DNA of 57,613 bases, taken from NCBI GenBank assembly GCA_902774145.1, contig CACYHC010000009.1:1-57613 (forward strand). Reading direction: 5' to 3'. A program made the position numbers and the translations under genes. The stretch's first letter is position 1. Each line of letters opens with the position of its first letter. This DNA comes from an uncultured Bacteroidia bacterium (lineage in GTDB: Bacteria; Bacteroidota; Bacteroidia; Bacteroidales; UBA932). Below, piece by piece: positions 1-57,613 of the stretch. The notes beneath the pieces are model-generated. The model had not been told where the DNA came from and searched no databases. It worked only from the letters and a program-made list of their open reading frames with translations.

Positions 1-165
1 GCCCTTCGCCCACAGCAGCGGGTAGGCCTCCCCCGTCTTCTGGCCAATCACTACCTTGCCGGACTCCGCCGAGGGCATTTCCAGACTAAACTCCATCCCC
101 TCCGGCTGCTCCTTCACGGCGCAGGCGGAAAGCATCAATAACGATAAGATAATATACTTTTTCAT
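1..165 (-). CDS. Fimbrillin-like lipoprotein, N-terminal fragment
   Basis: Only the first 55 codons are present; the gene runs off the left edge. It begins MKKYIILSLLMLSACAVKE, a lipoprotein signal peptide with a lipobox (LSAC) and acylated Cys at residue 15. The fragment ends in YPLLWAKG, which resembles the W-x-x-GD segment near the N-terminus of the two fimbrillin-like lipoproteins at 13731-14606 and 14615-17044, so it is probably a third member of that group. Its ATG overlaps the stop of the upstream sialidase-type gene in an ATGA arrangement, so it is the next cistron of the same operon. Family assignment is inferred from a short stretch; the lipoprotein call is firmer. Confidence 0.6.
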   Translation of the reverse strand, partial: MKKYIILSLLMLSACAVKEQPEGMEFSLEMPSAESGKVVIGQKTGEAYPLLWAKG

Positions 166-1949
166 TGCAGTTGAATTCTTTGCCAGGTATCCGGGGTACT
201 GAGTTCCGCGAACGAGAATGCCGTACGGCTGCCGGAAGCCACCCTGTCCACATAGCAGAGCAGCTTGTCGCCCGCCGATACGCCCAGCGCGGAGAGCGGG
301 ACGGCCACTTCACACACATAGCCGGATTCTCCGTCCGCGGTCTTTGCACTGCGGGCCGACGCCGACACCGACGGCAGGCTGCTGGAATAGAGCCCGGACG
401 CATTGAGCTTGACATTGACCGTCTTCTCCCCCGCTTTGAGCAGGATTTCCATCAGGTCGGAAGGACGGGTCCCTTCTTCCCGGACCTCGACGGCCAGGTA
501 CAGGTTCTCCGCGTCATAGGCTGCGCGGACAATCGCGTCGCTGCCGTCCTTCGCCCCCAGGTAAAAGGCCCGCAGGGAGGTCCACTCGGCGGCATCGCCG
601 TCCGGGACAATGGCTTCGCGCTGTGCATCCAGCCGGTGATTGAGGTACATCAGCCCGACCTGCATTCCGTTGGTGCCGTGCATCGCGATGGCGAGGAACT
701 TCCCGTCGAAGGCCTCCGTACTGCCCCAATAGCCCTTTTCTTCCAGCGGACACAGGGTCCCGTCCGTCCAGCGCTCCCCTCGCCAGGCCGTGGCTGTAGC
801 ATTGCCGCTCTTCAGGTAAAAGCGGCTACTCAGGTTGTAGGAAAGGATGACTTCACCGCTGGGGAAGGTGGAAATGTAGCCCGCCGAGCCGCGCACCACA
901 TTGCTTTCCCGGTCGGCGGGACCGGTCTTCTCCACATCGTAGGAAGTCAGGTCTTCCCATTCCAGGCCGTGCTGCCGGACCACGGACATCATACAATAAC
1001 TATTATAGGTATCCGAATCGGCGCAGTCGGACGGCGTCGGTTTTTCCAGACGCGCTTCCAGCCAGCCGACAAGGGTCTTCCCGTCGTTCAGCAGGCGGAA
1101 ACAGGGCATCTGGTCCGTGTAGATTTTCTGGCCGTTGTACTGCGGTTTCTCCCTGCCGGGGGTATAATAATCATACTTATACTGCTGGCAACAGCGGATT
1201 TTCGGCGCCCAGGTCCGTCCGCCGTCCGTCGATACGATGAGCCCCGTACCGGAATTGCGGGTCTGGGGAATCGCGTCCGTAAAGTAGCAGTGCAGGGTGC
1301 CGTCGGGCAAGAGCAACAGATAAGGTTCCCAGTTGGGACCGACCGGCACTTCGTACGCCTTGCCCCAGGTTTTTCCGCCGTCGCTGCTGCGACGGAACGA
1401 CAAACCGCAGTCCAGTCCCTGGCCATAGTGACCGGATGCGCGGTAGGATACGACCAGCAGCAACTCTCCGTCCGGAAGCACCACGGCATCCGGATTCACG
1501 AAGCGGCGCCAGTCCGACTCCCCTTCCACGCGCACCTCCTTGGGTGTATAGAGCATTTGCGGTGTGCTCCACTGCTTCAGGTCGGGACTCAGACTGCACC
1601 ATACGCGGCTGCCGAATTCTCCGCCGTGATAAAACAGCACGAAAGAGCCGTCCTGCAGGCGCTTGATGCGCGGATAGCAGGAGAACTTCTGGTCCGTGGC
1701 CGACTCGGGCAGGTCCTTGAGCAGGAAGCCGTGGGGAATGACCGAAAAGTAGCGGTACACCGGCTGCAGGGCACTGTAAAGTTCGTCCCCGGCATGGGAA
1801 TTGACGACCGGCGTCTCGGCGGCCATATCGAAAAGCGTATGGAGCAGCACGTCCCCCTGCGGAGCGGGCGGCTCGGGGGCCGGCTTCTCTCCACAGGAGA
1901 CGGACAGCAACAGGAAAAGCGCCGTTATTGCAAGCGGATTCTTTGCCAT
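162..1949 (-). CDS. Sialidase-type beta-propeller lipoprotein with C-terminal CBM9-like domain
   Basis: A 595-residue surface lipoprotein (lipobox Cys about residue 19). Residues 50-435 are a six-bladed propeller of the sialidase/BNR kind: a YPRI segment near 92 in the position of the sialidase FRIP motif, and Asp-boxes SSDGGKTW near 188 and STDGGRTW near 240. Residues 440-595 look like a family-9-type carbohydrate-binding domain (DGDAAEW, then a conserved LYLAVEV). The protein is collinear with each half of the next gene upstream, including the closing TWQRIQLQ. Activity on sialic acid is not proven by the motifs; other propeller exo-glycosidases share Asp-boxes. The 5' end overlaps the neighbour by 25 bases, consistent with coupled translation. 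Confidence 0.8.
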   Translation of the reverse strand: MAKNPLAITALFLLLSVSCGEKPAPEPPAPQGDVLLHTLFDMAAETPVVNSHAGDELYSALQPVYRYFSVIPHGFLLKDLPESATDQKFSCYPRIKRLQDGSFVLFYHGGEFGSRVWCSLSPDLKQWSTPQMLYTPKEVRVEGESDWRRFVNPDAVVLPDGELLLVVSYRASGHYGQGLDCGLSFRRSSDGGKTWGKAYEVPVGPNWEPYLLLLPDGTLHCYFTDAIPQTRNSGTGLIVSTDGGRTWAPKIRCCQQYKYDYYTPGREKPQYNGQKIYTDQMPCFRLLNDGKTLVGWLEARLEKPTPSDCADSDTYNSYCMMSVVRQHGLEWEDLTSYDVEKTGPADRESNVVRGSAGYISTFPSGEVILSYNLSSRFYLKSGNATATAWRGERWTDGTLCPLEEKGYWGSTEAFDGKFLAIAMHGTNGMQVGLMYLNHRLDAQREAIVPDGDAAEWTSLRAFYLGAKDGSDAIVRAAYDAENLYLAVEVREEGTRPSDLMEILLKAGEKTVNVKLNASGLYSSSLPSVSASARSAKTADGESGYVCEVAVPLSALGVSAGDKLLCYVDRVASGSRTAFSFAELSTPDTWQRIQLQ

Positions 1950-4900
1950 GTATAGGGATTGGCAACTTGGGCAGCCGTAAAGGCGGTGCTTTCGGTCTCG
2001 GAATTCAACAAAGCGTACAGACAGATGTAGTCGCCGGGCGCACCGACACCAAGATCGGCGAGCGGGATGCGGACCTCACCGCGGCCTTCCTGGACGGAGC
2101 GGCGGACGACATTCGACGCGCCCAGTCCGCAGAGCCGCAGGTCCACCGAAGCGATGGTCCCCTTGCCCTCGAGCCGGAGCACCAGGTCCTGCGCCGAGCG
2201 GGACGCCCGGATACGGACTTCGGCGCCCTCAGCGGTCCCCAGATAGAGCGGATCAGCGCTGAAGCTGCCTTCTGCCGCGTCGATACGGTGGTTGAGGTGA
2301 TAGCGCTCCAGCTGCAGACCCTTGGTCTTGTCGCTGTGCATCGCCACGTACATCGTCAGCGGGCTGTCGGTCTCCAGGGTGCCCCAGTAGCCCGGATCGG
2401 GCAGGGCCTTCATCCAGCCGGTAGCCCAGTTCACCCCAAGCGGGGTGTCCGCGTCGGAATTAAGGATCTTGACCCAATAATCCGACCGCATTGTGCAGCC
2501 CAGGACCACCTCCCCGCTGGGGAAAGTCGCCACATAGCCGCCCGCACCGCGCAAGATATTCGTCTTGCGGCGCACCGGACCCTCGGAATTCTCGCCGAGG
2601 TCTTTCCAGTCAAAGCCGTCGTTATAGACCATCGACATCTTGCAGTACGAGGCGTAACTGGTCTTGTCCTTGTAGTTGACGGGGATTTTGGTCTCGTTGC
2701 GGGATTCCAGGAAGCCCGCAAGGGTCTTGCCGTCCGCAAGCACGCGGAAGCAGGGCATCTGGTCCGTGTAGATATTGTGTCCCTGGTAGACATACTTGAA
2801 CTGGCGGGAGCAGCGGATGGGCTGCGTCCAGGTATAGCCGCCGTCGGAGGAAGTCATCACCGAGGTACCGGAATTCCACCACTGGGGCACGCCGTGCGTA
2901 AGGTAACACTGGATACGGCCGTCAGGCAGAAGCAGCAGGAAAGGCTCCCAGTTGCAGACATCGGTAATCTGCTGCGGTTCGCTCCAGGTCTTGCCGCCGT
3001 CGGAGCTGCGCCGCGTCATCAGGCCGCTGCCTTCACCCATATGATAATGGGACTCGGCACGGAACGAAACGACCAGCAGGATATCCCCGTTCGGGAGCAC
3101 CACCGCGTCGGGATTGACATAGCGCCGTATATCCTGTTTCCCGTCGGACATCGTCACTTTGAAAGGAGAGAACAGCATATCGGGCGTAGTCCAGTGCAGG
3201 CCGTCTTGGCTGCGGCTGCACCAGATGCGCGAGCCGAAACGGCCGCCCATCCATAAGAGGATATAACTGCCGTCGGGAAGCGTCTTGATGCGCGGATAGC
3301 AGGCGAATTTCTGTTCTTCGGCGGTCGACGGCAGGTCCTTGAGCAGGAATTCCGGCGCCAGGGTGCAATGGTAGGCGGGCATCGGCTGGAGGACGCTGTA
3401 CTGCTCCTCGCCGCTGTGCGAAGCCTTGAACGGCGGCACGAGTACATCCGGCGTCAGCGCAACCAGCTGCCAGGAAGAAGGATCCTTCCCCGCACGCCAG
3501 AAGCCGTCGCTGAACTTGCCTTCCTCCGTCTTTCCGGCGACCGTCGCATTCAGGAAGATGCGTTCTCCGTCCTTCGCGCCGAAGGCGGAAAGCGGCAGCG
3601 CCACCTCACAGACAAAGCCCTTGCGGCCCTTTTCGCTCACCCCTCGCAAGGCTACGGCTTTCACGGCCGGGTCCGAAGCGGAAACCAGCCCGTTCGCACC
3701 GATGCTGAAGTTCACAAAAGCACCCTTCTTGAGCTTGCCGCCGGCATTACAGAGCGACAGGTTAATCACCGGTGCCTCCGTTGCCGCTTCGTCGATACAC
3801 TCCACGGCCAGATACAGGTTTGTGCCGTCGTGCGCCGCACGGAAAATGGTTTCCACCGGCGAGTCGGAGCCGATAAACAAGGCCTCGTCGCCCAGCCACT
3901 CGTCCGTCTTTCCGTCCAGGACCGTCGCCTGCACCGGAGCGCCGATGCGGTGATTCAGGTAGGAAAGGCCGAAGAGAATGCCGCCGCTACGGGTGTCCAT
4001 CGTGGAAACGATATGATGAAAATCGTGCGTCGCTTCCATGTTGCCCCAGACGCCATAGCCGTCCAGGGGCTGCAGCCAGTCACTCTCCCAGTTACGGGCG
4101 TTCCAGCGCGTGGCGGTATGGTCGCCCACCTTGATGGAATGCTTACCCCCTACTCCGGTAGAAATCAGCACCTCGCCGGAAGGCAGGGTAACCACGTAAC
4201 CCGCATTCGAGCGCAGCACCTGGGTTTGCCGGCGGGCAGGGCCCTCGGAATTTTCCCCGAGGTCCTTCCACTCCAGGCCGTCATTGTAAATGGCGGAAAT
4301 CCAGTAGCTGCTCTGCGTACCCGGGCCGTCGAGTTCCAGGCGGTCTTCCACGATGCCGAAAAGGGTTTTCCCGTCATTTAGCACCCGGAAGACGGGCATC
4401 TGGTCCGTATAAATCTTTTCGCCCTGGTCATAGTACTTGAAAACCCGGCTCACCCGTTTCTTGGGCGAAAAGTTGACGCCGCCATCACTGGATTCAATCA
4501 TCGAAGTGCCGGAATTGCGCGTCCAGGGCGTCGCGTCGGTGAAGTACACCTGCACGCGTCCGTCGGGCAGTTCCAGGGCATACGGCTCCCAGCAGGGACC
4601 ATTGTAAATCACATTCGGCCGGGTCCAGGTCTTGCCGTCATCGTGACTGCGCATCGCCATCAGGCCGCAGCCCTGGCCGCTTTTGTAACCGTCGTTCGCA
4701 CGGAAGGCGAACACCCCAAGCAGGGTCTTGTTCCGGAGCACGACCGCCTCCATATTGCAGTAGCGCTCATAATCCTTGACCCCGTTCACCGTCACGGCCT
4801 TGGGATTGATAATCGTTTTGCGGCCCCGCCAGGTCAGGAGGTCGTCACTGATGGATGAAAAAAGCCTGGATGACACTTCCCCGCCGATGTAGAACATAAT

Positions 4901-5167
4901 GAACTGGCCGCTGGGCAGTGCCTTGACGCGCGGATACCACGGCAGACACTGCTCCGCGGGCAGGCCCGAAGGCATAATCTCCGAGGGCGGAATCAGGCGC
5001 CGGTAGCGGCGGATGGGCTCCAGGGAACTGAAGGCCTCGTCGCCGGCGTGAGAGTTCAGCTCATGCGGCGTGCGGTTCATTTCCTCCTGCGTATGGACGC
5101 GGACACTCTGCGCTCCGCTCCCTACGCTTAGCATCAAAATGAAAGTCAGTACTATGGCTTTTTTCAT
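1925..5167 (-). CDS. Double sialidase-type propeller protein with two CBM9-like domains
   Basis: A 1080-residue exported protein with an ordinary signal peptide (MKKAIVLTFILMLSVGSGAQ) and no lipobox Cys. It contains two copies of one module. Copy A (about 38-570) has a propeller starting HAGDEAFSSLEP, an Asp-box SHDDGKTW near 174, and a CBM9-like domain (DGKTDEW, LYLAVEC). Copy B (about 580-1080) starts HSGEEQYSVLQP, has SSDGGKTW and SSDGGYTW Asp-boxes, and a shorter CBM9-like tail ending TWQRIRLQ. Both share YPR(V/I)K, WEP and RNSGT or WNSGT segments with the single-module gene downstream. This is a tandem duplication with fusion. Probable role: exo-acting glycan trimming in the periplasm or outside; substrate unknown, sialylated glycan plausible. 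Confidence 0.8.
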   Translation of the reverse strand: MKKAIVLTFILMLSVGSGAQSVRVHTQEEMNRTPHELNSHAGDEAFSSLEPIRRYRRLIPPSEIMPSGLPAEQCLPWYPRVKALPSGQFIMFYIGGEVSSRLFSSISDDLLTWRGRKTIINPKAVTVNGVKDYERYCNMEAVVLRNKTLLGVFAFRANDGYKSGQGCGLMAMRSHDDGKTWTRPNVIYNGPCWEPYALELPDGRVQVYFTDATPWTRNSGTSMIESSDGGVNFSPKKRVSRVFKYYDQGEKIYTDQMPVFRVLNDGKTLFGIVEDRLELDGPGTQSSYWISAIYNDGLEWKDLGENSEGPARRQTQVLRSNAGYVVTLPSGEVLISTGVGGKHSIKVGDHTATRWNARNWESDWLQPLDGYGVWGNMEATHDFHHIVSTMDTRSGGILFGLSYLNHRIGAPVQATVLDGKTDEWLGDEALFIGSDSPVETIFRAAHDGTNLYLAVECIDEAATEAPVINLSLCNAGGKLKKGAFVNFSIGANGLVSASDPAVKAVALRGVSEKGRKGFVCEVALPLSAFGAKDGERIFLNATVAGKTEEGKFSDGFWRAGKDPSSWQLVALTPDVLVPPFKASHSGEEQYSVLQPMPAYHCTLAPEFLLKDLPSTAEEQKFACYPRIKTLPDGSYILLWMGGRFGSRIWCSRSQDGLHWTTPDMLFSPFKVTMSDGKQDIRRYVNPDAVVLPNGDILLVVSFRAESHYHMGEGSGLMTRRSSDGGKTWSEPQQITDVCNWEPFLLLLPDGRIQCYLTHGVPQWWNSGTSVMTSSDGGYTWTQPIRCSRQFKYVYQGHNIYTDQMPCFRVLADGKTLAGFLESRNETKIPVNYKDKTSYASYCKMSMVYNDGFDWKDLGENSEGPVRRKTNILRGAGGYVATFPSGEVVLGCTMRSDYWVKILNSDADTPLGVNWATGWMKALPDPGYWGTLETDSPLTMYVAMHSDKTKGLQLERYHLNHRIDAAEGSFSADPLYLGTAEGAEVRIRASRSAQDLVLRLEGKGTIASVDLRLCGLGASNVVRRSVQEGRGEVRIPLADLGVGAPGDYICLYALLNSETESTAFTAAQVANPYTWQRIRLQ

Positions 5168-5171
5168 CTAT

Positions 5172-7406
5172 CTACTTATTATAACGGACTGCAAAATAAT
5201 TCAATTCCGTCTCGCGGCCGCTCACAATCTCGCCGCCGGAGTAGGTACCGATGGTCCCGGCCACATTCGAGGTCGGGCGCAGGCGGATATACACCTCGCT
5301 CTGACCCAGCAGGGACGTATCCTCCGGCAGGGTAATGCTCACGTACTTGGGACCGGGGCACTGCCAGGGCATACGGTTGGACAGAATCGGGAAATCAGGA
5401 ACGGTATAATCGTCCATTTCCACCCAGTCGATCTTGTTCAAAGAATACTCCAGCCGCCAGTAGCGCGGAGCACCGACCGTCTGGCCGAGGCCGGAGACGC
5501 AGCCGAACTGCACGGACAGGGGGAAGTTCGCATAGGTCAGGCCCTCGGTGTTCACCGTAGCCTGCCAGTACTGGTTCACGCTCCAGTTGGCACCCTTGTA
5601 CCAGGCGCTGCTCTTCATGATGAGGGAAGTGGTCCGCACGCTGGAATAGGGCTCCCACTCGGCGGGAACGCCATAGTAGTCGAACACGCCGTTGCCGCGG
5701 GGGCCGTCGGTGATTTCTCCGTTCACCTCCGGACCGACATGCGTCCAGTCACGCCAGACGTCCACCGTCCCGGTGCTCCCGTTGCTCTGGATCAACTGCA
5801 GATAACCTTTGATTTCGGTAGAGTTGATGGGATCGGGAACGGGCGGATAAGTGGAATAGATGGTCTTGTCCGCCACATTCTTGACAATCTGGGTATTGGA
5901 GGCGTTGTAGTAGCGGATCTCCATCAGCATTTCAGAGAAGCCGTCCTCAAACTTGTCCGCCAGGGCAATCTCCTTGCGGGTGAAAGGACGGATCTGGTAG
6001 CGTCCGATATGGCCGATGCCGGTGATGTAGTCCGGCAGTACGCCCTCGTCGATGCGGCGGTCCATCTCCATCTCATCCCAGTCGAAGTTGTCGCAGGTCT
6101 CGTGGACAATCACACCGGAAATCGAGCCGGCGCCCTGGGGCAGGCCGTTACCGTCGCGCTGCCAGGCGGCGATGTGGTTGGTGTAGAGGTGGGCGGTGCC
6201 TCCCCTCTTGTCGCGGATGACCATCGGGTAGGAATGGATCACGTGCCGGTGGCGGATGTCGATCGGCACGAACGGGCCCTTGCGGATGGGAATTTCACAG
6301 TCGCGCAGAGTGACGAAGGTGTACACATCGGCGTCCGTAAGTTCATCGATGTATTTTTCCTTCGCGGGAATGTCGTAGCGGCTGCCTTCGGAACAGCTCA
6401 TCAGGTGCTCCGAGCCGATGCCCGAGATATCGTAGTGCAGGGGGGCAACCTCGTCGCCGCCCTTGCATTCCAGCTTCGCGCCCTTCAGGAGGAGACGCAC
6501 GTGGCTGTAGCGCGAGGCGAGATTGTCCTCCGTCCTGTTCAGCAGGATACGGAAGCCGTACTCTCCGGCGGCATCCTGCAGGTAGAGCGTACGCGCGCAG
6601 CAGGTCAGGTCCTGGAGGTTCGCGGAGATGTTGATGTTCTCACCGCCGTTGCCCTCGCTGTTGTCGCCGATAACGATACCGTCGATGCACCAGTTTTCCT
6701 CCACGGTCATTTCACCGGGAACGGGGAGCAGATTGCGCACCTCGCTGAAGGTCACCCACTGCGGCTCCTCGCCGCCCAGCTGCAGCACCTGCATCACATC
6801 CCCGATTTCGGGATACTTGCGGGAAACGACGGAAATCCGGGCGGTCCGGTTCTCGCCGCTGCCATTGGCAAGTGCGTTGAAGTGGATGAAGTTGTTGCTC
6901 TTGTACACGTCGGAAATCCAGCCGGCTGCCCCGTCGTAACTGACGGAGATATCCAGGTCTTCATCCTTGTAGACGGAAAGCACGCGCGCCGATTCGCTGC
7001 CGCCTTCCCCGTCGATGGTTATGCTGTTGTCCGGGAAGGAAATGTCCGAACTGAGCACGCCCAGCTGCGTCAGGACGACGGGCAGGGTCTTGCGCCCGCG
7101 TACGAGCGTAAGGGTGGTCTGCCGCATCAGGCCGCGGTTGAATTCACAGGAGAGACGGATTTCGCTGTCTCCCTCCCCTGCGGCAACGCGCTCGGTCTTG
7201 CCGGTGAAGGAAATCCACGACGCGTTGTCGAGCTGAACGGTAAACGGACCGTCGGAAAGGACGGACAGGATGTATTCGCCGGCGGCACAACCCACGGTGG
7301 GCGTTTCGTCCAGAACGCCGATTTCGTCGGCGGGAAGCATACCGTCATCCTTCGCACAGGCGGCTGCCGCCAGCGCGATGGCAAAAATATAGAGAATTCG
7401 TTTCAT
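5172..7406 (-). CDS. BACON-DUF5689 surface lipoprotein
   Basis: A 744-residue lipoprotein (lipobox AAAC). Residues about 40-118 form a BACON domain (ASWISFTGK, then LPVVLTQLG) and about 120-215 a second, weaker BACON-like repeat (AAGWISDVY, VMQVLQLGG). Residues about 220-460 match the DUF5689 type found in Bacteroidetes lipoproteins (an IDGIVIGDNSEGN strand, LYLQDAAGEYGFRI). The last 270 residues look like a beta-sandwich (ANWSVNQYWQATV, YWRLEYSLNKIDWVEM), possibly glycan-binding. BACON domains are usually found on glycan-active surface proteins, which fits the SusC/SusD setting. No catalytic residues were recognised. It starts 15 bases after the small BACON lipoprotein and is followed after 4 bases by the double propeller gene. 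Confidence 0.75.
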   Translation of the reverse strand: MKRILYIFAIALAAAACAKDDGMLPADEIGVLDETPTVGCAAGEYILSVLSDGPFTVQLDNASWISFTGKTERVAAGEGDSEIRLSCEFNRGLMRQTTLTLVRGRKTLPVVLTQLGVLSSDISFPDNSITIDGEGGSESARVLSVYKDEDLDISVSYDGAAGWISDVYKSNNFIHFNALANGSGENRTARISVVSRKYPEIGDVMQVLQLGGEEPQWVTFSEVRNLLPVPGEMTVEENWCIDGIVIGDNSEGNGGENINISANLQDLTCCARTLYLQDAAGEYGFRILLNRTEDNLASRYSHVRLLLKGAKLECKGGDEVAPLHYDISGIGSEHLMSCSEGSRYDIPAKEKYIDELTDADVYTFVTLRDCEIPIRKGPFVPIDIRHRHVIHSYPMVIRDKRGGTAHLYTNHIAAWQRDGNGLPQGAGSISGVIVHETCDNFDWDEMEMDRRIDEGVLPDYITGIGHIGRYQIRPFTRKEIALADKFEDGFSEMLMEIRYYNASNTQIVKNVADKTIYSTYPPVPDPINSTEIKGYLQLIQSNGSTGTVDVWRDWTHVGPEVNGEITDGPRGNGVFDYYGVPAEWEPYSSVRTTSLIMKSSAWYKGANWSVNQYWQATVNTEGLTYANFPLSVQFGCVSGLGQTVGAPRYWRLEYSLNKIDWVEMDDYTVPDFPILSNRMPWQCPGPKYVSITLPEDTSLLGQSEVYIRLRPTSNVAGTIGTYSGGEIVSGRETELNYFAVRYNK

Positions 7407-7421
7407 ACGTTGGGAAGGAGA

Positions 7422-7805
7422 TTAAAGGAGGTCGTCAGGAATGTCGGCGGCCTTTTCATTTTCACCGGACTGTACGATATTCACGATTTTTTCCGCACCG
7501 GAAGCGGCACGAAGCGTGAGCTTGCCTACCCGGGCGTTTTCGCCCATATTGGCGTCGGCGTGCACGTGGACGAAACCGAGTTCGGTACCGCCGTTATCCT
7601 TGATGCGCAGCCAATCCGCCCCCAGGGTGATGATAGCCGTCCAGTTCTGGTTGGAGAAAACCGTTACCGTAAAGTCCTTTTCATACACGTCGGCCAGGTT
7701 GATCCGGGTGCTGTACACGCTGATATCCTGGGAAGAAACCCATTTCTTCTCGCAGGCGGAGAGGGCGAAAAGCATCGCCACTAGAAGGAGAAAATACTTT
7801 TTCAT
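7422..7805 (-). CDS. Small BACON-domain lipoprotein
   Basis: A 127-residue lipoprotein (lipobox LSAC) that is little more than one BACON-like beta-sandwich: NQNWTAIITLGADWLRI followed by a strand ending VNIVQSGENE. The N-WTA...WLRI and closing VQSG pattern is typical of BACON. It lies directly after SusD (6 bases), a common place for glycan-binding accessory lipoproteins (SGBP) in such operons, though those are normally larger. Inferred role: surface glycan or mucin binding, or a spacer protein in the SusCD complex. No catalytic role is suggested. Confidence 0.65.
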   Translation of the reverse strand: MKKYFLLLVAMLFALSACEKKWVSSQDISVYSTRINLADVYEKDFTVTVFSNQNWTAIITLGADWLRIKDNGGTELGFVHVHADANMGENARVGKLTLRAASGAEKIVNIVQSGENEKAADIPDDLL

Positions 7806-7811
7806 CGCTGT

Positions 7812-9515
7812 TTACTCCATATATTCGTTATTGTCAAGGGCACCGTGCGAATAGGTGATCTGCTCCGCCGGAATCGGGAGATAGCGGTGGAACGGGCGGA
7901 TAAAGTCGGGGAGATACATTCCGTCGTTGTACTGCAGGGTACGCTCGTACCAGATGCCCCAGCGCACGAGGTCGAACTTGCGCTGGAACTCGCCGAAGAG
8001 TTCGCGCGCCCGCTCGAGACGGATTTCTTCCATAAAGGCTTCCTCGTTGCCGCCCACGGAGGCCATCGAAATCTTGTCGAGGCCTGCGCGTACGCGCGTA
8101 ATGTTGAGGTAGGCGGCGGCCTGGTCGACGTTCCCGAGCCTCAGGTAGGCTTCGGACTTCATCAACAGGGCATCCGCGAAACGGAAGAACTTGGGGTTGT
8201 TGGAATCGAGGGTGTAGTACATTCCGGGGCACCAGAACTTGTTCCCCAGCCAGGGACGGCTCAGTTTGTTGAACGTGGAGGCCGTGGCGGAAGAACCGCT
8301 CTTGAACCAGCGGACGCTCCGGTTCTCGGGAAGCCGCTCGGTGTCGTCCCGGTCGAAACCGGACCAGCGCCAGGCCAGGTTGCCCGAGCCCCCGCGTGCC
8401 GTCGTCGCATCGGCGGAATATTCTCCGCCGCGCAGGTCGGGACTGTCATAGGAGAGCACGGTCTCGAAGTACCAGGTGGTCGGACGGGCGGAAGTGCTGA
8501 TGCGCGCCGCAGTCCCGAGTTCCGGGATGGCCATGCCGCCGTAGATGTCGGTAATCTCGTAATCCTCCTCTTCCTCGCCCTCGACGGTGGAACGGCCTTT
8601 GGAGGGCGTGGAAACCACGGCGATGTAGCCGGTCTGCTGGACGCCGTAAGGCTCGAAGGTGTTGGAAATCTCCAGAATGCTCTCCGGCGTGTACTTGCGG
8701 CTGAAGGGAATGTCCGTCAGCGGATAGGTCTTGCCGAAGGCCTCGGGGTTCGCGGCGAACTCGCCGTAACCGCAGCCCGTTTCCAGTGCACTGACGGCCC
8801 GGACCGCATCGTCCCAGCGCTCGTTCCAGAGGGCCATCTTCGCGGCGATCATCAGGGCGATGGCGCCGTTCATCCGGTTGTTGACCGGCTGGTCGTAGGT
8901 ACGCTTGAGGGGCATCAGTCCCCTGCCGCCCATATCCACGGGCAGGGCGATTTCCAGCAGCTCGTTGATGAGGTAGTTACGGGTGTCGTTGGCACTCATG
9001 CGCGGCAGGGAGGCAATCCGGTCGCGGTTTTCCTCGGTGACGACATCGGTGTAGAAGGGCACGTCGCCGAAGGTACAGGTCAACAGATAATAGAAGAACG
9101 CGCGAAGCACGATGGTCTCGCAGGTCATTTCCCGCGCCTCGGCCTCGGTGCACCCGCCTTTCTGACGGCAGTTCTCGATGGCCGCAATCATGGCATTGGC
9201 ACGCATCACGCCCATATAGCTGTACTTCCAGATGGTGCTGGCAATGGCCGGGCGGGAAGGCGAGAAGTTGAGCGTCGCGTTATAGAACGTGGACGCGTTC
9301 ATGATCATGCAGTCCGTCTGGCAGTCGGTCACGAACCAGAAGTTCTGACCGCCCAGCTGGCTGCGGATCAGGTTGTAGCAGGCGTTGATACCGGTCTGGC
9401 ACTGCGCCGTGTTGGTATAGAAGTCCTCGCTGCGGGAGCTGCTCATCAGCTCTTCCTTGAGGGAGCAGCCCGCGAGAGAAAACAGGGAGACAAGAATCAG
9501 AATATACTTTTTCAT
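7812..9515 (-). CDS. SusD/RagB-family outer-membrane glycan-binding lipoprotein
   Basis: A 567-residue lipoprotein (lipobox LAGC). It has the SusD N-terminal pattern, here with a QTGINACYNLIRSQLGG helix, and the typical C-terminal TPR-like block: RFADALLMKSEAYLRLG, AAAYLNITRVRAGL, then ERARELFGEFQRKFDLVRWG. SusD proteins form the lid over the SusC barrel and bind the incoming oligosaccharide or peptide at the cell surface. The gene follows susC by 12 bases, the usual order. Length is ordinary for the family. Confidence 0.93.
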   Translation of the reverse strand: MKKYILILVSLFSLAGCSLKEELMSSSRSEDFYTNTAQCQTGINACYNLIRSQLGGQNFWFVTDCQTDCMIMNASTFYNATLNFSPSRPAIASTIWKYSYMGVMRANAMIAAIENCRQKGGCTEAEAREMTCETIVLRAFFYYLLTCTFGDVPFYTDVVTEENRDRIASLPRMSANDTRNYLINELLEIALPVDMGGRGLMPLKRTYDQPVNNRMNGAIALMIAAKMALWNERWDDAVRAVSALETGCGYGEFAANPEAFGKTYPLTDIPFSRKYTPESILEISNTFEPYGVQQTGYIAVVSTPSKGRSTVEGEEEEDYEITDIYGGMAIPELGTAARISTSARPTTWYFETVLSYDSPDLRGGEYSADATTARGGSGNLAWRWSGFDRDDTERLPENRSVRWFKSGSSATASTFNKLSRPWLGNKFWCPGMYYTLDSNNPKFFRFADALLMKSEAYLRLGNVDQAAAYLNITRVRAGLDKISMASVGGNEEAFMEEIRLERARELFGEFQRKFDLVRWGIWYERTLQYNDGMYLPDFIRPFHRYLPIPAEQITYSHGALDNNEYME

Positions 9516-9527
9516 ACTCGGGTCCTC

Positions 9528-12500
9528 CTAGAAGTTAAGCTGGAAATTGAAGGTATAGGTGCGCGGGCGCGGGAAAGAGCCGTTGTCCAGACGGCGCACG
9601 GTGGCGCTGGTGGAGACATCCGGATCGAATCCGTTGTAGCGCTTCCACAGCCACAGGTTTTCCCCGGAGATACCGATGGTCAGTCCCTTGAAGAACTTGG
9701 ACCAGCGGCTGATGGGGATGTTGTAGCTGAGCGTGACGGTCTTCAGACGCAGGAAAGAAGCGTCGTGAACCTGGGAATCGGAAGCATTGGTGTCGTCCCA
9801 GTTGGGCGCGGCGATGTCCGAATCCGGATTCCGCTCGGCGTTCCAGGCATCCAGCATATAGCGGTACTTGTTCCAGCTCAGGGCAGAGGAACCCATCCAC
9901 AGTTCAGAGAGGTTGTAGATCTTGCCGCCCAGCGAGTAGGCGAAGTACACGCTGAGCTTGAGGCGTTTCCACTTGAAGTCATTCTGGAAACCGCCATAGA
10001 CGACGGGATCGGAGTTGCCGAGGTACACCACGTCGTTCTGGTCCAGCATACCGTCACCGTTCACGTCCAGGAAACGGGTGCGGCCCACGTTGGATCCGTT
10101 GGAACCGTCGGCGATGGTGGACACGTAGGTGTGCGTAATCTTGTTGCGTTCGATTTCGTCCTGGTTGTGCCAGATACCGGCCCGCTGATAACCCCAAAGG
10201 GCGTTCACCGGGTAACCGGTCTTGTAGCCGTAGAGGTATTGCGTGGAGTTGCGGGGGTTCATATAGGTGGGAACCACCTCGTCGCCCGCACCGGAATCGA
10301 CGACCTTCTGGTCATTGTGCGAAATCGTGAAAGCCGTGTTCCACTCGAAATTGCGGCTCTTGACGTTCTTCGTGTTGAGGGTAAACTCGATACCGATATT
10401 GCGGGTGGTACCCATGTTGTCGAAGTAGGAGTCGTAACCCGTCACCTGCGAGTTGCGCACACTCAGGAGCAGGTTGTTCGTCTTGGAATAGTAGGCGTCC
10501 ACCTCGACGGACACGCGCGAACGCCAGCCGGAGAAGTTGAAGCCGATGTTGTACGCGTCGGTGGTTTCCCAGGTCAGGTGGCTGTTCGCCAGGCGGGAAG
10601 GCATCGTCGCCAGCAGGAAACGATCCCCGAAGTACCAGGAGCCCTGGTTCGTCGCGATGGTGGCGATGGAGAGGTAGCTGCTGATGGCGTCATTTCCGCT
10701 CCGGCCGGCGCTGGCACGCAGGGAGAGGTCGTTCACCCAGTGCGACTTCTTCATCCACGGTTCGTTCATAATGGACCAGCGGAAGGCCGCGGCGGGGAAG
10801 AAGCCCCACTTGTTGTCTTCGGAGAAGTTGGAGGCGGCATCGGCGCGGGCGGTCAGCGTCAGGTAATAGCGGCGCTTGTAGTTGTAATTGAAACGCCCCA
10901 GCACGGACATCGTCGTCTTCTTGTAGCGATAGGACGAAGAGTACAGGTTGGTGGTGTTCATGATTGCAGTCATATCGTGGTAGAGCGTGGCGTCGTTGAT
11001 ATAGCCCGTTCCGGCGACATACTGGTTGTCCCGGATGGTCTGGCCGGTGGTGAATCCCGCCACCGCCTCGAAGTTGTGGTCGCGCTTGACCGTCTTCTTG
11101 TAGGTGAGGGTGGTTTCGCTGAGCAGGCGCTGCTCGTCGTAGACGCTGCGCGTCGCACGTCCACCCTGCTGACGGGCGGCGGCCACGGGCATGAACGAAG
11201 GCGAATAGGTGTAGGAAAGGTCGTTCTGCCGGGTGAAGGAGAAACTGGACTTGAGGACCAGGCCCTTCGTGATGTTTAGTTCAATCCAGGGAACGAGGTT
11301 GAGATTCCACTTGTCCGCCTTGTTCTTCACGTTCTTCGCGGAGATATAGGGGTTATTGAAGACCGCGCCCTGGTCGTCGTCGTAGGAATAACGGTTCCAG
11401 GTGCTCGAGGTGTCCAGCAGCGGGCTGATGTAGATGGCGGCGCTGGTATTGGTACCCGACACCATCGCGTTGGTGCGGTCCACGTCGAAATAGACCACGT
11501 TCACGCGGGCGCCGATACGCACCACCTTGCCCAGGCGGGTGTCGAAGGAGGTACGCAGGGTATAACGCTTGTATTCCTGGCCGATGACCACGCCCCGGTT
11601 GTAGTTGAAACCGGCACCTATATAATAATGGGTCTTGCCGTCGCCGCCCGTAATGTTGAGCGACTGGTTGTCATAGATACCGATCTGGCTCAGGACCTTG
11701 ACCCAGTCCGTTCCCGCACCGAGACTTGACGGATCGGGGAACGGCCAGGCGGAACCTTCCGTAGCGGGCGTATTCTTCAGGGTGGAACTGCGCTGGGCGG
11801 CCACCATATTCTGCCAGGTGGCATATTCCTGCGCGTTCATGATGTCCAGCGACCCGGCGATGTGCGAAAAACCGGTGGAACTGTTCAAGGTCACCTTGAA
11901 GGACGCATCCTTGGGTTTCTTGTGGTCCGTGGTCACGAGGATTACGCCGTTGGCACCGCGCGCTCCGTAGATGGCCGTCGAACTGACATCCTTCAGGACG
12001 GAAATGCTCACGATATCGGCGGGATTGATGTCATCCAGGCTGCTGACCGCATCCAGCACACCGTCCACGACGATGAGCGGTTCGTTGCCGGCGCTGATGG
12101 AACGCGCACCGCGGATCTGGATGCTGGTGCTCTGCCCGGGCTCGCCGGAACCGGAGACGATGTCCGCACCGGCGATACGGCCCTGCAGGGCCTCCGCAAT
12201 GGAGTTCACGGGCGCCTCCTGCAAATCTTCCACGGCCACGACGGACACGGCGCCGGTCAGGTCACCCTTCTTGGACGTACCGTAACCGATGGCGACGGCG
12301 GTCTCCAGGACGGTCGAAGCCGGTTCCAGCTGCACGTCGATGACGGAACGTCCGTTCACCGTTTCCAGCCTCGGCTTGTAGCTGAGGAAGTTGAATTCCA
12401 GGACGCCGTTCTTGTCGACGGAAATGGAATACTTACCGTCAATGTCGGTCACCACGCCGTTCTTGGTGTTATTCTTGTCCATAACGGCGGCTCCGGCGAG

Positions 12501-12614
12501 CGGCTGACCGGTCTCGTCCTTCACCACACCCTTGACCGTCATCTTCTGCGCGAAGGCGACGGTGCCCAGGAAAAGCAGGGCGGGGACAATAACTATTTTG
12601 AGATTCATTTTCAT
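9528..12614 (-). CDS. SusC/RagA-family TonB-linked outer-membrane transporter
   Basis: A 1028-residue TonB-dependent transporter. After a signal peptide (ending AFA) come a carboxypeptidase-regulatory-like repeat (GVVKDETGQPLAGAAV), the SusC hallmark region (LETAVAIGYGTSKKGDLTGAV), a plug domain (ALQGRIAGADI, IQIRGARSI, IYGARGANGVILVTT) and a 22-strand-type barrel ending in aromatic-terminated TYTFNFQLNF. With SusD it imports large oligomers across the outer membrane using TonB energy. The presence of a plain CarboxypepD_reg start with no STN domain suggests the system is not signalling through an anti-sigma factor, and none is encoded nearby. Confidence 0.95.
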   Translation of the reverse strand: MKMNLKIVIVPALLFLGTVAFAQKMTVKGVVKDETGQPLAGAAVMDKNNTKNGVVTDIDGKYSISVDKNGVLEFNFLSYKPRLETVNGRSVIDVQLEPASTVLETAVAIGYGTSKKGDLTGAVSVVAVEDLQEAPVNSIAEALQGRIAGADIVSGSGEPGQSTSIQIRGARSISAGNEPLIVVDGVLDAVSSLDDINPADIVSISVLKDVSSTAIYGARGANGVILVTTDHKKPKDASFKVTLNSSTGFSHIAGSLDIMNAQEYATWQNMVAAQRSSTLKNTPATEGSAWPFPDPSSLGAGTDWVKVLSQIGIYDNQSLNITGGDGKTHYYIGAGFNYNRGVVIGQEYKRYTLRTSFDTRLGKVVRIGARVNVVYFDVDRTNAMVSGTNTSAAIYISPLLDTSSTWNRYSYDDDQGAVFNNPYISAKNVKNKADKWNLNLVPWIELNITKGLVLKSSFSFTRQNDLSYTYSPSFMPVAAARQQGGRATRSVYDEQRLLSETTLTYKKTVKRDHNFEAVAGFTTGQTIRDNQYVAGTGYINDATLYHDMTAIMNTTNLYSSSYRYKKTTMSVLGRFNYNYKRRYYLTLTARADAASNFSEDNKWGFFPAAAFRWSIMNEPWMKKSHWVNDLSLRASAGRSGNDAISSYLSIATIATNQGSWYFGDRFLLATMPSRLANSHLTWETTDAYNIGFNFSGWRSRVSVEVDAYYSKTNNLLLSVRNSQVTGYDSYFDNMGTTRNIGIEFTLNTKNVKSRNFEWNTAFTISHNDQKVVDSGAGDEVVPTYMNPRNSTQYLYGYKTGYPVNALWGYQRAGIWHNQDEIERNKITHTYVSTIADGSNGSNVGRTRFLDVNGDGMLDQNDVVYLGNSDPVVYGGFQNDFKWKRLKLSVYFAYSLGGKIYNLSELWMGSSALSWNKYRYMLDAWNAERNPDSDIAAPNWDDTNASDSQVHDASFLRLKTVTLSYNIPISRWSKFFKGLTIGISGENLWLWKRYNGFDPDVSTSATVRRLDNGSFPRPRTYTFNFQLNF

Positions 12615-12621
12615 AAGCTTC

Positions 12622-13731
12622 TCAGTATTTAATGGTCAGGCGGACAGCCTTGTGCGATGCGCCGGATACGGGGGCGTCAAGCAGGCGCACATCCACGGCG
12701 GCGTTCCACACCTGGTTGGAGGCATAGACATAGTCGGCCCGCCAACTGCGATCACCCAGGGTCCAGGTGGGATTGTACCCGCGCAGGGACATCCAGATGC
12801 AGTCGGTGAGGTTGTTGGTCTGGGCATAGATGTCGGCGAGGAACACCTCGTCGTCCGGATCCGAAGGATACCAGGACGGGGTCGCAGGATAACCCGCCTC
12901 CATCACGCTCAAATAATAGAAGGAACCGCCGATGACCCATTTGGCACCGGCTTCGGGACGATTGAACCCACTTTCCAGCAGGGCCATTACCTGGGGCAGC
13001 GCAGCCGCCTCGGCGTCAAACTCCGCCACCTGCCAGGCAATGCCGTCCAGTTCCAGGCTGAGGTGCGCCGGCGCATCGCCGGACAGGGTGGCACCTATCG
13101 GCAGGCTGCTCTTGTTCACGATGACCAGACCCCTGTGACGCAAAATGGACGTCCAGGTAAGCGTATAGGTGGCTACGAACTGGGCGGCCGACTCTTCATC
13201 CAGGGTCAGGAAGAAGAGCTGCGCGGAAGAACCACTGATTTTTTCCGCCACCTCATGCAGGTTGGTGCAGCCGCGGATATTGGCGTACACGGCCTCTACG
13301 CGGGTCAGCGGCGTATCGATGAATTCCACATAGGAATCCTGGGGTGCACTGCTGTACTCGGTGCCGTCGGGCGTCCCCTGCTGGATAATATACAAGGTAT
13401 CCGCCACCATCGTCTTGAGGTTCTGGAGTACGAGGGCACCGCGGCGGGTCGCGTTCGTCTGCACAAAGTCGGATTCGTTGGAGCCGTAGTAAACGGTGAA
13501 GGCGCCTTCGCCCTCACGCCCGTTCACGTCCGTGCTCATCCATCCTTCCCGGGGAATCACGCGCCACAGGCCCTCCAGGGAAACCAATACGGTTTTTGCG
13601 CCGCTCTGGGCGGTGACATAAATCTCACCGACCTTGCGGCCCGGCTTGTAGGCGTCCTTGCCGGAGGTACAGGACACGGCGGCAAGGGCGGCAAGCGCAA
13701 GAATCAATCCTATCTTTTTCATAGCTGACAT
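12622..13731 (-). CDS. Lipoprotein with possible decayed EEP (endonuclease/exonuclease/phosphatase) fold
   Basis: A 369-residue lipoprotein (lipobox AVSC). The ATG at 13731 overlaps the preceding stop by one base, but the fourth codon, ATGAAAAAG at 13722, gives a more typical lipoprotein start. Residues 30-115 resemble a BACON-like strand set (GLWRVIPREGWMS, DTLYIIQQG). The remainder has the layout of an EEP-family hydrolase: FIDTPLTRVEAVYANIRGC early, RHRGLVIVN in the middle, WVIGGSF where GDFN is expected, WRADYVYAS where R-x-DY-I-F-x-S is expected, and SHKAVRLTIKY at the end like SDHxP. Most catalytic Asp/Asn/His positions are changed, so it is probably a binding rather than an enzymatic protein. 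The fold assignment is an inference from motif order. Confidence 0.55.
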   Translation of the reverse strand: MSAMKKIGLILALAALAAVSCTSGKDAYKPGRKVGEIYVTAQSGAKTVLVSLEGLWRVIPREGWMSTDVNGREGEGAFTVYYGSNESDFVQTNATRRGALVLQNLKTMVADTLYIIQQGTPDGTEYSSAPQDSYVEFIDTPLTRVEAVYANIRGCTNLHEVAEKISGSSAQLFFLTLDEESAAQFVATYTLTWTSILRHRGLVIVNKSSLPIGATLSGDAPAHLSLELDGIAWQVAEFDAEAAALPQVMALLESGFNRPEAGAKWVIGGSFYYLSVMEAGYPATPSWYPSDPDDEVFLADIYAQTNNLTDCIWMSLRGYNPTWTLGDRSWRADYVYASNQVWNAAVDVRLLDAPVSGASHKAVRLTIKY

Positions 13732-14606
13732 TATTCAAGGTATCCGTTTTCGCCCGTGAAGACCGGGATGAGTGAAGTGCCCACCTGCACGGAGGCCACG
13801 GCGAAGTCGCTGCCCGCCACCCGTTTCACGGTCATGGCCGGAAGGGAGACGGAGAATTTCTCCTCCGTGGTGGAAACCCGCAGCATCAGGCTGCCGGCCG
13901 CATACTCCGCGGGGGGAAGCACGAAACGGAAGGTGCTGTAGTTCCCGTCGACAAGCGAAGGAACAGCCTCACCGCCGAGATCCTGGGAAATCTGCTGCGC
14001 CGCCACGGCCGAAGGGGTGACGGTACCGTCCTGGCCATAGAGCATACGCCCGGAGATGCCCCGGTTGGCCTCCAGGGTCATTTCGGTAACGTACACCGGC
14101 TCGTCGAAGCGGATCTGGACCGCCAGCAGACCGGCGGGATACAGGAAATGCAGGACACTCCCGTTTGCCTCGGACGTGGCGAGGGTGGAGGGGCAATTGC
14201 TGCGGAACCAGGCCGCGTTGCCCGCAGAAGCGTCGTACCCCTGCCAGGAAGGGAGCGTGAAGGGAATTTTGTCCCCGTCGAGCGCCAGGCCCGCCGAATA
14301 AGGGAAGGTGGCCAGGACACTGCCCTTGACGACAGGACCGTAGAAGGTAGCTTCCCGCGCACCGATACCGGAACGCTTGAGCTCGTAGGGAACATTGTCC
14401 CCCTGCGTCATTCCGAAGACGCTGAGCCGGTCGCCCGCCTTCCAGGTATCGGAAACGCGCTCGCCGGGCACCAGTTCGATCTCCTCGGTATCCACGGCGA
14501 AAAGGGTATAACCGCTGCGGTCGATGTCCTTACCGTCATCGGTCTTTTTGCAGGCTGCCGCAAGCAGCGCGATGCAAAGGATATAGAAAAACTTTTTCAT
14601 ACGCAT
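13731..14606 (-). CDS. Fimbrillin-like lipoprotein
   Basis: A 291-residue lipoprotein (lipobox AAAC). It has the early W-x-x-GD-x-x-x-V segment (TWKAGDRLSVFG), then VLATFPYSAGL, a mid-chain Trp/Phe-rich part, and LHFLYPAGLLAVQIRF, the pattern seen in Bacteroidetes fimbrillin-family lipoproteins (a collapsed two-domain transthyretin-like fold). Fimbrillins build surface pili, but many family members encoded inside polysaccharide-utilisation operons have no demonstrated pilus role. Here it lies between the GLUG-type lipoprotein and the EEP-like lipoprotein, upstream of susC. Role in surface glycan or cell contact is inference. Confidence 0.6.
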   Translation of the reverse strand: MRMKKFFYILCIALLAAACKKTDDGKDIDRSGYTLFAVDTEEIELVPGERVSDTWKAGDRLSVFGMTQGDNVPYELKRSGIGAREATFYGPVVKGSVLATFPYSAGLALDGDKIPFTLPSWQGYDASAGNAAWFRSNCPSTLATSEANGSVLHFLYPAGLLAVQIRFDEPVYVTEMTLEANRGISGRMLYGQDGTVTPSAVAAQQISQDLGGEAVPSLVDGNYSTFRFVLPPAEYAAGSLMLRVSTTEEKFSVSLPAMTVKRVAGSDFAVASVQVGTSLIPVFTGENGYLE

Positions 14607-14614
14607 CTACAGGG

Positions 14615-17044
14615 TTAATTTCCGTCCCAGTAAGTATTGCCGTCGATGGTTACCCGCGACGCGATGCTGGCATCGACAAAGAAGGACGGCGACGCGATCC
14701 AGGAGGCGAAAGTGGAAGCGGTCACTTCCTCTTTCTTGTCCGCGGACGGCGTGCTGGTCGCATTGTAGGCCACCGGCGTCGTGTTGAATTCCAGGCTTCC
14801 GCCGAAGGAGGATCCGGTCACGGAACTGCCTTCGAGTTTCAGGATGCCGGGATAGGTACCGCCTTCGGTATTCTTCCGGGTGGAGAGGCTGAAACCGAGG
14901 GCGTAGTTGCCTTCGGTATAGTTGGTCGTGCGGATGTGCTTGACATCAGCGAAGATCTTACAGTTCTCCAGTTTGAACGTGGCCATCGGATAAGCGATGG
15001 CGCCCGCCGCCGCATAATTCTGGCGCTTGAGCGTACCTACCTGCGAACTCTTGACGATGCAGTTCGTGAATTCCACATAGGCCGCCATCCCGCAGAGGCC
15101 GCCCGCCGCAGCGGAGAGGGCCGAACGGGAGTACTTGAACTCGTGGGGGATGACCGTTCCGTAGGTCTCGCAATTGTCCACCGTAATGTGTGCGGCGCTG
15201 CGGCCGTTGAGCACGCCGGCGATACCGCCCGAGAAGGCCTTGGTCGCATCGTCGGAAGAACAGGTGGAAATGATGTCGCTGTGGACATTGCCCCGGTTGA
15301 CGCAGCCGCTCAGGGTCATATACACACAATCCTCATTGGCCGGCGTAGGACGCGTCGAAGGAGAATAATACCAGGGCAGCATCCCCGTGTTGTTGAGGAC
15401 GATGGCCATGCCCAGGATGCCGCCGACGCCGGAAATGGTGGCGTGGGTGGCGGTAGGCGCCGTGCTGTAGGTCACGGTCACGTCCGCCTCGTTGGTGCAG
15501 TTCTCAATGGCAAGGAAGATATCCTCCTTTCCGTCGATGACCGTACCGATGATGCCGCCGAAGCCTTCATACTGGCAGCTGGCGGAGGTGCCCGCCGGCT
15601 TGATGATCGTGCAGTTGACCGCTCCGGTATTCTTGCAGCCGCGAATCAGGCCGCACTCCGTGGGCTTCAGGAAGGTACCCACGATACCGCCGGCCGCAAA
15701 GGCGTATTCGGCGCTGGAAATATCGACCTTCAGGTTCAGGGCGCCTTCGTTGGTGCAGTCCACGATACGGCCGCCCGCCATTGTACGGGCAAAGGCGCCG
15801 CCGATGGTCTTGACCGCACCCGAGTGCGAAACGGCAGTCTTGTTGACGCAGTTCTCGATCGCTCCGCCGGCCTGCAGGACGCTCACGAACACGGCCGCAC
15901 CGGCCGTCCCGGGATCGGCGGGCGTATTGCTGCCCGCCAGGGTGAGGTTGCGCACGGTGCCGCTGAGGTTGGTGACGAGCGGCAGGGTGCCTGCGGTCTG
16001 GGTGACGGTATGGCCGCCGCCGTCGAGGATGGCGTCAAAATTCGCCAGCGGGGTCAGGGAGGCGGCGGTAAAATCGGCGGTAATGCTCACGACGCCGTTC
16101 TTGTCGGTCCACTCGGAGAGGTCACCGGCATTGCAGGCCGCCGCAAAGTCGCTCCAGTCTTCCGCGCTGGTGATTTCCCGCGCGCCGGGCACATATTCCA
16201 TCGCCTCGAAGGAGACCAGGGCGCCGGGACGCAGGGTCACGCCCGCTTCCGCCCCTTCCGCCGCACGCAGCCAGTAGCACTTGAGCACGCGACGGGCGGC
16301 ATCGACGAAGCGCAGGCCGAAGCCGGAAGGATAGGTCCCGGCCGGAACCGCAAAGATAAAGTCCTGCCCGTCCGGGGTAAGGGTTACGCCCCCCTCGGGG
16401 AAATCCATCGTCAGGACCCCACTGCCGCTGACCGCCGTCAAGGCGCCGGACTTGACATCCAGCGAGAAGTCGCCGGAAATCGGCTCGCTTCCCAGTGATG
16501 TCAGCGTAAGGGCCTGGATCACATTCAGCCCCAGCGCGTCCTTGAGCGTCACGCGGACGGCGCCGCAGAGGTTCTTCAGCTCGATGCGCTGCTCCGCATT
16601 TTCCGCATAACCGTAGAGGAGCGCGGAACGGCAGGCAAAGCTACTCCCCTCCCACGCCTGATGATCGGGAATGCGGACCCCCATCACGCCGCCTGCACTG
16701 TAGGAAGAGCAGGACTCCGCCGGATAAAGCAGATGGAAGGGAGCCTCCACGTTACGGACTTTGAAATCCGCCTCGGAAACTTTTTCTCCCCGGCCGATGG
16801 AAAGCGCAGAAGAACCTACGCCGTTGACGGAGACGCGGTCCCCGTCCGACCAGTACACCGGCAAGGTGGCACCGCCCCCGGAGAGGTCGAGCCATGTCTT
16901 GGAAAATTCGCCGGACGCGGAGACCAGATGCAGCGAAACGCTTTCGCCTTCCACCCCGGTCTCTTCCGTCCTGGCGCAAGAAAATGCAAGGCCCGCCGCA
17001 AGAAGCAGGACCCCGCCCAGAAGTTTGTTGTGTATCATAAGCAA
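14615..17044 (-). CDS. Large lipoprotein: fimbrillin-like N-terminus plus GLUG-type repeats
   Basis: An 809-residue lipoprotein (lipobox AFSC), first gene of the operon. Residues 25-290 resemble a fimbrillin-like domain (LPVYWSDGDRVSVNG, FHLLYPAE, GAVRVTLKD). From about 290 there is a short helical linker (EDWSDFAAACNAGD) and then repeated units of the sort seen in GLUG and pectate-lyase-like adhesins: TIGGAFARTMAGGRIVDCTN, AGGIVGTFL, GFGGIIGTV, GVGGILGMA, AFSGGIAGVLNG, AAAGGLCGM. These make a right-handed beta-helix-like stack. The GG-(I/L)-x-G repeats alternate with NCTN or GCVNRG turns. Probable role: surface adhesion or glycan binding. A second ATG (MIHNK) lies two codons in and may be the real start. 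Confidence 0.7.
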   Translation of the reverse strand: MLMIHNKLLGGVLLLAAGLAFSCARTEETGVEGESVSLHLVSASGEFSKTWLDLSGGGATLPVYWSDGDRVSVNGVGSSALSIGRGEKVSEADFKVRNVEAPFHLLYPAESCSSYSAGGVMGVRIPDHQAWEGSSFACRSALLYGYAENAEQRIELKNLCGAVRVTLKDALGLNVIQALTLTSLGSEPISGDFSLDVKSGALTAVSGSGVLTMDFPEGGVTLTPDGQDFIFAVPAGTYPSGFGLRFVDAARRVLKCYWLRAAEGAEAGVTLRPGALVSFEAMEYVPGAREITSAEDWSDFAAACNAGDLSEWTDKNGVVSITADFTAASLTPLANFDAILDGGGHTVTQTAGTLPLVTNLSGTVRNLTLAGSNTPADPGTAGAAVFVSVLQAGGAIENCVNKTAVSHSGAVKTIGGAFARTMAGGRIVDCTNEGALNLKVDISSAEYAFAAGGIVGTFLKPTECGLIRGCKNTGAVNCTIIKPAGTSASCQYEGFGGIIGTVIDGKEDIFLAIENCTNEADVTVTYSTAPTATHATISGVGGILGMAIVLNNTGMLPWYYSPSTRPTPANEDCVYMTLSGCVNRGNVHSDIISTCSSDDATKAFSGGIAGVLNGRSAAHITVDNCETYGTVIPHEFKYSRSALSAAAGGLCGMAAYVEFTNCIVKSSQVGTLKRQNYAAAGAIAYPMATFKLENCKIFADVKHIRTTNYTEGNYALGFSLSTRKNTEGGTYPGILKLEGSSVTGSSFGGSLEFNTTPVAYNATSTPSADKKEEVTASTFASWIASPSFFVDASIASRVTIDGNTYWDGN

Positions 17045-17074
17045 AGCTTTGTTCCAGTGTTACTACTACAGGGA

Positions 17075-17082
17075 CAAAGCTA
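17075..17082 (-). promoter_or_regulatory. Candidate -7 box for the SusC/SusD operon
   Basis: Minus strand reads TAGCTTTG, an exact match to the Bacteroidetes -7 consensus TAnnTTTG, about 31 bases before the ATG at 17044. No clear TTTG -33 box lies 19-21 bases upstream, so activator help may be needed. Confidence 0.4.
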
Positions 17083-17084
17083 TG

Positions 17085-17126
17085 CAAAAAAGAAAATCAC
17101 GGGTATAAGAAAATTCCCAACCCGTG
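17085..17126 (-). terminator. Rho-independent terminator after the trigger factor gene
   Basis: On the minus strand CACGGGT (17126-17120) and ACCCGTG (17104-17098) form a 7-base-pair stem with a 15-base loop, followed by ATTTTCTTTTTTG. It lies 22 bases after the tig stop and separates that operon from the glycan operon. Confidence 0.65.
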
Positions 17127-17148
17127 AAAGAATCCTGTCAAGATGCGA

Positions 17149-18144
17149 CTAAAGTTCTCTGAACTTTGCGGAAGAAATTTTCTTGGGTTTGAGCGTGGCG
17201 GTCTCTTTGATTTTGTCCATCACTTTGTTATCCTCCACCTGCTCCACCAGGTTGGAAATCTGGCTGCGGTCCTGCATCATGTTCGCCACGGTCTCATCCA
17301 GCATCTGCTGCGGAAGTTCGGTCATCCCGTACATCGCGTACTGATAACGGACATAGGCTTCGGCGGCCGCCTTGAGGTCCGCCTCTTCCACCTTCAGGTC
17401 AAAGTTCTTCATCAGGGTGCCGCGCACCAGCTGCCACTTCAGGTCCTCCAGGAAACCGGGGAACTGCTTCTCCACTTCCTCGGCGCTGAATTTCTCCTTG
17501 TTCGCGGCCGTGAGCCAGCGTTTGAGGAACGCTTCGGGCAGGGCGATGCCGGACTTCTGCACATAGAATTCGCGGATGTCCTTCGACAGCCGCCAGGAAG
17601 CCTCGTTCTCATACTGACGCGCCAGGTTCTCGCTCACCTCTTTCTCGATTTCCTCGTCGGTCTTGGGCTCCGCGTCCTTTTTCTTGGACCAGTACTCCTT
17701 GTAATTCTCCACCATCTTCTTCTTTTCGGCGGCATCGGCGGTAATCTTATAGGAAGGAATCACATCCTCCTTCACCACCTCGACGCTGACCTCCGGGGAA
17801 AGCCCCAGGTCGAAGACGAAGGTAAAGTCCGCCCCTTCCTTCCAGTCGTTTTCCGGCTGGTTCTCAGAAGGCAGCGGCTCGCCCAGGATACGGAGCTTCT
17901 TGTCGGTGATGTAGCCGTCCAGCTGCTCTCCTACCACGCGGTTGAGGATTTCGGAAAGGACCTGGTCGCCATAGACTTTCTTGATGAGCGACATCGGGGC
18001 CATGCCCTTTCGGAAGCCCTTGAATTCGGACTTGTGCTTCAGTTCCCTGTACCTCTTGTCAAGCGGCTCCGCATAATCCGCCGCCTCAATCTTCAGGCTC
18101 AACTCCAGGTTGAGATCGTCGATTTTCTTCTCAGAAATGTTCAT
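17149..18144 (-). CDS. tig: Trigger factor lacking the PPIase domain
   Basis: A 331-residue ribosome-associated chaperone. The N-terminal ribosome-binding domain is intact, with the signature GFRKGMAP near residue 43 followed by SLIKKVYGDQVLSEILN. After FTFVFDLGLSPEVSVE the chain passes straight to the helical C-terminal chaperone arms (VENYKEYWSKKKD, WRLSKDIREFYVQKSGIALP). The FKBP-like prolyl isomerase domain normally inserted here in ~430-residue trigger factors is absent. The helical ends are still compatible with chaperone activity. It is the last gene of a long operon, 5 bases after the HD phosphohydrolase. Confidence 0.85.
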   Translation of the reverse strand: MNISEKKIDDLNLELSLKIEAADYAEPLDKRYRELKHKSEFKGFRKGMAPMSLIKKVYGDQVLSEILNRVVGEQLDGYITDKKLRILGEPLPSENQPENDWKEGADFTFVFDLGLSPEVSVEVVKEDVIPSYKITADAAEKKKMVENYKEYWSKKKDAEPKTDEEIEKEVSENLARQYENEASWRLSKDIREFYVQKSGIALPEAFLKRWLTAANKEKFSAEEVEKQFPGFLEDLKWQLVRGTLMKNFDLKVEEADLKAAAEAYVRYQYAMYGMTELPQQMLDETVANMMQDRSQISNLVEQVEDNKVMDKIKETATLKPKKISSAKFREL

Positions 18145-18149
18145 AATAC

Positions 18150-20186
18150 TTATTTAAGGTTTGATTTGTTTTTCGGATAAGCGACCCTTTCGTGAAATTC
18201 CCGCAGGAGCCAGGACTTGATGACTTCCTTGACCGTGTCCATATCCTTGATGGAAATCTCGGACTGGGCGAACTGACCGCTGCCGCTCTTCTCCCCCACC
18301 AGTTCCTCGACAAAGGCCGAGTATTCGGCAGGCGTGGAGGCCTTGAGGCTGCGCGAAGCCGCCTCTACGGTATCACAGAGCATCAGGATGACCTGCTCCT
18401 TGGTCTTGGGCGGAACGCCGGGATAGGTAAAGGCCTCCCGTTCGGCGGGATTTCCCCCGGCGGCCAGGAATTTCGAATAGAAATAGCGCGTCACGGTGGT
18501 GCCGTGGTGCGTCAGGATAAAGTCGATGATAACCTGCGGCAGGGCGTGCTCGCGGGCGATTTCCACGCCGTCCGCCACGTGGCGGATGATGTCGCGCGAG
18601 CTCTGCTGCGGGCTCAGGCCGTCGTGATAGCGCGGCCCGTCCCCCTGCTGCAGGAGGGATTCGTTCTCGATAAAACAGGTGGGGTTCTTGATTTTACCGA
18701 TATCGTGATACATCGCTCCCGCACTGACCAACAAGGGATTGGCGCCGATGGCCCGCGCTGCCGCCGAAGCCATGTGACGCACCTGGACGCTGTGGTGATA
18801 GGTCCCCGGGGCCTCACGCTCCAGGCGCCGCAGCAGCGAATTGGAACTATCCACCAGGTCGCGCAGGCGCGAATTGGAGACCAGGTTGAAAATCTTCTCG
18901 AAAAGGTAAATCAGCGGATAGAACATCACCGCCGCCATCGACGAGAAAAAGAACTGCGCGAACACACGCCAGAGCGTCCCCTCCACCAGATCCGACAGCC
19001 AGAATCCCGCAAAGGAAAGAGAGAGCGCGGCGAAGGTAATCATCGCCGAAATGAACTGCTTCCACTTGCGGTTGTAGTAGCGGAAACTGTAGAGCGAAAC
19101 CGCGCCGGCGAAGAGGTAAATCACGAAAAGCACCACCCCGGAGCGCGCGAACACCAGCAGCGGCAGCAGACAGACCATATACACGGCGAAAATCAGCCGT
19201 TCGCTGAAAAAGGCCTGCAGATACAGCGCCGCCAGGGTAAAAGGCACCGCGTAAATATAGCGGGGATAGTGCTGCTGCACGGCGAGCGTCCCCACCGCCG
19301 TCATCAGGAACACCAGCAGCAGGTAAGGGAAACGGCTGTCCGAGAAAATGGTCGGGTTCGTGTAGTAAATGGCAAAGAACAGAATCAGCACCAGCAGCAC
19401 GGCAATGATCGAATTGCCCGCCCACTGCCAGGCGATGGGGCCGGAGTAGGACACATTGTTCTCATACTCCGCCTTGTAGGAATCCAGCACCTGCTCCAGC
19501 TCTTCCGTCACCAGCTCTCCCGTCGATACGATCACCTGTCCGGCGTGCACATAGCCGGATGTGGTGGGAACGCCGGAAACGGCATCATCGATGGCGAGCG
19601 CCGTCTCCTGCGGGTCGAACGCCAGGTTCGGTTCCAGCAGGAAGGTATAGCCGGCCGCGACGAGCATCGAATCCGCAGGGATGCGCGGAAGGCGGGCGCA
19701 GACCGCGTCGAAAACCGCATTCCCCGCACTCTTCGGGGTATAGAGCTCCGCGAGGGGCAATTTTTCCGCCCGATTGCCCCGGCGGACGAAAATCACTTCC
19801 GGCGCAGCGCCGTGCAGGTACGGGACATAAATGTCATTGCCCGTCACCCCCAGCGCATAGACCTTTTCCGCCTCTTCGAGCAAAATGCCCCGCAGGAGCG
19901 TATCTCCGGGGAAACGCAGGGCGCCGAGGCTCCGCAGCCCGCGCTTCTGCGCGTCGCGGTCCACGGTAAACACCGGGACGACCTGTTGCACCGCCGCTTC
20001 CCGGTCCTTCGACAGACGGTCCGCCGTCTTGAGCACCGGAAAATCGAAGGGCGCCGTCAGCGTCTCGTTCGTCCATACAGCCCCTTTGGCATATTGATAA
20101 CTGAAATTGGCGCTGCGGGGCATCACCAGCACCAGCAGCACCGCCACGAGGGCGAGAGAAAAGATGATTTTCAGCTTTTTTCTCAT
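18150..20186 (-). CDS. 7TM-HD family phosphohydrolase (PgpH/YqfF-like)
   Basis: A 678-residue membrane protein. One N-terminal membrane segment is followed by an extracytoplasmic domain (about 30-270; VQQVVPVFTVDRDAQ, TSGYVHAGQVIVSTGELV), then about seven membrane helices (about 275-450), and a cytoplasmic HD domain (about 470-670). Metal ligands visible: YHHSVQVRHMA, YHDIGK, HHGTT and the late Asp in MLCDTVEAASRSL. PgpH-type members hydrolyse the second messenger c-di-AMP, so that is the best guess. The gene overlaps the dehydrogenase upstream by 4 bases (ATGA). Confidence 0.88.
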   Translation of the reverse strand: MRKKLKIIFSLALVAVLLVLVMPRSANFSYQYAKGAVWTNETLTAPFDFPVLKTADRLSKDREAAVQQVVPVFTVDRDAQKRGLRSLGALRFPGDTLLRGILLEEAEKVYALGVTGNDIYVPYLHGAAPEVIFVRRGNRAEKLPLAELYTPKSAGNAVFDAVCARLPRIPADSMLVAAGYTFLLEPNLAFDPQETALAIDDAVSGVPTTSGYVHAGQVIVSTGELVTEELEQVLDSYKAEYENNVSYSGPIAWQWAGNSIIAVLLVLILFFAIYYTNPTIFSDSRFPYLLLVFLMTAVGTLAVQQHYPRYIYAVPFTLAALYLQAFFSERLIFAVYMVCLLPLLVFARSGVVLFVIYLFAGAVSLYSFRYYNRKWKQFISAMITFAALSLSFAGFWLSDLVEGTLWRVFAQFFFSSMAAVMFYPLIYLFEKIFNLVSNSRLRDLVDSSNSLLRRLEREAPGTYHHSVQVRHMASAAARAIGANPLLVSAGAMYHDIGKIKNPTCFIENESLLQQGDGPRYHDGLSPQQSSRDIIRHVADGVEIAREHALPQVIIDFILTHHGTTVTRYFYSKFLAAGGNPAEREAFTYPGVPPKTKEQVILMLCDTVEAASRSLKASTPAEYSAFVEELVGEKSGSGQFAQSEISIKDMDTVKEVIKSWLLREFHERVAYPKNKSNLK

Positions 20187-20989
20187 TGGAACGGACTTCC
20201 CGCCTCCCGGGCGATAAAGGAATAGGTCATACGGTCGGTCAGGCGCGGGAAGAGCCGGTGGAAGAGCACCGTCAGGCGGCCCAGGGCCGTGAGGGTCACC
20301 TGCGAACGGCGGTGCAGGACCGCCTTGTAGAGCTTTTCGGCGCAGGCTTCGGCGCTCATCAGTTTGCCTTCATCGAGCGGCGTATCCCCCTGCGGGGAGC
20401 CGTCGGCGGTCAGCGCCGCGTTGCGCACGTTCGACGCGGTATAGCCCGGCGCGAACACCAGCACGTTCAGGCCGTCCTTCAGATATTCGATGCGCAGGGT
20501 GTCCAGGAAGCCGCGCACCGCGTACTTGGAGGCGGAATAGCCGCTCCGGGCGGGCAGGGCGGAATAGCCGGCAATGGAAATCACGCCCACCAGGGAGCCC
20601 TTGCTTTCCAGCAGGTACGGCAGGGCCGCCTTGGAGCAGTTCACCGTCCCCCAGAAATTCACGTCCATCAGCGAATGCAGCACCTTCAGGTCCAGGTCGC
20701 GGAACATCGCCCGCATCGAGATGCCCGCGTTGTTCACCAGGACGTCGATGCGGCCGAAGCGCGCCACGGTCTTTTCCACCAGGGCGCGGCAATCTTCTTC
20801 GCGGGTGACGTCACAGGCCACGCAGAGCACCCGGTCCGACGGGGCCACCGACGGGGCCAACTGTTCCAGCAGCTCAAGCCGGCGGGCCGCAAGGACCACT
20901 TTCGCCCCCTTTGCGCCGAAGACGCGGGCGGTCGCCAGGCCGATGCCGGAACTCGCTCCGGTCACAATGACTACCTTCCCGTCCATCAA
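20183..20989 (-). CDS. Short-chain dehydrogenase, probable 3-ketosphinganine reductase
   Basis: A 268-residue classical SDR: cofactor motif TGASSGIG near residue 10, NNAG near 90, catalytic Ser in VISIAGYSALP and YSASK, with a hydrophobic C-terminus (LFHRLFPRLTDRMTY) that could contact the membrane. It overlaps the serine palmitoyltransferase gene by 4 bases (ATGA). Serine palmitoyltransferase makes 3-ketosphinganine, which must next be reduced by an NADPH-dependent SDR, so this gene is well placed to encode that second step. The SDR family call is secure; the substrate is inferred from context. Confidence 0.8.
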   Translation of the reverse strand: MMDGKVVIVTGASSGIGLATARVFGAKGAKVVLAARRLELLEQLAPSVAPSDRVLCVACDVTREEDCRALVEKTVARFGRIDVLVNNAGISMRAMFRDLDLKVLHSLMDVNFWGTVNCSKAALPYLLESKGSLVGVISIAGYSALPARSGYSASKYAVRGFLDTLRIEYLKDGLNVLVFAPGYTASNVRNAALTADGSPQGDTPLDEGKLMSAEACAEKLYKAVLHRRSQVTLTALGRLTVLFHRLFPRLTDRMTYSFIAREAGSPFQ

Positions 20990-22251
20990 TCGATTTTCAT
21001 CGCGGCGATATCTTCGCCGTCATATTCGCCGGCGTCGAGCTTGCGGCGGATTTCCTTGAAGGCGTCGAGCGTATATTTCACGTCCTCCATCGTATGCGCA
21101 GCCGTGCAGACGATACGGAAGATGATCATTCCCTTCGGGATGACGGGATAGATGACGATGGAGCAGAAGATGCGGAAATTCTCGCGCAGGTCCTTGGCCA
21201 TTTTCGTCGCCTGGGCTACGCCGCCCTTGATATGCACGGGCGTCACGCAGGCCTGGGCCTCGCCGATATCGAAACCTTCGGCGCGGAAGCCGTCCTGGAT
21301 GGCGTGGGTAACGGCCCAGCACTTGGCCCGCAGGTCGTCCCCCTCGGGAGAATCGATAATTTCCATCCGCTTGATGTTGCCCATCACGAGCGGCATCGGC
21401 AGGCTCTTCGCATACATCTGCGAGCGCATGTTGAAGCGCAGGTAATGGATGATGGAATGCGGACCCGCCACGAATCCGCCGATAGACGCCATACTCTTGG
21501 CAAACGCGCCGATATAGAGGTCGATGCCGTCCATCACGCCGAAGTGCTCGGAGGTGCCGCGTCCGTGCGCACCCAGGAGGCCGAAGCCGTGGGCATCGTC
21601 AATCAGGATGCGGAACTTGTGTTTCGCCTTCAGGGCCACGATTTCGTCGAGCTTGCCCAGCGCGCCGGTCATGCCGAACACGCCCTCGGTAATCAGGAGG
21701 ACGCCGCCGCCGTTGGCCTCCGCCTCGGCGCAGGCCTTGGTGAGAATCTTGTCGCAGTCCGCCATATCGTTGTGGCGGAACTTGTACTTGCTGCCGATAT
21801 GCAGCCGGATGCCGTCCAGCAGGCAGGCGTGGCACTCGGCGTCATAGACGATCACGTCGTGGCGCGAGGTGAGCGCATCGATGGTGGAGACGATGCCCTG
21901 GTAGCCGAAATTGTACAGGAAGGCGTCTTCCTTCTGTTCGAATTTCGCGAACATCTGCTCCAGCTGCTCGTGATAGCGCGTATGGCCGCTCATCATACGG
22001 GCGCCCATCGGATAGGCGAGGCCCCACTGCGCGGCCGCTTCGGCATCCGCCTTGCGCACCGCCGGGTGATTGGCCAGCCCCAGGTAGTTGTTGAGGCTCC
22101 AGTTCAGCACCGGTGTGCCGTTGAAGGTCATATGCGGGCCCAGTTCCCCTTCCAGGCGGGGATACATATAATAACCGAAACCCTGCTCGAAATACTGGCC
22201 GATAGGACCGCCGCTGTCACGCGTAATCCGGTCAAAAATATCCAACATCAT
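20986..22251 (-). CDS. spt: Serine palmitoyltransferase (PLP alpha-oxoamine synthase)
   Basis: A 421-residue fold-type I PLP enzyme. Seen: NNYLGLANHP near 55, FGYQGI and ECHACLLDGIRLH in the middle, cofactor Asp in DDAHGFGLLG, and the PLP Lys in GAFAKSMASIGGF. It starts with a non-canonical FDRITRDSGGPIGQYFEQGFGYYMYPRLEG leader found in Bacteroidetes SPTs rather than in KBL or BioF enzymes (shown here in part as YYMYPRLEG). Reaction: serine plus a fatty acyl-CoA or -ACP gives 3-ketosphinganine, first step of sphingolipid synthesis in Bacteroides and relatives. Neighbours are gyrB upstream (11 bases) and the SDR downstream. 2-amino-3-ketobutyrate CoA ligase is the main alternative. Confidence 0.88.
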   Translation of the reverse strand: MMLDIFDRITRDSGGPIGQYFEQGFGYYMYPRLEGELGPHMTFNGTPVLNWSLNNYLGLANHPAVRKADAEAAAQWGLAYPMGARMMSGHTRYHEQLEQMFAKFEQKEDAFLYNFGYQGIVSTIDALTSRHDVIVYDAECHACLLDGIRLHIGSKYKFRHNDMADCDKILTKACAEAEANGGGVLLITEGVFGMTGALGKLDEIVALKAKHKFRILIDDAHGFGLLGAHGRGTSEHFGVMDGIDLYIGAFAKSMASIGGFVAGPHSIIHYLRFNMRSQMYAKSLPMPLVMGNIKRMEIIDSPEGDDLRAKCWAVTHAIQDGFRAEGFDIGEAQACVTPVHIKGGVAQATKMAKDLRENFRIFCSIVIYPVIPKGMIIFRIVCTAAHTMEDVKYTLDAFKEIRRKLDAGEYDGEDIAAMKID

Positions 22252-22262
22252 AGTGTTAAAAA

Positions 22263-24278
<2,016 letters not shown>

Positions 24279-24281
24279 TTA

Positions 24282-25916
24282 CTATAATATCAAAGTTAAA
24301 CCCAAAGAAAAACTGCGGCCGTTTTCGACGAAATACGGGGAGTATTTGCGGAGCGGGCTGCCGAGCAGGTTGCCGGCCTGGAAGCGCAGGCCCCAGGCGG
24401 GCGTAAGCCGGTATTCGAGCATCACGCCGAGATCCGCCCAGCCGGGCACCTTCACCGCCACCGGCTCGTAGAAGCCCGTCAGGGTGGTGGAACGCGAGGT
24501 CTCGCCCTCGAACCACAGGCCCGCATATACCCGTTTCCGGTAGTTATACACAGCGCGCAGGCTGCCGGAGAACATCGCCGGATCGAGCGCTTCCGTGCTC
24601 ACTTTTTCCGCCAGTTTCCGGAACTCCAAACCGCCGTCCACATCCAGGAAATCGCAGTCCCAGTTCAGTTTCAGGGAAATATAGCCCTCGGCCGCCGTCG
24701 TATAGACCAGGCCGGGCATCGCGCCCGCGTACCAGTCCATCGCCGAGGCGAAGGGGCGGTGCACATAGCGCGCGTAACCGCCGCGCAGCGCATAATGGAA
24801 ATGCTTTCCGATCCCGCCCTGCAGGCCGGCGTAGGCGTCGACGGTACGGGCCGTGCATTCCGGTTGCGCCCAGGCGTAGGTGTAGTGGGGATCCCAGCGT
24901 TTGCGGTCGATGTAACGGTCCGCATCGTAACCGCCGTCCGCCCCGGCGAACACCCGCAGGGACGCATCCGGGAGGTTGTAGGCCGCCTCGCAGGAAGGGA
25001 AGACGCGGAAGGTTCCGGCTTCGTTCACGTGATTGAACGCATACCCCATACGGAATCCCAGGCGAAAATCCCAGTTGCCCTTGTAAATCATTCCGTAGGG
25101 CGTGATGTCGAAGTGCATCCTGTAGTTTCCGGCGGCCGTTCCGGAGTAGAACTCCATATCGGCGAGCAAGTCCACATAGATGTAGTAACGGCGCTTGAAC
25201 TGGGCGGTGAAACTGCCGCTGGCCTTCACGGAATTGATATGCAGCCAGGCGCCGTCGCCCATATTGTCGTAACCGTAACGGTAATCCACCGCCGCCTTCC
25301 AGGGGAAGGGCAGGTCTTCGTGTCCGGCCAGGGCGGCATCGAAGGCCGCGGAATGGAAGCCGGGCGCCGTCTCGGCGAAGATGCCGTCATAGCCCGCCTT
25401 CGCACTGAGGTCCATTTTCCGGAAACGCACCGCCGCCGAAGCGCCGAGCGACTCGCTGAAGGCGTAACCCGTCCGGGTGCCGCCGTCCGGCAAGAGCCCC
25501 TTGTCCAGGTTCAGCCATTTGCCGTAGTAGCCGTCGAAGTCGTTGTACACATTGACGCTGTAGCGGGCGCTGTCCACCGGTGTCCAGAGCGCGTGCAGCG
25601 ACGGATGCAGGGTCCAGCCGGCATCGGCGCGCAGATACAGGCGCTTCGCATCCTGCGCGGAAGGCAGGGGGCGCAGTTTCACCAGGTAGGGTTTGAATTC
25701 GTAGGCGCCCTTGTACGGGGTCTCGAAGGAACTGTAATCGAAACGGTAATCGAAGCGAGTGACCGAATCGGGCAGCGCGAGCGGCTGCTCCGCCTTCAGG
25801 AAAGTTCCCGCCGACGAGACGTAGGTGTTGGTCACCTCCACCTTCTGGTCGAGGTTCTGGGCGTGCGCCTGCACAAAGGCAAGGAGCGCCAAAAGGGCAA
25901 GACAGGCTTTTTTCAT
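24282..25916 (-). CDS. Outer-membrane beta-barrel protein
   Basis: A 544-residue exported protein (signal peptide ending AHAQ). After VTNTYVSSAGTFLK and DYSSFETPYKGAYEFKPY, the chain alternates short aromatic amphipathic strands and ends SFSLGLTLIL, as expected for a barrel inserted by BAM. No plug or TonB box was found. It follows the large TPR protein by 11 bases, a pairing that suggests a shared envelope function. Specific function not recognised. Confidence 0.65.
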   Translation of the reverse strand: MKKACLALLALLAFVQAHAQNLDQKVEVTNTYVSSAGTFLKAEQPLALPDSVTRFDYRFDYSSFETPYKGAYEFKPYLVKLRPLPSAQDAKRLYLRADAGWTLHPSLHALWTPVDSARYSVNVYNDFDGYYGKWLNLDKGLLPDGGTRTGYAFSESLGASAAVRFRKMDLSAKAGYDGIFAETAPGFHSAAFDAALAGHEDLPFPWKAAVDYRYGYDNMGDGAWLHINSVKASGSFTAQFKRRYYIYVDLLADMEFYSGTAAGNYRMHFDITPYGMIYKGNWDFRLGFRMGYAFNHVNEAGTFRVFPSCEAAYNLPDASLRVFAGADGGYDADRYIDRKRWDPHYTYAWAQPECTARTVDAYAGLQGGIGKHFHYALRGGYARYVHRPFASAMDWYAGAMPGLVYTTAAEGYISLKLNWDCDFLDVDGGLEFRKLAEKVSTEALDPAMFSGSLRAVYNYRKRVYAGLWFEGETSRSTTLTGFYEPVAVKVPGWADLGVMLEYRLTPAWGLRFQAGNLLGSPLRKYSPYFVENGRSFSLGLTLIL

Positions 25917-25927
25917 CTTCCTTCCTC

Positions 25928-28867
25928 CTACAATGCGGCGAGCCGGCGCTTCACCATTTCCCGCAGTCCGTCTTCCGGGCCGGACTCATACCCCTCGAGT
26001 ATGCTTTCGAAAATCGCTTTCGCAAAATCAGGCTTTCCCTGGGCGGCGAAAGTGTCGCCCAACACGATATAGGCCCGTGCCAGCCAGTAGCTCTGGTCCG
26101 GCGCCTGCTCGGCAAAGGCATAGACCGCATCGGCGATGCCGTCGAAGCGGCCGCTGTCGTAACGGTCCTGCAGGAGCAGGTACGTCGCCTCGGCACCCTG
26201 CGCCGTCGCCGGTTCCTTCGCGAGCAGTTCGAGCAGCGCCAGGGCCTCTGTGCGGCGCTCGAGGGCCAGCAGGGACTTCGCCTTGATGTAGCGCAGTTCA
26301 CGCACGCCGGCCGCATCGGCCTTTCCCTCGTCGAGGGCCGCCTGCGCGTCTTCGACCGCGGCATTCCAGTTGCGGTCCTTATACGCGGAACGGGCCTTCC
26401 CCAACTGCGCGAGCGTCTTGTTCTCCGGGAAACGCGAGAGGCGGAGCAGGTCCGAATAGACGGTATAGGCCTCGCCGAAGCGTTCCATCGCATAGAGCAG
26501 CGCGGCATAATTCACGCGTGCATTTTCGGCGAAGGAAGCGTCCGGAGCCCCGGAAAGCGCCTTCGCATAAGCGTCACAGGCTTCCTCCCTGAGTCCGAGC
26601 TGACGCTGGCTTTCGGCGATATAGAAGAGCGCAAGCGGTGCCTGCGCACTCCCCTCCCATTCGGCCAGATACTTCTGGAACAGGGCGATGGCCTGCGCAT
26701 AATTGCCGTTCAGAAAGACCTGCTCGGCGGTATTGAAATACATCTGCGCCTTGTCCACCTCCTCGGCGGCCACTTTCTCCTTCTCCACGAACTCCAGGTA
26801 TTTTTCCGGCTGCTTCCGGGCCCGGTAAATGGATTCCACGGCCATCAGCGCGCTCTCGGAATATTCGGTGCCCGGGAAGGCGCGCACCACGGCGCGGTAG
26901 TGTTCGATGGCCTTCAGTTCATCGCCGGCATTGCGGCAGGCCATTCCCAAGGCGAGCCGGCCTTTAGCCACAAAGACACTGTCCTTTGTCTCCGCGCACA
27001 GCTTTTCGAAGGCCTGCTGGGCATCCTTGTAACGCCCCATTTCGCTCCAGGTGGAGGCCAGTTCATAGAGCGCGTCACTGTAGAGGGGCGCATCGGCCGG
27101 GGCACGGAGTACCGGGGCGAGCGCCGCCGCCTTTTGCGCTTTGTCCCCCAACAGTCCCAGGGCCAGGCCCTCGCGGTAGTAGGGGTAAATCTTGTCGTCG
27201 GCACCGTAATCGTCGCGCACCTTGCGGTAGGCGCTGACGGCGGCCTTGTAGTCCTTCTGTGCGAAATCGCAGTCGGCGCGGCGGGTCATCGCATCTTCAC
27301 GGAATTCCGCCCGCCGGTCCGCGCTGTAGGTATCCAGCCATTTCGCCGCCTGCGGCCAGTTCTCCTGGCGGAGGTAGCAGTAAGCGATATCGTAGGCGAG
27401 CCGCCTGCCCTCGGCCGTTCCGGCAAGCGCCGAAGAGTTGTAGAGCTCCGTCAGCTGGACGCGGGCCGCTTCATTGTCGCCGCCGCGGTAGAGGGATTCC
27501 GCCATCCAGTAGCGGGAAAGCTGGCCCAGCCGGTCATTCTTGGACAGATAGTAGGAGGCCGCCTTGTAGTAGGAAGCCGCCTGCCGCCAGGAGCCGCTGC
27601 CGGCCAGCTGGTTGGCCCGCAGGTAATTGGCCTTGACATAGTTGCGCTGCTGTTCCGGGCTCAGTTCGTCGATATTGTCATAGGCGCGGATAGCGCCCTC
27701 GTAGTCTTTGTCGATCAGCGCGGAGAGCGCCATATAGGAATAAATCTGTTCCCCGCGCACCGCCGTGCCGTATTCCTTGATGTAACTCGTGAAACCCTCC
27801 GTGCTCCTGTTCAGGTCGAAGGAGAGTTTGGCGTAATTGAACCAGGCATCCTCGCGGATGTCCGGGCGCCACCCAAGTTGCGCGGCCGCCTTGTAGTGTT
27901 CCAGGGCCTCCACGTTGTTGCGCAGCGCCACGCTGGCCGCCGCCATATTGTATTCGGCAATCTGTCCCAGGGAATCCTTGCGCTCCGTCATGTTTTTGTA
28001 GTTCTCCAGCGCTCCCTTGTAGTCGTGGGAGGCGTAGAGCACGGAGCCGGCATAGAACCAGTCGGAGCGGGACATGTCGGTGGAACCCTGGATGTATTCT
28101 TCGAAATAACCGCGGGCCGCCGCATCCTCGCCGCGGACCAGCAGCGATTCGGAAAGCATACGGGCCAGGTGCGCGCGGCGTTCGCCGGAAGCGGCCTGGA
28201 ACATCGCCGGGCCCTCCTTGGCGACATAGGCGTAATTCCCTTCCAGGAATTCGCATTCCAGCACATAGTAGGCGGCGATATCGCCGATCCGGGGGTCTCC
28301 CGCCGCCTGCAGGAAGCGTTCGCGCGCCGAAGCAAAATTCCCGTCCGTGTAGTCCATCAGGCCGAGCAGGAAGCGCGACTCCGGGGCATAAGCGGAAACG
28401 GGCCGCTGTTCCAGCGCGTCAAAACTGCGCCGCGCGGCGGGATAATCGCCGAGCGCATAGGCGCAATAGCCCTGCTTGAAGATCAGTTCGGGAACATTGG
28501 ACTCGCCGATATCCTTCGGATCCACCTTTCCCAGTTCCGCGCCGGCCTGCGGATATTTCCCTTCGTCGAAAAGGTTCAGGGCGTGGCGGAAGCTGATTTC
28601 GGAATCAAAGGCGGAGGCGGGATAGTCCCGGCGGAAGTCATAGAGCATCGCCGGATAGTCCGACGCCTGGCAGCGGATGGCGCAGAGCAGGGCATACCCG
28701 CGGGTGCGCGGGCTCTCGGGCGCCTGCTCGAAGAGCTGCCTCGCCTGCGAATAGAAGCCCTGGCGATACAGGTTCAGCGCCTCCCGCTCCACCTTCAGGG
28801 GACCGGCCCCCAGGGGCAGGGTGCAGAGCAAGAAAAGCAGCGAAAGAATCGTGGTCCGGATGCGCAT
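25928..28867 (-). CDS. Large periplasmic tetratricopeptide-repeat protein
   Basis: About 979 residues. The reading frame is open up to 28921, but ATG at 28867 starts a good signal peptide (MRIRTTILSLLFLLCTLPLG) and lies 24 bases past a -7 box, so it is preferred. Nearly the whole chain is TPR-like helical pairs, for example ALNLYRQGFYSQARQLFEQA, IALFQKYLAEWEGS, AYAKALSGAPDASFAENA and ALALLELLAKEPATAQGAEA. TPR arrays act as protein-binding scaffolds. The partner may be the outer-membrane barrel encoded next. It is the first gene of the operon that includes gyrB, spt and tig. Confidence 0.75.
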   Translation of the reverse strand: MRIRTTILSLLFLLCTLPLGAGPLKVEREALNLYRQGFYSQARQLFEQAPESPRTRGYALLCAIRCQASDYPAMLYDFRRDYPASAFDSEISFRHALNLFDEGKYPQAGAELGKVDPKDIGESNVPELIFKQGYCAYALGDYPAARRSFDALEQRPVSAYAPESRFLLGLMDYTDGNFASARERFLQAAGDPRIGDIAAYYVLECEFLEGNYAYVAKEGPAMFQAASGERRAHLARMLSESLLVRGEDAAARGYFEEYIQGSTDMSRSDWFYAGSVLYASHDYKGALENYKNMTERKDSLGQIAEYNMAAASVALRNNVEALEHYKAAAQLGWRPDIREDAWFNYAKLSFDLNRSTEGFTSYIKEYGTAVRGEQIYSYMALSALIDKDYEGAIRAYDNIDELSPEQQRNYVKANYLRANQLAGSGSWRQAASYYKAASYYLSKNDRLGQLSRYWMAESLYRGGDNEAARVQLTELYNSSALAGTAEGRRLAYDIAYCYLRQENWPQAAKWLDTYSADRRAEFREDAMTRRADCDFAQKDYKAAVSAYRKVRDDYGADDKIYPYYREGLALGLLGDKAQKAAALAPVLRAPADAPLYSDALYELASTWSEMGRYKDAQQAFEKLCAETKDSVFVAKGRLALGMACRNAGDELKAIEHYRAVVRAFPGTEYSESALMAVESIYRARKQPEKYLEFVEKEKVAAEEVDKAQMYFNTAEQVFLNGNYAQAIALFQKYLAEWEGSAQAPLALFYIAESQRQLGLREEACDAYAKALSGAPDASFAENARVNYAALLYAMERFGEAYTVYSDLLRLSRFPENKTLAQLGKARSAYKDRNWNAAVEDAQAALDEGKADAAGVRELRYIKAKSLLALERRTEALALLELLAKEPATAQGAEATYLLLQDRYDSGRFDGIADAVYAFAEQAPDQSYWLARAYIVLGDTFAAQGKPDFAKAIFESILEGYESGPEDGLREMVKRRLAAL

Positions 28868-28890
28868 TTTCAAATGATTTTCAAATCTTA

Positions 28891-28898
28891 CAAAAATA
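28891..28898 (-). promoter_or_regulatory. Candidate -7 box for the TPR-gyrB-spt-tig operon
   Basis: Minus strand TATTTTTG matches TAnnTTTG and lies 24 bases before the ATG at 28867. A TTGAC sequence sits 17 bases upstream; the canonical TTTG at 19-21 is missing. Confidence 0.45.
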
Positions 28899-28917
28899 CA
28901 AAATCCTTTTGAATCCG

Positions 28918-29568
28918 TCAACTATTTTCCGTGGAATTTTTACGGCCGTTTTCGCGGCACCAGGCACGCAGCGGACAGGTTTCGCAGGCCGGACGGCGGG
29001 CCGTGCAGACATACCTTCCGTGCAGGATTAGCCAGTGGTGGGCGATGGGGCGGAGTTCCGCGGGAATATGCCGTTCCAGGTCACGCTCCACCGCATCGGG
29101 CGTGCGGCCGCGCGACAGCCCCAGCCGGTGCGACACCCGGAACACGTGGGTATCCACGGCGATGACCGGCTCCCCGTGCACGATGGACGCCACGACATTC
29201 GCCGTCTTGCGCCCCACGCCGGGCAGACGCATCAGTTCCTCCACCGTCCCCGGCACTTCCCCGCCGAATTCGGCGACGCACTTCCGTGCCATTTCCACCA
29301 GGTGAGCGGCCTTGCTGTTCGGGTAGGAAATGCTGCGGATCAGTTCCCGCACTTCTTCCACGTCCGCGGCCGCGAGGGACGGCATATCCGGAAAACGGCG
29401 GAACAGGGCGGGCGTCGTCAGGTTCACCCGCTTGTCCGTACACTGGGCGGAAAGCACCACCGCTACCAGCAGTTCGTAGGGATTACGGAAATCCAGCTCG
29501 GACTGCGCCACCGGCACGTTCCGGGTAAAATACTCCAGGATGGCGGCATAGCGCTCAGAAATCGTCAT
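28918..29568 (-). CDS. nth: Endonuclease III
   Basis: About 216 residues from ATG 29568 ([14 protein letters not shown]); the frame is open to 29628, but the shorter form matches the ~211-residue family. Base-excision repair glycosylase/AP lyase for oxidised pyrimidines. Visible: helix-hairpin-helix LPGVGRKTANVV with the catalytic Lys, catalytic Asp in AVDTHVFRV, and the 4Fe-4S loop C-x6-C-x2-C-x5-C (CTARRPACETCPLRAWC). The start overlaps the end of the ftsE-like gene by 14 bases. Confidence 0.93.
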   Translation of the reverse strand: MTISERYAAILEYFTRNVPVAQSELDFRNPYELLVAVVLSAQCTDKRVNLTTPALFRRFPDMPSLAAADVEEVRELIRSISYPNSKAAHLVEMARKCVAEFGGEVPGTVEELMRLPGVGRKTANVVASIVHGEPVIAVDTHVFRVSHRLGLSRGRTPDAVERDLERHIPAELRPIAHHWLILHGRYVCTARRPACETCPLRAWCRENGRKNSTENS

Positions 29569-30268
29569 CGCCGATACGCAGGATATCTTCTCCGCCGATT
29601 TCCCGGCAGCGCTCGCCTTCGCAGACAAAGACGCGGCCCGGATAGCGCTGCACGATGGATTTGTTGTGCGTCACCATCACAATGGCGGTATTGTTCTCGA
29701 TATTGATGCGGCGGAGCAGCTGCAGGATGCCCTCGGCGGTCTCTTCGTCGAGGTTTCCCGTCGGCTCGTCGGCGATGATCAGGTCCGGGGAATTGAGCAG
29801 GGCGCGCGCAATCGCGATACGCTGCTGCTCCCCGCCGGAAAGCTGGTGCGGCATACGGTGCGCCTTGGTTTCCATGCCCACGGATTTGAGCACTTCGCTG
29901 ATCCGGCGGTCGATGCGTTCCTTTTCCTTCCAGCCCGTCGCCCGCAGCACGAAGGAAAGGTTGTCCCTTACACTGCGGTCCATCAGCAACTGGAAGTCCT
30001 GGAAAACCACGCCCACCCGGCGGCGCAGGCGGGGAATGTCCCGCTTGCGGAGTTTTTGCAGCGGATACCCGCAGACCTCCCCCGTCCCGCTGTCCAGGCG
30101 GTTTTCAGCGATCATCGTGCGGATGATGGAGGTTTTCCCCGTCCCCACGCGCCCGACGATGTACACCAGTTCTCCGGGGAGAATGGTCATCTCCAGGCCG
30201 TACACGACCGCCATTTCTCCGTTCATCACGGTGGCGTCGCGGAAAATGACAAGCGGGCTGCGTTCCAC
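29555..30268 (-). CDS. ftsE: FtsE-like ABC transporter ATPase
   Basis: A 237-residue ABC ATPase: Walker [11 protein letters not shown]-loop VFQDFQLL, signature LSGGEQQR, Walker [14 protein letters not shown]-loop MVTHNK. The motif set and length fit FtsE, which with FtsX links septal peptidoglycan hydrolysis to division; no ftsX is in this window, so MacB/LolD-type use remains possible. The start is GTG, sharing one base with the TAG stop of the mutase gene (TAGTG), which implies coupled translation. Confidence 0.8.
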
Positions 30269-31929
30269 TAGGCGGCGAACTGTTGCTTGAGCGCCGCAAT
30301 CTTGGCGTCGGCATCGTCGCCGCAGGCGCTGAAATAGAACTTGATCTTCGGTTCGGTCCCGGACGGGCGCACGGAGACGACATCGCCGGCCTCATCGAAG
30401 AACTGCAGCACGTTGGAGGAGGGCTGACCGGTCTTATCGGGCTCGAGATAGTCGATGACCTTCGTCACCGGAGAGCCGCAGAGGGCCTTCGGCGGATTGT
30501 TGCGCAGGTCCGCCATAATGGCCTGGATTTCCTGCGCGCCGCTGATGCCCTTGCGCACGAGCGACACGAGCCCTTCCTTGCGGTAACCGAATTCCCGGTA
30601 GATTTTCCGCATCAGCTGCCAGAGCGTCAGCCCCTGGTCGGCAGCCCAGGCCGCGCATTCGGCAATCATCATACAACTCACCTGGGCGTCCTTGTCGCGG
30701 ACGAATTCGCCGATATTGAAGCCGTAGCTTTCCTCGCCGCCGCAGATGAACTGTCCCTTGCCCTCGAGCCGCTTCACCACTTCAGCGATGTATTTGAAGC
30801 CTGTCAGCACGTTATAGACCGGCACGTCGAAGCGCTTGCAGATATCGGTGATGAGTTCGGTGGTGACGATCGTCTTGACCACATAGCCGCCCTTGCCGAG
30901 CTTGCCGAGTTCCGACCAGCGGGTCAGCGCGTAATAGGTCAGCATCGACGCGGTCTGGTTGCCGTTCATCAGCACCATTTTGCCGCTCTCGTCGCGTACG
31001 GCGATACCCATACGGTCCGCATCGGGGTCGGTCGCCAGCACCAGGTCGGCGCCGGTTTCTTCCGCCTTCGCGATGGCCAGTTCCAGCGCGGCCGGTTCTT
31101 CGGGGTTGGGGGAAACGACCGTCGGGAAGTTGCCGTCACTGATATCCTGCTGCGGCACGTGGATGATGTTCTTGAAGCCCAGGCGGGAAAGGATTTCCGG
31201 CACCAGGCGTACGCCGCAGCCGTGCAGGGGCGTATAGACGATCTTGAGCTCACTGTGGCGCGCCACGCTTTCCGGGCTCAGGGAGAGGGACAGCAGGTCC
31301 GACAGATAGGCGTCGTCCATCTCCTTGCCGAGCGTGCGCATCTCGCCGCAGCGCACGTCCGCCTTGAACTTCACCTGGGAAGGATCGGAAATTTTCGCCA
31401 CTTCCGCGACGATTTCCTTGTCCACGGGCGAGGTGACCTGTCCGCCGTCGGACCAGGAGACCTTGTAGCCGTTGTATTCCTTGGGGTTGTGGGAGGCGGT
31501 GATCATAATGCCCGCCACGGCGCCGGTCTTGCGGATGGCATAGCTCATCTCCGGCGTGGGGCGGATGTTGTCGAAGATATCCACGTCGATTCCGTTGGCG
31601 CACATCACGTCCGCGGCGATGCGGGCAAATTCCTTGCTGTTGTTCCGGCTGTCGTACGAAATCACCACAGAGAGCCTCTCCCCCTTCACGTGACCGAGGA
31701 TGTAGTTGGCAAGGCCCTGCGTCGCCATCCCCACCGTGTACTTGTTCATCCGGTTGGTGCCCACGCCCATAATGCCGCGCAGGCCACCGGTGCCGAATTC
31801 CAGGTTCTTATAGAAGGCATCCTCGAAGCCGGCCGGATCTTCCGAACGGAGGGCGAGGATCTGCATCTTGGTGTGCTGGTCGAAATCGCCGTCGAGCCAG
31901 CTTTGTGCGGTTTTTTCGTACTCTTTCAT
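30268..31929 (-). CDS. Phosphoglucomutase/phosphomannomutase family protein
   Basis: A 553-residue alpha-D-phosphohexomutase. Active-site phosphoserine loop [13 protein letters not shown] near residue 140, metal loop [11 protein letters not shown], sugar loop GGEESYGFN and C-terminal phosphate loop [13 protein letters not shown]. It interconverts hexose-1- and -6-phosphates for envelope sugar-nucleotide or glycogen metabolism. Length and the [13 protein letters not shown] start match the long two-function PGM/PMM type common in Bacteroidetes. First gene of an operon with ftsE and nth. Confidence 0.9.
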
Positions 31930-31948
31930 AGTTTGGTTTTTAATCTTT

Positions 31949-31980
31949 CAAATATAAGGATTTTTTATTGAAATTTCAAA
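31949..31980 (-). promoter_or_regulatory. Promoter of the mutase-ftsE-nth operon
   Basis: Minus strand: TTTG at 31980-31977, a 20-base spacer, then TATATTTG at 31956-31949, a full match to the Bacteroidetes consensus. It lies 20 bases before the ATG at 31929. Confidence 0.75.
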
Positions 31981-31998
31981 GGAATTTTTTTAATCTTG
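31967..31998 (+). promoter_or_regulatory. Promoter of the THUMP-like methyltransferase gene
   Basis: Plus strand: ATTG at 31967, a 20-base spacer, then TAATCTTG at 31991-31998 (one mismatch from TAnnTTTG). It overlaps the divergent promoter, and its -7 box ends 8 bases before the ATG at 32007. This argues against the longer reading frame starting at 31968. Confidence 0.5.
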
Positions 31999-32006
31999 CA
32001 GCCGCG

Positions 32007-33164
32007 ATGAAAAAGGGCTTTGCAGAGATTCTGGAAAAGGAGAAGATGCGGCTGGCAAGGAAGGCGGAAGCCAAGTTGCCGACGCTGGGCGGCGCATTGG
32101 AAATCCCCTCTGCGCTGGCCCTGGAGCAATGCTCTTCCGAGTTGACCGCCGCATACAAGGCGGACGTGGCGCTACGCTTCTGCGGCGGGACGGCCATCGC
32201 GGACCTGACCGGCGGTCTGGGCGTCGACTGCCTGGCCTTCGCGAAGCGCTTCGACCGTGTCCTTTACAATGAAATGAATCCCGCCTTGGGCGAGGCCGCC
32301 GCGCGGAACTTTACCGCCCTCGGCGCCGGGAACATCCGCTGCTGCGCGTTCGAAATCAAAAGCGGCCAGGCGCCCTGGAAGGAAACTGTCGCCGCCTTTG
32401 CCCCGGACCTGCTTTATCTCGACCCCGCCCGCCGGAGCGCATCGGGCGCCAAAGTCTTCCGCCTGCAGGATTGCAGCCCCGATATCGCAGCACTGCTGCC
32501 GGAATTGGAAGGACTTTGCCCCCGCATACTGCTCAAGCTGTCGCCGATGGCGGACATCAGCGCCCTGCTCGCCTGGGCGGAAGGCCGCGTACAGGAGTTG
32601 CATATCGTAGAAAAGGATGGAGAGTGCAAGGAACTGCTCCTGCTGCTGGATGCCTCCCGGCGCACGGAAGAGCCCCTGATTCGGGTGGCCGTGCCCGCGA
32701 CGGAGGCCGCTTTCGATTTCCGGCCTGCGGAAGAACGGGATGCCTCCCAGCGGCTGGCGGGCGGCGACTTCCCCTTCCTATTCGAGCCCGGACCGGCGCT
32801 GATGAAAGCCGGAGCCTTCAAACTGCTCTGTACGCGCTATCCCCTGGCAGCCCTCTCCCCTTCCGTGCATCTCTATGCGGCGGAGGAAGCCGTCGGCGCG
32901 TTGTCAGCGCTCGGGAAATGGTTTTCCGTGACGGAAGTACTGCCTTTCGGCAAGGAGGGCTTCAAAGCCGCCGGAGCGCGTTTTCCCCAGGCCGAAGTCA
33001 CGGCGCGGGGCATTCCGATGCGTTCCGAGGAACTGCGCCTGCGCTGCGGTTGCAGCGGGGCGGGTCCGGAACATCTCTTCGGCGTGGAAACCTCAGCGGG
33101 AAGACGCCTGCTCGTCTGCGAGCGCACGCAGGCCCAGGACCAGACGGTCCAGTCCCTCGCTTAA
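32007..33164 (+). CDS. Class I SAM-dependent methyltransferase with THUMP-like C-terminus
   Basis: 385 residues from ATG 32007 (MKKGFAEILEKEKMRLARKAEA). SAM site motif IADLTGGLGVDCLAFA, a later NEMNP acidic residue, and the catalytic-type motif YLDPARR. The C-terminal ~100 residues (FSVTEVLPFGKEGFKAAGARFPQAEVTARGIP in part) match the THUMP-like RNA-binding extension seen in Bacteroidetes homologues. Probable target is a guanine or other base of RNA; the precise substrate is unknown. The last 72 bases overlap, in convergent orientation, the end of the MalY/PatB gene. Confidence 0.8.
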   Translation: MKKGFAEILEKEKMRLARKAEAKLPTLGGALEIPSALALEQCSSELTAAYKADVALRFCGGTAIADLTGGLGVDCLAFAKRFDRVLYNEMNPALGEAAARNFTALGAGNIRCCAFEIKSGQAPWKETVAAFAPDLLYLDPARRSASGAKVFRLQDCSPDIAALLPELEGLCPRILLKLSPMADISALLAWAEGRVQELHIVEKDGECKELLLLLDASRRTEEPLIRVAVPATEAAFDFRPAEERDASQRLAGGDFPFLFEPGPALMKAGAFKLLCTRYPLAALSPSVHLYAAEEAVGALSALGKWFSVTEVLPFGKEGFKAAGARFPQAEVTARGIPMRSEELRLRCGCSGAGPEHLFGVETSAGRRLLVCERTQAQDQTVQSLA

Positions 33165-34283
33165 CAGCGCGCGCGGCGTGGCGAGATTCACCCGCACAAA
33201 GCCGTCCGTGCCGTACATCGCCCCGGCGTTCACCCAGACTTTTTCGCGCGCGAGCAGTGCATTCTCGATTTCTTCCGAGCGCATTTTCAGGCAGCGGCAG
33301 TCCACCCAGTCGAGGTAAGTCCCCTCCAGGGCAAACACGGGAAATTCCGGAAGTTCCTTTGCAAAGCGTTCCCGCAGCAGCGTATCATTCTCCCAGATAT
33401 AGGCATTGAGCGCCTCCAGCCAGGCCGCCCCCTCGTCGGAATAGGCCGCCTCGCCCGCCACGGGGCCGAAAGGGTTCACGTCGCAAATCTCATTGATATT
33501 GATGGCGCGGTCGATGGCCTTGCGCCTGTCGGCACTGTCCGTCACGATGCCCGCCATCTGCAGGCCGGCGATGTTGAAGGATTTGCTCGGCGAGAGCAGC
33601 GTCACGGTATTCTCCGGGTCCACGCTGCCCATCGGCACATACCGGAGGCCGGGGCGCACGATTTCGCAGTGGATTTCGTCGCTGACGACCAGCGTCCCCG
33701 TCCTGCGCGCGATGTCCGCCACGCGCTCCAGTTCCGCCCGCGTCCATACCCGCCCGGCGGGATTGTGGGGATTGCAAAGCAGGAGGACAGCGGCCCGGGG
33801 GTCGGCGCATCGGCGTTCGATATCCTCGAAATCAAAGGCATACGAAGGGCCGGGAACTTCCCGCAGCGGACTGCAGGAGGCTTCGCAGCCGTTATTGCGT
33901 ATCGACGAGAAAAAACAGTTGTACACCGGCGTCGCCATCACCACCTTGTCCCCGGGCCGGGTGAGCGCCTTGATGACCGCGGAAAGCGCCGGGACCACGC
34001 CGGTGGTGTAGAGCAGCGATTCCGGGGCAAAGGGCCAGCCGTGCCGCTGCGAAAACCAGCGCGCCACACATTCGTACCAGCTCCGGGGCACCGCTACATA
34101 GCCGAACACCCCGTGCGCCACACGCTTTTCCAGTGCCCTGCGGATACAGGGGGCCGCAGGAAAATCCATATCCGCCACCCAGAGCGGGATTACGTCGCCC
34201 TCCACCTTTACCGGCGGCTGCGCATCCCATTTCACACAGGAACTCCCCTTCCGGGTAACGAGCGTATCAAACAAAGGGTTCAT
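33093..34283 (-). CDS. MalY/PatB-family PLP aminotransferase (cystathionine beta-lyase type)
   Basis: A 396-residue fold-type I PLP enzyme. Seen: PLWVADMDFP near 33, GVFGYVAVP, NPHNPAGRVW, SDEIHCEIV and the PLP Lys in LLSPSKSFNIAGLQMAG. Family members split cystathionine or cysteine S-conjugates, and some act as regulators. Start overlaps the DUF3737 stop by 4 bases (ATGA), so the two form an operon. Confidence 0.88.
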   Translation of the reverse strand: MNPLFDTLVTRKGSSCVKWDAQPPVKVEGDVIPLWVADMDFPAAPCIRRALEKRVAHGVFGYVAVPRSWYECVARWFSQRHGWPFAPESLLYTTGVVPALSAVIKALTRPGDKVVMATPVYNCFFSSIRNNGCEASCSPLREVPGPSYAFDFEDIERRCADPRAAVLLLCNPHNPAGRVWTRAELERVADIARRTGTLVVSDEIHCEIVRPGLRYVPMGSVDPENTVTLLSPSKSFNIAGLQMAGIVTDSADRRKAIDRAININEICDVNPFGPVAGEAAYSDEGAAWLEALNAYIWENDTLLRERFAKELPEFPVFALEGTYLDWVDCRCLKMRSEEIENALLAREKVWVNAGAMYGTDGFVRVNLATPRALLSEGLDRLVLGLRALADEQASSR

Positions 34284-35122
34284 CGCGTCTCGATTTTACA
34301 GTTTCCGGGCGCCTTGAGGTTTTCGTCGATGATGATTTCGCCGATGCTTTCCGCCCGGATGGAGCCCGTCCTGGGGTTCTTGACCGAAGGGATGGAACCC
34401 CGGACAGTCGCACGCACCGATGAATATTCGAAGGCAAGGTCGGCGTCCGGACCGAAGGTACAGTCCTCCAGCACCAGGTCCTCCGCATAGCAGAGAGGCT
34501 GGGTGCCGGTGATGTGGCAGCGCACCAGGCGCAGTCCCCTGGAGTGCCAGCCCAGGTATTCGCCGTTGATTTCGGAATCATAGACGCTGACGTTTTCGGT
34601 CTCCCAGAAGGCGTCCTTGGTGTTCAGCAGGGAATCGCGGATTTCTATGTCGCGGGCCCACTGGAACGAGTAATTGCCGTTCAGGGTGAAGTTCTTGACC
34701 TTTACCCCTTTACAGTGCATAAAGATATAATCGCCTTCGTCGGCCTGGACATTCTCCAGTTCGATATCCGAGCAGCGCCAGAAGGTCTCTGCGGCGTGGG
34801 TGAAACGGACGTCCCGGAGCCTTGCTCCCTGAAATTCCCGGAACATCTTCGGCGCCTCCACGAGGCAGTCCTGCATCTGCAGGCCGGAGGAATACCAGAG
34901 CGCCGCGCGCGCACCTTCCGTAAAGAGGCTATCCTTTACGCTGAATCCATGACAGCACCAGAGCGGATACTTTCCCTCGAAGCGGCAATCCGACGCCTCG
35001 ATGTCCGCCGTTTCCTTCAGGGCCGACTCCCCGGCGTGAATGGTCACGCCTTCCAGGCGCAGACCGCGCCGCGCATAGAGGGGCCGCTCCCCGCCAAATT
35101 CCTGGTTTTTAATTACTTCCAT
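34280..35122 (-). CDS. DUF3737 family protein (beta-helix)
   Basis: A 280-residue protein made almost wholly of short beta-helix rungs such as FEGKYPLWCCHGFSVKDS, LQMQDCLVEAPKMFREFQ, FWRCSDIELENVQ and FQWARDIEIRDSLL. This matches the DUF3737 family, of unknown function. No signal peptide, so cytosolic. It follows the rpmH terminator by 14 bases; no promoter was found in between, so it may depend on read-through. Coupling with MalY/PatB downstream hints at a link to sulfur amino-acid metabolism, but this is only context. Confidence 0.8.
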   Translation of the reverse strand: MEVIKNQEFGGERPLYARRGLRLEGVTIHAGESALKETADIEASDCRFEGKYPLWCCHGFSVKDSLFTEGARAALWYSSGLQMQDCLVEAPKMFREFQGARLRDVRFTHAAETFWRCSDIELENVQADEGDYIFMHCKGVKVKNFTLNGNYSFQWARDIEIRDSLLNTKDAFWETENVSVYDSEINGEYLGWHSRGLRLVRCHITGTQPLCYAEDLVLEDCTFGPDADLAFEYSSVRATVRGSIPSVKNPRTGSIRAESIGEIIIDENLKAPGNCKIETR

Positions 35123-35136
35123 AGCATTTATTCAAC

Positions 35137-35167
35137 AAAAAAAGCTATTCCCGTATGGAGGAATAGC
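35137..35167 (-). terminator. Rho-independent terminator of rpmH
   Basis: Minus strand: GCTATTCC, 8-base loop, GGAATAGC (perfect 8-base-pair stem, 35167-35160 with 35151-35144), followed by seven T (35143-35137). It lies 40 bases after the rpmH stop. Confidence 0.85.
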
Positions 35168-35206
35168 GGTTCCGGACCGGCACACACCGGACGGGAAAAA
35201 CAGAAA

Positions 35207-35359
35207 CTACCAGCGTTCCTCGGAGGAGACGGTGAGTTTCTTGCGTCCGTGACGACGGCGGGCGGCGAGCACCCGGCGGCCGTTGGCGGAACTCATACGC
35301 TCGCGGAATCCGTGCTTGTTGACCCGCTTGCGGTTGGAAGGTTGATAAGTCCGTTTCAT
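35207..35359 (-). CDS. rpmH: 50S ribosomal protein L34
   Basis: A 50-residue protein starting [20 protein letters not shown], with [20 protein letters not shown] in the second half, the canonical L34 sequence. It is a structural component of the large ribosomal subunit. Monocistronic: it has its own consensus promoter and a strong terminator. No rnpA follows. Confidence 0.97.
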
Positions 35360-35394
35360 TGTATCTGTGTTTTATTTTTCCGAAATTGGGAGTG

Positions 35395-35426
35395 CAAAGG
35401 TAAACAATTCAAATCGCAAATACAAA
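35395..35426 (-). promoter_or_regulatory. Promoter of rpmH
   Basis: Minus strand TTTG (35426-35423), 20-base spacer, TACCTTTG (35402-35395). Full match to both Bacteroidetes boxes; predicted leader about 30 bases. Confidence 0.78.
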
Positions 35427-35487
35427 TTTTTTTCATCGAAGCCATTCCCGTTACCAAACACAATGCCTTTTGCACTCCGGCGCTACG

Positions 35488-36609
35488 TCAAGCCTTCTCC
35501 AGATATCTGGACAAAAATACGTTATAAACGCTGTAACTTACTCCCTCCTCCCCGTTTTCGGCAAGAATTAATTCCTTCTCCACCAAGGACTTGACATTCT
35601 TTGAAACCGAAGCGCCTGACCCAAGACGATACTTTTGGATAAAAGATACAGATGTGGGATGAGAGACCGATTCTTCCTTTGCAATCGCTGTCATAAGTCT
35701 CCACTGCGCCGGAGTGAGAAGCCGTTGAAGTTCGAGGAAACGGTCTCTATTGGCAGCAATAATCCGTGCTTCTGCAGCAAGGATGTCAGTAGATGAAATG
35801 TATTGGGAACAACTGAGATACAGTTCATTACACAGCGTCTGGGTGTAAAAGGTATGATCACGCGTCCAATCAATAATCTGCCGCACATTTTCTGCCCCTA
35901 TTAGCTTTCCCCCATTGCCGAACAATCTTTGGATAAATGCTTCGTAAGTAGGAATGTCAAGTTTGCCAAGGGGAACAAATGTAGTGCTTTCGTAAAAGGG
36001 TTTCTTAGCATTGGAAAATATATCCGTCATGGTGTGCTTCTTGCTTCCACAGAAAATGAAACGGACATTATGAAGCTGCTGGATGTATGAACGCAGTAGT
36101 GCCTCCATACTCACACCTTCATATTCCCGAATCTGTTGAAATTCATCGATTGCAACAACCACCTTTCTCTTGTGCGTTTCAAGATACTGGAAGATTCCTT
36201 TAAGTGTCAGTTCTTTATCCTTATCATTCCGGTATATCATACTCACTTCCGGGGCACCTGTTACGGCATCATAGGTAATCAGTGGCCTGAGTCCTCCGAT
36301 TGCTTTGAAAAAAGCAGATATCTTGTTCTGCTTATTCAAGACCGACACAACAGATTCAGAGAGCAGTTTGATAAAGTCTTCGACGCACTGACTTGAACTG
36401 ATATCTACGTAGAAAGTATCGATATCGCTACAATTCGCAGCAATTTCTTCGAAAACGCGATATATCAGGCCAGTTTTTCCAAGACGCCGCGGTGATATCA
36501 GCGTCACATTCCTGCCATTGCTCAAATAGTCAACAATTTGTCTTGTCTCCAATTCTCGGTCACAAAACAACTCTCTGTTTCTGTAGGGCTCCAGGATAAA
36601 CGGATTCAT
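35488..36609 (-). CDS. AAA-type ATPase of the archaeal ATPase_2-like family
   Basis: 373 residues from ATG 36609 (MNPFILEPYRNRELFCDREL); the frame is open to 36672, but the promoter's -7 box lies inside that extension. An ATG at 36615 is the other candidate. Walker A ISPRRLGKTGL near 36, Walker B VVVAIDEFQQI, sensor-like FIFCGSKKHTM, and a C-terminal winged-helix-like part (SFIQKYRLGSGASVSKNVKSL). No nuclease domain is attached. Base composition is visibly AT-richer than the neighbours, which suggests acquisition. Function is unknown in this widespread family; DNA binding by the C-terminus is plausible. Confidence 0.8.
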   Translation of the reverse strand: MNPFILEPYRNRELFCDRELETRQIVDYLSNGRNVTLISPRRLGKTGLIYRVFEEIAANCSDIDTFYVDISSSQCVEDFIKLLSESVVSVLNKQNKISAFFKAIGGLRPLITYDAVTGAPEVSMIYRNDKDKELTLKGIFQYLETHKRKVVVAIDEFQQIREYEGVSMEALLRSYIQQLHNVRFIFCGSKKHTMTDIFSNAKKPFYESTTFVPLGKLDIPTYEAFIQRLFGNGGKLIGAENVRQIIDWTRDHTFYTQTLCNELYLSCSQYISSTDILAAEARIIAANRDRFLELQRLLTPAQWRLMTAIAKEESVSHPTSVSFIQKYRLGSGASVSKNVKSLVEKELILAENGEEGVSYSVYNVFLSRYLEKA

Positions 36610-36641
36610 AATCATTAGTATTCTTGGGATATTCGCGGCAG

Positions 36642-36673
36642 CAAATATAACACATCTGAACGAATTAACCAAA
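36642..36673 (-). promoter_or_regulatory. Promoter of the AAA ATPase gene
   Basis: Minus strand TTTG (36673-36670), 20-base spacer, TATATTTG (36649-36642). Full match to both boxes; places the transcription start about 22-28 bases before ATG 36615 or 36609. Confidence 0.72.
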
Positions 36674-36702
36674 GGTTGTTAACTAAAGGTTTATCGACTC
36701 CG

Positions 36703-36745
36703 CTATCGATAGGTTTTAATTCCGGCGGTAAACAACCGCCGGAAT
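36703..36745. repeat. Palindrome and 11-bp hairpin
   Basis: CTATCGATAG (36703-36712) is a perfect 10-base palindrome. Seven bases on, ATTCCGGCGGT (36719-36729) and ACCGCCGGAAT (36735-36745) form a perfect 11-base-pair stem with a 5-base loop. No T-run follows on either strand, so it is not a standard terminator. It stands at the left side of the structured stretch between the ATPase and Rpn genes. Confidence 0.6.
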
Positions 36746-36775
36746 GCGTTTCACAGTCCTTAAACTATACGGTCT

Positions 36776-37039
36776 CCGGCAGCTACAGATGGGGCGCTGC
36801 CGGCGAGGAGCGAGCGGTGCTGCATCCGGAGGACGTGGCCACCCGCGGCCACGGGAACCGACGCACGAGCGAGCAAAGAGAAAGGCGCCCTTTCTCTTTC
36901 GAGCGAGAAGGAGGAAACGAACGAAGTTCGTAACCGGGAGGTGTCCGCCGGAGACAAGTTATTGCGCAGCAATGACGCAGGAAACGGTGGAAGGGTCCGG
37001 AGTGAGAGTAGCGAACGGAGTTCCTCCGGGTGCAGCACC
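36776..37039. repeat. Nested inverted-repeat element or structured RNA between ATPase and Rpn genes
   Basis: Within a 570-base stretch holding no convincing gene (36610-37179). A long-range 18-base-pair helix is formed by GGTGCTGCATCCGGAGGA (36816-36833) and TCCTCCGGGTGCAGCACC (37022-37039), with one G-U pair. Inside it lie separate perfect hairpins: GTGGCC/GGCCAC (36835-36852), an 11-bp stem 36875-36885 with 36889-36899 around a 3-base loop, ACGAAC/GTTCGT (36917-36931) and ATTGC/GCAAT (36961-36973). Just outside on the left, CCGGCAG/CTGCCGG (36776-36803). Short open frames cross it on both strands, but their content is arginine-, proline- and serine-rich and follows the palindromes, so they are probably not genes. 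Could be a dispersed mobile repeat or a non-coding RNA. Confidence 0.55.
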
Positions 37040-37086
37040 CGAGCATCCGAGATAAAGGCAGCCGCTTCCCGGTTTTAACTGTGAAG

Positions 37087-37143
37087 TTTTTTACGTTTCA
37101 TCGAAATCTTTTTACGTTTTCGATCATTTTTTACGTTTTATCG
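37087..37143. repeat. Three TACGTTT direct repeats upstream of the Rpn gene
   Basis: Copies at 37087-37103 (TTTTTTACGTTTCATCG), 37109-37125 and 37127-37143 (TTTTTTACGTTTTATCG), about 20 bases apart, so roughly two helical turns. They end 36 bases before the Rpn ATG. The spacing suggests an operator or protein-binding array. A weaker relative (TTATTGCGTTCCAT) follows at 37149. Confidence 0.55.
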
Positions 37144-37179
37144 GCATATTATTGCGTTCCATTTAAAATTTTATGAACT

Positions 37180-38106
37180 ATGGAACAACGTTATGCCAAC
37201 CTGACCTATGACGAAGCCCTCAAGGTCATCATCTTCGCCCCGGGGAACGAACCCCTCATCATCCAAATGCTCGAACTCCTCCTGCCCGAAAAGAAAATCA
37301 AATCACTCGTCCTCAAGGACAGGGAACAGCACGGTTTTGCAATTTCCGATAAAAATAGTACTTTTGACTGCTACTGCACGGGAGACGACGGAGAGTGCTT
37401 CATCGTGGAGATGCAGAACTCCCCACAAAAGAGTTTCGCGGACCGGATGCTCTGCTATTCCACCTTTCCCCTGCGGGAGCAGATGGAACTGAAAATCCAG
37501 CAGCGGCGGGATGCGGCGAAGCGCGGGGAGACGGTCGATACGATGGACTACAGCCTGATGCCGGTGTATGTGGTGAGTTTCGTCAACTTCACGCTCCCGC
37601 ACGAAAGTGAAGAGACGCTGGAAGGCGGGCTGTTGAGCCGCTACGAGTTGCGAAACTCTCACAGCGGGGAGTTGATGACAAGGGCGCTGAATTTCGCCTA
37701 CCTGGAACTGGGACGCCTGAAGTGGGGCAAGGATGAGGCGAAGAAATGTTCGACACGCCTGGAGCAGTTCGCCTGGTCGCTGAAGTATATGCACACGGTG
37801 GACAAAGTCCCGGAGAACTTTGAAGACGAGTTTATAAGAAAACTGTATGAACGCTCTGCCTTCGCCAATATGGATGTGGCGACGCAGCATAAATACGAGA
37901 GCATTATGAGAACCGAAATCGATATCATCGCGCAGAAAGCCTGGGCCCGCGAAGAAGGCAAAGCCGAGGGCTTGGCAGAAGGTGAAGCCAAAGGGCGCGA
38001 AGAAGGACGGGGCGAGATTGCCCAGAACCTCCGCGATATGGGCCTTCCGCTGGAACAGATCTCCAAAGCCACCGGACTCTCCGTCGAACAGATCGCCGCG
38101 CTGTAA
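37180..38106 (+). CDS. Rpn-family recombination-promoting nuclease / putative transposase
   Basis: A 308-residue protein of the PD-(D/E)XK superfamily. Core: FAISDKNSTFDCYCTGDDG then ECFIVEMQN, giving the D...ExQ active-site pattern, with LPEKKIKSLVLKDREQ before it. Middle: YVVSFVNFTLP. The C-terminus is the charged, repetitive tail usual in this family (EGKAEGLAEGEAKGREEGRG) followed by LRDMGLPLEQISKATGLSVEQI, a helix-turn-helix-like end. E. coli RpnA is a Ca/Mg-dependent DNA endonuclease that raises RecA-independent recombination. The gene stands alone on the plus strand, between minus-strand genes, next to the inverted-repeat stretch. Confidence 0.88.
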   Translation: MEQRYANLTYDEALKVIIFAPGNEPLIIQMLELLLPEKKIKSLVLKDREQHGFAISDKNSTFDCYCTGDDGECFIVEMQNSPQKSFADRMLCYSTFPLREQMELKIQQRRDAAKRGETVDTMDYSLMPVYVVSFVNFTLPHESEETLEGGLLSRYELRNSHSGELMTRALNFAYLELGRLKWGKDEAKKCSTRLEQFAWSLKYMHTVDKVPENFEDEFIRKLYERSAFANMDVATQHKYESIMRTEIDIIAQKAWAREEGKAEGLAEGEAKGREEGRGEIAQNLRDMGLPLEQISKATGLSVEQIAAL

Positions 38107-38151
38107 ACTATCCCGTTGCCCGGCACGTCATCCTGCTCAAAATAGCCCGGA

Positions 38152-38754
38152 TTAGATCTCAATTACAAATTTTCCGGCGAAATATTCATCATCCAGCCAT
38201 TCGCGGATGTCCCAGATGCGGACGGAGGAGGCGGGACGGCGGGATTTCCGCAGATATTCAGCGATTTCCGGATGGATATCTCCCCCTTTCAGACAAATCA
38301 GTCCCTGCGTATAATGCCTGGACACCCAGCCCCACAGCACGTCGAGCGGCGCCACGGCGCGGGAAACCACCCAGTCGAACTGCGCCGTCAGGCTCTCCGC
38401 ACGGGCGTTCACGCACTCCACGTTCTGCAGTCCCAGTCCTTCCGCCACGGAAGAAGCCACCTTGATTTTTTTCCCCACGGAATCGACGAGGGTAAACTGC
38501 ACGCGCGGAAACTCCACCGCCAGCGGAATCCCGGGAAAGCCGCCGCCGGTCCCCAGGTCCAGCACCCGCACGCCCCCCTCCTGCCAGGCGGCATACACCT
38601 CCGGCCGGACGCTGCGCAGATACTCCGCAATGCAGAGGGAATGCAGGATATGGTGGGTATACAGTTGGTCGATGTCCTTACGGGACACGACATTGATTTT
38701 CTCATTCCACTCCCGGTAGAGCGCTTCCATCCGGGTGTACGTTTCAGTCTTCAT
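38152..38754 (-). CDS. rsmG: 16S rRNA (guanine527-N7)-methyltransferase
   Basis: A 200-residue SAM methyltransferase with the RsmG pattern: YREWNEKINVVSRKD near the N-terminus, HHILHSL, SAM site VLDLGTGGGFPGIPLAV, and VVSRAVAPLDVLWGW. It modifies G527 in the decoding region of 16S rRNA. Start overlaps the sigma factor stop by 11 bases. Confidence 0.93.
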   Translation of the reverse strand: MKTETYTRMEALYREWNEKINVVSRKDIDQLYTHHILHSLCIAEYLRSVRPEVYAAWQEGGVRVLDLGTGGGFPGIPLAVEFPRVQFTLVDSVGKKIKVASSVAEGLGLQNVECVNARAESLTAQFDWVVSRAVAPLDVLWGWVSRHYTQGLICLKGGDIHPEIAEYLRKSRRPASSVRIWDIREWLDDEYFAGKFVIEI

Positions 38755-39340
38755 CGCCGTCCTCCTTCATTTGTGCAATCAGCGCCCTTGCCCGACGGAT
38801 GCGGGTACGTACGGTATTCAGTTCCAGGCCCATTTCCTCGGCGATTTCTTCATACTTCAGCCCGTCCACCAGCCGCCGGCGCGCCACTTCGCGGTAGAGC
38901 GGCGGCAGGCCCTCGATACAGGCGAGTTTCTTGGCGTCGTCCTCGTCGCGGATAATATTTTCAATGGGAGAAGGCGCCTCGCTGCCCAGGCCTTCGACGT
39001 TCGCCGCCCCCGCTGCATCGTCGATGCGGACATACTTGTTACGCAGGCGGATTTCCTGCTCCAGCGTGTCCAGGGCCGTATTGTGGGCGATGGTCTTGAG
39101 CCAGGTGAAGAAGCGGCTCTTGCTGCTGTCGAAGCTGTCGATCTGCCGGAACGCCTTCTCGAAACTGCGGGAGCAGATGTCGTCCAGATAAAAGTCGTCC
39201 AGGTTCCGGATGAGGCTGCGCAGGTAGGTTTTCAGGGACTCCGCGTGGGTATCCCAGAGCCGGGTGAACGCCCGTGCATCCCCCGCCGCCGCCAATGCGG
39301 CCAACTCGTCAATGGGCCTCGAGCCAGGTGTTTCCTTCAT
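38744..39340 (-). CDS. ECF-type RNA polymerase sigma-70 family factor
   Basis: A 198-residue sigma factor: region 2 (TRLWDTHAESLKTYLRSLI, FFTWLKTIAHNTALDTL) and region 4 (LPPLYREVARRRLVDGLKYEEIAEEMGLELNTVRTRI in part, a helix-turn-helix). No anti-sigma gene is adjacent. It is embedded between polA and rsmG with overlaps of 32 and 11 bases. It probably governs a constitutive or growth-linked set rather than a classical stress regulon; this is inference. Confidence 0.88.
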   Translation of the reverse strand: MKETPGSRPIDELAALAAAGDARAFTRLWDTHAESLKTYLRSLIRNLDDFYLDDICSRSFEKAFRQIDSFDSSKSRFFTWLKTIAHNTALDTLEQEIRLRNKYVRIDDAAGAANVEGLGSEAPSPIENIIRDEDDAKKLACIEGLPPLYREVARRRLVDGLKYEEIAEEMGLELNTVRTRIRRARALIAQMKEDGDED

Positions 39341-41909
39341 TGCATTCTACGGTTAAGGGGACATTGAGCGTCATCGCGCCTTCCATTTCCCGGACCAGCA
39401 GTTCCCGGACGGGGGCTATCTCCGCACGGGGCACCTCCAGCAGCAGTTCATCATGAATCTGGAGCACCAGGCGGCTGCGCAGGCGGGCCGCGTCGAGCGC
39501 GCGCTGCACCCGCACCATCGCCAGTTTGATGATGTCCGCCGCCGTGCCCTGGATCGGGGCGTTTACGGCATTGCGCTCCGCCACCGCCACGATATTCCGG
39601 TTGTGCGACTGCAACTCGGGAATGTAGCGCCGGCGGCCCGAAAGCGTCTGCACATAGCCTTCCCTGCGCGCAAAGGCCAGGGTCTCGTCGATAAAGCCGC
39701 GAATCGCAGGGAACGAGGCGAAATAATCGTCGATAAGGGCCGCCGCCTCGCTGCGCGAACATTGCAGGCGCTGCGCGAGGCCGAAGGAGGAAATGCCGTA
39801 CATAATGCCGAAATTGGCGGTTTTCGCCATTCGGCGCTGGTCCGCGCTCACCTGCTCTACCGGAACGCCGAAGATTTTGGCGGCCGTGGCGGCGTGCACG
39901 TCCACCCCGGCGCGGAACGCCGCAGACAGATGCTCGTCTCCGCTCAGGTGCGCCATCACGCGCAGTTCAATCTGCGAATAATCCGCGCTCATCATCACCG
40001 CATCCGGCATACCGGGCACAAAGGCTTTGCGCAGGTAGCGCCCTTCCTCGGTGCGGATCGGGATATTCTGCAGGTTCGGCGACGAGGAAGAAAGCCGGCC
40101 CGTCGCCGTAAGCGCCTGATTGAACGTCGTATGCACGCGGCCGTCGACGGGAGAGACATAACCCGCGAGCGGCTCGATATAGGTCGAAAGCAGTTTTTTC
40201 AGCCCCCGGTAATTGAGAATTTCGCCGATGATGGGGCTGCGGTCCGCGAGCGCGAGGAGCGTCTCCTCGTCCGTGGGCCAGCTCCCCTTGGCCGGCTTTT
40301 TCGCCTTCGGGTCGATCTTGAGTTTCCCGAAAATCACCTCCCCGATCTGCTTGGGAGACGATACGTTGAGCGCAGGCTCCCCTGCCAGTTCCCGCACGTG
40401 CGCTTCGCTTTCCTGCACGCGGCGGCGCAAATCCTCGGCAAAATCCGCCAAAGAGTCCAGGTCGATTTTCACCCCCGTGCGCTCCATCTCCGCCAGCACG
40501 CGGATGAGCGGTTCTTCGATTTCCTCATAAAGCCGCAGCAGCGCAGGTGTGGCCGTCAATTCGCCGAGCAACGCTTCCGAAAGCAGCTGCGAGAGGCGCG
40601 CGTCACGCAGGAAATCGTGCGCATCGGCGGCCGGCTCGTCAAAAAGCGAGAGCGTCTGCGGCCCGGCGGGCGCCTCGGCTTCGATGCCCAGGTAAGCGGC
40701 ACAGAGCTGCGTAAAGTCGTGCGAACGTTCGGGATTGAGCAGATAATGCAGCAGGGCGGTATCCAGCAATTTCCCGCGCAGCGTGATGCCGTCGTCCGCG
40801 AGGCGCTTGAGCAGGGGTTTGAGCGCATCGCCGCATTTCTCGACGGAAGCATCTTCCAGCAGAGTCCGGAAGGCCTCCGGAGCGCCTTTTGCCGCAACGG
40901 AGCCGGCTGCAGCGAAGAGCAGGCCGCCGTCCTGGCAGAGACCGCAGCGTTTTTCCTTCGAGGCGGCGCGGCACAGTTCCTCCGGCGTACTTTCGCGGTA
41001 ACTTGCGTCCACGGCCTTTTTCTTCGGCGACGCTGCCTCCACAGTTACTCCGGCCGGCAGTTTTCGCCGCAGGGAATTGAATTCATAGCGGTCGAAGAGC
41101 GCACCAATCGCCGCTGCGTCAGGGCTTTGCAGGAGGAAGGCCTGCGTCGGCGTATCGAGCGACATATCGGTCTTGATCGTCACGAGCTCCTTGCTCAGGG
41201 CAATGTACGGACGCGCCGCTTCGAACATCGCGCGCTGCTTTTCGCTCAGTTCCCCGAGGTGCGCGTAGATGCCTTCGAGGGTGCCGTAGCGACCGAGCAG
41301 CTTCGACGCACCGACCTCGCCCACCCCCTTTACGCCGGGGACATTGTCTGCTGCATCGCCGCAAATTGCCAGCAAATCAATTACTTGCAACGGACTCTGG
41401 AGCCCGTATTTTTCACAGATGCGCGCACTGTCATAGAGTTCCGCCTCCCCGCCCTTTCCGGGCTTGTACTGGGTGATGTGCGGACCGACCAGCTGGCCGT
41501 AGTCCTTGTCCGGCGTCACCATAAAGACCTCCAGGCCCTCCGCGGCGCAGCGTTTGGCCATCGAGCCGATGACATCGTCGGCTTCGTAATCCGGCACCAT
41601 CAACACCGGAATGCGCAGGGCGGCGCAGATTTCCTGCAGGGGTTCCAGCGCGTCGATGACCGCCTGCGGCGTCTCTGCCCGGTTGGCCTTGTAGGCGGGA
41701 TAAAGCCGGTTGCGGAAGGTCCCGCCCGGCGGATCGAACGCCACACCGATGTGCGTAGGCGATTCTTTTTCAATGAGTTCCAGCAGGTATTTTGTAAAGC
41801 CGAAGAGGATGGACGTGTCCACCCCCTTGGAATTCAGCATCGGACGCCCCGCAAAGGCGTAATACATCTTGAAAATCAGGGCGTGTCCGTCCAGCAGGAA
41901 AAGTTTCAT
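39309..41909 (-). CDS. polA: DNA polymerase I, apparently without active proofreading domain
   Basis: An 866-residue family A polymerase. The 5' nuclease part is intact (LLDGHALIFKMYYAF, YKANRAETP, DYEADDVIGSMA, TPDKDYGQL, GDAADNVPGVKGVG). Polymerase motif A is MSADYSQIELRVMAHLSGD, motif B RRMAKTANFGIMYGIS, motif C LQIHDELLLEVP. Between them (about 300-470) the exonuclease fold is degenerate: CGLCQDGGLLFAA stands where D-x-E is expected and EKCGDALKPL where the NLKxD motif is expected. It repairs gaps and removes Okazaki primers. Its end overlaps the sigma gene by 32 bases; its start overlaps the lactate permease stop by 4. Confidence 0.93.
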   Translation of the reverse strand: MKLFLLDGHALIFKMYYAFAGRPMLNSKGVDTSILFGFTKYLLELIEKESPTHIGVAFDPPGGTFRNRLYPAYKANRAETPQAVIDALEPLQEICAALRIPVLMVPDYEADDVIGSMAKRCAAEGLEVFMVTPDKDYGQLVGPHITQYKPGKGGEAELYDSARICEKYGLQSPLQVIDLLAICGDAADNVPGVKGVGEVGASKLLGRYGTLEGIYAHLGELSEKQRAMFEAARPYIALSKELVTIKTDMSLDTPTQAFLLQSPDAAAIGALFDRYEFNSLRRKLPAGVTVEAASPKKKAVDASYRESTPEELCRAASKEKRCGLCQDGGLLFAAAGSVAAKGAPEAFRTLLEDASVEKCGDALKPLLKRLADDGITLRGKLLDTALLHYLLNPERSHDFTQLCAAYLGIEAEAPAGPQTLSLFDEPAADAHDFLRDARLSQLLSEALLGELTATPALLRLYEEIEEPLIRVLAEMERTGVKIDLDSLADFAEDLRRRVQESEAHVRELAGEPALNVSSPKQIGEVIFGKLKIDPKAKKPAKGSWPTDEETLLALADRSPIIGEILNYRGLKKLLSTYIEPLAGYVSPVDGRVHTTFNQALTATGRLSSSSPNLQNIPIRTEEGRYLRKAFVPGMPDAVMMSADYSQIELRVMAHLSGDEHLSAAFRAGVDVHAATAAKIFGVPVEQVSADQRRMAKTANFGIMYGISSFGLAQRLQCSRSEAAALIDDYFASFPAIRGFIDETLAFARREGYVQTLSGRRRYIPELQSHNRNIVAVAERNAVNAPIQGTAADIIKLAMVRVQRALDAARLRSRLVLQIHDELLLEVPRAEIAPVRELLVREMEGAMTLNVPLTVECNEGNTWLEAH

Positions 41910-43429
41910 AGCCCGAAATAGACCATCAGCCCGCCGATAATAATATATAGGAGTGCATACGGGAGCGCCGAGCGCAGGATATCCCCGTCCTTCCCCTCCA
42001 TATGGCAGGAAGCCGTGGCGATGGCGATGCTCTGAGGGGAAATCATCTTCCCGCCGGTGGCGCCGGTGGTATTCGCCGCAATCAGCCAGTTGGCGTCCGA
42101 ACCGGTGAGGCCCAGTTCACCCGCAACATTCGCCTGCAACTTGCCGAAGAGGATATTGCTGGAGGTATCGCTGCCCGTGACGAAGGTGCCGATAGCGCCG
42201 ATCAGCGGGGCAAAGAAGGGATAGAACGAACCGGTGACGGCCACCAGTCCGCCGGCAATCGCCGCAATCATCCCGCTGTAGTTCATAATCGACGCGATGG
42301 CAATCAGGGAAATCAGCGTCAGGACCGTTTTGCGCAGGTCCACGATGGTCTTGGCAAGGAGGACAGCCAGCTGTTTGGGAGAGAGCCCCTGCACCAGGCC
42401 GCCCAGCGTGGCGCCCACGAAGAGCATGAAGCCGGCATTCCCGATCCAGGCGAACTTGAAGGTGGAGTCGATGACGGGCAGGTGCACCGTGCTCACCAGA
42501 TGGGTCTTGAGGAACTGGCTCACGGGCGGGAAAAGACCGCCGCTGAGCACCACCAGCGCCAGGATAAACAGATAAACGCTCCAGGCCTGGAAGGTCTCCT
42601 TTGCAGTGAATTTCGGCGCGTCTTCCCGCTTCTCCGCTTTGGGCAGGAAGAGCCGGGCGTACAGCGCAATCGCGGCAATCGCGGCGATACTTCCCACGAT
42701 GGCCGGGGTCTCGGCGCCCAGGTAATGGGCGCAGGCATACTGCACGCCGAGCGAAATGAGCCCCGTCCACAGGGCCAGGCAGATATTCTTACCGACCGCT
42801 TTGCGGTCCGTCAGCGTCAGGATGATGAACGGAAGGAGGATAAAGAGCGGAGAGAGCTGGAGCACCGCAAAGGAGGAAATCTCGCAGAGCTGCTCCGCCG
42901 TGGGACCGCCGCTTCCGGCCACTTCATTGCAGAGGGTCGTCACCGGAACGCCCACCGCGCCGAAACCCGTGGCCACCGTGTTGCCGATCAGGGAGACGAG
43001 CGCCGAGAACATCGGTTTGAAGCCCAGGCCGATGAGGATGGCCGCCGGGATGGCCACCGCCGTCCCGAATCCCGCCATACCTTCCAGCAGGCCGCCGAAT
43101 CCCCAGACGAGCATCAGCACCTGGGCGCCCTTGTCGTCCGTGAAGGAGGTAAACTGCACCTTGACCGTTTCAATCTTCCCAGACTCCACCAGGATGCGGT
43201 AGCTGAAAATGGCCATCAGGATGATGATGAGAATCGGGAAGATGGCCTTGAGGGCCCCCTCCACGAAACTCCAGCCCACAGTGGCGGCAGAGGTATCCGG
43301 GGCGGCAAACAGGGCCAGAAGGACCGTAAGGACAAGGGTCAGGAATGCGCTCAGATGGCCGGAGAGCTTGAAGCCCAGCATCAGCACGAAGAGCAGCAGG
43401 ATAGGCAGAATGGCAATAAAGAATGACAT
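41906..43429 (-). CDS. lctP: L-lactate permease (LctP family)
   Basis: About 507 residues from ATG 43429 (MSFFIAILPILLLFVLMLGF); the frame is open further upstream, but a -7 box lies at 43434-43441. Some twelve or more membrane helices; LctP signatures include GFGGLLEGMAGFGTAVAIPAA in part, GFGAVGVPVTTL, and NTTGATGGKMISPQSIA. Proton-coupled uptake of L-lactate, D-lactate or glycolate. First gene of an operon with polA, an ECF sigma factor and rsmG. Confidence 0.9.
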   Translation of the reverse strand: MSFFIAILPILLLFVLMLGFKLSGHLSAFLTLVLTVLLALFAAPDTSAATVGWSFVEGALKAIFPILIIILMAIFSYRILVESGKIETVKVQFTSFTDDKGAQVLMLVWGFGGLLEGMAGFGTAVAIPAAILIGLGFKPMFSALVSLIGNTVATGFGAVGVPVTTLCNEVAGSGGPTAEQLCEISSFAVLQLSPLFILLPFIILTLTDRKAVGKNICLALWTGLISLGVQYACAHYLGAETPAIVGSIAAIAAIALYARLFLPKAEKREDAPKFTAKETFQAWSVYLFILALVVLSGGLFPPVSQFLKTHLVSTVHLPVIDSTFKFAWIGNAGFMLFVGATLGGLVQGLSPKQLAVLLAKTIVDLRKTVLTLISLIAIASIMNYSGMIAAIAGGLVAVTGSFYPFFAPLIGAIGTFVTGSDTSSNILFGKLQANVAGELGLTGSDANWLIAANTTGATGGKMISPQSIAIATASCHMEGKDGDILRSALPYALLYIIIGGLMVYFGL

Positions 43430-43433
43430 ACCG

Positions 43434-43441
43434 CAAATATA
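43434..43441 (-). promoter_or_regulatory. -7 box of the lctP-polA operon
   Basis: Minus strand TATATTTG ends 5 bases before the ATG at 43429, so transcription is predicted to begin at or near the start codon. No TTTG -33 box was seen. Confidence 0.5.
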
Positions 43442-43463
43442 ACGAAAAAAAATATTTTTGCCG

Positions 43464-43471
43464 TATATTTG
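43464..43471 (+). promoter_or_regulatory. -7 box of the MMPL transporter gene
   Basis: Plus strand TATATTTG, 25 bases before the GTG start at 43497. Divergent from the lctP promoter across a 67-base gap. Confidence 0.5.
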
Positions 43472-43496
43472 CAGGACGAGGAATTCGTAAGAACCT

Positions 43497-46220
43497 GTGA
43501 AAAAGCACACTACATCCCTTTTGTTCATCGCGATGTGCGTTGCCGTTCTTTGCGCGGCGATTTTTGGCGTGCCCCGCGTGCAGATCAATGTGGATATGAC
43601 CCGCTACCTGCCAGACAGCTATCAGGTCAAACAGGGGTTGGATGTGCTGGAGGCGCAGTTGCCGGATATCGGGCCGCTCTTTGCGGACGGCAATGACCTG
43701 ATGCCCACCGGACTGCCCAGGACGCTCGCCATCGGGGTCGGGCTGCTTTTCGCCGTTCTTCTGGTGATGTGCTCGTCGGTGATGGAAGTCCTCCTTTTTC
43801 TGGTCACCACGGTTTTCGCCGTTGTCCTGAACGTGGGCAGCAACGCGCTGCTTCCCAGCGTTTCGATGATGACAAACTCCCTCTCTTCGGTACTCCAGAT
43901 GGTGCTCTCGATGGATTACTGTATCATCCTGATGAACCGGTTCCGGGAAGAGAAAGCCGGCGGGAAGCCCAAGGTGGAAGCGATGCACGGCGCCCTTCGG
44001 GAATCCGCTTCCTCTATCCTGAGCAGTGCCACGACCACCATCGTCAGTCTCCTGATGCTCTGCTTCATCCGGCTGAAAATCGGCGCGGATCTGGGTGTCG
44101 TTCTGGCCAAAGGTGTCACACTGTCGCTCTTGTGTACGTTTACCGTGCTTCCGGCGCTCATTCTCTGGGGCGACCGGGCCGTGGAAGCCACCCGAAAGAA
44201 AGTCCCTCGTTTCCCGGCCGCTGCAATGGCCCGTTTCGAGATTCGCCGTCGTTACCTCCTGACCGTCATTTTCCTGCTGATTTTCACGGGCTTTGCCTTC
44301 CTGAAAAGCCGGACGCCCATCAGTTATTCCCCCAGCTGGCAGAATAACGCCAACAAAGTGGCCGGCGACAACGCCCTGTTACTGCTCTATCCCAACGCCG
44401 AAGCCAGCGTGCTCCCCGCCCTGCTGGAGCGCATCGGCGCCGATACCTGCGTGCTCCATACCGTGAGTTACCCTTCCCTGATGCAGGTCCCCCGCACGGC
44501 GAGGGAACTGATGGCGCTTTCCGCGGACACCCCTCTTCCCTTTTCCCGGGAGATGCTCGACCTCGTCTACTACGCGCACGCTCACCCGGAGCGAACGGAA
44601 AAGTTCAGCATCAAACAGTTACAGGCAGGCTTCCAATCGCTTTCCGCACAGGGACTCATTCCTTCCGGGATGGCACTGCCCTCGTTTGCGCCCAAGCCAT
44701 CGCCGGTAACTGCGCCCGTGGAGATGCCGGAGCCGACAAAGTCCCCGGCGTCGGAACCGTCCGCGTCTCCGGTCATTGGGGTGGCGGACAGTTTGATTAT
44801 GGCGCTCCCGGACAGTGTCTGCACGCCGCCCCGCGATACCCTTCCTTCCTCACGCTTCACCTACGCACAGGCAACGACCCCGCTGCCGGCAGCGGAAATG
44901 GCCGTCCTGCTGGGCATGAATCCGAAGCAGGTGTCGATGGCCTACCGGATGGCCGGCAAGCACAAAGGGACGATGTCCCCCCTGGAACTCCTTGCCTTTG
45001 TGCAGGAAAAAATCCTTCAGGACAAGCGCTATGCCGCTTTCATCCCGAAGGGAATGGCGGAAAACGCGGCGCGCCTGGAAACGGAACTGAAAGCGGCCCG
45101 GATGCCGGATGCCACACAGTTTGCGTCCGTCGAAGCTCCCGAGGATACGCTGCGTATTCCGGCGGACAGTGCGGTCATCGGCATCCTCCCGGAAATAAAG
45201 GTGGCAGACGTAGCTTCCCTTGCAGAAGAAGCAGCGCCGGATCCGATGGACGAACTGCTGGAAATGGCCCTTTCATCGCGCCGATACAGTGCCGGACAGG
45301 TTCACCGGGCCCTGCGCAAAGCCGGTTTCGCCGTGGAGCGGGAGCAACTGGAACTGCTCTATCTGTATCTCGGCGCGCAGCACCATCCGGATTCCACGCT
45401 GGCCCTCTCCGGAGAAAACCTCCTTGCGTATGTGACCGACACCCTGTTGTGCAACCCGGCCCTGGCGCGCTTTGTTCCGGACAGTCTCAAGGAGCGCATC
45501 CCCCAGGCACGGGATTCCCTACTGGGCAAGATCGGGGCGCTTCGCGGCGAGGATTATTCCGCCGCCGTCATTTTGAGCTCCTATCCCACTGAATCCGAAG
45601 CCACCTTTGCCTTTACGGAACGGCTGGCGGCACTTGCGGACGATGCACTCGAGGGGCCGCATTACTGGGTGGGTGAATCCCGGATGTACAAGGAACTGAA
45701 GGACGGATTCCCGCGCGAACAGCTGCTATTGACCGTGCTTACCATCCTCGCCATTTTCCTTATTGTCGCGCTGACGCTGCATTCGCTGCTGATTCCCATC
45801 CCGCTGATTATGACCATTCTTTGCGGCATTTTCGTCAATATCTGGGCCAGCGGACTGGGCGGGCATACACTCTACTACCTGTCCTACCTGATTATCCAGG
45901 GGATTCTGATGGGCGCAACCATCGACTATTCGATTCTTTTCACGCACTACTACCAGGAGGCGCGCCGGACATTGCCGCTCGCCGATGCAATGGAGACTGC
46001 CTACCGGGGCACCTCCCACTCCATCCTGACCTCCGGACTGATTCTCTGCATCGTCCCCGGCCTGATGCCCTATACGATGGACGACCCGATGATTGGCTCC
46101 GTCCTCAAGAGCCTTTCCATCGGCACCTTCGCCATCCTCCTGCTGGTCCTGTTCCTGCTCCCCGGCGTCATCGCCGTCCTGGACCCGCTGCTCCACTCGC
46201 GAAAAGCAGCGGAAATATAA
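43497..46220 (+). CDS. MMPL/RND-family transporter with an unusual loop layout
   Basis: A 907-residue membrane protein with a GTG start. Seen: TM1, then VQINVDMTRYLPDSYQVKQG as in other Bacteroidetes MMPL exporters, but only about 50 residues before TM2 (LPRTLAIGVGLLFAVLLVMC), where about 150 are usual. TM2-TM6 carry VLQMVLSMDYCIILMNRF. The second periplasmic loop is long (about 285-720), rich in Pro, Ser and Ala near 400, and contains two similar helical units, MSPLELLAFVQEKILQDKRY and LSGENLLAYVTDTLLCNPAL. TM7-TM12 have MGATIDYSILFTHYYQEARR. Proton-driven export of lipid or hydrophobic cargo is the family role; substrate unknown. Confidence 0.82.
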   Translation: MKKHTTSLLFIAMCVAVLCAAIFGVPRVQINVDMTRYLPDSYQVKQGLDVLEAQLPDIGPLFADGNDLMPTGLPRTLAIGVGLLFAVLLVMCSSVMEVLLFLVTTVFAVVLNVGSNALLPSVSMMTNSLSSVLQMVLSMDYCIILMNRFREEKAGGKPKVEAMHGALRESASSILSSATTTIVSLLMLCFIRLKIGADLGVVLAKGVTLSLLCTFTVLPALILWGDRAVEATRKKVPRFPAAAMARFEIRRRYLLTVIFLLIFTGFAFLKSRTPISYSPSWQNNANKVAGDNALLLLYPNAEASVLPALLERIGADTCVLHTVSYPSLMQVPRTARELMALSADTPLPFSREMLDLVYYAHAHPERTEKFSIKQLQAGFQSLSAQGLIPSGMALPSFAPKPSPVTAPVEMPEPTKSPASEPSASPVIGVADSLIMALPDSVCTPPRDTLPSSRFTYAQATTPLPAAEMAVLLGMNPKQVSMAYRMAGKHKGTMSPLELLAFVQEKILQDKRYAAFIPKGMAENAARLETELKAARMPDATQFASVEAPEDTLRIPADSAVIGILPEIKVADVASLAEEAAPDPMDELLEMALSSRRYSAGQVHRALRKAGFAVEREQLELLYLYLGAQHHPDSTLALSGENLLAYVTDTLLCNPALARFVPDSLKERIPQARDSLLGKIGALRGEDYSAAVILSSYPTESEATFAFTERLAALADDALEGPHYWVGESRMYKELKDGFPREQLLLTVLTILAIFLIVALTLHSLLIPIPLIMTILCGIFVNIWASGLGGHTLYYLSYLIIQGILMGATIDYSILFTHYYQEARRTLPLADAMETAYRGTSHSILTSGLILCIVPGLMPYTMDDPMIGSVLKSLSIGTFAILLLVLFLLPGVIAVLDPLLHSRKAAEI

Positions 46221-46230
46221 TTCACGATAT

Positions 46231-46273
46231 CGGCACCGCCGCCTCGCAACAACGGGGCTCGGCGGCGATGCCG
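46231..46273. repeat. Large hairpin after the MMPL gene
   Basis: CGGCACCGCCGCC (46231-46243) and GGCGGCGATGCCG (46261-46273) pair over 13 bases with one mismatch and a 17-base loop, 10 bases after the MMPL stop. No T-run follows. May limit read-through into the convergent gene or protect the mRNA end. Confidence 0.5.
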
Positions 46274-46322
46274 GAGCAAAGGGACAGCGGATATTACATA
46301 TTTGATGGATTTTGAAGGATCT

Positions 46323-46383
46323 GCTGTACCCGGGGTACAGCGGATTCGACGTTTTGAGCCATTTTTGGCCTTTCCGCTGTACC
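46323..46383. repeat. Inverted GCTGTACC repeats between convergent genes
   Basis: GCTGTACC (46323-46330) pairs with GGTACAGC (46334-46341). In addition GGTACAGCGGA (46334-46344) and TCCGCTGTACC (46373-46383) form a perfect 11-bp inverted repeat around 28 bases. Three copies of one motif in alternating orientation. Could be a palindromic intergenic repeat, a protein-binding site, or a two-way terminator. Confidence 0.5.
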
Positions 46384-46454
46384 TGGCAAGCAAAACGGAC
46401 GCGAAAGGGCCCCTGGTGGGATGTCAAACCATGCACGCCAAAGCGGGCGAACGG

Positions 46455-46754
46455 TCAGGGCAGGCGTTCGAGGTAGAAGGAGACGGGGCGGAAGCCGTCG
46501 TTGCAGCTGATCATCGCGCTGAAGGGATTGCGCATCCAGCCGTCGAAGAAGTTGCCCTTGCCGCGGGAAAGGGCCTCCACAAACTCCCGCATCACGATCC
46601 AGGCCGACGGGCACAGTCCCTCCGGGCACTTTCCGTCTACGGAAATCCAGGACTGTCCCTCCACGACGCCACAGGCGTGTTCGATGGGGTTTTCGTAGCG
46701 GGCCATCAGGTCCGGATACTCGGTCCGCCGCAATGCCGTAATCCGCACGTTCAT
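46455..46754 (-). CDS. TIGR04076 family protein
   Basis: A 99-residue protein: MNVRITALRRTEYPDLMARY, ACGVVEGQSWIS, PEGLCPSAWIVMREFVEALS and a Cys in MISCNDGFRPVSFYLERL. This matches the small TIGR04076 family of unknown function, in which the Cys and W-x-x-x-x-x-F-V-x-A-L-S positions are conserved. Its start overlaps the histidine kinase stop by 4 bases (ATGA), so it is the last gene of an efp-kinase operon. No membrane segment. Confidence 0.75.
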   Translation of the reverse strand: MNVRITALRRTEYPDLMARYENPIEHACGVVEGQSWISVDGKCPEGLCPSAWIVMREFVEALSRGKGNFFDGWMRNPFSAMISCNDGFRPVSFYLERLP

Positions 46755-49700
46755 CGCTCCACAGGATAAGAAATGGTAAAACAGGCACCACCCAGGGTAA
46801 ACGAGCGGGAGTAGGCAATGGTGGCGCCGCAGCGCTCCAGAACACTCTTGGAAATGGCCAGTCCGAGTCCGGAGCCGCCGTTCTTGGTAGTAAAGTTGGG
46901 CGTAAACAACTTGTCCCGGTTCTCCTCGGAAACACCGGGGCCGTTGTCCTCGAAGACGATGTCCAGCCAGCCATCCCGGGAGGCCTTCCGCAGCGAGACC
47001 ACAATCCGGCCGTCGGGCCTTCCTTCCAGGGCCTGCACGGCATTGTTGATCAGGTTCACGAACACGCGGGTCAACTGGGGCTTGGGGCCGGAAACCACCG
47101 CGCCCTCCAGCCCGAAATAACTGAATTCCAGTCCCTCACGGCCGTCGAACATCGCAATCTCATCCTCCAGCAGGCGGTTGAGGTCCATCCGTACGCTCTC
47201 CTGGATATAGAGTTTCGCAAAGTCCGAAAATTCATTGGCCGTCTGCGTCAGGATCTCGATATGCTCGAGCAACACGGAAGCCATCTCGTCAAATTTCTCC
47301 TGCCAGGCATCCCCGCCTTTCTCCTTGAGACGGATCATCCGCTGGAGCTGCAACTTCATCGGCGTCAGCGGGTTCTTGATTTCGTGGGCGACCTGCCGGG
47401 CCATCGCGCTCCAGGCCTTGTCGCGCTCCGCCTGCGCCAGGGACTCCCGACTGCTCTCCAGCTGCAGCACCATCCCGTTATAGGCCTTCACCAGCGCGGA
47501 GATTTCGTCTTCGCGGTCATATTCAATGGTCTCCAGGGCCCCGCGGCTCATCTTGCGGCCCATCTCCAGCAGCGGCTTGAAAATGCGGTCCAGCATCCCC
47601 GTCACCAGCAGCCGCGCAAAAATCAGGAGCAGGATAAAAACGGTCAGAATGGTCATCAGGTGCATCACCGCCTCGCGCACAAAATCATAGCTGCGCTCGG
47701 TATGCGGAGAACAGAGCACCCCCTGCAAGCGTCCGTGCGCATCCGGAAGCGGCGCATAAATCGCAATGAAATCCCGTCCGCCGAGTTCTTCCCGCTGGGT
47801 ATAATAGCGCCGCTTGTGGTGCACGATTTCCGCAAAGGCGGTGGCATCCATACGGCAACCGGGATTCAGGCGGTCGAACACCTCCCCTGCCGTCGACGTC
47901 ACCAGCCGTCCGTCCGGTGCATACAGCGTCAGGTCCACGCCGGCATCGGCGGCCGCCCTCTCCAGCGCAACGGGAAGACTGACCCCCGCCTGCTGCACCA
48001 TCCGCTGCAACATCACCGCCTTGTCCGCCAGCAGCGACTGCTGGTTGACCTCATTGCGGCGATAGACAAAGACCACGCTCACCACCGCCATCACCACGAG
48101 GGTCAGCGTCAGCGAAAGCATCAGTACCCCGTTGATCCGCGTACGGAAATACGCGCTGCGATCGATTCGTTTCGCTCTCCGGGGGAACAGGCCGAGCAAC
48201 AGGTACATCAGGATGCTCAGGAAAAGCGTACTGAACAGATAATTCAGCCCGCTGACCCGGGGGCGCGAAATCACGATCAGCGCCTTGTCTCCATCCACCC
48301 GATAGCGGAAATGCACATACGCGCTGCGGTCGGGAAAATCGCCGTCGATGGCCGTAGGATAGGCATAGGTCCCCTGACAATAGGCCATCTGACGGTTCTC
48401 GTATTTGGCATAGGAATAAAAACCCGGCATCTGCACGCCCCAAATCCCGGAAAGACCGAGCAGCCGGGCATACCCCTGCCGCCGGAGACCCGCCACCGGC
48501 TCAATTTCCACCAGCACGAAACACACCTGTCCGGGGGTCCGTCCCGGATAGGAAAAGACCCCGTCGTAGCGCGCGCGCCCGCTGTTGATCGCATAAAGAA
48601 AACGCGAATTGTCGTCGAGTTTCGTCCCCGATGCAATCACATTGCGCAGCAACTGGCTCCGGCCGGGATCCGCCGCACCGGGAGGAAGAATCATCACCTT
48701 GATGCGGTATTCCGGCGAAAGGCGCGCCAGATAGGTCTCCGCCACACGGTTCCGGATCACTTCCGCGCCGCCGTCCTCCAGGGCATAGGCGGCAATCAGT
48801 TTGTCCTGCGCCATCGCCTCCTCCACCTGGGCGAGCTGGGTTTCCAGCGCGATATCGCGTTCCACCGCCATACACCGGGCCCAGTTCTCCACCCGATTCT
48901 GCTCTTTCCGGAAGCCCAGGACGGCCGCGGCGAGCATCAGGTAAAGCCCGGCGAACAACGAAAAGGCCAGCCGCATCCGCAGGGAAAGCGCCGGCAGGCG
49001 CGCAGCGGCGAGCAGCAGCGGAATCGAGGCAAGCAGCAGCAGGAACGCCGCATACACGAGGGCGCTATAGCCGCTCAATTCGCCGAGTTTATAGAGTTCC
49101 AGCGACACCTGCGAATGCAGAATGAGGCTCCGCAGCGCCAGGTGGGCATAGGCGGCGACCAGCACGACAGCCCCCAGCGCAAAAGGAAGGGGCACGCGCC
49201 GGCGGGAAAGGTACAGGCCGAGCGCCAGACCGAAAATCAGCAGGTTCAGCAACAGGACCGTCAAAAGCGAGCCGCCACCCGGTAACACCGGGGAAAGCAA
49301 AACCGCCTCCGCCCGGCTGTGCCGGCGGGCATTCTCGCAAAGGATCTTGAAGCAGGGCCTCCCCTCCACCTGCACGACGCTGCCGCCACTGGCGGAAAGG
49401 GGGTGAATGGCAAAGCGGGCGCCGAGCCCGAGCCGGTCACCGACCAGTTCCAGCCCTTCCACCCGCGTCTCGGGACCCTTCCGGATGGCCCGAGAGAGGA
49501 ACCAGCGGTTCCCCAGCGAGCAAAGGCTAAAGTCTTCCGTCAGGTCTGCCAGCGGAGAGCGCAGGGCGGAGCGGGGGCTCGAAAGCCGCTCGATCAGGAT
49601 GCGGGGCGAGATATCGTCGCTCCGGATGGGAAACTGGTTGGACCAGGCGTACAGCGAATCGTCGATGTAGCGGTAGATGACCATATCCGGCGGAAGGGTT

Positions 49701-49846
49701 CCCGCCGACAGCCCGCGCGAAGCGCGCTCCTCCAACAGCGCCAGCCGCGCCTGAAGGCGCCGCTCCACGCGCCGTGCCTGTCCGTCCGTATCGAAACGCC
49801 GGGGCAGGAGGAAAGCAGACGAAAAAAGGACCATCGACAGGACCAA
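46751..49846 (-). CDS. Membrane sensor histidine kinase, NtrY/AtoS-like
   Basis: About 1031 residues from a TTG at 49846. The chain has an N-terminal membrane segment and extracytoplasmic part, a run of about five membrane helices (residues about 190-330), a second large sensing region, a further membrane helix, HAMP, HisKA (ARQVAHEIKNPLTPMKLQLQ) and HATPase_c with the N-box NLINNAVQAL, G1 box DNGPGVS and FTTKNGGSGLGLAI. The kinase core resembles NtrY/AtoS kinases, which partner sigma-54-type regulators. A better start may be a CTG at 49891 overlapping the efp stop: it adds TQPRNIRLRLSAGLL, which restores a full membrane segment with a positive N-terminus. Kinase identity is firm; the start is uncertain. 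Confidence 0.85.
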   Translation of the reverse strand: MVLSMVLFSSAFLLPRRFDTDGQARRVERRLQARLALLEERASRGLSAGTLPPDMVIYRYIDDSLYAWSNQFPIRSDDISPRILIERLSSPRSALRSPLADLTEDFSLCSLGNRWFLSRAIRKGPETRVEGLELVGDRLGLGARFAIHPLSASGGSVVQVEGRPCFKILCENARRHSRAEAVLLSPVLPGGGSLLTVLLLNLLIFGLALGLYLSRRRVPLPFALGAVVLVAAYAHLALRSLILHSQVSLELYKLGELSGYSALVYAAFLLLLASIPLLLAAARLPALSLRMRLAFSLFAGLYLMLAAAVLGFRKEQNRVENWARCMAVERDIALETQLAQVEEAMAQDKLIAAYALEDGGAEVIRNRVAETYLARLSPEYRIKVMILPPGAADPGRSQLLRNVIASGTKLDDNSRFLYAINSGRARYDGVFSYPGRTPGQVCFVLVEIEPVAGLRRQGYARLLGLSGIWGVQMPGFYSYAKYENRQMAYCQGTYAYPTAIDGDFPDRSAYVHFRYRVDGDKALIVISRPRVSGLNYLFSTLFLSILMYLLLGLFPRRAKRIDRSAYFRTRINGVLMLSLTLTLVVMAVVSVVFVYRRNEVNQQSLLADKAVMLQRMVQQAGVSLPVALERAAADAGVDLTLYAPDGRLVTSTAGEVFDRLNPGCRMDATAFAEIVHHKRRYYTQREELGGRDFIAIYAPLPDAHGRLQGVLCSPHTERSYDFVREAVMHLMTILTVFILLLIFARLLVTGMLDRIFKPLLEMGRKMSRGALETIEYDREDEISALVKAYNGMVLQLESSRESLAQAERDKAWSAMARQVAHEIKNPLTPMKLQLQRMIRLKEKGGDAWQEKFDEMASVLLEHIEILTQTANEFSDFAKLYIQESVRMDLNRLLEDEIAMFDGREGLEFSYFGLEGAVVSGPKPQLTRVFVNLINNAVQALEGRPDGRIVVSLRKASRDGWLDIVFEDNGPGVSEENRDKLFTPNFTTKNGGSGLGLAISKSVLERCGATIAYSRSFTLGGACFTISYPVER

Positions 49847-49887
49847 AAGCCCTGCCGACAGTCTTAATCGGATATTACGGGGCTGCG

Positions 49888-50451
49888 TCAGACGCGCTGG
49901 CCGTAGGTACGGTCGGTCGTATTGACCGTAATCACGTCACCCTGGTTGATGAACAGGGGAACCATGATCTTGGCACCGGTCTCGAGGGTAACTTCCTTGA
50001 GGGCACTGGTGGACGCCGTATTGCCTTTGACGGCAGGCTCGGCATAAGTCACTTCCAGAGTCACATAGGTGGGAAGTTCGCAGGTGAGGCAGCGTTCTTC
50101 GTCCGCCACGAACATCATCTCCACGTGCTGGCCTTCTTTCATAAGGTCGCTGTTGTCGACGACATCCTTGGGCAGTTTGATCTGCTCATAGGTCTCCTCG
50201 TGCATAAAGTTGAAACCGTCTTCCTCGGCATAGAGGAACTGGTAGGGGCGACGCTCTACGCTGATGGTCTCGATTTTCATTCCCGCGGTGAAGGTGTTCT
50301 CCAGGATGCGGCCGTTCTCGAGATTGCGGAGTTTGGTCTTCACGAAAGCAGGGCCCTTGCCGGGTTTCACATGCTGGAACCAGACAATCATACAGGGTTT
50401 GCCGTTGAAGTTCAGGTAGAGTCCGTTCTTGAAATCTGCGGTTGTTGCCAT
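49888..50451 (-). CDS. efp: Elongation factor P
   Basis: A 187-residue EF-P: TTADFKNGLYLNFNGKPCMI at the start, HVKPGKGPAFVKTKLRN with Lys in the tip position normally modified, and YVTLEVTYAEPAVKGNTA in the second OB domain. It relieves ribosome stalling at proline runs. The length and domain order are normal. The stop lies within the likely start region of the kinase gene. Confidence 0.95.
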   Translation of the reverse strand: MATTADFKNGLYLNFNGKPCMIVWFQHVKPGKGPAFVKTKLRNLENGRILENTFTAGMKIETISVERRPYQFLYAEEDGFNFMHEETYEQIKLPKDVVDNSDLMKEGQHVEMMFVADEERCLTCELPTYVTLEVTYAEPAVKGNTASTSALKEVTLETGAKIMVPLFINQGDVITVNTTDRTYGQRV

Positions 50452-50484
50452 ATAAATGTTTATTATTGTTAATTTTCCAAGACG

Positions 50485-50516
50485 CGAAATTAGTGAATCG
50501 CCGCCACTATTGCAAA
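50485..50516 (-). promoter_or_regulatory. Candidate promoter of the efp operon
   Basis: Minus strand TTTG (50516-50513), 20-base spacer, TAATTTCG (50492-50485), one mismatch from TAnnTTTG. About 33 bases before the ATG. Confidence 0.5.
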
Positions 50517-51388
50517 TTTTCTATCGCCTCGGCCACATTTTCCAGCAGCCAGCGCGGCGTGGAGGTGGCGCCGCAGACGCCGACATTGTCGTCGGGACGG
50601 AACCATTCCCGCCGGATTTCCTTCACGGAACCGATGTGGCAGGTGCGGATGTTACAGTTGCGGCAGAGCTGGCAGAGCACCTTTCCGTTGGAACTGGACT
50701 TGCCGGCGACGAAGATGACGATATCGTGACTCAGCGCAAAGGCCGTCAGGGCATCGTGGCGCGAAGCCACCTGGGCGCAAATCGTATGATGGACCGTCAG
50801 CGGCGCCGTCATTTTCTCTTCCAGATAACGGATGAGGGAAGCGTAGGCCGCGGGGCCCATCGTCGTTTGGGAAAAGAGTTCGACCGGCGCATCCGTGCGC
50901 AGCACGCCGCCTTCGGTCAGGGCGCTGATCTGGTCGAGGTTCTCGACGACCACGGCGTCGCCGTCCACCTGTCCGAGCAGGCCCATCACTTCCGCGTGGC
51001 CGATTTTTCCGAAGATGACCAGTTGTCCCGCCGGAGAAGACGCGTGCAGGCGCTCGTAGGCGGCGCGGATATCCTTCTGGAGCCGGAGGACGACCGGACA
51101 GGTACAATCGACGATATCGTAGCCCAGCGCGCGGAGCCGCTGATAGACCGGGGGCGGTGCGCCGTGGGCGCGAATCAGCATCGAGGCACCGGGAGGCGCA
51201 GGCGCAAGTTGATCTGCATCAATGGTTTTCAATCCGGCCTGCGCGAGGCGTTCAAGTTCCATTTCGTTGTGGACGATATCGCCCATCGAATAGAGCTCGC
51301 CCCCTTCCGCCAGACGCTTTTCCGCCAGGCTGATGGCGCGGATAACCCCTCCGCAAAAACCCGATTGCTGGTCGATCTCTACCTTCAT
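50507..51388 (-). CDS. ispH: 4-hydroxy-3-methylbut-2-enyl diphosphate reductase
   Basis: A 293-residue Fe-S enzyme of the MEP isoprenoid pathway. First cluster Cys in SGFCGGVIRA (residue 12), second in DCTCPVV, third near the end in GVCGATSTP or CQLCRNCN; HNEMELERL and IRAHGAPPP are also typical. It converts HMBPP to IPP and DMAPP. Overlaps the cmk stop by 4 bases. Confidence 0.93.
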   Translation of the reverse strand: MKVEIDQQSGFCGGVIRAISLAEKRLAEGGELYSMGDIVHNEMELERLAQAGLKTIDADQLAPAPPGASMLIRAHGAPPPVYQRLRALGYDIVDCTCPVVLRLQKDIRAAYERLHASSPAGQLVIFGKIGHAEVMGLLGQVDGDAVVVENLDQISALTEGGVLRTDAPVELFSQTTMGPAAYASLIRYLEEKMTAPLTVHHTICAQVASRHDALTAFALSHDIVIFVAGKSSSNGKVLCQLCRNCNIRTCHIGSVKEIRREWFRPDDNVGVCGATSTPRWLLENVAEAIENLQ

Positions 51389-52071
51389 GATAATATCCGA
51401 AAACGGCCGCGGATCAGACCCAGGGTCCAGGCCACTTCTTCCGGAATGGTCATCGTGGAATTGTCCAGGACGAAGGCGTCCGGGGCCTGGCGCAGCGGGG
51501 AGGTTTCGCGGTGGGAGTCGATGTAGTCGCGCTCCCGGAGGTTCGCCACCACCTCTTCCAAAGAGGGGTGCTCCCCTTTGGCGACGAGTTCATCGTAACG
51601 GCGCCGGGCCCGCACTTCTTCCGAAGCCGTCATAAAAATCTTCAACTGGGCGTCAGGAAAGACGGTGGTGCCGATGTCGCGGCCGTCCATCACGATGCGA
51701 CCCGCACTGCCCAGCGCATGCAGCAGCGCGTCCACGAATTTCCGGACATACGGAAGCGCCGATACGGGGCTCACCAGCGACGACACCTCCATCGTCCGGA
51801 TGGCGGGATCGACGCAGCGGGGGCCGATACAGGCCTTCCCCTCGTCGTTGAAATGGATGTCCAGGGAAGGCAGCAGGCCTTCGAGCGCCGGGTCCACCTT
51901 TCCCAAGCGGGAAATCAGCCCCTGTTCGCGGGCAAAAAGCGTAACGGTCCGGTAGAGCGCGCCGGAATCCAGGTACAGGAAACCGAGCGCGGCCGCCAGG
52001 GCGCGTGCGTAACTGCTTTTCCCCGTGGAGGAACAGCCATCGACGGCAATGATTATGTCAGGATACTCCAT
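51385..52071 (-). CDS. cmk: Cytidylate kinase
   Basis: A 228-residue NMP kinase. P-loop DGCSSTGKSSYA, LDSGALYRTVTL, the substrate loop GRDIGTTVFPDAQLKIFMTA in part, and RARRRYDELVAKG. It phosphorylates CMP and dCMP. First gene of the cmk-ispH operon. Confidence 0.94.
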   Translation of the reverse strand: MEYPDIIIAVDGCSSTGKSSYARALAAALGFLYLDSGALYRTVTLFAREQGLISRLGKVDPALEGLLPSLDIHFNDEGKACIGPRCVDPAIRTMEVSSLVSPVSALPYVRKFVDALLHALGSAGRIVMDGRDIGTTVFPDAQLKIFMTASEEVRARRRYDELVAKGEHPSLEEVVANLRERDYIDSHRETSPLRQAPDAFVLDNSTMTIPEEVAWTLGLIRGRFRILS

Positions 52072-52077
52072 CGCTTA

Positions 52078-52085
52078 CAAAAATA
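52078..52085 (-). promoter_or_regulatory. -7 box of cmk-ispH
   Basis: Minus strand TATTTTTG ends 7 bases before the ATG at 52071, predicting an mRNA with almost no leader. Confidence 0.5.
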
Positions 52086-52098
52086 GTAAAAAAATCAC

Positions 52099-52106
52099 GA
52101 TATTTG
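52099..52106 (+). promoter_or_regulatory. -7 box of the sigma-54-type regulator gene
   Basis: Plus strand GATATTTG, one mismatch from TAnnTTTG, ends 4 bases before the ATG at 52111, so a leaderless mRNA is predicted. Divergent from the cmk promoter. Confidence 0.4.
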
Positions 52107-52110
52107 CACT

Positions 52111-53259
52111 ATGAAAATTCTTGTTATCGACGACGAGCGGGCCATCCGCAATTCCATGAAAGAGATTCTCTCCGACGAGGGATATGAGGTAGAAACGGCC
52201 GAAGACGGCGCCTCCGGGCTCAAAGCGGCGCTTTCCGAGCGCTGCGACGCGATTTTCTGCGACATCAAGATGCCGGGAATGGACGGCCTGGAACTCCTGG
52301 GACGGCTCCGCGAGGAAGGCGTCGAGGCCCCGGTCATCATGATTTCCGGACACGGGGACATCGAGACCGCCGTCGAGTGCATCAAGAAGGGTGCCTTTGA
52401 TTTCATCCAGAAGCCGCTGGACCTGAACCGCATCCTGATTTCCGTCAAGAACGCCACGGACAAGGCGACGCTGATGACGCAGACGCGCATCCTCAAAAAG
52501 AAGGTTTACGGCCAGAAAATGGTGGGCGAATCCCCTGCCATCCTGCGCGTCCGCGAGATGATCGAGAAAGTGGCGCACACGGACGCCCGCGTGCTGATCA
52601 TGGGCGCCAACGGCACGGGCAAGGAGCTCGTCGCCCGCGAATTGCACGAACGCAGCCCCCGCAGCGCGATGCCCTACATCGAGGTCAACTGCGCGGCGAT
52701 TCCCTCCGAACTCATTGAAAGCGAACTGTTCGGTCACGAAAAAGGCTCCTTTACCTCCGCCATCAAACAGCACAAGGGAAAGTTCGAACAGGCCGAAGGC
52801 GGCACGCTTTTCCTCGACGAAATCGGCGATATGAGCCTGTCCGCGCAGGCTAAGGTGCTGCGCGTGCTGCAGGAAAAGAAGCTGTCGCGCGTGGGCAGCG
52901 ACAAGGACATCAACGTGGATGTGCGCGTCATTGCGGCGACGAACAAGGACCTGCGCGAAGAAATCGCCGCGGGACGCTTCCGGGAAGACCTTTTCCACCG
53001 GCTTTCGGTCATTGTGATTACGGTGCCCTCGCTGGACGAGCGCAAATCGGACATTCCCCTGCTGGTGGATTATTTCATCGCGCAAATCAGCGAAGAGGGC
53101 GGGCTGCCCGCCAAGAAAATCTCTCCCGAAGCGGTGGCGCTGCTGCAGGAGAAATCCTGGACCGGAAATATCCGCGAACTGCGGAACGTGGTGGAGCGGC
53201 TGCTGATTCTGGGCGGCGACCCGCTCAGTGCGCAGGACGTGCGGGATTACGTGCTCTGA
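52111..53259 (+). CDS. Sigma-54-type response regulator without DNA-binding domain
   Basis: A 382-residue NtrC-like protein. Receiver domain 1-120 with acidic pocket VIDDE, phosphoacceptor D51 ([11 protein letters not shown]) and Lys in IQKPLDL. AAA+ domain about 140-370: Walker [10 protein letters not shown], Walker [11 protein letters not shown], and GSFTSA where the canonical sigma-54 loop is GAFTGA. The chain stops at [11 protein letters not shown], right after the AAA+ lid, with no Fis-type helix-turn-helix, so it is ~70-90 residues shorter than NtrC. It may activate without fixed DNA sites or need a partner. A plausible partner kinase is the NtrY-like protein at 46751-49846. Convergent with lptB (13-base overlap). 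Confidence 0.9.
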
Positions 53260-54035
53260 ACCTTCGCGAGCATCGCCTCGTGCTCGGCTTTCGCCCGCTC
53301 GACGGCGGCCGCCTTGCGCAGGACGAAGTTCTGGCCGAGGTACTTGGTGCGGACATCGTCGTCGCCGGCCAGGGATTCCGGCGTCCCCTGCTGCAGAATC
53401 GTACCCTCATACAGCAGATAGGCACGGTCGGTGATGGCCAGCGTCTCGCCCACGTTATGGTCGGTGATGATGACGCCGATATTCTTGTACTTGAGTTTGG
53501 CGATGATGTACTGGATATCCTCCACGGCGATGGGGTCCACCCCCGCGAACGGTTCGTCCAGCAGGATGAATTTCGGGTCGATGGCCAGGGCACGGGCAAT
53601 CTCGCAACGCCGCCGCTCGCCGCCCGACAACTGGATGCCCAGGCTCTTGCGCACTTTCGAGAGGTTGAATTCGTCGATGAGCGACTCCAGCCGTTCCTCC
53701 CGGTCGGCCCGGGTCATATCGGACATCTCCATCACGGACATGATATTGTCCTCCACGGACATCTTGCGGAAGACCGAAGCGTCCTGCGGGAGATAACCCA
53801 GACCCTGCTGCGCGCGCTTGTACATCGGCAGACGGGTGATGTCCATATCGTCCAGGAAGACCTGTCCCGCGTTGGGGACGATCTGTCCGGTAATCATATA
53901 GAAACTGGTGGTCTTTCCGGCCCCGTTGGGCCCGAGGAAACCGACGATTTCCCCCTGTTTCACTTCCATCGACACCCCTTTGACGACCGTCCGGATGCCG
54001 TATTTCTTTACCAGGTTTTCAGCGCGCAGTATCAT
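53247..54035 (-). CDS. lptB: Lipopolysaccharide export ABC transporter ATPase
   Basis: A 262-residue ABC ATPase: Walker [13 protein letters not shown]-loop YLPQDASVF, signature LSGGERRR, Walker [15 protein letters not shown]-loop TDHNVGETL. The [11 protein letters not shown] and [12 protein letters not shown] segments are LptB marks. It powers LPS extraction by LptFG. The C-terminus has an extra ~20-residue helix. Start overlaps the dnaX stop by 4 bases (ATGA). Confidence 0.93.
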
Positions 54036-55714
54036 TTGATATCCAATCCAAGGTCAATGACCAGGTTTTTCACTTCTTCGTTTTCCGCCATCAGGACTTT
54101 GGCCTGGTCGGAGGGCATATAGGCCTTCTCCTCGCGGGCCTCCTGCGGTTTAACCTCCACGCGGAGGGACAGCAGGGAACTCCCCACAAGCCGGACCAGC
54201 GTGGATTCCAGCCCCCGGAGCGCACGTTCTTCAATCCACTTTTTCTGGGGTTCGCTCGCCACCTCGAAGGAGACGATGCGTTTCCCGTCTTCCACGCGCA
54301 TCATCAGTTCCGCCTTGCCGAGTGCCATCGCCAGACGGGGCTGGGAAGCCATCGACTTGACCAGATCGGGCCAGGAGGCCTTGACGGCCTCTTCGGAGGG
54401 CAGGACATCGCTCTTCGGCGCCGCATCGGCCTGGGCGTCCGCTTCCGGTTCCGCCATCAGGGAGGTGAACGAAAGCTTCGCGGCGGCGCCGCGGGCGGGG
54501 GCGGGCGCAGGCGGTGCGGGGGCCTGCGGCGCAGCCGCCGGGGCGGGTTGCTTTGCGGGGGCAGCCGCCGGGGCCGCGACTGGCTGTGCCGGGGCTGCAA
54601 CAGGCTGCGCGCCGGCGGGCGCGGAGAGCAGGAACGACAGCCGGAGCAGCGCGTATTCAATGTGCAGGCGCTGGTTGGCGCTGGCGCGCAGCCCGCTCTC
54701 GCACTGCGAAACGGTACTCAGGGCATCGAAGAGGAACTTGACGGAGCACCGGGCCGCCTGGGCGCCGAAACGCTCACGCATCGTCTGCGGGAAATCCAGC
54801 AGGGACTCCAGGCCGCCCGTGCGGCTGACCAGGAGATTGCGCATATGCTCGCCGATAAAACTCACGAAGCGGCTGCCGCTGATGCCCTTGGCAAGCACTT
54901 CGTCGAAGAGCAGCAGTGCTGCGGCATAATCGCCGGCGAGAAAGGCGTCGGTGAGTTTGAAACCGTATTCGTAGTCCAGTTCCCCGAGGTTGCGCACGAC
55001 ATCTTCGTAGTGGATGTCGTTGCCGCAGAAGGCGACGGTCTGGTCGAAAATCGTCAGCGCATCGCGCATGGCACCGTCCGCCTTGGCCGCGATGAGATGC
55101 AGGGACTCGTCGTCGACCTTCACCCCCTCCTTCGCAGCGATATCGTGCAGGTTGCGCACGATGTCCGGAATGCCGATGCGGTTGAAATCGTAGGTCTGGC
55201 AGCGGCTCAGGATGGTCGGAAGAATTTTGTGCTTTTCTGTCGTCGCGAGAATGAAAATCGCGTGTGCGGGCGGTTCCTCAAGGGTTTTGAGGAAAGAGTT
55301 GAAGGCTGCCGCGGAGAGCATGTGCACCTCGTCGATGATGAAGACGCTGTAGCGTCCGACCTGCGGCGGCACCTGTACCTGCTCCATCAGCGCCTTGATG
55401 TCTTCGACGCCGTTGTTGGAAGCCGCGTCCAGTTCGTGGATGCAGTAGGAACGTCCTTCGCGGAACGAGCGGCAGGATTCGCACTCGCCGCAGGGCTCCA
55501 TATCCGGGCCGGGATTCGCGCAGTTGATGGTCTTGGCAAAGATGCGCGCGGCGCTGGTCTTGCCCACTCCGCGCGGGCCGCAGAAAAGATAGGCGTGTGC
55601 CAGCTGGCCGCGAAGGATGGCGTTTTTGAGCGTCCGGGCGATGTTGTCCTGCCCAATCAGCGATTCAAAGGAATCCGGGCGGTACTTCCGTGCAGATACG
55701 ATATATTCCGACAT
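54032..55714 (-). CDS. dnaX: DNA polymerase III subunit gamma/tau
   Basis: About 560 residues from ATG 55714 ([20 protein letters not shown]); an upstream TTG lies inside the -7 box and is rejected. Clamp-loader ATPase: Walker [13 protein letters not shown], zinc-binding Cys in [24 protein letters not shown], sensor ATTEKHKI. After about residue 355 an Ala/Pro-rich linker leads to a tau-type C-terminal domain. No programmed-frameshift slippery run was recognised. The linker is a likely source of assembly or expression variation. Confidence 0.94.
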
Positions 55715-55720
55715 AGTCCA

Positions 55721-55728
55721 CAAATTTA
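55721..55728 (-). promoter_or_regulatory. -7 box of dnaX-lptB
   Basis: Minus strand TAAATTTG ends 7 bases before the ATG at 55714, predicting a leader of about two bases. Confidence 0.5.
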
Positions 55729-55748
55729 GATAAAAAAATTAATTTTTA

Positions 55749-55756
55749 TACCTTTG
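55749..55756 (+). promoter_or_regulatory. -7 box of the secreted-protein gene
   Basis: Plus strand TACCTTTG, exact TAnnTTTG match, 28 bases before the ATG at 55784. Divergent from dnaX. Confidence 0.5.
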
Positions 55757-55783
55757 TCCGGATAACCAGAATACGGAAACGGG

Positions 55784-56440
55784 ATGAATCGGTGGATCAA
55801 GTATCTGATGACGGCGGTGCTGGTGGCCGGAATGAGCTTTCAGGCTGACGGACAGGCGAAGGTGTACACGAAGGGATTCTTGCTGGAGGACTTTCCGAAT
55901 GCCATCGTAAAGGTAATTCCGAGCGGCAACGAGATGTTCGACATGGCCTTCAGGACGGCCCTGACCGAGTGCTGGACGATTTCGCCCTGGGAACTGTGCG
56001 ACGTGGACGATTTTACCCGCGCACGGACGGAAACGGGCAGCTATGTCCTGAGCGTGGTATCGTCCGGCGGACTGGTTTTCCTGTCGCTGGACAAAGGCGG
56101 AAAAGAAGGCGATGCCGACAAGCGCAAACGGCCGCTCAACCTGGCCGCCCTGCCCCTTTCCACCGTGGAGAACTTCGGCTCCGAAGATTTCAGCCGCCTG
56201 CCCGCCTGGCTGGATATCCTGCAGGACTACGTGAGTGCGGCGCTCGAGAAAGAAAAAATCGCCTACATCGGGCTCGCGTACCGCAACGGCGACAAGCTGC
56301 CGGGCAGATACAGCGTCGCCACCTTCACCCCTTTACGGCCGGTCCGGGGCGACTACAGTTATACGATCTGGTATGACGAGGACAGCCACGCCCTCTACCG
56401 CTACGAAAAGCACCGCTACAACGGCAAGGAATTCAAGTAG
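55784..56440 (+). CDS. Small exported protein of unknown function
   Basis: A 218-residue protein with a signal peptide (MNRWIKYLMTAVLVAGMSFQ, cleavage likely after ADGQA). The mature part has a GFLLEDFPNAIVKVI start, a Trp-rich segment (CWTISPWELCDVDDF), an acidic-charged loop, and a C-terminal beta-rich part ending YRYEKHRYNGKEFK. No known domain recognised. Its last 25 bases overlap the end of the convergent kinase gene, so there is no room for a terminator between them. Confidence 0.7.
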   Translation: MNRWIKYLMTAVLVAGMSFQADGQAKVYTKGFLLEDFPNAIVKVIPSGNEMFDMAFRTALTECWTISPWELCDVDDFTRARTETGSYVLSVVSSGGLVFLSLDKGGKEGDADKRKRPLNLAALPLSTVENFGSEDFSRLPAWLDILQDYVSAALEKEKIAYIGLAYRNGDKLPGRYSVATFTPLRPVRGDYSYTIWYDEDSHALYRYEKHRYNGKEFK

Positions 56441-57510
56441 GCCGTCATCTCCGGCACCGCGGCGCGTGTACAGCGGAAGAGTTTCCACTGGTTGCGCGTG
56501 CGCACCAGATTGTGCTCCGGATACTTTATTTTATAATAGGTATCACCGTTGATGTAATCCGTCAGGAAACGCACCGCCTGCATATAGGGGAAGAGCGTCA
56601 CGGCATACGGGAGGTTCTCCCGCTCCACTGCAGTCAGGAATGAACGCGTGGCGCCGATGTACCCCTTGGTGAACGCCTCGAAAATTTCCCGGTTGAACCC
56701 GACCTTGGAGAGGTCCGGGTCATCCTCGACGGTCGTATTGGCGGCCGTGCGCAGGAAATCGCCGTAATCCGAAAAGACGAACGACGGCATCACCGTATCC
56801 AGGTCAATGACGCAGAGGACGCTGCCGTCGGCGTCAAAGAGCATATTGCTGACCTTCGTATCGCAGTGGCAGACGCGTTTGGGCAGCTTTCCCTCGCGAT
56901 GCATCCGTTCCGCCTTGCACATTTCCTCCTCGCAGGCGAAGATGTCCTCCACAAGCGCCTTCACCTCCGGAAGGGCCATCCGACCCGCACGGTCGGCGGC
57001 CACGGCATCGCGCAACTGGCGGGCGCGCAGCTCCATATTGTGGAAATCGGGAATGGTCTCGCCGAGCGTTTCCGGCAGGTCCGCGAGCATCGCTTCGAAG
57101 CGGCCGAAGGCATCGCCGGCCTGGTAGGAATGCAGCGCATCGACGGTATCGAAGGTAAAAGAGTCCTCGATAAAGGCGGAAACGCGCCAATATTTTCCGT
57201 CCCGGAGCAGGAAGGTGGCATCGCTGTCCCGGAGCGGCAGGAACCGGAGCACCTTGCGGTCGATGTCGCACTCCCCCGCCGCCTCCAGCTTTGCGCGGAT
57301 ATGGCGGGTCACCGCGGCGATATTCGACTGCAGCAGCGCCACGTCCGGGAAAACCGCGTTGTTGATGCGCTGGAGCACATAGCGCCGTCCGGCGTCCGTT
57401 TCCACCTTGAAGGTATCGTTGATCAGTCCGCTCCCCAGGGGAGCCACCGCAGTCACCTTGCCCTCCAGGGCAAAACACTGTGCAATGGAAAGAAGTTCAG
57501 CTTGGGTCAT
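56416..57510 (-). CDS. APH-family sugar kinase, NahK-like
   Basis: A 364-residue aminoglycoside/choline-kinase fold protein: LGSGLINDTFKVE glycine-rich start, LQRINNAVFPDVALLQSNI, GRFEAMLADLPETLGETIPDFHN, catalytic loop VCHCDTKVSNMLFD and metal Asp in VIDLDTVMPS. This segment order matches N-acetylhexosamine 1-kinases (NahK) of gut bacteria, which phosphorylate GlcNAc or GalNAc at C1. It could thus use sugars from host glycans, matching the glycan operon at 1-17044. Specificity is not proven. Confidence 0.82.
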   Translation of the reverse strand: MTQAELLSIAQCFALEGKVTAVAPLGSGLINDTFKVETDAGRRYVLQRINNAVFPDVALLQSNIAAVTRHIRAKLEAAGECDIDRKVLRFLPLRDSDATFLLRDGKYWRVSAFIEDSFTFDTVDALHSYQAGDAFGRFEAMLADLPETLGETIPDFHNMELRARQLRDAVAADRAGRMALPEVKALVEDIFACEEEMCKAERMHREGKLPKRVCHCDTKVSNMLFDADGSVLCVIDLDTVMPSFVFSDYGDFLRTAANTTVEDDPDLSKVGFNREIFEAFTKGYIGATRSFLTAVERENLPYAVTLFPYMQAVRFLTDYINGDTYYKIKYPEHNLVRTRNQWKLFRCTRAAVPEMTAYLNSLPL

Positions 57511-57514
57511 GGCG

Positions 57515-57523
57515 CAAACCTTA
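57515..57523 (-). promoter_or_regulatory. Imperfect -7 box of the NahK-like gene
   Basis: Minus strand TAAGGTTTG, one base longer than TAnnTTTG, ends 4 bases before the ATG at 57510. Confidence 0.3.
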
Positions 57524-57608
57524 GATTTGCAGCGTAGTTTTCTGCATCAAGGTATGTACGACAAAAATAGTAAATTTATGCCGATATTGAAAGTTTAACT
57601 AAAGGACA

Positions 57609-57613
57609 ATGGA
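57609..57613 (+). CDS. Possible start of a plus-strand gene at the window edge
   Basis: ATG at 57609 is preceded at 57602 by AAGGACA, a reasonable ribosome-binding sequence, and by an AT-rich stretch (57560-57600). Only five bases are inside the window, so nothing more can be said. Confidence 0.3.

What the first reader, a model, noticed from the sequence alone, without database searches (positions are those of the whole stretch)
36703..37179. Highly folded intergenic stretch between an AAA ATPase and an Rpn nuclease
About 570 bases hold no convincing gene but many perfect hairpins nested in an 18-bp long-range helix (36816-36833 with 37022-37039, one G-U pair). GGTTTTAA also occurs on both sides (36712 and 37070). 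The flanking genes are an AT-richer ATPase and a putative nuclease/transposase. This could be a dispersed mobile repeat, a structured RNA, or the DNA substrate of the Rpn protein.
Basis: partly seen in the sequence, partly recalled or inferred. Interest (0 to 1): 0.7.

Follow-up and report, generated by a model that had tools for sequence, protein, structure and literature searches.

The report
Hairpin-seeking mobile element with RNA-like fold
The folded stretch is one copy of a mobile element, detected so far in a single genus of gut Bacteroidales, that keeps a conserved RNA-like shape, tends to sit in hairpin-prone spots (sometimes in frame inside core genes), and shares its shape with both ends of an IS1182-type transposon.

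Summary
In detail: 36703-37090 folds far better than shuffles (z -6.0) and the 18-bp helix is real. It is not unique. The core (36811-37046) is one copy of a ~150-nt module: stem P1, P2 with a loop pseudoknot, P3 with a conserved G.U, P4, P5. Covariation is strong (1198 double-change cells, 343 in shuffles). The module matches in 328 of 400 genomes sampled from the genus and in 0 of 295 others of the phylum. Copies often lie inside older palindromes. Of 19 copies inside Pfam-recognised genes, 18 resume the host frame, 11 sense and 7 antisense, in four reading frames; one does not. That argues against splicing. The module also flanks one clade of IS1182 transposases: both sides in 8 of 11 near-full-length loci, one side in 2, neither in 1. 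Rpn looks like a chance neighbour. Best reading: a non-autonomous, hairpin-seeking element resembling Rickettsia palindromic elements and sharing a structured domain with an IS1182 lineage. Mobilisation by that transposase, and RNA rather than single-stranded DNA as the folded form, are inferred.

The parts
36811..37046 (+). the structured module as matched by covariance model R1 (100 bits), with an extra insert of about 80 nt
36816..36833 (+). P1 5' arm, pairs with 37022-37039
37022..37039 (+). P1 3' arm
36834..36853 (+). P2 hairpin CGTGGCC-ACCCGC-GGCCACG
36842..36845 (+). pseudoknot 5' strand CCCG in the P2 loop (4 bp here, 5 bp in most relatives); pairs with 36935-36938
36935..36938 (+). 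pseudoknot 3' strand CGGG
36854..36934 (+). about 80 nt of extra sequence in the pseudoknot loop, with a perfect 11-bp hairpin (36875-36899); among the 102 matches only this one and the C14 copy (L002) of the same genome are longer than 175 nt
36944..36991 (+). P3 (36944-36950 with 36985-36991, conserved G.U at 36947-36988) enclosing P4 (36958-36965 with 36969-36976)
36997..37018 (+). P5 hairpin, CCG/CGG closing pairs
36773..36806 (+). left half of a palindrome enclosing the module; GCTGCC at 36796-36801 is complementary to 37057-37062
   Evidence: flank duplex -36.9 kcal/mol; no control was run for this single case
37057..37065 (+). GGCAGCCGC, right half of the enclosing palindrome and, by eye, shared right edge of several own-genome copies
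37180..38106 (+). neighbour gene: Rpn-family PD-(D/E)XK protein; not part of the element
35488..36609 (-). neighbour gene: AAA/ATPase_2 protein; not part of the element

Best explanation
The stretch is a solo copy of a non-autonomous palindromic mobile element. SHOWN: (1) the same ~150-nt module recurs across the genus, at different loci and inside genes. (2) It is kept as a fold: P1, P2 with a loop pseudoknot, P3/P4 and P5 covary. The strand that folds is the plus strand of this window, since G.U pairs outnumber A.C mismatches. (3) In two sets of copies the left and right flanks of a copy are more complementary to each other than to flanks of other copies, as expected if copies sit inside older hairpins. 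(4) Of 19 copies found inside Pfam-recognised genes, 18 resume the host reading frame, in either orientation. (5) The same module flanks the transposase gene of one IS1182-family clade at a nearly fixed place: 13-33 nt downstream on the transposase strand (190 nt in one broken copy) and 124-134 nt upstream, on the opposite strand in all but one locus, just inside terminator-like terminal hairpins. Short units exist with both modules and the IS's non-coding end but no transposase. INFERRED: an IS1182-type transposase, which in the staphylococcal relative IS1272 is reported to use stem-loops as targets, mobilises or once mobilised these modules by recognising structure rather than sequence and places them in DNA hairpins. 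Cells in which the insert breaks an important reading frame are mostly lost. The conserved fold is the part that the transposition machinery, or the transcript, must form.
For: Own genome: 7 model matches at E 1.2e-7 or better, 3 more weak. Genus: 328 of 400 genomes, own included. Covariation: 96.5% of cells paired against 71% shuffled and at most 49% when slid; 41 of 50 pairs with double changes; 1198 double-change cells against 343 shuffled and at most 272 slid. Strand: G.U 239 against A.C 33 (145 of the 239 lie in two fixed columns); in P1 alone 72 against 25. Flanks: own duplex -20.6 against -16.2 crossed (sd of mean 0.59; 20 of 75 below the crossed 5% level; 75 of 78 copies usable); on 62 of 63 further copies -20.7 against -17.2 (sd 0.60; 12 of 62). 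Genes: of 19 copies with a spanning ORF and a Pfam-supported host, 18 resume the host frame where chance would give about a third; 11 sense, 7 antisense. An amidohydrolase and DapF are hit at the same place in opposite orientations. Relatives' sites: MurE, 1 of 30 loci with the module; DapF, 5 of 30 at E<1e-14 (the query genome among them) and one weak. IS1182: NF033551 460 bits; modules in 10 of 11 near-full-length loci of the clade, both sides in 8. Transposase-less pairs share the IS spacer and end hairpins. Precedent: IS1272, PMC5678879, abstract and passages seen.
Against: The transposase clade is found in 19 of 200 genus genomes, any IS1182 family match at E<=1e-10 in 34 of 200, the module in 82%. 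The own genome has no hit in either search, so mobilisation by this transposase is not shown and may be past. Solo copies inside genes lack the IS's end hairpins. One full IS of the clade has no module (L183/L321); IS1182 loci outside the clade have none or a marginal match (L329, 19.7 bits). L180 has its upstream module in the unexpected orientation, L178 has one on one side only; in L184 and L197 (one genome) the downstream match is cut off by the contig end and weak (23 bits). L246, inside an aminotransferase gene, does not resume the host frame. In-gene copies were looked for through ORFs open across the element, so frame-breaking insertions are under-counted. The crossed-flank control mixes loci of different base composition and may inflate the excess. 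No exact before/after pair was found; the closest is G101 MurE (94% aa), with an 8-bp hairpin there. A folded ssDNA would give the same G.U signal as RNA.
Confidence: 0.6

Rival explanations
1. A functional regulatory or house-keeping RNA gene family that was duplicated, with mobility secondary.
For: Strong covariation and G.U bias. A promoter-like pattern (TTTG-N15-21-TANNTT; taken as sigma-ABfr-like from recall) lies within 110 nt upstream of 20 of 134 copies, against 7 of 134 upstream antisense, 7 of 137 downstream sense and 0 of 137 downstream antisense; 17 of the 20 share one motif 16-22 nt before the module.
Against: The promoter motif is shared only by copies with the IS-type spacer. 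Terminator-like sites are about as common downstream in sense (43 of 137) as upstream in sense (38 of 134); the commonest are downstream antisense (68 of 137), as for convergent neighbour genes. 7 of the 19 in-gene copies are antisense to the gene. 72 of 400 genus genomes show no match.
Confidence: 0.15
2. A self-splicing or otherwise excised intervening sequence.
For: It is structured, has a pseudoknot, and sits inside core genes.
Against: 7 of 19 in-gene copies are antisense; 18 of 19 leave the host frame open and resume it, which an excised element does not need. The search through open ORFs biases towards open frames.
Confidence: 0.04
3. A REP/BIME-type repeat moved by a RAYT (Y1_Tnp) transposase.
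For: Inverted pairs and placement near 3' ends of convergent genes resemble BIMEs (recalled); 98 of 151 genus genomes have Y1_Tnp matches over the cut-off.
Against: The own genome has none. In the 30 Y1_Tnp loci fetched (1.5 kb flanks) the only model match is a 51-nt one of 21 bits in L158. The module is about five times longer than a REP (20-40 bp, PMC3733652 abstract start in a search listing).
Confidence: 0.05
4. The modules are independent palindromic elements that IS1182 transposons merely use as landing sites.
For: Modules are far commoner than the IS; one IS of the clade lacks them.
Against: Spacing and, in all but L180, orientation relative to the transposase are nearly constant across genomes, and transposase-less units keep modules, spacer and end hairpins together. 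Landing in a palindrome with duplication would be expected to give direct, not inverted, copies (inference from the model in PMC5678879).
Confidence: 0.2

Closest known systems
Rickettsia palindromic elements (RPE)
   Same: Palindromic elements of ~150 bp in several families, nearly half of those reported in R. conorii inserted in genomic ORFs (review PMC10969869, passages seen).
   Different: Other phylum; RPEs are said there to encode a conserved peptide, whereas four reading frames are used here; conserved pseudoknotted fold; shared with the ends of an identified IS clade. RPE sequences were not compared.
IS1272 / IS1182-family transposons (stem-loop-replacing transposition)
   Same: Transposase family (NF033551), hairpin-forming ends, and in IS1272 inverted-repeat targets without target-site duplication (PMC5678879, abstract and passages seen).
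   Different: IS1272 is described there with terminal repeats of about 16 bp; here a ~120-170-nt structured module lies just inside each end and also occurs alone.
MITEs
   Same: Short, dispersed, without transposase; the short B-A units share both ends with the autonomous IS.
   Different: Solo copies show one internal module only, without the IS's end hairpins.
REP/BIME/REPIN repeats
   Same: Palindromic, often intergenic, inverted pairs (general features recalled).
   Different: Much longer, pseudoknotted, no RAYT link found.
IS110 bridge RNA
   Same: A structured non-coding module next to a transposase or recombinase in an IS (search listing and abstract starts only).
   Different: IS1182 is a DDE transposase; no guide-like pairing to target or donor was tested.

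Membership tests
Rickettsia palindromic elements | palindromic element of ~100-150 bp inserted in frame in unrelated genes | tested here: met
   18 of 19 copies in Pfam-recognised genes resume the host frame
Rickettsia palindromic elements | one conserved encoded peptide | tested here: not met
   two sense frames (6 and 5 of the 11 in-frame sense copies) and two antisense frames (6 and 1 of 7) are used; peptides recur within a frame because the DNA is alike
Rickettsia palindromic elements | sequence homology to an RPE family | not tested
   RPE sequences were not fetched; R1 matched no other genome in the phylum sample
IS1182-derived MITE (this solo copy) | shares both termini with an autonomous IS | tested here: not met
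   solo copies show the internal module without the end hairpins (by eye); the short B-A units do meet it
IS1182 transposon ends | module beside the transposase at a fixed place | tested here: met
   10 of 11 near-full-length loci of the L101 clade, both sides in 8. Of the 14 other, shorter or broken hits fetched, L188, L189/L199 (one contig), L190, L191 and L196 have matches and L192-L195, L198, L200-L202 none. Outside the clade L325, L326, L328, L330-L332 none, L329 marginal
IS1272-type structure-dependent transposition | target is a stem-loop, target replaced, no duplication | tested here: inconclusive
   excess of flank complementarity in two sets; no exact empty-site pair, so replacement and duplication untested
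REP/RAYT | RAYT gene flanked by the repeat | tested here: not met
   one weak match in 30 loci
Rfam structured RNA families | score at or above a family's threshold | tested here: not met
   none in the window at gathering level, none at E<=5 for 36650-37200
Group I/II or other self-splicing intron | sense orientation in genes, no need of an open frame | tested here: not met
   7 of 19 antisense; 18 of 19 open and in frame

The most novel reading that the evidence does not exclude
An IS1182 lineage whose transposition depends on a structured RNA (or ssDNA) domain encoded at both of its ends: the domain is carried by the 3' end of the transposase mRNA and by a divergent small RNA, binds the transposase, and by itself suffices as a minimal hairpin-seeking mobile unit. 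This would be an RNA-assisted DDE transposon with a parasitic population of solo RNA modules, comparable in logic to SINEs that share a tail with LINEs.
Probability: 0.15. Interest if true: 0.92.

Novelty: new variant of a known kind. Interest (0 to 1): 0.72.

Why it matters
In-frame palindromic mobile elements are best known from Rickettsia (PMC10969869), where to my recollection the mover is unidentified. Here a genus-wide family in gut Bacteroidales has a covarying pseudoknotted fold, enters the same loops of core genes repeatedly and in both orientations, and is physically tied to a transposase family reported elsewhere to use stem-loop targets. That makes the questions of how such elements move, and why they look like RNA, directly testable. 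It also tells annotators that some ~50-aa insertions in MurE, MurB, TruA, TruB, DapF and others in these genomes are mobile DNA.

Tried and rejected
Rfam at gathering and at E<=5: nothing. RAYT/Y1_Tnp as mover: one weak match in 30 loci. Rpn as partner: not enriched. Viral contigs: 0 exact pattern matches. Phylum outside the genus: 0 of 295 (stricter filters and 10 candidates scored per genome, so weak matches could be lost). A terminator after each copy: no sense-strand excess. Splicing: see rivals. The GGTTTTAA repeats and the TTCACAGT/ACTGTGAA inverted repeat around the window copy were not seen in the other own-genome copies by eye and were dropped. Literature: nine searches. The one with Cryptobacteroides (a guess at the genus from recall) listed ten papers, none holding that word; IS1182 with MITE and Bacteroidetes: none; at least four of transposable element, insertion sequence, structured RNA, covariation, Bacteroidales: none. 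So the absence of this element from print is known only for these searches of this library.

Rows left out before counts. First set: 78 of the 102 matches; left out were the window, the second member of most inverted pairs, overlapping duplicates and the weakest matches. Second set: 79 of the 94 matches (15 partial or weak ones left out), then 16 removed as identical to the first set, leaving 63. In-gene copies: 13 copies of the first set had a spanning ORF; 7 had Pfam support for the host and were counted. Of the other six, L057, L005 and L110 had no family, one L100 ORF had its domain wholly downstream of the element, and the second L100 ORF and L034 were scanned only in the tally. In the second set 14 copies had one; 12 were counted, L230 and L272 had no family. 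Orientation count leaves out the 13 spanning copies: 3' neighbour on the opposite strand 39 of 55, 5' neighbour on the same strand 31 of 53. Gene names such as MurE, MiaB-like, TruA, YgiQ-like and HutI-like are my reading of the Pfam families, from recall; so is their being essential. The odds of the main reading were not changed by the L246 correction.

Full report
Observation. The stretch 36703-37090 folds far better than shuffled sequence (z -6.0) and contains the 18-bp helix and the hairpins described. It lies between an ATPase_2/AAA gene and an Rpn-family PDDEXK_2 gene.

It is a dispersed repeat. BLASTN finds nine further matches at E<=0.001 (some are parts of one copy) in the same genome, and matches in 18 of 36 other genomes of the genus sampled but in none of 24 genomes from other families of the order. 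A covariance model (R1) from 25 copies finds 7 matches at E 1.2e-7 or better in the own genome, matches in 328 of 400 genomes of the genus, own included (at most 7 candidates per genome were scored, so copy numbers are lower bounds), and none in 295 other genomes of the phylum. All 80 listed records (of 112 stretches) with an exact core pattern are titled Bacteroidales or Bacteroidia, mostly MAGs, many with ruminant sample names; viral contigs have none.

The fold is conserved more than the sequence. Over 98 distinct copies 96.5% of 4654 cells form a standard pair, against 71% in shuffles and at most 49% when the partners are slid; 41 of 50 pairs show double changes. These counts come from an alignment fitted to the model, which leans towards the structure; the earlier MAFFT alignment of 25 copies gave 92.7% paired against at most 45% slid, and 246 double-change cells against 87 shuffled. 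P1 varies freely yet is 94% paired. The P2 loop pairs with a downstream G-rich strand; one pseudoknot pair occurs as C-G, G-C and U-A (61, 18 and 8 copies), while the other four hardly vary. P3 keeps a G.U in 85 of 96 scored copies. G.U pairs (239, of which 145 in two fixed columns) outnumber A.C mismatches (33), also in P1 alone (72 against 25), so the strand that folds is the window's plus strand. This fits RNA and would also fit a single-stranded DNA. The window copy has about 80 nt of extra sequence in the pseudoknot loop; among 102 matches only the C14 copy is equally long.

Where it sits. Of 65 copies without a spanning ORF, 55 have a 3' neighbour within reach, and 39 of these lie on the opposite strand. 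Left and right flanks of the same copy are more complementary than flanks of different copies in two sets. The window copy itself seems to lie within a larger palindrome (no control). Examples: L077 (GTCGATTTCAAGGGTC / GACCCGAAATCGAC) and L080 (GCGTGATT / AATCACGC). By eye, two G398 copies (L109, L110) lie within what look like the arms of terminator hairpins.

In genes. Nineteen of 141 distinct copies (78 and 63) lie inside ORFs with a Pfam-supported host: MurE, TruB, MurB (two sites), M20 peptidase, aminotransferase (three), a HutI-like amidohydrolase (two), prephenate dehydrogenase, SpoU methylase, MiaB-like (two), TruA (two), YgiQ-like, DapF (two). In 18 the host frame resumes after the element, 11 sense and 7 antisense; in L246 (aminotransferase, sense) it does not. 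ORFs were chosen for being open across the element, so frame-breaking copies are under-counted; given an open ORF, about a third would resume the host frame by chance. Two sense and two antisense frames are used, so no single peptide is required. The amidohydrolase and DapF are hit at the same place in opposite orientations. The MurE site in 30 loci holds the module once; others have no insert, short hairpins or other palindromes (in six loci the site could not be anchored). The DapF site in 30 loci holds it five times at E<1e-14, the query genome included, and once weakly. This resembles Rickettsia palindromic elements (PMC10969869, passages seen), which are said to carry a conserved peptide.

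Link to IS1182. Model matches often come as inverted pairs. In G360 such pairs enclose a 573-577-aa ORF, an IS1182-family transposase (NF033551, 460 bits; DDE_Tnp_1_6). Close relatives occur in 19 of 200 genomes at E<=1e-30; any IS1182 match at E<=1e-10 in 34 of 200. Of 25 loci fetched, 11 cover at least 450 aa; 8 have modules on both sides, L178 and L180 on one, L183 on neither. The upstream module lies 124-134 nt away on the opposite strand, except in L180 where it lies on the same strand; the downstream one 13-33 nt away (190 nt in broken L187) on the same strand. In L184 and L197 the downstream match is cut by the contig end. Outside the modules are terminator-like hairpins that end the conserved unit; six short units (L060, L106, L107, L036, L086, L083) have both modules, an AT-rich spacer and both hairpins but no transposase between them. 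A promoter-like motif precedes the module in 17 copies with this spacer. IS1182 loci outside this clade have no module or a marginal match.

Mechanism. IS1272, an IS1182-family element, is reported to use inverted repeats as targets and to replace them without target duplication (PMC5678879, abstract and passages seen). With flank palindromes, end hairpins and a conserved fold, the most economical account is structure-directed insertion by an IS1182-type transposase, with selection removing most frame-breaking insertions. Shown: repeat, fold, gene insertions, IS association. Inferred: that this transposase moves solo copies and that the fold is needed for it. Against it: the transposase is much rarer than the module and was not found in the own genome, and solo copies lack the IS's end hairpins.

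Rejected or weak readings: RAYT, Rpn partner, known Rfam family, splicing. Novelty: a new variant of in-frame palindromic mobile elements; the bold reading is an RNA-assisted DDE transposon. Nothing matching it came up in nine literature searches of the held library (listed under Tried and rejected).

Noticed in passing
L129, L134 (MurE site), L358 (DapF site): A second in-frame palindrome type (core CGTCGCTTCGCGACCCTGTACGGGCAAATG in L134 and, reversed, L358; a variant in L129) fills the same loops of MurE and DapF; of the three only L358 matches R1, weakly (29 bits; sequences).
   Followed up: partly
L119, L126, L138, L139, L141 (MurE site): Short 8-bp hairpins with 5-nt loops (ATTCCCGG or similar) sit in frame at the same MurE site; L138 also has a tandem ~21-nt repeat there.
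   Followed up: partly
L124 (MurE), L360 (DapF): Other short repeats, GTCATCCTGAGGAACGAAG-like and GTCATTTCGAGCGAAG-like, are also in frame in these genes.
   Followed up: no
window 37087-37158: AT-rich direct repeats (TTTTTTACGTTTCATCG...) just before the Rpn start; similar stretches match elsewhere in the own genome at E 0.0017 and weaker.
   Followed up: no
L325, L326, L328, L329, L332: IS1182 transposons of another clade of the genus, with GAGGNCNCTGAAAAA-like ends in several (by eye) and no R1 module beyond a marginal match in L329.
   Followed up: partly
L003 (G000 C1 start); also G311:C12:1 and G266:C110:3: Several module copies lie at contig ends, so assemblies may break on them and true copy numbers may be higher.
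   Followed up: no
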